This document shows, one piece after another, positions 1 to 25,227 of a stretch of DNA of 25,227 bases (its first letter is position 1; the number at the start of each line of letters is the position of its first letter). Source of the stretch: a virus; IMG/VR virus record IMGVR_UViG_3300044638_009088, positions 1 to 25,227 of that record; one strand, 5' to 3'. The translations under genes and the position numbers were made by a program. Under the pieces are notes generated by a model, which was not told the origin of the DNA, searched no databases, and saw nothing but the letters and a program-made list of their open reading frames with translations.

Positions 1-113
1 GGGATAACTCAACAGCTGGCAACTGCCTCTGGTACGGTGCTCTTTCTGCAAACGCTTCAGTTACCGCAGGTGACACTTTCGAGATTACTTCTCTTACACT
101 GACACTCGAATAG
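1..113 (+). CDS. C-terminal end of a phage structural protein (partial)
   Basis: The reading frame beginning at base 3 is open from the window edge to a TAG at 111-113 and encodes 36 residues ending in GDTFEITSLTLTLE. The style (an LWYGALSANASVTAGDTF stretch followed by a short beta-strand-rich end) resembles the C-termini of small phage virion or fibre proteins that close with a dioxane-like pattern of alternating Leu/Thr. The other two forward frames contain stops or unlikely composition. The gene lies 22 bases upstream of the repeat protein on the same strand, which fits a structural operon. Its full length and identity are outside the window, so the product name is an inference from style and position only. 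Confidence 0.6.
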   Translation, partial: DNSTAGNCLWYGALSANASVTAGDTFEITSLTLTLE

Positions 114-119
114 TCCACA

Positions 120-134
120 AGGGGAGTGACCCCT
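120..134 (+). promoter_or_regulatory. Hairpin holding the ribosome binding site of the repeat protein
   Basis: AGGGG (120-124) and CCCCT (130-134) form a perfect five-base-pair stem with a five-base loop. The 5' arm is the only Shine-Dalgarno-like sequence for the start at 136, so folding would mask it. This could tune translation of a very large protein, or be chance. Confidence 0.3.
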
Positions 135-135
135 C

Positions 136-2541
136 ATGGATGAACAAGAGATAATTAGTTTCTCGGAGCCATTCCGAGGGACGTCGTCGTTCTATGTAGG
201 ATTTAAAACAGTATCGGAGACTGCCTCCGCTACAGCAAGTGGTTCTTCGTCTGTATCGCAACTTCATACGGCGATAAGAACTGCTTCAGCATCTGCTACA
301 TCTAGCCACGCTATTGTCTCGATTCATACCTCTCCACGAGGGGCCACTGGTTCTGGTTCTGCAACAGCCGGAGACCAAGCAATCGGTCTCCATACCGCGC
401 CAAGAACGGCTTCTGCCTCAGCAGATGGAAACAGCACATCTGCTGGTCTACATACAGCACCACGAACCGCAAGCGGAAGCGGAACTGGTTCATCAACCAA
501 TCTAAGTGAAGTAATAACATTCCTTAGAGCTGCAACGGCATCTGGCGGTGCAACCGCTGGTGATGAGGCAATCGGACTGCACACTGCACCTAGAACTGCA
601 TCAGGTTCTGGTCAATCCAGTGAATCATCAACAAGAGTTAGAACAGCTGTTGTTTCTGCTTCAGGTTCAGCAACAAGCGGTTCAACTGCAACTGGATTGC
701 ACACATCACCAAGAACCGCAAACGCAGATGGACAGTCAAGCGAGTCTGCAACAAGACTCATCATTTCGCCAAGAAGTGTTACTGGTTCAGGAAACGGAGA
801 TTCAACTGTTTCCGCCCTTCATACCCATCTCAGGACTGCTTCAGCTAGTGGTTCTGGAACATCCAATAACTCAATTCTCTACTCAAACCTCAGAACCGCT
901 CAAGGTTCAGGTTCTGCAACCGCAGGTGACACTGCCCTAATTCTTCATTCAAGCCTTAGAACCGCAAGTGCTTCTGGAAGCGGTTCTGAAAATTCATCTT
1001 CATTCAAGACACCTGTTAGAACAGCTTCTGCTGCAGGACAGTCATCTGAGTCTTCAGATGGTCTACACACATCACCAAGAACAGCAAGCGGTTCTGGTGA
1101 TGGAGATTCATCAGTTTCTCAACTGTTCACCCATCTCAGAACAGCATCCGCATCAGGAACTGGTACATCAAATAACTCTGTTCTATATTCAAATATTAGA
1201 ACTGCTCAAGGTTCTGGTTCGGCGACTGCCGGAGATGAAGCAACGATTCTTCACTCACATGTCAGAGATGCATCTGCAAACGGCAGTGGAGCTTCAACAT
1301 CAGAAGAAAAGAGCACTTTCTTCAGAACAATATCCGCAACTGGAAATGGTTCTTCAACATCAGAAGAATTGCGAACCATCTTTAGAACCGGTTCTGCATC
1401 AGGCGTATCTGACTCGCTTGTATCTTTTAGATACGGAAAAATCAGAACAGCCTATGGGGACGGTGGCGCTACCGCTAACGATGAAGCTGTCGGTTTGCAT
1501 ACCGCGCCGAGAGATGCGAGCGGAACAGGAAATGGCGCTTCAAGTTCGTCTTCATTTAAGACCCCACTAAGAACTGCCAGCGGTGACGGAGCTGGTTCGG
1601 ACTCGTCAAATGGTCTACACATCGCTCCAAGAAATGCAAGTGGTGACGGTAGCGGTAATTCGTCTGCATCAATTGTCACGACATATATTCGAACTGCTTC
1701 TGGCTCTGGGGTTGGAAATTCAAACAACTCAATTCTTTATTCAAATCTCAGAACAGCTCAAGGTTCTGGCTCTGCTACTGCAGGTGACACAGCAGTTGGG
1801 CTGCATACTGCTCCACGTTCAGCAAGTGGAACAGGAAGCGGTTCACAAAGTGCATCATCATTTAAGACTCCAGTCAGAACTGCAAGTGCGTCTGGCCAAG
1901 GCTCCGATGCATCAAATGGCCTGCACACAGCTCCAAGAAGCGCAACGGCTTCAGGGTCTGGAGGTCAAAGCACTGAAGAATTCAAGATTCTCTTTAGAAC
2001 TTCTACTTCAGCAGGAAATGCAACACAAACTGCAACTGGAAAACACACGTCGCCAAGAGGTGCAACTGCTTCTGGTGGTGCAACCGCTGGCGATACTGCT
2101 ATTGGTCTGCATACGGCACCAAGAACTGCGACAGGAACAGGAACAAGTGGTTCAAGTAATCTAACGCTTCACGGAAACTTGCGTTCAGCGACTGCTTCTG
2201 GTGGCGCAACGGCCAACGATGAAGCGAACGGCCTGCATACAGCACCAAGAGCCGCGAGTGGAAATGGAACTGGTTCATCATCATTAGTTCAATTGCTGAC
2301 AATTATAAGAACTGCATCTGCACATGGTCAAAGTTCGCAGATAACAACAGAAAGAAGAAGCGTTCCTCTCACTGCGACAGGATTTGGTGGAGCAACTGCT
2401 GGAGATTCTGCAGTTGGTTTGCACATCGCACCAAGAACAGCAAGTGGAACTGGTGTTTCTGGGCAAACAGCAAGGTACGACACAGACCCAATTCAAGGCA
2501 TTACAGCTGGATACTGGGGTATTCAGGCCCTCGTTAGTTGA
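136..2541 (+). CDS. Giant Ser/Thr/Gly-rich repeat protein, probable virion fibre component
   Basis: This 801-residue protein is almost wholly repetitive. After a 28-residue N-terminal segment, residues 29-767 divide exactly into 36 units of 20 (26 units), 21 (one) or 22 residues (nine), nearly all ending in Arg, with a core like LHTAPR followed by TASGSG. The 22-residue units carry an insert of the type ATAGDxA. A unique 34-residue end (residues 768-801) finishes GYWGIQALVS and could be a folding or attachment tip. There is no signal peptide, Cys or membrane segment. Neighbours on both sides are structural proteins, so a fibre shaft or a decoration/adhesion protein is likely, but I do not recognise the family. 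The start follows a purine-rich AAGGGGA ten bases upstream. Confidence 0.75.
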   Translation: MDEQEIISFSEPFRGTSSFYVGFKTVSETASATASGSSSVSQLHTAIRTASASATSSHAIVSIHTSPRGATGSGSATAGDQAIGLHTAPRTASASADGNSTSAGLHTAPRTASGSGTGSSTNLSEVITFLRAATASGGATAGDEAIGLHTAPRTASGSGQSSESSTRVRTAVVSASGSATSGSTATGLHTSPRTANADGQSSESATRLIISPRSVTGSGNGDSTVSALHTHLRTASASGSGTSNNSILYSNLRTAQGSGSATAGDTALILHSSLRTASASGSGSENSSSFKTPVRTASAAGQSSESSDGLHTSPRTASGSGDGDSSVSQLFTHLRTASASGTGTSNNSVLYSNIRTAQGSGSATAGDEATILHSHVRDASANGSGASTSEEKSTFFRTISATGNGSSTSEELRTIFRTGSASGVSDSLVSFRYGKIRTAYGDGGATANDEAVGLHTAPRDASGTGNGASSSSSFKTPLRTASGDGAGSDSSNGLHIAPRNASGDGSGNSSASIVTTYIRTASGSGVGNSNNSILYSNLRTAQGSGSATAGDTAVGLHTAPRSASGTGSGSQSASSFKTPVRTASASGQGSDASNGLHTAPRSATASGSGGQSTEEFKILFRTSTSAGNATQTATGKHTSPRGATASGGATAGDTAIGLHTAPRTATGTGTSGSSNLTLHGNLRSATASGGATANDEANGLHTAPRAASGNGTGSSSLVQLLTIIRTASAHGQSSQITTERRSVPLTATGFGGATAGDSAVGLHIAPRTASGTGVSGQTARYDTDPIQGITAGYWGIQALVS
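220..2436 (+). repeat. 36 tandem 20-22 residue coding repeats
   Basis: Translated units of 20, 21 or 22 residues tile residues 29-767 of the gene without gaps. Most units begin TASxSG and end in a short hydrophobic patch plus Arg (LHTAPR, YSNLR, FKTPVR, LHTSPR). Nine units (3, 6, 12, 17, 21, 26, 31, 33 and 36) are the longer 22-residue form. A two-unit block (SNNSILYSNLR then TAQGSGSATAGD) recurs three times, at units 11-12, 16-17 and 25-26, showing higher-order duplication. Units have diverged at the DNA level, so this is an old array. Confidence 0.9.
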
Positions 2542-2564
2542 CATGGAGTAAAATAGGAGTAATT

Positions 2565-5435
2565 ATGGCTGCATTTATCAGAAGACAATTTTCAGGTGCT
2601 TCGCGCAACACGACCACAACAACACTCCTAGGTGTTGCTGGAACATCTGTTGACATCGCAGCTACTACTGGCTGGCCATCAATTGCGGGTGTCCCTTTTT
2701 ATGTTGTCATAAACCCATCTTCTATTTATGAAGAAAAGTGTCTTGCAACTATCTCTGGCTCAACTCTTACGCTAGTTAGAGCCCAGGACGACACCACCGC
2801 ATCAGAGCACCCAATTGGCTCAGTTATTTATCCAGTCTTCACTGCAAACGATGCAGACGAGGCCAATGAACTTGTAAGCAAACTGACCACCAAGGGCGAC
2901 CTACTTGTCACTGATGGTTCGGCCTTGCACAGACTCGGAGTCGGAGCAAATGGGTTCTTCTTAAAAGCAAATAGCTCGGCATCTGTTGGTCTTGAATGGG
3001 CATCAATCCCAACAATTAACAGTCTTGACGATGTTGGCGACGTAACAATCACCGACCTCGAGGGTGGAGATATTCTCACCTATGACAGCTCTGCATCTGC
3101 GTGGGTTAATGAAACAGTTCACTTTCTCACAGTTTCAGATAGTGAACCAAATGATGAAGTTCAAGAAGGTGACCTTTGGTATAACTCAAGTGAACTTGAA
3201 CTTTACACTTACTACTCAGGTTCGTGGATTCAGTTAACCCTAACTCCAGAGTTTCCAAAAGTAGAAGAACTAGACAACGTATACATAGATACCGCTAACG
3301 CTGGAGATGTTCTAACTTTTGACGGCCTTGACTGGTATAACGATAATGTGGTGAGCCTTTTGGGTCCATATATATCTGCTAGCACTATAACTGCATCTAT
3401 TTTTACTGGAAATCTGATTGGCAATGTAACTGGAAACATAACTGGAACTTCAGGCTCCACTACCGGCAATGCGGCTACTGCATCAACACTGCAAAACTCA
3501 CGTACTATTTCTTTGTCTGGTGATGTTGCTGGTTCTGTTTCATTCAACGGTTCTGCAGATGCAAGTATAACTGCAACAATTCAGCCAAACTCCGTAGCGC
3601 TTGGGACAGATACAACCGGCAACTACATGTCTGACCTTACTCAAGGTACAGGCGTAACGATTACGCATATGCCAGGTGAAGGTTCCAATGCAACTATTGC
3701 AATTGGGCAAGCCGTAGCAACTAGTTCGTCCGTTTCATTTGCAAGGCTTGAAACGTCTGGTGATGTTGTGGTCGGTGGGGACCTGACTGTAAATGGAACC
3801 ACCACAACTCTCAATACGGAAACGCTTTTGGTTGAAGACAATATAGTTGTTCTGAACTCTGGTGTTACAGCATCCCCAACGCTCGACTCAGGAATCGAAG
3901 TTGAGCGTGGAACTTCAGCAAATGTTCTAATTCGCTGGAACGAAACAAACGACCAATGGGAGTTCACGAACGACGGCACCACATACGGGGATATCGCTGC
4001 ACTTGGGACTATTGAACTCGGAACAGACACGATTGGAAACTTTGTTTCAGACATAACACAAGGTACTGGCGTAACAGTAACCCACACTCCAGGAGAGGGT
4101 TCAAGTCCTACAATTGCAATCGGGCAAGCAGTTGAAACTTCTTCATCTGTACAGTTTGCAACGGTAACAGCTCCGTTAATCGGTAATGCATCAACCGCTT
4201 CAGCGCTTGCTACTGCACGAACAATTTCTCTTTCTGGCGACTTGTCTGGTTCGGCTTCCTTTAACGGAGCTTCCGATATCACTATCAGCGCAAGCGTTGT
4301 TAACTCTGGTGTGAGCCTTGATGAAATTTCAGATGTTGTTATTACTTCTCCAGAAGAGTTTCAGTCTCTTGTCTACGACGGAACAAACTTTGTAAACCAA
4401 TACGCCTCTGTTGTTACCTACGTAAGAAACGCTGAAGCGACAACTCTTACTACTGGAACTGCTGTTTATCTTTTTGGTGGCAACGGTGACCATGCCTCTG
4501 TAAAGCGCGCAGATAATTCAAGCGATGCAACATCTTCAAAAACCGTTGGTTTGGTTGGGGCAAATATTAACGCTAATGAGAATGGACCAATCATTACGCG
4601 TGGTTATGTAGATGGAATCAACCTGTCTACTTACAGCGTTGGTGATGTTTTGTGGCTTGGTAGTAATGGTCAACTCACTACGGATAAGCCAAGTGCCCCA
4701 CAGCATCTAGTTTTTATAGGAGTTGTGGTTCGCGCAACAAGCAATGGAATTGCGTATGTTGCAACTCAAAATGGCTATGAGCTTGACGAGCTACATGATG
4801 TCAAGATTAATGGATTAGCTGATGGTCAGTTCTTGCGCTACAACAGTGCATCAACAGTATGGGTTAACGATGAAATCAACCTAGGAACCGACACTGTTGG
4901 CAACTACATGTCCGACCTTACCCAAGGAACTGGTGTAACGATTGCTCACACTCCTGGCGAAGGCTCAAATGCAACTATCGCAATTGGACAAGCAGTTTCG
5001 GCTAGTTCTTCGGTTACGTTTGCAAACGTTACCTCAACTGGAAATGTTGCAATTTCTGGGAGAATAGATAAAACAACAATCAGAGAGTCGGTCGCTGACG
5101 CTTCGGTTTCTGCAAGCGTTGTTACCGCGGATTATGCAACTGGGGACATCTTTTATCTTGGCACTGCACCTGGAAGCAACTTTACAGTCAATCTTACTAA
5201 CGCCCCAACCGATGATGGCAAAGCAGTTACGGTTGTAATTTTTGTAACCCAAGGAGCAACTGGTTACTATCCGAACGTGGTGCAAGTTGCAGGTTCTGCG
5301 CAAACAATCAAATGGGCAAACGGTGCGGCCCCAACACCAACATCCTCGGCTGGGAAAATAGACATCTTCTCGTTTACGTTTGTGCGTCGAAGTTCTGCAT
5401 GGACTGTATTCGGTAGCTCAAACCTGGGTTACTAA
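2565..5435 (+). CDS. Large modular phage tail-fibre protein
   Basis: This 956-residue protein has the alternating Gly/Ser/Thr/Val composition of phage fibres. The start at 2565 (MAAFIRRQFSG) is preferred over an in-frame ATG-less extension at 2538 because AGGAG lies five bases before it. Three copies of a module of about 45 residues (GTDTxGNYxSDLTQGTGV, then PGEGSxxTIAIGQAV) occur, with TISLSGDxSGS segments between them. A middle module contains LLVEDNIVVLNSGV and RWNETNDQWEF, a style seen in cyanophage and marine phage fibres. The C-terminal 100 residues form a compact beta domain ending in WTVFGSSNLGY. It is one of four very large structural genes in a row. Distal or side-fibre placement in the particle is inferred. 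Confidence 0.8.
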   Translation: MAAFIRRQFSGASRNTTTTTLLGVAGTSVDIAATTGWPSIAGVPFYVVINPSSIYEEKCLATISGSTLTLVRAQDDTTASEHPIGSVIYPVFTANDADEANELVSKLTTKGDLLVTDGSALHRLGVGANGFFLKANSSASVGLEWASIPTINSLDDVGDVTITDLEGGDILTYDSSASAWVNETVHFLTVSDSEPNDEVQEGDLWYNSSELELYTYYSGSWIQLTLTPEFPKVEELDNVYIDTANAGDVLTFDGLDWYNDNVVSLLGPYISASTITASIFTGNLIGNVTGNITGTSGSTTGNAATASTLQNSRTISLSGDVAGSVSFNGSADASITATIQPNSVALGTDTTGNYMSDLTQGTGVTITHMPGEGSNATIAIGQAVATSSSVSFARLETSGDVVVGGDLTVNGTTTTLNTETLLVEDNIVVLNSGVTASPTLDSGIEVERGTSANVLIRWNETNDQWEFTNDGTTYGDIAALGTIELGTDTIGNFVSDITQGTGVTVTHTPGEGSSPTIAIGQAVETSSSVQFATVTAPLIGNASTASALATARTISLSGDLSGSASFNGASDITISASVVNSGVSLDEISDVVITSPEEFQSLVYDGTNFVNQYASVVTYVRNAEATTLTTGTAVYLFGGNGDHASVKRADNSSDATSSKTVGLVGANINANENGPIITRGYVDGINLSTYSVGDVLWLGSNGQLTTDKPSAPQHLVFIGVVVRATSNGIAYVATQNGYELDELHDVKINGLADGQFLRYNSASTVWVNDEINLGTDTVGNYMSDLTQGTGVTIAHTPGEGSNATIAIGQAVSASSSVTFANVTSTGNVAISGRIDKTTIRESVADASVSASVVTADYATGDIFYLGTAPGSNFTVNLTNAPTDDGKAVTVVIFVTQGATGYYPNVVQVAGSAQTIKWANGAAPTPTSSAGKIDIFSFTFVRRSSAWTVFGSSNLGY

Positions 5436-5436
5436 A

Positions 5437-6435
5437 ATGCCTTTTATATCGTCTGTTTCGGCGAGACAGTCTGGACTTCTGTTTGCTAACGCGGCAAAAT
5501 TGTTAACTCCATTATTTGGAGCATCATCTGGAGCAGCAAATGGATATACGTTTTCCATTTCCAATTATGACCCAACTGTCACTTATTCGTTTTCTGTGTC
5601 AAATGGTGGTAGCGCGACACAGACTGCTGGTTTGGTAACAGTAACAGGCCTCGGCAACGCTGTAACAGCAACATGTACCGTGACGGTTAATAAGAACGGC
5701 TGGTTAACAAACTCCTCTAATACAACAGGGGTTTCTTTCTCTCAACTTGACGCCCCAACGTTTGGTGCTTCATCTGGTGCTACCAGTGGCTATACATTTG
5801 CTATATCAAACTATAATGCACTAAATACTTATACATTCTCTGTATCAAATAGCGGAAGCGCAACACAATCTTCAGGAAACGTTACAGTGACCAACCTTGC
5901 TGACGCAACAGCTGCGACATGCACGGTTACGGTGAGTAGGTCTGGATTTGTGCAAAATTCCGCAAATACATCTGGCACGTCATTCACTAGATTGGCAACT
6001 CCAACATATTCTAGCTATCAAGCAGGTGCGACGCCGGGTAGGTTTAAGTTCAATATTTCAATAGGGAACTATGATGCGGCAAACACTTACTCGGTGAGCG
6101 TTAGCGCTGGTTCATTTACTCGTTCTGGAAGCCTGATAACAGTTTCTGGATTATCGGATAATCAAGGTTCAACCGTTTACGTAACAGCTAGTCGTGCTGG
6201 TTTTGCAACCAGTAGCCAAGGCGCAGCAACCTACTCCGCTCCACCAGCCCCAGACCCAGCGGGAACATACTATTACGGTCCTGTCTACTATGCCTCTGTT
6301 GGTGGCGTAGGTGGTGCTTGCGGATACAACGGAGTGGCAGACGGAAACTACGGAATTGGCCTTGCATGGGTAAGCGGCCCTTGTCAGATAACCTGCGGCG
6401 GAGACTATTGCGCTGGCGGCGGAAACTGCTGTTAA
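5437..6435 (+). CDS. Ig/fibronectin-like repeat protein with Cys-rich tail
   Basis: The protein has 332 residues from the ATG at 5437, one base after the upstream stop codon. A longer TTG-start version from 5380 would overlap the fibre gene and adds nothing fibre-like. Two near-identical repeats of about 80 residues (FGASSGAxxGYTFxISNY, then a CTVTV strand) and a third diverged copy form an all-beta, Ig or fibronectin-III-like array. The last 40 residues change character: Gly-rich with six cysteines at 295, 316, 320, 325, 331 and 332, ending Cys-Cys. Such a Cys cluster could bind metal or form disulfides outside the cell. It is probably a virion surface protein; the exact role is unknown. Confidence 0.7.
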   Translation: MPFISSVSARQSGLLFANAAKLLTPLFGASSGAANGYTFSISNYDPTVTYSFSVSNGGSATQTAGLVTVTGLGNAVTATCTVTVNKNGWLTNSSNTTGVSFSQLDAPTFGASSGATSGYTFAISNYNALNTYTFSVSNSGSATQSSGNVTVTNLADATAATCTVTVSRSGFVQNSANTSGTSFTRLATPTYSSYQAGATPGRFKFNISIGNYDAANTYSVSVSAGSFTRSGSLITVSGLSDNQGSTVYVTASRAGFATSSQGAATYSAPPAPDPAGTYYYGPVYYASVGGVGGACGYNGVADGNYGIGLAWVSGPCQITCGGDYCAGGGNCC

Positions 6436-6451
6436 TAAATTAGGAGAAAAA

Positions 6452-6664
6452 ATGAGCGATACAACACCAGAATTTCGTCACTTTGCATTTGTGGTAGACG
6501 GAGTCGTAACAGAAATTATGTCAATTTCATCAGGCCCAGAGTGGAACCAATTCCACGAACTGTATTCGTCAAGACCAACAATCATTGAAATTCCAAGTAA
6601 TCAAGAAAATTTTGCAAAAGGTTACACGTGGGATGGGGAGAACTTCAACCCGCCCACAGAGTAA
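6452..6664 (+). CDS. Small fibre-associated protein
   Basis: This 70-residue protein has the clearest ribosome binding site in the window (AGGAG five bases before the ATG). It opens with a segment resembling small phage proteins that present a VVDGVV strand (FAFVVDGVVTEIM) and ends GYTWDGENFNPP. That Trp-Asp-Gly close is common at the ends of short proteins lying among phage tail-fibre genes. A chaperone or small fibre role is possible; no catalytic motif is seen. Confidence 0.6.
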   Translation: MSDTTPEFRHFAFVVDGVVTEIMSISSGPEWNQFHELYSSRPTIIEIPSNQENFAKGYTWDGENFNPPTE

Positions 6665-6679
6665 TAACCGCATAGTAGA

Positions 6680-6697
6680 TTATTGATATGACAATAA
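6680..6697 (+). promoter_or_regulatory. Inverted repeat with start codon in the loop
   Basis: TTATTG (6680-6685) and CAATAA (6692-6697) are perfect complements. The six-base loop ATATGA contains the ATG at 6688-6690. No Shine-Dalgarno sequence precedes this gene. The core TTGATATGNCAA recurs at the start codon at 17442. Confidence 0.35.
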
Positions 6698-6930
6698 AGA
6701 CGTGGAATTACGACGATGAGCTAATTGAGCTCATTTCAGAAAAATATCACATCAGTGGTAAATCTGGTGCGCAAGCCATGATTGACGCTTGGACAGATAT
6801 TCGAGACGGAAAACTGATAGAAGTCTGCATTGAACTGAATATTCCAGAACCACTCGGGTATATCCATGGGCTAAACACGTTCTCAAAAAAGCTCATGGAA
6901 AACGATAGACTTGAAACTGTTATTGATTAG
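6688..6930 (+). CDS. Small acidic protein of unknown function
   Basis: The protein has 80 residues (MTIKTWNYDDELIELI) and looks soluble and mostly helical, with several acidic patches. I do not recognise a family. It lies 23 bases after the preceding small protein and 20 bases before the next, inside the fibre gene block. No Shine-Dalgarno sequence is visible; instead the ATG sits in the loop of a perfect six-base-pair inverted repeat. It differs from its neighbours in lacking the Gly/Thr-rich fibre style, so a regulatory or assembly role is possible but unsupported. Confidence 0.55.
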   Translation: MTIKTWNYDDELIELISEKYHISGKSGAQAMIDAWTDIRDGKLIEVCIELNIPEPLGYIHGLNTFSKKLMENDRLETVID

Positions 6931-6945
6931 AATATGAGATAATTG
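6928..6945 (+). promoter_or_regulatory. Candidate promoter or operator motif, copy 1
   Basis: TAGAATATGAGATAATTG closely matches TAAAATATGGGTAATTG at 20039-20055, allowing one base gap. Both lie in short intergenic gaps upstream of a run of small genes. TAGAAT and TAAAAT resemble bacterial -10 hexamers, but no convincing -35 is present. Confidence 0.25.
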
Positions 6946-6958
6946 CCCATATGGCAAT
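6942..6958 (+). promoter_or_regulatory. Inverted repeat spanning a start codon
   Basis: ATTGCC (6942-6947) pairs perfectly with GGCAAT (6953-6958) around the loop CATAT. The ATG at 6951-6953 lies across the loop and the first base of the 3' arm. The upstream sequence has no good Shine-Dalgarno match. Confidence 0.3.
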
Positions 6959-7133
6959 CATTTTCCCTCCAAGCCCGTCAATAAATGACGAATTTTTTGT
7001 TGCTGGCAAATCTTGGACATGGAATGGGTTGCGTTGGCAAAGGTTTAAATCTGCGATAATTGATGGAGGTTTTGCCGACATTGAAATAGATGAAGGCAAC
7101 AATTCTCAAGTTGCTGACGGAGGCGATGCTTAA
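6951..7133 (+). CDS. Small fibre-module protein with Trp motif
   Basis: The protein has 60 residues. Its N-terminal half (PPSPSINDEFFVAGKSWTWNGLRWQRF) follows the pattern Pro-Ser-x-x-Gly/Asn-Asp-x-Phe ... Trp-x-Trp-Asn-Gly-x-x-Trp. This short module is often found at the ends of phage fibres, and a sister copy lies at the N-terminus of the protein starting at 13252. The C-terminal half is acidic and Gly-rich. The stop codon shares one base with the next ATG (TAATG), suggesting translational coupling to the giant fibre gene. It may be a separate small subunit or the detached head of an ancestral larger fibre. Confidence 0.6.
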   Translation: MAIIFPPSPSINDEFFVAGKSWTWNGLRWQRFKSAIIDGGFADIEIDEGNNSQVADGGDA

Positions 7134-10100
7134 TGGCTTACAAGAAAATTTTATTCCGTCGCGACCTTGCTGCCAACTGGACCTCGGTTGACCCAGTTCT
7201 TTCTGCTGGAGAAATAGGTCTAGAGTCCGATACTGGCAAGATAAAGCTTGGTGACGGCTCCACCGAATGGACTGGGCTTGATTATTTTTATGGCTCCCTA
7301 GAGAGTGCAAATTACGTTGAATCGCTAGTCGCTGGAACTGGCTTGACGATAACGGGGAACTCTGGTTCTGGCTCCACCCCAACAATATCGCTTCCGCAAT
7401 CTGTAGGAACTTCAGCTTCGCCAACATTTGCCCAGATGACTATAGGGAACCTGCCGGTAAATGATAGTCATGTAGCAACCAAAGCGTATGTGGATGGTAT
7501 CGCTGCATCAATTAACTGGCATGAATTTGTATTACTTGCTACAGCAGCTGCTTTGCCTAATACGCCGACCTATGACAACAGCGGAGACGGCATTGGCGCA
7601 ACTCTTACCGCAGGGGCAAATGCAAGACTCGTTGTAGACGGAACAAATGCTTCAACAGGAAACAGAATTCTTGTAAAAAACCAAGCAAATACCGTGCACA
7701 ACGGCATCTATGTGGTTACTAATCAAGGAAGCGTTTCCGTGCCATGGGTTCTTACTCGCGCAGATGACTTTGACGCAAGCAGCCAGTATGCGACCCCACA
7801 TGCAGGCGATGCATTATATGTATCCCAAGGCTCAACGAATGCAAACCAAGGTTTCCTTGTATTCACCTCTGGAACAGGAACAGATGGTGACCACATAATT
7901 GGCACAGACGCCATAGGATTCACTCAGTTTTCTGGCACTGCACCTATTCTTGCTGGTACTGGTATTTTCAAAAACGGAAACCAGCTTTCAATAGGACAAG
8001 ATGTTTCCCAAAGTGCAAGTGTTTTTTTTGCCGGAATAACAGCACCATATTTAAGCGGAGTTGCAGAAGAAGCGAATCGACTTAATAATCCAGTTTTTAT
8101 TGGAGGTCAAAGTTTTGATGGTTCACAATCAATAAGTATTGGAACATCTGATATTACAGACCTTGTTGCAACAGCTGGTGATTTAAATAAACTTTTTGAA
8201 CTTGGAACCACAAAAGCTCAACTTGAATATCTAAATAGCGCTAGTGCAAACATTCAGCTTCAGTTAAATGACAAAGCGCCTCTATTAAATCCAATTTTCT
8301 TCGAAAATATAACTGCTAACAATAATATCTATGCTTCAGAATTCCACGGAAACTTACTAGGAACACATTTTGGAGAATTGATTGGAACAGTTGATGGCGA
8401 TGTAATTGGAACATTTGACGGAAGCGCAAGTGGTTCATTTTATGGACAGCTCAACGGCAACGTAGTTGGTAATCTCTCAGGCGACACAACGGGCCTTCAT
8501 ATCGGAAACGTAACAGGAAACGTTACAGGTGACCTCTTAGGCAACGTTACTGGTAGTGTTAGCGGTGACGTCCTTGGCAATCTGACAGGAAACGTGTTCG
8601 GAAACGTCACAGGCAACCTAATTGGGAATGTGACCGGCTCTGTTGATGGAAGCATCTCTGGAAACGCTGCAACAGTTTCGACAATATCAAATCATGGCTT
8701 GGATGGTCTTTCTGATGTTTCTGCAGCATCTCCAACAAATGGACAGTTTCTTAAGTGGAACGGAACAGCTTGGGTTCCAGATTTAGTTGACCTAAACACT
8801 GATACAAGCGGAAACTATGTTGCTTCAGTTATCGCCGGAACTGGTGTATCTCTAGCAAACGCTGTCGCCCAAGAGGCTGGAACTCCAACCATAAGTATCG
8901 GACAACCTATCGGCTCAAGTGATTCTCCTCTTTTTGCTGGACTGTCTATAGGCAACACAAACCTGAGCGTAAACGGAAACCTTGCCTATAACGCTGGGAC
9001 TAATCTCGTCACAGTCAATACCCTTTCTGAGCATGGTCTTTATGTTGGGGCGAGGATTACGGTTTCTGGAGCTACCCAAGAAGGCTACAACGGAGATTTT
9101 ACTGTTGCTCAAATCACGTCTGCGTTTCAATTTAGGTACACACCTGTAAATACTCCTTCTTCATCAATCTCATCTGGAAGTCCAGAAGTTAAGTTTGGCG
9201 GAGGCATTACTTTTGAAGGCTCAACGCCAGACGAATTTGAAACAGTAATCACATTTGCAAACCCAACAGCAGACAGGGTTATATCTTTCCCAGATGCAAC
9301 AACGACTCTTGTTGGCACTAATACCACGGATACGTTAACAAACAAAACTTTAACTAGTCCAGTTATTACTGGTGTATCGCCAATTCTGACGCTTTCTGGC
9401 GATGTTTCTGGTTCGGTGACTTTCACCGACCTTGGCAATGTGACAATGTCGACAGCGATTCAACCAAACTCCGTAGTAATGGGAACCGACACAACTGGCA
9501 ACTATGTAGCCAATCTGGTTGCTGGAACAGGTATAACGATTACTGACAACGCTGGAGAATCTGCCACTCCAACAATTTCTATTGGACAAGCCGTCGGCAC
9601 CAGTGCGTGCGTGCAATTTGACACACTTGTCGTGCAAAATCTTTTTGCAACAAACACAGAAGTAACAAACCAAGCTTCTCTCAATGTGGCCAGTGGTGAA
9701 ATTGTTCTTAATGCTGGAACAGTCGGAGCCCCTACGCTTGATGGGGCAATCAAAATTGACAGAGGCTCAAGCGCAAGCGTTGAAATCAGGTGGAATGAGA
9801 CACTGGATAGATGGGAGTCCACTAGGGACGGAAGCATCTACAAGATAATCGACCAGGGTGCAAAGATGACACTCGGCACCACCCCTCCAGAATCTCCGGA
9901 CTTAGGAGACTTCTGGTTTGAAACAGACTCAGCTATCACCTTTGTGTACTACGATGGTTACTGGATTGAAATTGGCGCATCTGGTATCGGCGCTGTTATT
10001 GGTTCAGAGTCACCAGAAAACCCTGCAAACGGTCAATTCTGGTTCAGGAACACAACAAGTGAAGTCTTTGTTTACTACGACGGAGAATGGGTTCTTGTCT

Positions 10101-10156
10101 CTCGCTCGACTAGCACCGATGATGTCGGAGTAGCGTCTATCATGGGAGCGTTCTAA
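7133..10156 (+). CDS. Giant tail-fibre protein with Mtd-like N-terminal domain
   Basis: This is a 1007-residue fibre. Residues 4-53 (FRRDLAANWTSVDPVLSAGE, then LGDGSTEWTGL) match the style of the N-terminal domain of phage major tropism determinant proteins, which attaches a receptor-binding protein to the baseplate or fibre. Several copies of a SLVAGTGLTIT ... GQAV module follow, paralogous to those of the fibre at 2565. Residues 406-513 form 27 uninterrupted Gly-x-x-x tetrapeptides. A later segment (HGLYVGARITVSGA, then FQFRYTP) is shared with the protein at 10484. The C-terminus has two YYDGYWIEI/YYDGEWVLVS modules. Start is by TAATG overlap with the gene before. Receptor recognition is a reasonable inference. 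Confidence 0.8.
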   Translation: MAYKKILFRRDLAANWTSVDPVLSAGEIGLESDTGKIKLGDGSTEWTGLDYFYGSLESANYVESLVAGTGLTITGNSGSGSTPTISLPQSVGTSASPTFAQMTIGNLPVNDSHVATKAYVDGIAASINWHEFVLLATAAALPNTPTYDNSGDGIGATLTAGANARLVVDGTNASTGNRILVKNQANTVHNGIYVVTNQGSVSVPWVLTRADDFDASSQYATPHAGDALYVSQGSTNANQGFLVFTSGTGTDGDHIIGTDAIGFTQFSGTAPILAGTGIFKNGNQLSIGQDVSQSASVFFAGITAPYLSGVAEEANRLNNPVFIGGQSFDGSQSISIGTSDITDLVATAGDLNKLFELGTTKAQLEYLNSASANIQLQLNDKAPLLNPIFFENITANNNIYASEFHGNLLGTHFGELIGTVDGDVIGTFDGSASGSFYGQLNGNVVGNLSGDTTGLHIGNVTGNVTGDLLGNVTGSVSGDVLGNLTGNVFGNVTGNLIGNVTGSVDGSISGNAATVSTISNHGLDGLSDVSAASPTNGQFLKWNGTAWVPDLVDLNTDTSGNYVASVIAGTGVSLANAVAQEAGTPTISIGQPIGSSDSPLFAGLSIGNTNLSVNGNLAYNAGTNLVTVNTLSEHGLYVGARITVSGATQEGYNGDFTVAQITSAFQFRYTPVNTPSSSISSGSPEVKFGGGITFEGSTPDEFETVITFANPTADRVISFPDATTTLVGTNTTDTLTNKTLTSPVITGVSPILTLSGDVSGSVTFTDLGNVTMSTAIQPNSVVMGTDTTGNYVANLVAGTGITITDNAGESATPTISIGQAVGTSACVQFDTLVVQNLFATNTEVTNQASLNVASGEIVLNAGTVGAPTLDGAIKIDRGSSASVEIRWNETLDRWESTRDGSIYKIIDQGAKMTLGTTPPESPDLGDFWFETDSAITFVYYDGYWIEIGASGIGAVIGSESPENPANGQFWFRNTTSEVFVYYDGEWVLVSRSTSTDDVGVASIMGAF
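8348..8671 (+). repeat. 27 tandem Gly-x-x-x tetrapeptides within the fibre
   Basis: Residues 406-513 of the fibre have Gly at every fourth position in the pattern Gly-[Asn/Asp/Ser/Thr]-[Val/Leu/Ile]-x, for example GNVTGNVTGDLLGNVT. A short related tract (GNLIGNVTGNIT) is in the fibre starting at 2565. A period of four with a small and a beta-branched residue suggests an extended trimeric or stacked-turn shaft. Confidence 0.85.
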
Positions 10157-10172
10157 ATGACTGGAGTAATCA

Positions 10173-10484
10173 ATGGCTAATACAGCTGAAATTCTTTTTA
10201 GGGGCGCTGCTACGGTTTATACAAACCCTGCAACAACGCTTTACACTGTTCCTTCATTGACGAGAACGGTTGTAACCAACATTGTGGTATCAAACAACGC
10301 AAATGCTGGTGGCACATACTCAATCGGTCTCGATGGTATCCCTCTTGTCCCAACACTTGAAATTCCTGGGAATTCTGTTATTTCCCTTGACCTCAAGCAG
10401 GTTCTCATGGCAGGGGACACAATTACTGGAAATGCGAACTCAACTGACATTAAATTCCACATCAGCGGGATGGAGATAGCGTAA
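10173..10484 (+). CDS. Small virion protein
   Basis: This 103-residue all-beta protein has the pattern TVYTNPATTLYTVPS, then TNIVVSNN, then PGNSVISLDLKQVLMAGDTI. The same layout (VYTVPA, IVVxN, an isotropic beta core, then a QVLxAGDTI close) occurs in small phage structural proteins located near tail genes. GGAG lies six bases before the ATG, a good ribosome binding site. The stop shares one base with the ATG of the next gene (TAATG). Attachment or tip-protein roles are possible; there is no enzyme motif. Confidence 0.7.
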   Translation: MANTAEILFRGAATVYTNPATTLYTVPSLTRTVVTNIVVSNNANAGGTYSIGLDGIPLVPTLEIPGNSVISLDLKQVLMAGDTITGNANSTDIKFHISGMEIA

Positions 10485-13249
10485 TGGGTCTTAACCAAAT
10501 ACCACCTGGCTTAACGCCGATTACACCAGAAGAAGTACTTTTTGACCCTGTCCAAAAGTTAAGAGTCTCGCAGCCACAGTCGTTGATTGACACCGACTTT
10601 GAGTACGGAACACAGATTTCAAAGTGGGAGAACCTAACGACTGTCGGTGCTAGACCGTTCATATACGACTCGGCAAGTTTTATATCGTCGATTACTTCAA
10701 TCACGATGAACACATCGTCAAGAACAGTTACGGTTGCACTGACTGATACAACTGGACTTGCTGTTGGAACACCAATTACGGTTAGAGATACTCAGCTGTC
10801 TATTGCTAACGGTGCATACCTCATTGAGTCAGTGACCACCAATACATCATTTACCTATACAGGAAAAGCTGTTAATACTGGAGCATTGACATCAATTTTT
10901 GATGCAAACAAAACTGCAATTTTTACCGGTGTTATTTTTACAAATGCAAAAATTGGTGGAGCTCCAACAGTTTCGTATTCTGGTACAGCAGTCACTGTTA
11001 CCACGACAATTCCGCACGGTCTTTCAATTGGTAACGAAGTTGCCATAACAGGAATTACAACGTCTGGTTCAAACCCTCCAAACGGTGCAAACTTTGTTTC
11101 AAGAATAATCAGTTCAACACAGTTTGTTTACCATGCGCCAGTTGCTCCAACTGGAACACTGACTGCATCATCAGCTGCTGTTTATGTTGCACCATCTGGA
11201 AACTTCCTTCATAGACCATTTGACGGCGGCGTAATCTTCTCTAACAACGGAACGTCAAACTACGAACTTGCAACACGTCAAACTCGTCGTTACTTCCGCT
11301 ACCAGTCAGGAAAAGGAATCCAGATGTCGTCTGGAACGCTCTTAAAGCCCGACCTTCAATTGGACCAGCTTACATACAGCACATCAACAAACCTTGTTAC
11401 GGTTCAGACCAAGGAAAAACACAACCTCTACCCAGGTTCGACAATAACGATATTTGGTGCCAATGAGGCAATTTTTAACGGCACCACAAACGTTTATACG
11501 ATTACCGGGTATAACACGTTTACCTATCAGCCAGCAACATCAAGCGGCTCTAACATTCTTGCTTCTGGTCCTTATTACATCACCGTTTCTGGATGGTATG
11601 GAAACGTTAACAGAATTGGTCTATTTGACGACCAAAACGGAGTCTTCTTTGAGTTTGACGGACAGACTTTGTGGGCTGTAAAACGTTCATCAACTTTCCA
11701 GATTTCTGGAAAGTCTTCATTTACTAATGGCTCATGTACTGTTCAGCAAACAACTGCAGCATTCCCGACAAGGTACGCTGGCCAGCTTGAAATCGGTGAC
11801 TACATCGTTGCTCGAGGCCAGTCATACAGAATTACTGACATTGCAAGCAACACCGAATTGACCATTAGCCCTGCATGGCGTGGTGCTACTTCAACCATGG
11901 TTTCAGTTTCCAAAACAGTGGACACAAAGTATCCACAAGCTGAATGGAATCTAGACAAGTTTGATGGAACTGGGGCATCTGGTTACAATGTTGACCTTTC
12001 TAGAATGCAGATGTTCTACATCGACTATTCTTGGTATGGTGCTGGTTTCATCCGTTGGGGTATGCGTGCAAAAGACGGAAAAGTTACTTACTGTCACAAG
12101 ATAATCAACAACAACACAAATGCAGAAGCATATATGCGTTCGGGAAACCTTCCAGCGCGATATGAAGCTCTCAGCCAGCCGCCACATACGCAGCTAACTG
12201 GAACTTTGTCTGACTCCGAGACAGCAACGATGAATGTCGGAAGTACGACAGGATTCCCAAGCATTGGTACATTGTGTGTATTCAATACAGCAACTGGTTA
12301 CGAATACATCAACTACACTGGGAAAACTGCAACAACATTTACTGGTCTTACAAGACAAAAAACAGGAAACGCTTCCCTCGCCTTAACAATTGCTGCTGGG
12401 GAAAACGATGGAACTGTCGCATCAAACTCTGGACTGCAAGTCGGTCAAAGAGTCACTGGAACAGACGTACCAGACGGAACATTCATTCAGCAAATTGACG
12501 GCACCAACATCAAGTTGAGTGCCGCTGTGACTGGGGCTAACCCAACAGTAAACGCAATCCCGATGGGAACAAGCGCGGCTCTTGCATTTACATACTCAGC
12601 ATCCAATCCAGTTGGAGTTGAGCTTGCATTCCCAACATATGCGCCTTCAATATCTCACTGGGGTACATCGGCAATCATGGACGGAAGATTTGACGACGAC
12701 AAGTCGCTCGTGTTTACTTATGGTCAGACAACCGGTGTAACTATCGCGGCAGGAGCAACACGAACCCTGATTGCTATTCGCGTCTCTCCATCAGCAGATA
12801 ACGGAACCTCGGCGTTCTTCGGTGAAAGAGAGCTTGTTAACAGAATGCAGTTGGTGCTAAGAAACCTTGACGTAACGACTACTTCTGCTACATCAAACAT
12901 TCTTGTTCAGGCCATCCTGAATGGTGTTCCATCAAACTCTCGTACATGGGCAAAGCCAACAGCGGTTACATCAAGTTTGGCCCAAATTGCAGACTACCAA
13001 GGAACAGCAACGACTGTTAGCGGTGGTGAAGTAACTGGTGGTTTCTTTGTGGGTGGAACCGGTGGTGTTCAGATTAGCCTTGAGGACGTTCGAGACCTTG
13101 GTAACTCAATTCTTGGCGGAGGCACGACGCTAACAACAACAGGCATTTATCCAGACGGTCCAGACACATTGCACATTGTTGCTACGAACATCGGTGCTGC
13201 TTCTGCGACAGTGTTTGCTCGCCTCTCATGGACGGAAGCACAGGCTTAA
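10484..13249 (+). CDS. Large virion structural protein (cyanomyovirus type)
   Basis: This 921-residue protein starts with a region (residues 19-48, including FDPVQKLRVSQPQSLIDTDF and YGTQISKWE) that I recognise as typical of a large structural protein of T4-like cyanophages and marine phages, sometimes annotated VrlC. The middle carries two PHGLSIGNEVAITG-type modules (near residues 175-225 and 300-345), shared with the fibre at 7133. The C-terminal half has a globular region with Trp/Tyr-rich segments (MQMFYIDYSWYGAGFIRWGM). Its size, its position after the fibre genes and the one-base overlap with the preceding gene support a tail or baseplate structural role. The exact location in the particle is not known to me. 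Confidence 0.75.
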   Translation: MGLNQIPPGLTPITPEEVLFDPVQKLRVSQPQSLIDTDFEYGTQISKWENLTTVGARPFIYDSASFISSITSITMNTSSRTVTVALTDTTGLAVGTPITVRDTQLSIANGAYLIESVTTNTSFTYTGKAVNTGALTSIFDANKTAIFTGVIFTNAKIGGAPTVSYSGTAVTVTTTIPHGLSIGNEVAITGITTSGSNPPNGANFVSRIISSTQFVYHAPVAPTGTLTASSAAVYVAPSGNFLHRPFDGGVIFSNNGTSNYELATRQTRRYFRYQSGKGIQMSSGTLLKPDLQLDQLTYSTSTNLVTVQTKEKHNLYPGSTITIFGANEAIFNGTTNVYTITGYNTFTYQPATSSGSNILASGPYYITVSGWYGNVNRIGLFDDQNGVFFEFDGQTLWAVKRSSTFQISGKSSFTNGSCTVQQTTAAFPTRYAGQLEIGDYIVARGQSYRITDIASNTELTISPAWRGATSTMVSVSKTVDTKYPQAEWNLDKFDGTGASGYNVDLSRMQMFYIDYSWYGAGFIRWGMRAKDGKVTYCHKIINNNTNAEAYMRSGNLPARYEALSQPPHTQLTGTLSDSETATMNVGSTTGFPSIGTLCVFNTATGYEYINYTGKTATTFTGLTRQKTGNASLALTIAAGENDGTVASNSGLQVGQRVTGTDVPDGTFIQQIDGTNIKLSAAVTGANPTVNAIPMGTSAALAFTYSASNPVGVELAFPTYAPSISHWGTSAIMDGRFDDDKSLVFTYGQTTGVTIAAGATRTLIAIRVSPSADNGTSAFFGERELVNRMQLVLRNLDVTTTSATSNILVQAILNGVPSNSRTWAKPTAVTSSLAQIADYQGTATTVSGGEVTGGFFVGGTGGVQISLEDVRDLGNSILGGGTTLTTTGIYPDGPDTLHIVATNIGAASATVFARLSWTEAQA

Positions 13250-13251
13250 TC

Positions 13252-14028
13252 ATGCCAGCGATTGACTTTCCATCAGACGCGCAATCAGGCGACCTTCACG
13301 TAAGTGCGGGTAAGACCTGGACGTTCAACGGTTCTGGTTGGGTGCTTGTAACAATCCCCTCAGCAATGTTCTCTTCAGGTGCTGTTGCTGGTTCATCTCT
13401 GACCGAGGACTCTGTTCCTCTCAACAGACTTGTGGACAGTGACCCTGGCAAGATTGTTATGTACAACTCATCCGGTGTTGCCACCTCAACAACCATATCT
13501 GGCGATGTATCAATGACTAGCTCTGGTGTTTTGACAATTGACAGTGATGTCATATCAAATACCCACATCGCAAACGGTGCAGAAATTGACCCAGACAAAA
13601 TTGCAGGTACAGCTGTAGTTTTGACAGACCAAGCGGTGATTACTTCCTACATGATTGAAGATGGAACCATCGTTGACGGAGACATATCTTCAGATGCTGG
13701 AATAGGTCGAAACAAGTTATCTGAACCGTTGACAAATGCTCAAGCAGCCAGCTACACACTGGTGCTTTCAGATAGAAATAAGATTGTTGAAATGGGTGTG
13801 GGAACTGCAAATACATTAACTGTTCCACCAGATTCTTCGGTTGCTTTCCCCACTGGAACTCACATCACGATTATCCAGACCGGCTCAGGTCAGTGCACTG
13901 TCACTCAGGGCTCTGGAGTGACGATTAACGCGACTCCAGGACGTAAGCTTCGTGCTCAGTGGTCTGGTGCTACGCTGATAAAACGAGCAGCCGATACATG
14001 GGTGCTCATCGGAGACCTTTCGGCGTAA
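13252..14028 (+). CDS. Phage fibre protein with conserved C-terminal tip domain
   Basis: The protein has 258 residues. The start at 13252 (MPAIDFPSDAQSGD) is chosen because the Pro-Ser-x-x-Gly-Asp ... TWTFNGSGWVLV module begins there; an earlier in-frame ATG at 13228 would overlap the upstream gene by 22 bases. The middle is a set of short beta repeats with the phrases NTHIANGAEIDPDKIAGTA and DGDISSDAGIGRNKL. The last 80 residues (FPTGTHITIIQTGSGQCTV, GRKLRAQWSGATLIKR, TWVLIGDLSA) form a domain I know from the C-termini of cyanophage and marine phage fibres. It is probably a short fibre or tip protein. Confidence 0.8.
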   Translation: MPAIDFPSDAQSGDLHVSAGKTWTFNGSGWVLVTIPSAMFSSGAVAGSSLTEDSVPLNRLVDSDPGKIVMYNSSGVATSTTISGDVSMTSSGVLTIDSDVISNTHIANGAEIDPDKIAGTAVVLTDQAVITSYMIEDGTIVDGDISSDAGIGRNKLSEPLTNAQAASYTLVLSDRNKIVEMGVGTANTLTVPPDSSVAFPTGTHITIIQTGSGQCTVTQGSGVTINATPGRKLRAQWSGATLIKRAADTWVLIGDLSA

Positions 14029-14031
14029 ATC

Positions 14032-15276
14032 ATGGAAGCACTAAAAGATAGTGGTGGTAAAAAGCCAACGACACCAACAGACGTCGTTGCGACTAATACC
14101 GGCGTAGGCACGGTAGCCTCAATATCTTTTACCCCGTCCGAATATATCGGCAAGGACACAATTACTTACACAGCCACATCAAGTCCTGGCAGTGTTAGCG
14201 CATCAGCATCCAGCTCACCAATAACGGTCACTGGATTGACTGCTGGAACAAGTTATACATTCACGCTGGTGGCTACAACAAACTATGGCGTGCCTTCAGA
14301 TACCGTTACGACTGATTCTGTGGCAATCGGGCAAAATCCCGGCACACCAACAATCGGAACTGCAACAATAGTTCAGAACGCAAACAGAGAAGTTGATGTC
14401 ACTTATACTGCTGGTGCTTCGGGTACAGGTTTAACAACATTTACTGCAACTTCCTCCCCAGGCGGGATAACGGCGACAGGCTCAAGCCCAATTCGCGTTA
14501 CTGGTCTTACTGCTGGAACCTCTTACACGTTTACTGTAACTGCATCAAACCTATTTGGTTCTTCAACTTCCGCTGCTTCCAACTCTGTGACAGCAGGTAA
14601 TGCACCAACCGCTGCAACCATCGGAACTGCGGCGATAGTACAAAACGTTGACAGGGCTATTGATGTTCCGTTTACTCCTGGTTCCGCAGGAACAGGTTCA
14701 CCAACCTATACGGCAATAGCAAGTCCAGGTGGTGCACAGTTCAGTGGGACAAGTCCAATCAGGGCAACTGGCCTGACGGCAGGGCAGGCTTATACATTTA
14801 TTGTTAGAACGTCCACTACCTATGGAACGGCCGACTCTTCTTCGTCAAACTCGGTTACAGCAGGAAATAGACCCGGAGCTCCGACTATTGGCACTGCTAC
14901 TGGCGGAAACGCTCAAGCAACTGTTACGTATACTGCTGGAGCAGCAGGAACTGGAACGACAACATTTACTGCAACGTCTTCCCCAGGTGGTCTTACTGGA
15001 ACTGGAACATCACCCATTACTATTACTGGCCTTACCAACGGTACTGCTTACACATTCACAGTTACTGCGTCTAATGCTTACGGTTCACAGGCTTCTGCGC
15101 CTTCAAACTCGGTCACTCCAGTTGCTCCACCGTATTTTCCACCGTACTTCCCGCCATTCTTTCCGCCGTTCTTTCCTCCATTTTTCCCACCTTTCTTCCC
15201 TCCGTTTTTCCCTCCGTTCTTCCCACCGTTTTTCCCGCCTTTCTTCCCACCTCCATTTGGTCCTGGATTTAAGTGA
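14032..15276 (+). CDS. Fibronectin-III-like repeat protein ending in [FY]FPP tandem repeats
   Basis: The protein has 414 residues and starts three bases after the previous stop. Four repeats of about 85-95 residues carry the signature SPITVTGLTAGTSYTFTL ... NxxGxS (fibronectin-III-like), each followed by a Pro-rich linker. At residue 368 the sequence switches to ten contiguous tetrapeptides, two YFPP then eight FFPP, ending PFGPGFK. This aromatic-proline tail is unusual for a soluble virion protein and would form a stiff polyproline-like rod or a sticky surface. The gene is directly followed by a prolyl-hydroxylase-like gene, making the tail a candidate substrate (inference). Fibronectin-type domains on phage surfaces are thought to bind carbohydrate. 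Confidence 0.8.
   Translation: MEALKDSGGKKPTTPTDVVATNTGVGTVASISFTPSEYIGKDTITYTATSSPGSVSASASSSPITVTGLTAGTSYTFTLVATTNYGVPSDTVTTDSVAIGQNPGTPTIGTATIVQNANREVDVTYTAGASGTGLTTFTATSSPGGITATGSSPIRVTGLTAGTSYTFTVTASNLFGSSTSAASNSVTAGNAPTAATIGTAAIVQNVDRAIDVPFTPGSAGTGSPTYTAIASPGGAQFSGTSPIRATGLTAGQAYTFIVRTSTTYGTADSSSSNSVTAGNRPGAPTIGTATGGNAQATVTYTAGAAGTGTTTFTATSSPGGLTGTGTSPITITGLTNGTAYTFTVTASNAYGSQASAPSNSVTPVAPPYFPPYFPPFFPPFFPPFFPPFFPPFFPPFFPPFFPPFFPPPFGPGFK
15133..15252 (+). repeat. Ten [FY]FPP tetrapeptide repeats at the protein C-terminus
   Basis: Ten 12-base coding units encode YFPP twice and FFPP eight times, without interruption. Codons vary between units (TTC/TTT and CCA/CCG/CCT in different combinations), so the units are kept alike in protein rather than in DNA. 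Confidence 0.95.
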
Positions 15277-15279
15277 GGT

Positions 15280-15299
15280 TTCCGGATGGTTTTCCGGGA
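15280..15299 (+). promoter_or_regulatory. Hairpin over the start codon of the first oxygenase
   Basis: Bases 15280-15286 pair with 15293-15299 (six Watson-Crick pairs and one G-T wobble) around the loop TGGTTT. The ATG at 15286-15288 spans the stem end and the loop. It could couple or limit entry into the modification cassette. No T-run follows, so it is not a typical terminator. Confidence 0.3.
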
Positions 15300-15909
15300 C
15301 GAATCAGTAGAGCTAAACAGCCTCCCATTTGCTGACCCATCAAACATAGTAATAAAAGAAAATTTCATAAGCAAAGACCACCTTGCCGAGATACTTGATT
15401 ACTGTCACTCAGTAGAATTTTGGGAATCAAGAAGTCAACTCGGTACAGACAGCATTCACATGCCAGAGTTTATTGAGAAGAATTCGCCATATATTTTTTC
15501 AATCATGCAGCAGTATGTAGATAAAGTACAGCATGAAGTTGAGTATAGGTTTGGCAGATTTCTTGAGAGAACAAAACCCGGAATAAGAAAATGGTATCCT
15601 GGAGAAAAACAGGACGTCCATGCAGATGGCGAAACAGCAGATGGTTGGCCTGGATATAACTACATAGTTGATTATGGTTCAATTATTTACTTAAACGATG
15701 AGTACGAAGGCGGAGAGCTGTTCTTTCCAAAATACAACATTCACATAAAACCGCAACCAGGTACGCTGGTGTTTTTTCCGTCAACGAACATGTATGCTCA
15801 CGGAGTCACAGAAGTAACAGATGGGGTTAGATATACTTCGCCACATTTTTGGATTCCAGTAAAACACAGGGTACTCATGGAAATGGCTTTAATGGATGAG
15901 CAAAAATAA
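15286..15909 (+). CDS. 2OG-Fe(II) oxygenase, prolyl 4-hydroxylase-like (copy 1)
   Basis: This 207-residue protein shows the double-stranded beta-helix signature of prolyl-4-hydroxylase-type enzymes, which use oxygen and 2-oxoglutarate to hydroxylate an unactivated carbon. The Fe(II) triad is His112, Asp114 (VHADGE) and His172 (YAHGV). Arg182 (GVRYTSPHFW) is placed to bind the 2-oxoglutarate C5 carboxylate. YLNDEYEGGELFFPKY, with its GGEL turn and following PKPG-like loop, is the family hallmark. It starts nine bases after the [FY]FPP protein and overlaps the next gene by 14 bases. The substrate is unknown: phage protein proline, another residue or a small molecule. The fold assignment is strong. 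Confidence 0.9.
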   Translation: MVFRDESVELNSLPFADPSNIVIKENFISKDHLAEILDYCHSVEFWESRSQLGTDSIHMPEFIEKNSPYIFSIMQQYVDKVQHEVEYRFGRFLERTKPGIRKWYPGEKQDVHADGETADGWPGYNYIVDYGSIIYLNDEYEGGELFFPKYNIHIKPQPGTLVFFPSTNMYAHGVTEVTDGVRYTSPHFWIPVKHRVLMEMALMDEQK

Positions 15910-16684
15910 ACACGTTTATTTTTTGCATATACCAAAAACATCTGGAATGAAAATGCAGTATGACCTACTTGCTGCATCACAAAGTGCAAACAGTAAAAAC
16001 TTTCCCAATGCGTACATCCAAGATGTGGCAAAAGCAGTGTATATACCCGGAGAGTTTGAGTTTGTATTTAATCCAGAAATAGCTGAATCACACAACATAA
16101 TTTGTGGACACTTTGCTCGAAATCCGATAAGTGTTATTGAAGAACTCGTAACCTTCTCCATGGTAAGAGAGCCTTTTGAACAGTATTTAAGTTTGGCAAA
16201 GTACGCGGCCATGCAGTCTGGGGTTGATTTTACTGAAGAATTTTTAGACTTATTCCTTAGTAACGACAATGAATTCAACACTCAATTTGAGGGGATGTCT
16301 GGATGTGAAAATCCACAATCATGCTTCTTGTTTTCAAAAATTGCGTGTATTAAACATGAACCATATTTTGATGAATATGGCAATTTAGTTGAAACTAGGT
16401 ATCAATCATTTTTTGTTGAAAAGCCGAAGTCTTATTCAGAGTTAAGCGAAAAGCTGGATGGAATAATAGTAGGCACCGTGGAAAACAGAGCTCGTTTTGT
16501 TGAAACAATAAATGATATTTTATTTGATTTATACGGAATAAAAATATCTAACAACGATTCGGTGGTTAATGGAACACCCAAACCAACATTCAAAATAAGC
16601 AAACAACATAAATCGGTGATATATTCAAAAATTGAAATTGACATTGAGTTGTATGAAAAAATAAAAGAATCAGAACATGAATGA
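15896..16684 (+). CDS. Sulfotransferase-like protein (copy 1)
   Basis: The protein has 262 residues. The N-terminal HIPKTSG (residues 11-17) is the 5'-phosphosulfate loop of PAPS-dependent sulfotransferases, and VREPFEQYLSL (residues 90-100, Arg91 and Ser99) is the 3'-phosphate-binding motif. ICGHFARNP (69-77) matches the conserved segment between them. These match the family that sulfates polysaccharides or proteins (heparan-sulfate and chondroitin type). The enzyme would transfer sulfate from PAPS to a hydroxyl group. The start overlaps the oxygenase upstream by 14 bases and the end overlaps the next gene by eight, so the three are translationally coupled. The C-terminal half is diverged and the acceptor cannot be predicted. 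Confidence 0.8.
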   Translation: MSKNKHVYFLHIPKTSGMKMQYDLLAASQSANSKNFPNAYIQDVAKAVYIPGEFEFVFNPEIAESHNIICGHFARNPISVIEELVTFSMVREPFEQYLSLAKYAAMQSGVDFTEEFLDLFLSNDNEFNTQFEGMSGCENPQSCFLFSKIACIKHEPYFDEYGNLVETRYQSFFVEKPKSYSELSEKLDGIIVGTVENRARFVETINDILFDLYGIKISNNDSVVNGTPKPTFKISKQHKSVIYSKIEIDIELYEKIKESEHE

Positions 16685-17423
16685 TAAAAAAATATATCAT
16701 TTACACATACCGAGGACCTCTGGTTACGGAATTGCCAATGCCTTAGAAAAAACATTTTCCGAACAGGGTTTCTATCTACACAAACCAACCCAGAGTGAAA
16801 TTTACTCAGAAGACACGTTCAAGGACAATCCGTACGTATCTGGCCATTTTGCTTCTAACCCAATTTTTAAAAATGAAGATAATTATGATGTGTTTTCACT
16901 AATCAGAGAGCCCGTTCAGCACTATTTAAGCATTGCTAAATATGTGGCCAAAAGTGGCAATGTGGCTTTTGATAATCACTTTCTTGAAGAATTCATGTGG
17001 GGAAGCGTTACGCCTTTCGGAGCCAACGAACTATTTTCAAGTTCTGGGAACATACAGTCAAAAATGCTGTTCTGCAGGCTGGCTACGTGTGACGACTCGG
17101 TAGTTGCATTGCGCGATACAGATGTAGCAAGCAAGGTAAATTTAGTTTTTATAGAATCAGACCTGCCCACACCAGAGCTTTTAGAAAAGGAAATTGAGAA
17201 TATGAACCTTTTCATTATGGAGGATAGAAAAACCGCAATTAATTGGCTGGCAGATAAAGTCAAATTCACCTATGGACTCAAACTTTCAGAAAACGCTCAT
17301 TCAAAAATGAATTCAATAATTAGCCAAGATTTTAAAATTTCGCATGTTGCGGAGCAGGAGATACTCAAAAGGTCATCACTGGACTTCCAGTTGTACGATT
17401 TGGTCCTATGCAGGCATCGGTAG
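16677..17423 (+). CDS. Sulfotransferase-like protein (copy 2)
   Basis: This 248-residue paralogue of the gene before it has HIPRTSG (residues 10-16), SGHFASNPI (55-63) and IREPVQHYLSIAKYVA (76-91), the same three blocks in the same order. The usual lysine of the phosphosulfate loop is replaced by Arg12, which keeps the charge but may alter catalysis. The two genes overlap by eight bases (ATGAATGA), consistent with tandem duplication followed by divergence; beyond the motifs, similarity is low. It may act on a different acceptor or pair with copy 1. Base composition becomes A/T-rich in both copies compared with the fibre genes. Confidence 0.78.
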   Translation: MNDKKIYHLHIPRTSGYGIANALEKTFSEQGFYLHKPTQSEIYSEDTFKDNPYVSGHFASNPIFKNEDNYDVFSLIREPVQHYLSIAKYVAKSGNVAFDNHFLEEFMWGSVTPFGANELFSSSGNIQSKMLFCRLATCDDSVVALRDTDVASKVNLVFIESDLPTPELLEKEIENMNLFIMEDRKTAINWLADKVKFTYGLKLSENAHSKMNSIISQDFKISHVAEQEILKRSSLDFQLYDLVLCRHR

Positions 17424-17434
17424 CCTGTTAGTGT

Positions 17435-17450
17435 TGTTGATATGTCAACA
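17435..17450 (+). promoter_or_regulatory. Inverted repeat with start codon in the loop
   Basis: TGTTGA (17435-17440) and TCAACA (17445-17450) are perfect complements around the tetraloop TATG, which holds the ATG at 17442. The 18-base upstream gap has no Shine-Dalgarno sequence. The core TTGATATGNCAA is shared with the site at 6680-6697. Confidence 0.4.
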
Positions 17451-18068
17451 GGTAGTGAATCGCCATGGAAAATAAAGCCGGGACATTTTGGGTCTGGTCC
17501 TGAAAATATACATATTTTTGAGAACTTCATAGAAAAAGACGACCTTGAAATCATTCAAGATTTCTGCCCGACAATAAATGAGTGGAACAACTCAAAAGAA
17601 AGCGTTTATGCTGAAGATGGGACGTGTCTGTACAACGCTGATTATTGGAACGACAGGCAGTGCAGTAGCGATATTCTCCAAAGACTTTCAGTGCCAGTTT
17701 TCAACATAATTGATAAATATATACAAAAGATGCAGACAGCTCTTGAGGAAATCTATGGTCTAGAACTTTCTCCGCGACCCCCAGTAATCATGAAGTGGAG
17801 ACCCGGAATCGAGCAAAGACCGCATGCCGATAAGCAGCTGAATAACGGTGAGCCAAACGCCTTTGTTGACTACGACTTGAACTCATTGTTTTATTACAAC
17901 GATGATTTTGAAGGCGGAGAACTCTATTACCCACAGCACGACATAAGTATTAAGCCAAAGCCGGGCCTAGCAATCGCTCATCCGGGTGACGTCAATTACC
18001 TGCACGGAGTTAAAATGGTAACAAAGGGGTACAGGTACACCACCCCTTCTTTTTATACGGTTAAATAA
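17442..18068 (+). CDS. 2OG-Fe(II) oxygenase, prolyl 4-hydroxylase-like (copy 2)
   Basis: The protein has 208 residues. The iron triad is His128, Asp130 (RPHADKQ) and His188 (YLHGV), with Arg198 (GYRYTTPSF) as the 2-oxoglutarate anchor. DDFEGGELYYPQHD is the family core. It resembles copy 1 more than the other two: both keep the order EDFI/ENFI helix, FGRF/YGLE, KW[YR]PG[EI], HADxx, GGEL[FY][FY]P and the RYTxP end. An 18-base gap after the sulfotransferases, with no Shine-Dalgarno sequence, places the ATG in a hairpin loop. Cytoplasmic and soluble. The substrate is unassigned; protein hydroxylation is the likeliest family role. Confidence 0.9.
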   Translation: MSTGSESPWKIKPGHFGSGPENIHIFENFIEKDDLEIIQDFCPTINEWNNSKESVYAEDGTCLYNADYWNDRQCSSDILQRLSVPVFNIIDKYIQKMQTALEEIYGLELSPRPPVIMKWRPGIEQRPHADKQLNNGEPNAFVDYDLNSLFYYNDDFEGGELYYPQHDISIKPKPGLAIAHPGDVNYLHGVKMVTKGYRYTTPSFYTVK

Positions 18069-18071
18069 AAG

Positions 18072-18599
18072 ATGATTATAAGCAAATCAAACTTGATAGA
18101 ACCAAAAGAATATGGCGTGATATTAGACGCAATTAAAGAAATTGGTTCGCCGTCAAACTATTCAAAAAATGACCCATCAACTGGATACTACGATAAATAT
18201 GCCTTGCTTGAACACGATGCGTTTTCGTATGGTGTTTTTGAGGACATATGCGAACGGGTTTTAAAAATTGCAGAAGAAGAGTTTGAGACAGCCCTAGCCG
18301 TTGACAATGCGGTGCTTGTTGAGGTCATTCCAGGAAATGTTCCCGAAGAGCATGCGGATAGTCAGAACCTTGACGGAACGCCAAAGTTGGGTTGCAATAA
18401 TTTTGTTGTTTCTGCAGTTGTCTATTTAAACGATGAATTCTCGGGCGGGGACTTAGTTTTCCCTAAAGCTGATTACCGATATAAACCGCGCGCTGGTGGC
18501 TGTGTTATTTTTCCAAGCAATTTACCATACAGCCATTATGTTGATAGTGTTTTAAGTGGCAAGCGGGTGTCATTGGCAATATGGTTTCTGCAGATATGA
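18072..18599 (+). CDS. 2OG-Fe(II) oxygenase, compact (copy 3)
   Basis: At 175 residues this is the shortest oxygenase of the cassette. Ligands His94, Asp96 (EEHADSQ) and His155 (YSHYV), with Arg165 (SGKRVSLAIWF), are all present, as is YLNDEFSGGDLVFPKADY. The N-terminal half lacks much of the cap region found in copies 1 and 2, which often shapes the substrate pocket, so its substrate may be different or larger. It starts three bases after the stop of copy 2. The next gene begins seven bases downstream, so the set reads as one transcript. Confidence 0.88.
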   Translation: MIISKSNLIEPKEYGVILDAIKEIGSPSNYSKNDPSTGYYDKYALLEHDAFSYGVFEDICERVLKIAEEEFETALAVDNAVLVEVIPGNVPEEHADSQNLDGTPKLGCNNFVVSAVVYLNDEFSGGDLVFPKADYRYKPRAGGCVIFPSNLPYSHYVDSVLSGKRVSLAIWFLQI

Positions 18600-18606
18600 T
18601 GAGCCG

Positions 18607-19338
18607 ATGAGAAACATTCAAGTTGAATTTGTCGGAGACCCAAAAGCAGGGTTTCTTGTCTACAGAAATGTGTTGAGTGAGGACTTGAGAATACCAGAGC
18701 GCCTAGAGGAAACAATAGGAAACAGCTCAACTGCACCATACTCATGGATGCAGGCCCTTGTTGGGGATGGTCAAGTCATGAAGGACTACAGGGATTGCGT
18801 TGATTGTAAAATGAGCCCTGCACATCTTGAGCACTGTCCAGAACAATTCAGCGAACTTGTAAATATCTATAACGACACCGTATCTGGGCTGACTGCTTGC
18901 CTTCAGGATTATGAAGCTAAATACAACATTCGCATGGATTTCATGGAAGCAATCAATTACGTGAGATATAACGAAGGCCAGCACTTCAATGTCCATGCTG
19001 ACCATGGCTTTTCATATGTATGCACGGTTTCGTCGGTAATGTACCTAAACGACGACTACGACGGTGGCGAACTTTGGTTTCCGTTCTTAGACATTACGTT
19101 CAAGCCAAAATATGGTGACATCGTACTATTTCCTTCAACATACATCTACTCCCATGCATCAAGACCTGTAACAAGAGGGACAAAGTATGCAGCCGTCACT
19201 ATGTTTGACTACAACGATAGATATCACAAGTTGTGGAAGGGATACGGGAAAAACATGGATGGAACAGATGCCGAGTATGGACCTGGAATAGTAAACCCAG
19301 CAGCAAACCAAGTTGATAGGTTTATCTTTAAAAAATGA
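18607..19338 (+). CDS. 2OG-Fe(II) oxygenase, prolyl 4-hydroxylase-like with Lys anchor (copy 4)
   Basis: This 243-residue protein has the iron triad His130, Asp132 (NVHADHG) and His183 (YSHASRPV). At the 2-oxoglutarate anchor position it carries Lys193 (RGTKYAAVT), as in animal and algal prolyl 4-hydroxylases, where copies 1-3 have Arg. DDYDGGELWFPFLDITFKP is the conserved core. Cys64 and Cys67 (DCVDCK), with Cys77, add a small cysteine group not seen in the others. The start at 18607 was chosen because an in-frame start at 18556 would overlap copy 3 by 44 bases. The end overlaps the next gene by four bases (ATGA). Confidence 0.9.
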   Translation: MRNIQVEFVGDPKAGFLVYRNVLSEDLRIPERLEETIGNSSTAPYSWMQALVGDGQVMKDYRDCVDCKMSPAHLEHCPEQFSELVNIYNDTVSGLTACLQDYEAKYNIRMDFMEAINYVRYNEGQHFNVHADHGFSYVCTVSSVMYLNDDYDGGELWFPFLDITFKPKYGDIVLFPSTYIYSHASRPVTRGTKYAAVTMFDYNDRYHKLWKGYGKNMDGTDAEYGPGIVNPAANQVDRFIFKK

Positions 19339-20036
19339 CTAAATTGTTTTTAAAGAAAACGCATCAGCACCCTCCAAAGATAACTCAGTCACGAATCAAG
19401 CGCGACTGGATGGATGAAACCTACAATAAGCATGCATATCAGTGCCTTCCGATGACGGTTGCAAATGTTTATGGGTGGGAGATTGTCATGGAGGAGGACC
19501 TTGTTGTCCAGTGGGATGGAGGCAACACTCCACCGTCAATTCTTTCTGGTGAGGTAACTTCTTCTGGCAGGGTTCAGGCAATCTCGTCAATTATTGGAAT
19601 GATTTCAATAAACATGGGATGGGTAATGAACACGGAGGAGGGTTACAACACCTGGTTTTCTGGTTCACCAAACTATTTCGTTGACGGCGCGGTGGCTTTG
19701 ACCGCAACGATTCCAAGCTATTGGTGGCCAGATGAGTCTCAAATGAACTGGAAGATTACAAAAATTGGAGAACCTGTCACATTCAAAGCCGGCACACCAT
19801 TTTGCTTTTTTAACATTTATGACAATTCTGTCCTCGAAAATGTAGAAATCATTGAATCAACCCTTTGGGATGACTCAAAGCTAATTGCTTCTCGGATGAA
19901 ATATGGTGAATTGAAAGCCAGAAACAATGTTGAAAAGCCATGGACGTGGACAAAGGGAATTAAAACAGGTCTTGACGCTGATGGCAATAAAATAGGCCCC
20001 ACATTCACTGGCCTGCCCAAATTAGCCAACCCGTAG
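19335..20036 (+). CDS. DUF6065-family protein
   Basis: The protein has 233 residues. RDWMDETYNKHAYQCLPM, ANVYGWEI, TEEGYNTWFSGSPNYFVDG, the Trp-rich MNWKITKIGEPVTFKAGTPF block and LIASRMKYG match what I know of the DUF6065 family, found in phages and in bacteria near oxygenase or glycan genes. Function is unknown. The ATGA overlap with the last oxygenase argues that it belongs to the same modification pathway, perhaps as an acceptor-binding or scaffold protein (inference). No HxD motif or nucleotide-binding loop is visible. It is the last gene of the cassette; a 45-base gap with a promoter-like motif follows. Confidence 0.75.
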   Translation: MTKLFLKKTHQHPPKITQSRIKRDWMDETYNKHAYQCLPMTVANVYGWEIVMEEDLVVQWDGGNTPPSILSGEVTSSGRVQAISSIIGMISINMGWVMNTEEGYNTWFSGSPNYFVDGAVALTATIPSYWWPDESQMNWKITKIGEPVTFKAGTPFCFFNIYDNSVLENVEIIESTLWDDSKLIASRMKYGELKARNNVEKPWTWTKGIKTGLDADGNKIGPTFTGLPKLANP

Positions 20037-20038
20037 TG

Positions 20039-20061
20039 TAAAATATGGGTAATTGTCAATT
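20039..20061 (+). promoter_or_regulatory. Candidate promoter/operator motif, copy 2, with palindrome
   Basis: TAAAATATGGGTAATTG (20039-20055) matches the motif at 6928-6945. It runs into the perfect palindrome AATTGTCAATT (20051-20061), which could be a repressor site. This is the longest same-strand gap (45 bases) between 6930 and 21946 and a natural place for a new transcript serving the small genes downstream. Confidence 0.3.
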
Positions 20062-20081
20062 CTCAGGACTATGGAGCCGCC

Positions 20082-20318
20082 ATGAAATTTGAATCTTCTT
20101 TTACAACACAAGAGAAAAAGCTCGTCTACCAGCGAACCCTTAAGGACCTTGAGAGACAACTTATGGAGCGACTACTCCAAGAAGGCTTTAATCCAGATAC
20201 GTTTGACGAAAAGAGTTTTACTCCTGGAGTAGAGGATGGCAGAATAATTCATGGCCACAAACTGATTGCAGATTTTCTTTCAAAGATTGACAATATCAAG
20301 TCGAAAATCGCAGAGTAA
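20082..20318 (+). CDS. Small helical protein of unknown function
   Basis: The protein has 78 residues, charged and predicted mainly helical (a KKLVYQRTLKDLERQLMERL stretch with heptad-like spacing, then IADFLSKIDNIKSKI). It might form a coiled coil. GGAG lies upstream at moderate spacing (in GGAGCCGCC before the ATG). It is the first of four small genes. No family is recognised. Confidence 0.6.
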   Translation: MKFESSFTTQEKKLVYQRTLKDLERQLMERLLQEGFNPDTFDEKSFTPGVEDGRIIHGHKLIADFLSKIDNIKSKIAE

Positions 20319-20327
20319 GCTCAGAAC

Positions 20328-20561
20328 ATGGCACTAACACCACAACAATTGGCAAAGGCAAAAGCTGAAGCTATTCAAATACTTGAATTCTCAATCTATA
20401 CGCTTGCTTTTACGCTTGGCGTAGACGAATCAGATTTAGAATTTGAAATGGAAAACCCAGTAGACCTTTCCGTTGATGGAAACAACGCATTGCTTGCGCA
20501 GTACGATGCCTACGAATGTCTAAAAATGCAATTGGCGGCGCTAGCAAGATTACAGGCGTAA
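20328..20561 (+). CDS. Small Ala/Leu-rich protein of unknown function
   Basis: The 77-residue sequence has an Ala/Gln/Lys-rich N-terminus (LTPQQLAKAKAEAI) followed by alternating hydrophobic and acidic stretches (LGVDESDLEFEMENP), probably a small helical bundle. No family is recognised. It lies nine bases after the previous stop and seven bases before the next ATG, with weak ribosome binding sites, so coupled translation is likely. Confidence 0.6.
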   Translation: MALTPQQLAKAKAEAIQILEFSIYTLAFTLGVDESDLEFEMENPVDLSVDGNNALLAQYDAYECLKMQLAALARLQA

Positions 20562-20567
20562 AATGCC

Positions 20568-20879
20568 ATGAAGATAAACCTGAAGATACCTCACAAAATT
20601 TCAATTGTTGAAACAGCAATGAATTCTGGAAGGTATGAAATCTGCCCTGACATTGACGCTGATTTCCCAAATATACAAGAACCAATGCGCAACCCCAATA
20701 GGGACGCCCATGTTCCTAGATGGAATCCTGAGCTATTTTCATATGAACTACCAGATGGCGCTGCATTTTTTTGTGACCTGCTTCAATCAAATGACCCACA
20801 GCAAAGATGGGAAGAGACAGAAGTTGGGGATTTTACAAAAAACGAATTAGTAGAGGAATTGTTTTCTGATGAGAAGTAG
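20568..20879 (+). CDS. Small acidic protein of unknown function
   Basis: This 103-residue protein has many Pro/Asn/Asp in the middle (NIQEPMRNPNRDAHVPRWN) and an acidic tail (ELVEELFSDEK). A short G-C stem (20555-20559 with 20563-20567, one wobble) lies right before the ATG. It overlaps the next gene by 11 bases. I recognise no family; the gene context alone gives no function. Confidence 0.6.
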   Translation: MKINLKIPHKISIVETAMNSGRYEICPDIDADFPNIQEPMRNPNRDAHVPRWNPELFSYELPDGAAFFCDLLQSNDPQQRWEETEVGDFTKNELVEELFSDEK

Positions 20880-21192
20880 AAACGTGGGCGGAGAAAGCCT
20901 CTATGATGCAACCTCCGATAGGGAGTATAACGAGTACAAGCTCGCTGTAATCTCTTACATAATCGGCACCGACCCAGCAGACATTGATTCAATGCGAATA
21001 GACCATGCTGCTGTAAAAATACGCCAAATGTGGAAGTACTCATCTGATATACGAGGCTCGGTCATGGATGCTGGGTATTCAGCAAACAAGCTTTCAATTT
21101 TGCTCGCAAAAAATAATGTCAAGTTAACCGACATGGCAAGAGACGCATATTGGAATTACTCACTAGCAAAGGCTGTTGAAAATGGACAATAG
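20869..21192 (+). CDS. Small protein of unknown function
   Basis: The 107-residue protein is basic at the N-terminus (MRSRNVGGESLY) and then helical (EYNEYKLAVISYIIG, KIRQMWKYSSDIRGSVMDAGYS). The overlap with both neighbours (11 bases at each end) marks it as part of the same transcript as the methyltransferase-like gene after it. No family is recognised. Confidence 0.6.
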   Translation: MRSRNVGGESLYDATSDREYNEYKLAVISYIIGTDPADIDSMRIDHAAVKIRQMWKYSSDIRGSVMDAGYSANKLSILLAKNNVKLTDMARDAYWNYSLAKAVENGQ

Positions 21193-21946
21193 GCAGCTCC
21201 GCACGGCAATGGCAGCTCGAGTGCTCGGCCAACACCCATTTAACTCATATTTTGGATACGACGCCTCTGATGTTGAAATGGAAAGCGTATCCGAGATGGC
21301 TATACGCGCAAAGCAGTGGAGAAGCGATTTAGGAACTCTAAGCCTCAGCATTGGCGCGCGGGGTGGCAGCGAAGGTGTTTGGTACGTTGACCTACTTTGC
21401 ACACCGCAGTCTGGTTTCAAAGAATTAGTCATGAGATACGATGATGCAGTAGCTAGTTATCTGTATGCAAAGAATCCACAAAAATCATTGTTTTTCACTT
21501 CGGACGGATTATCGTGCATTTTTGCTCACAAGCAGATGTTCCCAGAATCAGAAGTTCATTTTGCAAATAATCAATCTCTTTTTAATTTTGAAACGTTTTT
21601 GCGTGACTCTTCAACAGAAATACCAAGTGGACGATTCAGAGACATTGACTACAGCGTTGTTGATGAAGGCGAGATATCAACTGGTGATGCTTCTGGGTAC
21701 GATTTTATTCAAGTGGCCTCGTGGGATGTTTTGTACGATGCTGAACTTTTGGAGAGATGTGTTTCGGCCTTGTCTGATGGCGGAACATTGATGGCAATCT
21801 CAACGAATAACGCAGGAAAAGCTTACAGAGATGACACGATGTTGCACCCATATTACGACATGCATGAAGTCTTAAAGCAAAGCAGTGGAGTCACCTACCA
21901 CAGTTCCGACTCTTACGGCTTTACGGTTTTCACCAAGTCCAGATAA
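21182..21946 (+). CDS. Methyltransferase-like (Rossmann) protein of unknown specificity
   Basis: The protein has 254 residues from ATG 21182; a TTG-start form from 21176 adds two residues. The C-terminal half (YDFIQVASWDVLYDAELLERCVSALSDGGTLMAIS, near residues 165-200) follows the pattern of the Asp-Phe-Ile-x-x beta strand, helix, then Leu-x-Asp-Gly-Gly-x-Leu strand of SAM-dependent methyltransferases. The N-terminal glycine-rich loop (for example GARGGSEGVW) is not a clean match to motif I, so it may be a degenerate or non-catalytic member. A sequential role with the methyl-transferring cyclopropane synthase next door is not implied. The target is unknown. Confidence 0.5.
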   Translation: MDNRQLRTAMAARVLGQHPFNSYFGYDASDVEMESVSEMAIRAKQWRSDLGTLSLSIGARGGSEGVWYVDLLCTPQSGFKELVMRYDDAVASYLYAKNPQKSLFFTSDGLSCIFAHKQMFPESEVHFANNQSLFNFETFLRDSSTEIPSGRFRDIDYSVVDEGEISTGDASGYDFIQVASWDVLYDAELLERCVSALSDGGTLMAISTNNAGKAYRDDTMLHPYYDMHEVLKQSSGVTYHSSDSYGFTVFTKSR

Positions 21947-21957
21947 TTTACAAAGCG

Positions 21958-21970
21958 CGATATATTATCG
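21958..21970. terminator. Weak inverted repeat between convergent genes
   Basis: CGATA (21958-21962) and TATCG (21966-21970) form a five-base-pair stem with a three-base loop between the ends of the methyltransferase-like gene and the minus-strand synthase. No T-run follows on either strand, so transcription stop is only a possibility. Confidence 0.2.
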
Positions 21971-23089
21971 ACAGGTATATCTTTCAAAGTCCATACCTTT
22001 TCTCCGCATTACATATTGCCAAAGATTGAACTTTCGAGACATAAAACCACCAATGCAGGCCAATAGATAAAATTCCCACATTTTTCTAAACTTTTCGTCG
22101 TAGCTTGGAATCTCATCCCAACTTGATGTGACGTTTTTATACCATTCGGCCAAAGTCTTTGCATAGTCCATGCCAAAGTTGTGGACATCCTCTATCACCC
22201 AATCTGGTTCTGCTGCCGCTGCGAACTGCGATACTGATGGCAAAATTCCGCCTGGGAATATGTATCTATCGTAGAAAGGGTCTGCATCATGACGTGCTCT
22301 CGTAGAACCAATAAGGTGATGAAGCATTATTCCTTTGTCTGTTAACTGTTCGTCACATTTATCAAAAAACAGTTTTAAATTCTTTGGTCCAACATGCTCC
22401 ATCATTGCAATTGAAACAATCCGGTCAAATTTCCCAAATTGTCCATTTAGTTCTTGATATGTGAGTTTATGAATTTCTATTCCTAGCGGTTCACAGCGCT
22501 TGATTGCTGTTGATATTTGTTTATCAACCGGGGTAATTCCAACGCCAGTAACGCCATAGGTTTTTGCTGCGTATTCAAGAAATCCGCCCCACCCACAACC
22601 AATATCAAGGACCCTCATGCCTGGTTTGAGTTTTAGTTTTTTACAAATCAAATCCATCTTGGCAATTTGTGCATCATCAAGATTTTTGGCTTTTTGCCAG
22701 TATCCACACGAATACATCATGTAGTCATCAAGCATTAATTCAAATAGGTCATTGCCTATGCCGTAATGAAATTCTGCGTTTTTTGGGGACCGGCTTCTAT
22801 TCTGCCTATTGGCAATACGTGACCATGCAGCCGCAATCGCAATACTTGGGCTCATGGGGATTTGTTTTGCAAGGTCTATATTTGTGAATCGGGTGAGCAT
22901 TTCATCAACTCGCTCGCATGACCACCATCCATCTACATATCCTTCGGCTAATCCGAGAAGTCTTTGGTCAAGCAGCCTATCCCAGAGTTTGTCGTTATGA
23001 ACATGGATTGAATACGGTTCCGGTCCATTGATTGGTATCCCAGCTTGCTCAAACAACTCTGTAAAGACTTTATGCGATTTTCTTGACAT
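21965..23089 (-). CDS. cfa: Cyclopropane-fatty-acyl-phospholipid synthase
   Basis: This 374-residue protein aligns along its whole length, from memory, with E. coli Cfa (382 residues). It methylates cis double bonds of membrane phospholipid acyl chains using SAM, producing cyclopropane rings. The N-terminal domain contains GYVDGWWSCERVDEM. The SAM loop is VLDIGCGWGGF (160-170). Residues expected for catalysis are Cys128 (YSCGYW), Glu231 (MEHVGPK), His258 and Ile260 (LHHLIGS), with Tyr309 in HNFGMDY and ending near RYTCR. It is soluble with peripheral membrane action. It is the only minus-strand gene, with its own TATAAT-like -10. Such an intact enzyme in a phage block is unusual, suggesting acquisition from a host. 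Confidence 0.93.
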   Translation of the reverse strand: MSRKSHKVFTELFEQAGIPINGPEPYSIHVHNDKLWDRLLDQRLLGLAEGYVDGWWSCERVDEMLTRFTNIDLAKQIPMSPSIAIAAAWSRIANRQNRSRSPKNAEFHYGIGNDLFELMLDDYMMYSCGYWQKAKNLDDAQIAKMDLICKKLKLKPGMRVLDIGCGWGGFLEYAAKTYGVTGVGITPVDKQISTAIKRCEPLGIEIHKLTYQELNGQFGKFDRIVSIAMMEHVGPKNLKLFFDKCDEQLTDKGIMLHHLIGSTRARHDADPFYDRYIFPGGILPSVSQFAAAAEPDWVIEDVHNFGMDYAKTLAEWYKNVTSSWDEIPSYDEKFRKMWEFYLLACIGGFMSRKFNLWQYVMRRKGMDFERYTCR

Positions 23090-23120
23090 GAATGAATGCT
23101 ACCATGATGAAGTGGGACAA

Positions 23121-23128
23121 ATTATAAG
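23121..23128. promoter_or_regulatory. Divergent promoter -10 region candidate
   Basis: Read on the minus strand, 23126-23121 is TATAAT, 32 bases before the synthase start at 23089. Read on the plus strand, 23123-23128 is TATAAG, 29 bases before the ATG at 23157. Neither strand shows a strong -35 box, so this is suggestive only. Confidence 0.35.
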
Positions 23129-23149
23129 CCCTATTTCGTCATGCTATCA

Positions 23150-23170
23150 TTTTTGCATGTTTTGCAAAGA
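23150..23170 (+). promoter_or_regulatory. Hairpin with start codon in the loop
   Basis: TTTGC (23152-23156) pairs with GCAAA (23164-23168). The stem extends by one wobble (23151 with 23169) and one T-A pair (23150 with 23170). The ATG at 23157 begins the seven-base loop ATGTTTT. Confidence 0.3.
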
Positions 23171-23285
23171 TGGTTTTTCTTTCAAAGACCTTAAAAAAAG
23201 GGACTTTATAATAGTCGTTCTTGCACAACCGGTTCTTGTTGCGATTTTTGCACTGATAGAACTTGTAAATTCTGCCCTCCAATGA
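23157..23285 (+). CDS. Small single-pass membrane protein
   Basis: This 42-residue protein starts MFCKDGFSFKDLKKRDF and continues with a hydrophobic span (IIVVLAQPVLVAIFALIELV) that is a clear transmembrane helix, followed by a short NSALQ end. The basic KDLKKR before the span suggests an N-terminus inside the cell. An open frame extends back to 23028, but that would overlap the synthase gene on the other strand and includes no protein-like sequence, so the internal ATG is chosen. It could be a small phage membrane effector or a partner for the lipid enzymes; no family is recognised. It is short, so coding status is likely but not certain. Confidence 0.45.
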   Translation: MFCKDGFSFKDLKKRDFIIVVLAQPVLVAIFALIELVNSALQ

Positions 23286-23297
23286 TTGGATTGATTA

Positions 23298-24005
23298 ATG
23301 GATGCCCGTGCTGAACCGAGATTCTGGGAAGACATAATTAGCCATGTTCCATGCATAGAGGCAGCAACAAACAATTGGGAAATAATACTTGGCGAACTTG
23401 AAAATCAAATTGAATCCACGGAATCAAAGTGGCTGTGGAATGTACCACGAGTCAACATAGGCGAAGGTTTTAAATCCGACTCAACAGCAGATAAAACCAA
23501 GCTTTATACAGGCTCATCTTGGAAGATAATGGGCACTGGCGTTGAAGTGGATGTAGGTGGATTTACTGGACCTGGGGCAGATGTTTCAAGAAGGCTCGTT
23601 GAGATGAAAGCAAAAATGCCATATCACGATGCTTTGACCACCCTTCAAAAAACACTTCCAAAGACCGTATCAATTATCAAAGAGTATTCAGACCGTGGAG
23701 AGATGCTAAACACATCCCTTAGTGTTCTTGCTCCAGGTACGGTCATAAACCTGCATCAAGGCGACGCTTCCTATATGCGCATCCACGTCGGGTTAAAATG
23801 CGACCCAAACTGTCGTATTTCAGTTGGGAATGAAGATGTTGGATATGAATCACGAGTCTGGGCCCCTGGCAAGGCAATAGCTTTTAAAGATGGCGGGAAC
23901 TTTTATCACGGCGTAAACCATGAAGGTGATACTGAAAGATGGATTCTGTTATTTGATATTCCACTGTTGTACCTAAGAGGCTTAGTGGAACACGAATCAC
24001 TATGA
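23298..24005 (+). CDS. Aspartyl/asparaginyl beta-hydroxylase-like oxygenase
   Basis: This 235-residue protein has the C-terminal cupin-like fold of the Asp_Arg_Hydrox family, which hydroxylates Asp/Asn side chains of proteins or modifies lipids using Fe(II) and 2-oxoglutarate. Visible are LAPGTVINLHQGDASYMRIH (His153, with Arg161 and His163 in RIH), WAPGKAIAFKDGGNFYHGVNH (His204) and ERWILLFDI (Arg214). Two histidines, without the Asp of the HxD triad, are normal for this family, and LHQGD provides an extra Asp. The N-terminal half has no known features. It overlaps the next gene by four bases (ATGA), so it is coupled to the desaturase. Lipid-A-type 2-hydroxylases (LpxO) also belong here, so lipid hydroxylation is an alternative to protein hydroxylation. 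Confidence 0.85.
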   Translation: MDARAEPRFWEDIISHVPCIEAATNNWEIILGELENQIESTESKWLWNVPRVNIGEGFKSDSTADKTKLYTGSSWKIMGTGVEVDVGGFTGPGADVSRRLVEMKAKMPYHDALTTLQKTLPKTVSIIKEYSDRGEMLNTSLSVLAPGTVINLHQGDASYMRIHVGLKCDPNCRISVGNEDVGYESRVWAPGKAIAFKDGGNFYHGVNHEGDTERWILLFDIPLLYLRGLVEHESL

Positions 24006-24865
24006 TTACCGAACGCGAACTTGATATAAAAGCTAGTGAAATATCAGCAAAAACTTCTCCTGCATCAATCCTTATACTTACTGCTTCTGTTTCAGTCTAT
24101 TTGTTAAATATTGCTGCATATCATTACAAAACGTACGGATATCTAAGCGCCATAACCGTTGGTGCTGTCTGTTCGTACTTCATGTTTGCCATGATGCATG
24201 ACTCACTGCATGGGGCCTTGCTGCCCAAGAATAAGAAGCTCAATAATTTTATTGGAGTAATACTGGGTATCACCCAGAATACGCATTTTGAGTCATTCAA
24301 AAAACGACACAATCAACATCACCTGTATGCCAATTCCAATCGTGACCCAGATTTGATTTTTGCGCAGCAAGGAAAATATTCTCATATTTTTATTGTTCCA
24401 TTTTTTATCGCCTGTCTAAAACTCATACTTGCATTACCAAAATTTATAAAGACGAAAATTTTCAAACTAATAAAAGGTAAACCTGGAGCTTTTCTATACC
24501 TTGGGAATAAGGATAAAGACCAGGTGAATCTGTATCGATTCACATTCATATTCAGTATAACTAGCATGCTTTTGTTTGGTATTGATTCAATTATCCCAAT
24601 GCTGTATTCGTGTTCTTTTTTAAGCATATTTATTTACAACTTCATGGCAAACTGGCTGCCACATGAAACCTTGTTTGACAGAGAAGAAGAGTCTGTAAAC
24701 AAGTATAAAACTGCAAAAAGCTATTCATTTCCATTGAGTGGTTTGCTTATGTGGGGAGTGGATAAACATATAATTCACCACCTTTATCCACAAATACAGA
24801 CAGCCAATCTAAGAAAATTCTACTTATATGCAAAGCCATTAATTGACAAAGAATCGCTTCGTTAA
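24002..24865 (+). CDS. Membrane fatty-acid desaturase-family protein
   Basis: The protein has 287 residues and four to five hydrophobic spans (near 20-40, 47-65, 128-148, 178-215). It has the three histidine boxes of the diiron membrane desaturase/hydroxylase family: HDSLH (66-70), HNQHH (103-107) and HIIHH (256-260, in KHIIHHLYPQI), plus His221 in LPHETLF. It would use O2 and an electron donor to desaturate or hydroxylate lipids in the membrane. The HDSLHG ... HNQHHLYANSNRDPD arrangement is also close to carotenoid hydroxylase/ketolase enzymes, so the substrate could be an acyl chain or a carotenoid. TAATG overlap with the following gene. No dedicated ferredoxin is visible in the window. Confidence 0.87.
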   Translation: MITERELDIKASEISAKTSPASILILTASVSVYLLNIAAYHYKTYGYLSAITVGAVCSYFMFAMMHDSLHGALLPKNKKLNNFIGVILGITQNTHFESFKKRHNQHHLYANSNRDPDLIFAQQGKYSHIFIVPFFIACLKLILALPKFIKTKIFKLIKGKPGAFLYLGNKDKDQVNLYRFTFIFSITSMLLFGIDSIIPMLYSCSFLSIFIYNFMANWLPHETLFDREEESVNKYKTAKSYSFPLSGLLMWGVDKHIIHHLYPQIQTANLRKFYLYAKPLIDKESLR

Positions 24866-25083
24866 TGAAAAAAGAAATTGAAACAAACGTTGTCCCAGTC
24901 ACGGACAGGGAGCTCGCTGATATCCTTTATGCTGCATTCTCTAGGAATGAAGTAGACGAGGCTTACATTCTAAAGCATGGGCAAAAATGTACACCAATGC
25001 AGGACCACGATGTGGTTCGAGATATATTCAGATGCAAGCAAGAGGCGTTAGCTGCATACAGGAAAGCCAGAGGGATAAAGTGA
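24865..25083 (+). CDS. Small protein of unknown function
   Basis: The 72-residue protein, charged and helical, contains DRELADILYAAFSRNEVDEAYILKHG with two Cys (47 in GQKCTPM and one in FRCKQEA). It starts by TAATG overlap with the desaturase and its stop TGA overlaps the next start (GTGA), so it belongs to the same transcript. It is too small and featureless for a functional call. Confidence 0.6.
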   Translation: MKKEIETNVVPVTDRELADILYAAFSRNEVDEAYILKHGQKCTPMQDHDVVRDIFRCKQEALAAYRKARGIK

Positions 25084-25227
25084 TAGTTAAAGACGATTTT
25101 CTCTCACCTCAGGTGCTTTCCGATGTTTCAGAAGATAAAACATTTTTCCCTGGAATAATGCAAACTGAGAGCAGAATAGCAAGTGTGGTGAATTCGTACC
25201 ACAACGAACAGGCAAGTTGCTATGCGC
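25080..25227 (+). CDS. Start of a possible oxygenase-superfamily protein (partial)
   Basis: A GTG at 25080, overlapping the previous stop as GTGA, opens a frame that stays open to the window edge (49 codons). The opening MIVKDDFLSPQVLSDVSEDK resembles the N-terminus of small phage 2OG-Fe(II) enzymes that begin with a short beta strand, Asp-Asp-Phe and a helix. The HxD motif would lie beyond the window, so this is only a stylistic match. No other start fits the spacing better. Confidence 0.5.
   Translation, partial: MIVKDDFLSPQVLSDVSEDKTFFPGIMQTESRIASVVNSYHNEQASCYA

Follow-up and report, generated by a model that had tools for sequence, protein, structure and literature searches.

Sulfotransferase-family and 2OG-Fe(II) oxygenase genes beside a fibre gene with a PPYF/PPFF tail in uncultured phages

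Closest described systems and composition of the locus

The closest solved relatives of the genes considered here are the heparan sulfate (HS) 2-O- and 6-O-sulfotransferases, HS2ST and HS6ST. In HS2ST, His142 acts as putative catalytic base, its replacement by alanine leaving less than 1% of the activity (PMC6094399; see also PMC6081452). The tyrosylprotein sulfotransferases (TPSTs) form a second group, encountered in animals, plants and bacteria (RaxST). An arginine of their 5' loop is catalytic in human TPST1/2 (PMC5562738; TPST Arg78) and the arginine at this position is likewise the catalytic residue in mycobacterial Stf0 (PMC11625862); the latter source does not treat the Thr/Ser found at +4 as a defining residue. 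Plant TPST shares similarity with HS6ST, and plant sulfopeptides of the PSY type (PSY1) contain sulfotyrosine and hydroxyproline in one peptide (PMC9372746). PSY1 shows that both chemistries can co-occur, which for a phage tail serves as an analogy only.

Sulfotransferases, called unusual for a phage fibre region in the first-pass annotation, were already annotated in other phages, with a function stated to be unclear (PMC10580990), and are thus not without precedent there. The "sulfotransferase family" genes of P-SSM7, ACG-2014f and OM43 phages are phage-borne as well and were encountered among BFVD fold matches; those of OM43 phages, however, belong to Sulfotransfer_3, and no tail/oxygenase cassette is reported for them in PMC10580990. 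Viral 2OG-Fe(II) oxygenases are represented by the prolyl 4-hydroxylases of PBCV-1 and of cyanophages and marine phages, thought to target proline-rich or collagen-like proteins. Marine phages commonly carry prolyl-hydroxylase-like oxygenases, whose viral use was called cryptic (PMC9301287; see also PMC12774648). In contrast to these, the oxygenases presented here are linked to one particular (PPYF/PPFF)n tail and to sulfotransferases. No description of a tail-oxygenase-sulfotransferase cassette was found in the literature searched, most subscription journals lying outside it.

The window, i.e. the whole stretch of DNA analysed, is an IMG/VR virus fragment of 25,227 bp. Its relevant features are the following.

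14032..15276, plus strand: FnIII-repeat fibre/adhesin-like protein, the proposed acceptor (PF00041, E 1e-14)
15286..15909, plus strand: 2OG-Fe(II) oxygenase 1 (PF13640, E 5.4e-10; HAD...H...R intact)
15896..16684, plus strand: sulfotransferase-family gene A, Lys-type, 262 aa (HIPKTSGMKM; VREPFEQYLS; GH72)
16677..17423, plus strand: sulfotransferase-family gene B, Arg-type, 248 aa (HIPRTSGYGI; IREPVQHYLS; GH57)
17442..18068, plus strand: 2OG-Fe(II) oxygenase 2 (phrog_61, E 2.7e-17; PF13640 at 7e-5, under the cut-off; HAD...H...R)
18072..18599, plus strand: 2OG-Fe(II) oxygenase 3 (PF13640, E 3.5e-11)
18607..19338, plus strand: 2OG-Fe(II) oxygenase 4 (PF13640, E 5.1e-13; longer alternative start at 18556)
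19335..20036, plus strand: DUF6065 protein, at a conserved cassette position (PF19541, E 3.8e-44)
21965-23089, minus strand: cyclopropane-fatty-acid synthase, near the cassette (PF02353)
23298-24005: Asp/Asn beta-hydroxylase, near the cassette (PF05118)
24002-24865: fatty-acid desaturase, near the cassette (PF00487)

The first-pass annotation had described two overlapping sulfotransferase-like genes inserted between hydroxylase genes. The reading frames of A and B were recovered at exactly its coordinates, with an overlap of 8 bp, and are preceded by one and followed by three 2OG-Fe(II) oxygenase genes in the window. Oxygenase 1 directly follows the tail gene and overlaps A by 14 bp. The HxD...H...R/K pattern was intact in all four oxygenases of the window and present in 72 of 75 distinct oxygenase proteins, the three remaining ones being truncated or differently spaced. 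Elsewhere in the window, positions 136-2541 encode an 801-aa protein composed of LHTAPRTASGSG-like repeats, without Pfam match.

Genes A and B within the sulfotransferase superfamily

Genes A and B are paralogs (29% identity, E 2e-21) and their membership of the PAPS-dependent sulfotransferase superfamily was confirmed here. The AlphaFold model of A (pLDDT 69, pTM 0.69) matched best with HS2ST (4ndz_A, Z 13.7, 219 residues aligned, 3.9 Å) and also with HS6ST (5t03_B, Z 11.7), nearly all of its top structural matches being sulfotransferases. Structure prediction, proposed in the first-pass annotation, thus yielded the sulfotransferase fold for A but no usable model for B (pLDDT 37), whose fold assignment rests on homology to A. 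A profile of 21 sequences (A4) matched HS 6-O-sulfotransferase-3 among PDB sequences with an E value of 1.1e-10, which together with the model of A bears out the sulfotransferase-like identity initially assigned to both genes; profiles restricted to A or to B only gave chance matches against PDB sequences. A and B were both below the gathering cut-off of PF03567 (Sulfotransfer_2) and had no Pfam match, NCBIfam and PADLOC searches with both remained without match, and tblastn against 50,697 GenBank phages retrieved no close sequence relative. PHROG returned weak matches to "Galactose-3-O-sulfotransferase" (1.5e-4 and 9.5e-4). L237, a distant bacterial relative, was above the PF03567 cut-off, and L234 and L236 were just under it. 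The superfamily is therefore settled by the relatives (fold, broad profile and L237), while single-sequence searches were almost blank.

The 3'-phosphate motif R.......S was invariant in 21 diverse aligned sequences (Arg91 and Ser99 in A, corresponding to Arg77 and Ser85 in B), and so was a Gly-His pair (Gly71-His72 in A). The profile placed this pair on the segment FYHGHV of HS2ST by a weak match (E 0.4), and the second histidine of that segment corresponds to His142 when residues are numbered from the N108 sequon. The 5' loop displayed Lys14 in A and Arg13 in B. The Thr/Ser expected at +4 after this residue was missing (Met in A, Tyr in B); this position was variable in both window subfamilies, while most single-copy relatives kept Thr. 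L001, a near relative, displayed KPSG in place of KTSG. Of the two PAPS-binding motifs initially attributed to both genes, the 3' motif was thus found invariant but the 5' loop incomplete, without its +4 Thr/Ser. The arginine of the second copy, remarked upon earlier as replacing the usual lysine, was indeed encountered and is shared by the whole of subfamily B and by most single-copy relatives. It is characteristic of the family, has active counterparts in TPST (Arg78) and Stf0, and is no defect.

The family shares with HS2ST and HS6ST the fold, the 5' Lys position, the 3' Arg/Ser and the profile similarity to HS6ST, with a candidate base histidine weakly aligned with His142. A and B differ from these enzymes by their length of about 250 aa, their scores under the PF03567 threshold, the loss of the +4 Thr/Ser, the arginine of B, and their location in a phage fibre operon without glycosaminoglycan context. 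With TPSTs, B has the 5'-loop arginine in common; in contrast to TPST substrates, Asp and Glu are absent around the tyrosines of PPYFPPYF(PPFF)n, so that the acidic surroundings typical of animal TPST acceptors are missing. In sequence, A and B are closer to HS6ST.

A preceded B in all contigs of the window's clade carrying both copies, and the Lys/Arg difference was fixed per subfamily in this clade; with the fold of A and the profile match to HS6ST, this shows that the gene pair is not a chance observation. Two oxygenase genes separated A from B in L026 and L034. B was encountered without A in L022-L025, L027-L033 and L035-L037, and A without B in L001 and L002; neither therefore requires the other. 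The B subfamily was conserved across its homologs. The tree opposed an A clade to a larger clade composed of B and the single-copy Arg types, with moderate support for the deep forks.

The fibre tail and the surrounding cassette

The protein encoded at 14032-15276 ends with ...APPYFPPYF(PPFF)8PPPFGPGFK, and a PPYFPPYF(PPFF)n tail was common to the F3-family homologs (L001-L042). Across 40 aligned codons, 19 distinct tail DNAs displayed 3827 pairwise synonymous and no nonsynonymous differences, a count that measures codon drift under a constant protein sequence since the motif itself served to anchor the alignment. Synonymous variation was found at each of the 40 codons, which indicates strong selection on the amino-acid sequence of the tail. 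A tail search in named phages gave no match, a result made uninformative by low-complexity masking.

A DNA scan for PPFFPPFFPPFF uncovered at least 120 viral stretches with arrays. Among the matches listed, 45 of 53 distinct tails having at least four downstream genes were followed by an oxygenase at most four genes off, while a sulfotransferase was present in a minority of tail clusters only, many PPFF clusters consisting of oxygenases without sulfotransferase. The oxygenases are thus the common core, to which sulfotransferases are an optional addition. At least two tyrosines were displayed by 15 of 16 tails with sulfotransferase and by 13 of 37 without, among the matches listed (Fisher p 7e-5, kinship ignored). 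In the same set, tails with sulfotransferase were strictly PPXF; PFF triplet units occurred in none of these 16 and in 21 of the 37 others. The one exception among the 16, the tail of L227, displayed PPHF, with His for Tyr and no tyrosine at all, although a sulfotransferase was present, so that Tyr cannot be the universal acceptor.

Relatives of A and B were gathered by a profile search blind to genomic context. Among the best 80 of 219 relatives in viral contigs, all 44 distinct viral ones were at most two genes away from a 2OG oxygenase, and 39 of 44 had a PPXF-tail gene at most five genes upstream (two lacked one, and three could be counted neither way because of a contig edge). Three cellular relatives displayed neither oxygenase neighbour nor tail gene. 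The usual order was tail protein, oxygenase, sulfotransferase(s), two or three oxygenases and DUF6065. Synteny among kin is partly inheritance; the association with tail gene and oxygenases persisted in relatives at only 25-30% identity. Oxygenases, sulfotransferases and PPXF array were also found together in six contigs of 83-173 kb. In one of these, G001 (172.5 kb, the contig of L013), all 12 PF13640 matches were at 34.6-53.8 kb, both sulfotransferases at 52.1-53.6 kb and the only matching PPXF array at 54.2-54.3 kb, i.e. the whole set within 20 kb.

A sulfotransferase and a 2OG-oxygenase domain were joined in a single frame of 491 aa in L191-L194 (e.g. L191:2823-4298; PF13640, E 2.9e-9), a fusion represented by two distinct versions. 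Its oxygenase domain displayed HTN in place of HxD, for which reason its role may be one of binding and not of catalysis. No glycosyltransferase was conserved among the cluster genes scanned, which weakens the suggestion of the first-pass annotation that a glycan could be added between hydroxylation and sulfation.

Additional genes were observed in some clusters. A glutathione-peroxidase-like gene (311-336 aa, PF00255, E 2.2e-6) followed the tail gene and preceded the first oxygenase in L204, L205 and L215-L226. A conserved protein of about 258 aa was encoded between the oxygenases of sulfotransferase-less clusters (L046, L063, L077 and about 22 more PPFF loci); it was considered as a divergent sulfotransferase and rejected, as it displayed neither sulfotransferase motif nor Pfam match.

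Concerning phage affinity, a fibre-region structural protein of the window clade resembled T4-like cyanophages, and the terminase of G001 was nearest to those of Gordonia and psiM2-like phages (about 42%). As this terminase is not T4-like, the resemblance of the structural protein is no sufficient indication of the host. No photosystem gene was found in 14 contigs. Judging from its sequence, G001 is a mosaic, and no cultured relative was identified for it.

Proposed modification of the tail and competing explanations

The reading favoured here, with a probability of roughly one half (0.52), is that A and B are PAPS-dependent enzymes resembling HS 2-O/6-O-sulfotransferases, which modify the tail of the upstream fibre in concert with the adjacent 2OG-Fe(II) oxygenases. 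In the following scheme we infer the binding of PAPS, the enzymatic activity, the acceptor, the order of steps and the benefit to the phage. PAPS would be supplied by the host and bound through Lys14 (A) or Arg13 (B) of the 5' loop and through the 3' residues Arg91/Ser99 (A) or Arg77/Ser85 (B), with His72 of A or His57 of B as putative base. The sulfuryl group would be transferred to a tail hydroxyl, provided either by the PPYF tyrosines or by oxygenase-made hydroxyls on proline or an aromatic residue; candidate acceptor peptides of the tail type are PPYFPPYFPPFF. The tip of the adhesin would thereby become hydroxylated and anionic. The linkage of A and B to oxygenases and to a fibre protein supports part of the first-pass interpretation; its sequence of hydroxylation before sulfation may not apply, the tail tyrosines being alternative acceptors. 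An APS kinase was found in one of 14 contigs. The L193 contig encoded, about 14 kb from the fusion gene, a protein with APS-kinase-like and nucleotidyltransferase parts. PAPS_reduct matches, considered as evidence for PAPS supply, were set aside as too unspecific.

The closest solved relatives, HS2ST and HS6ST, act on polysaccharides, and the window also carries genes for a cyclopropane synthase and a fatty-acid desaturase, both lipid-modifying. Both observations would suit sulfation of a host cell-surface glycan or lipid, for instance blocking adsorption of competing phages, with the vicinity of the fibre gene merely reflecting shared late genes. This explanation is unlikely in view of the linkage to tail gene and oxygenases kept at 25-30% identity, the existence of a sulfotransferase-oxygenase fusion and the absence of a recurring glycosyltransferase from the cluster. 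That last observation also argues against another scenario, in which the tail is hydroxylated and then glycosylated by an enzyme of the host or by one encoded at an unlinked phage locus, A and B sulfating the resulting glycan; hydroxyproline glycosylation is established in plants and the HS2ST/HS6ST-like fold of A would fit such a substrate, but this route is judged quite improbable, more so than a host-surface acceptor.

One or both copies could also be non-catalytic, their fold being kept for binding PAP, a nucleotide or a substrate, in the role of a chaperone of the hydroxylases or of the tail. The variable residues replacing the +4 Thr/Ser in both window subfamilies, the arginine of B and the KPSG of L001 point in this direction. 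Against it stand the conservation of Lys/Arg, of Arg/Ser and of the GH histidine, the functional arginine of TPST and Stf0, and the Thr retained at +4 by single-copy relatives, which together make a loss of catalysis as improbable as sulfation of a tail glycan.

Returning to sulfation of the tail itself, a broader proposal is that a cassette widespread in uncultured phages, composed of 2OG oxygenases, DUF6065 and optional sulfotransferases, hydroxylates and O-sulfates the PPYF/PPFF tail of its own fibre; this is advanced tentatively, the odds being somewhat against it in so general a form. The cassette offers a concrete candidate substrate for its sulfotransferases and oxygenases, namely a fibre tail of constant protein sequence and drifting codons. 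If the proposal is correct, it would represent a phage-encoded pathway of protein sulfation with a virion adhesin as substrate, some "auxiliary metabolic" genes would be virion-modification genes, and phages would display sulfated, hydroxylated peptide adhesins.
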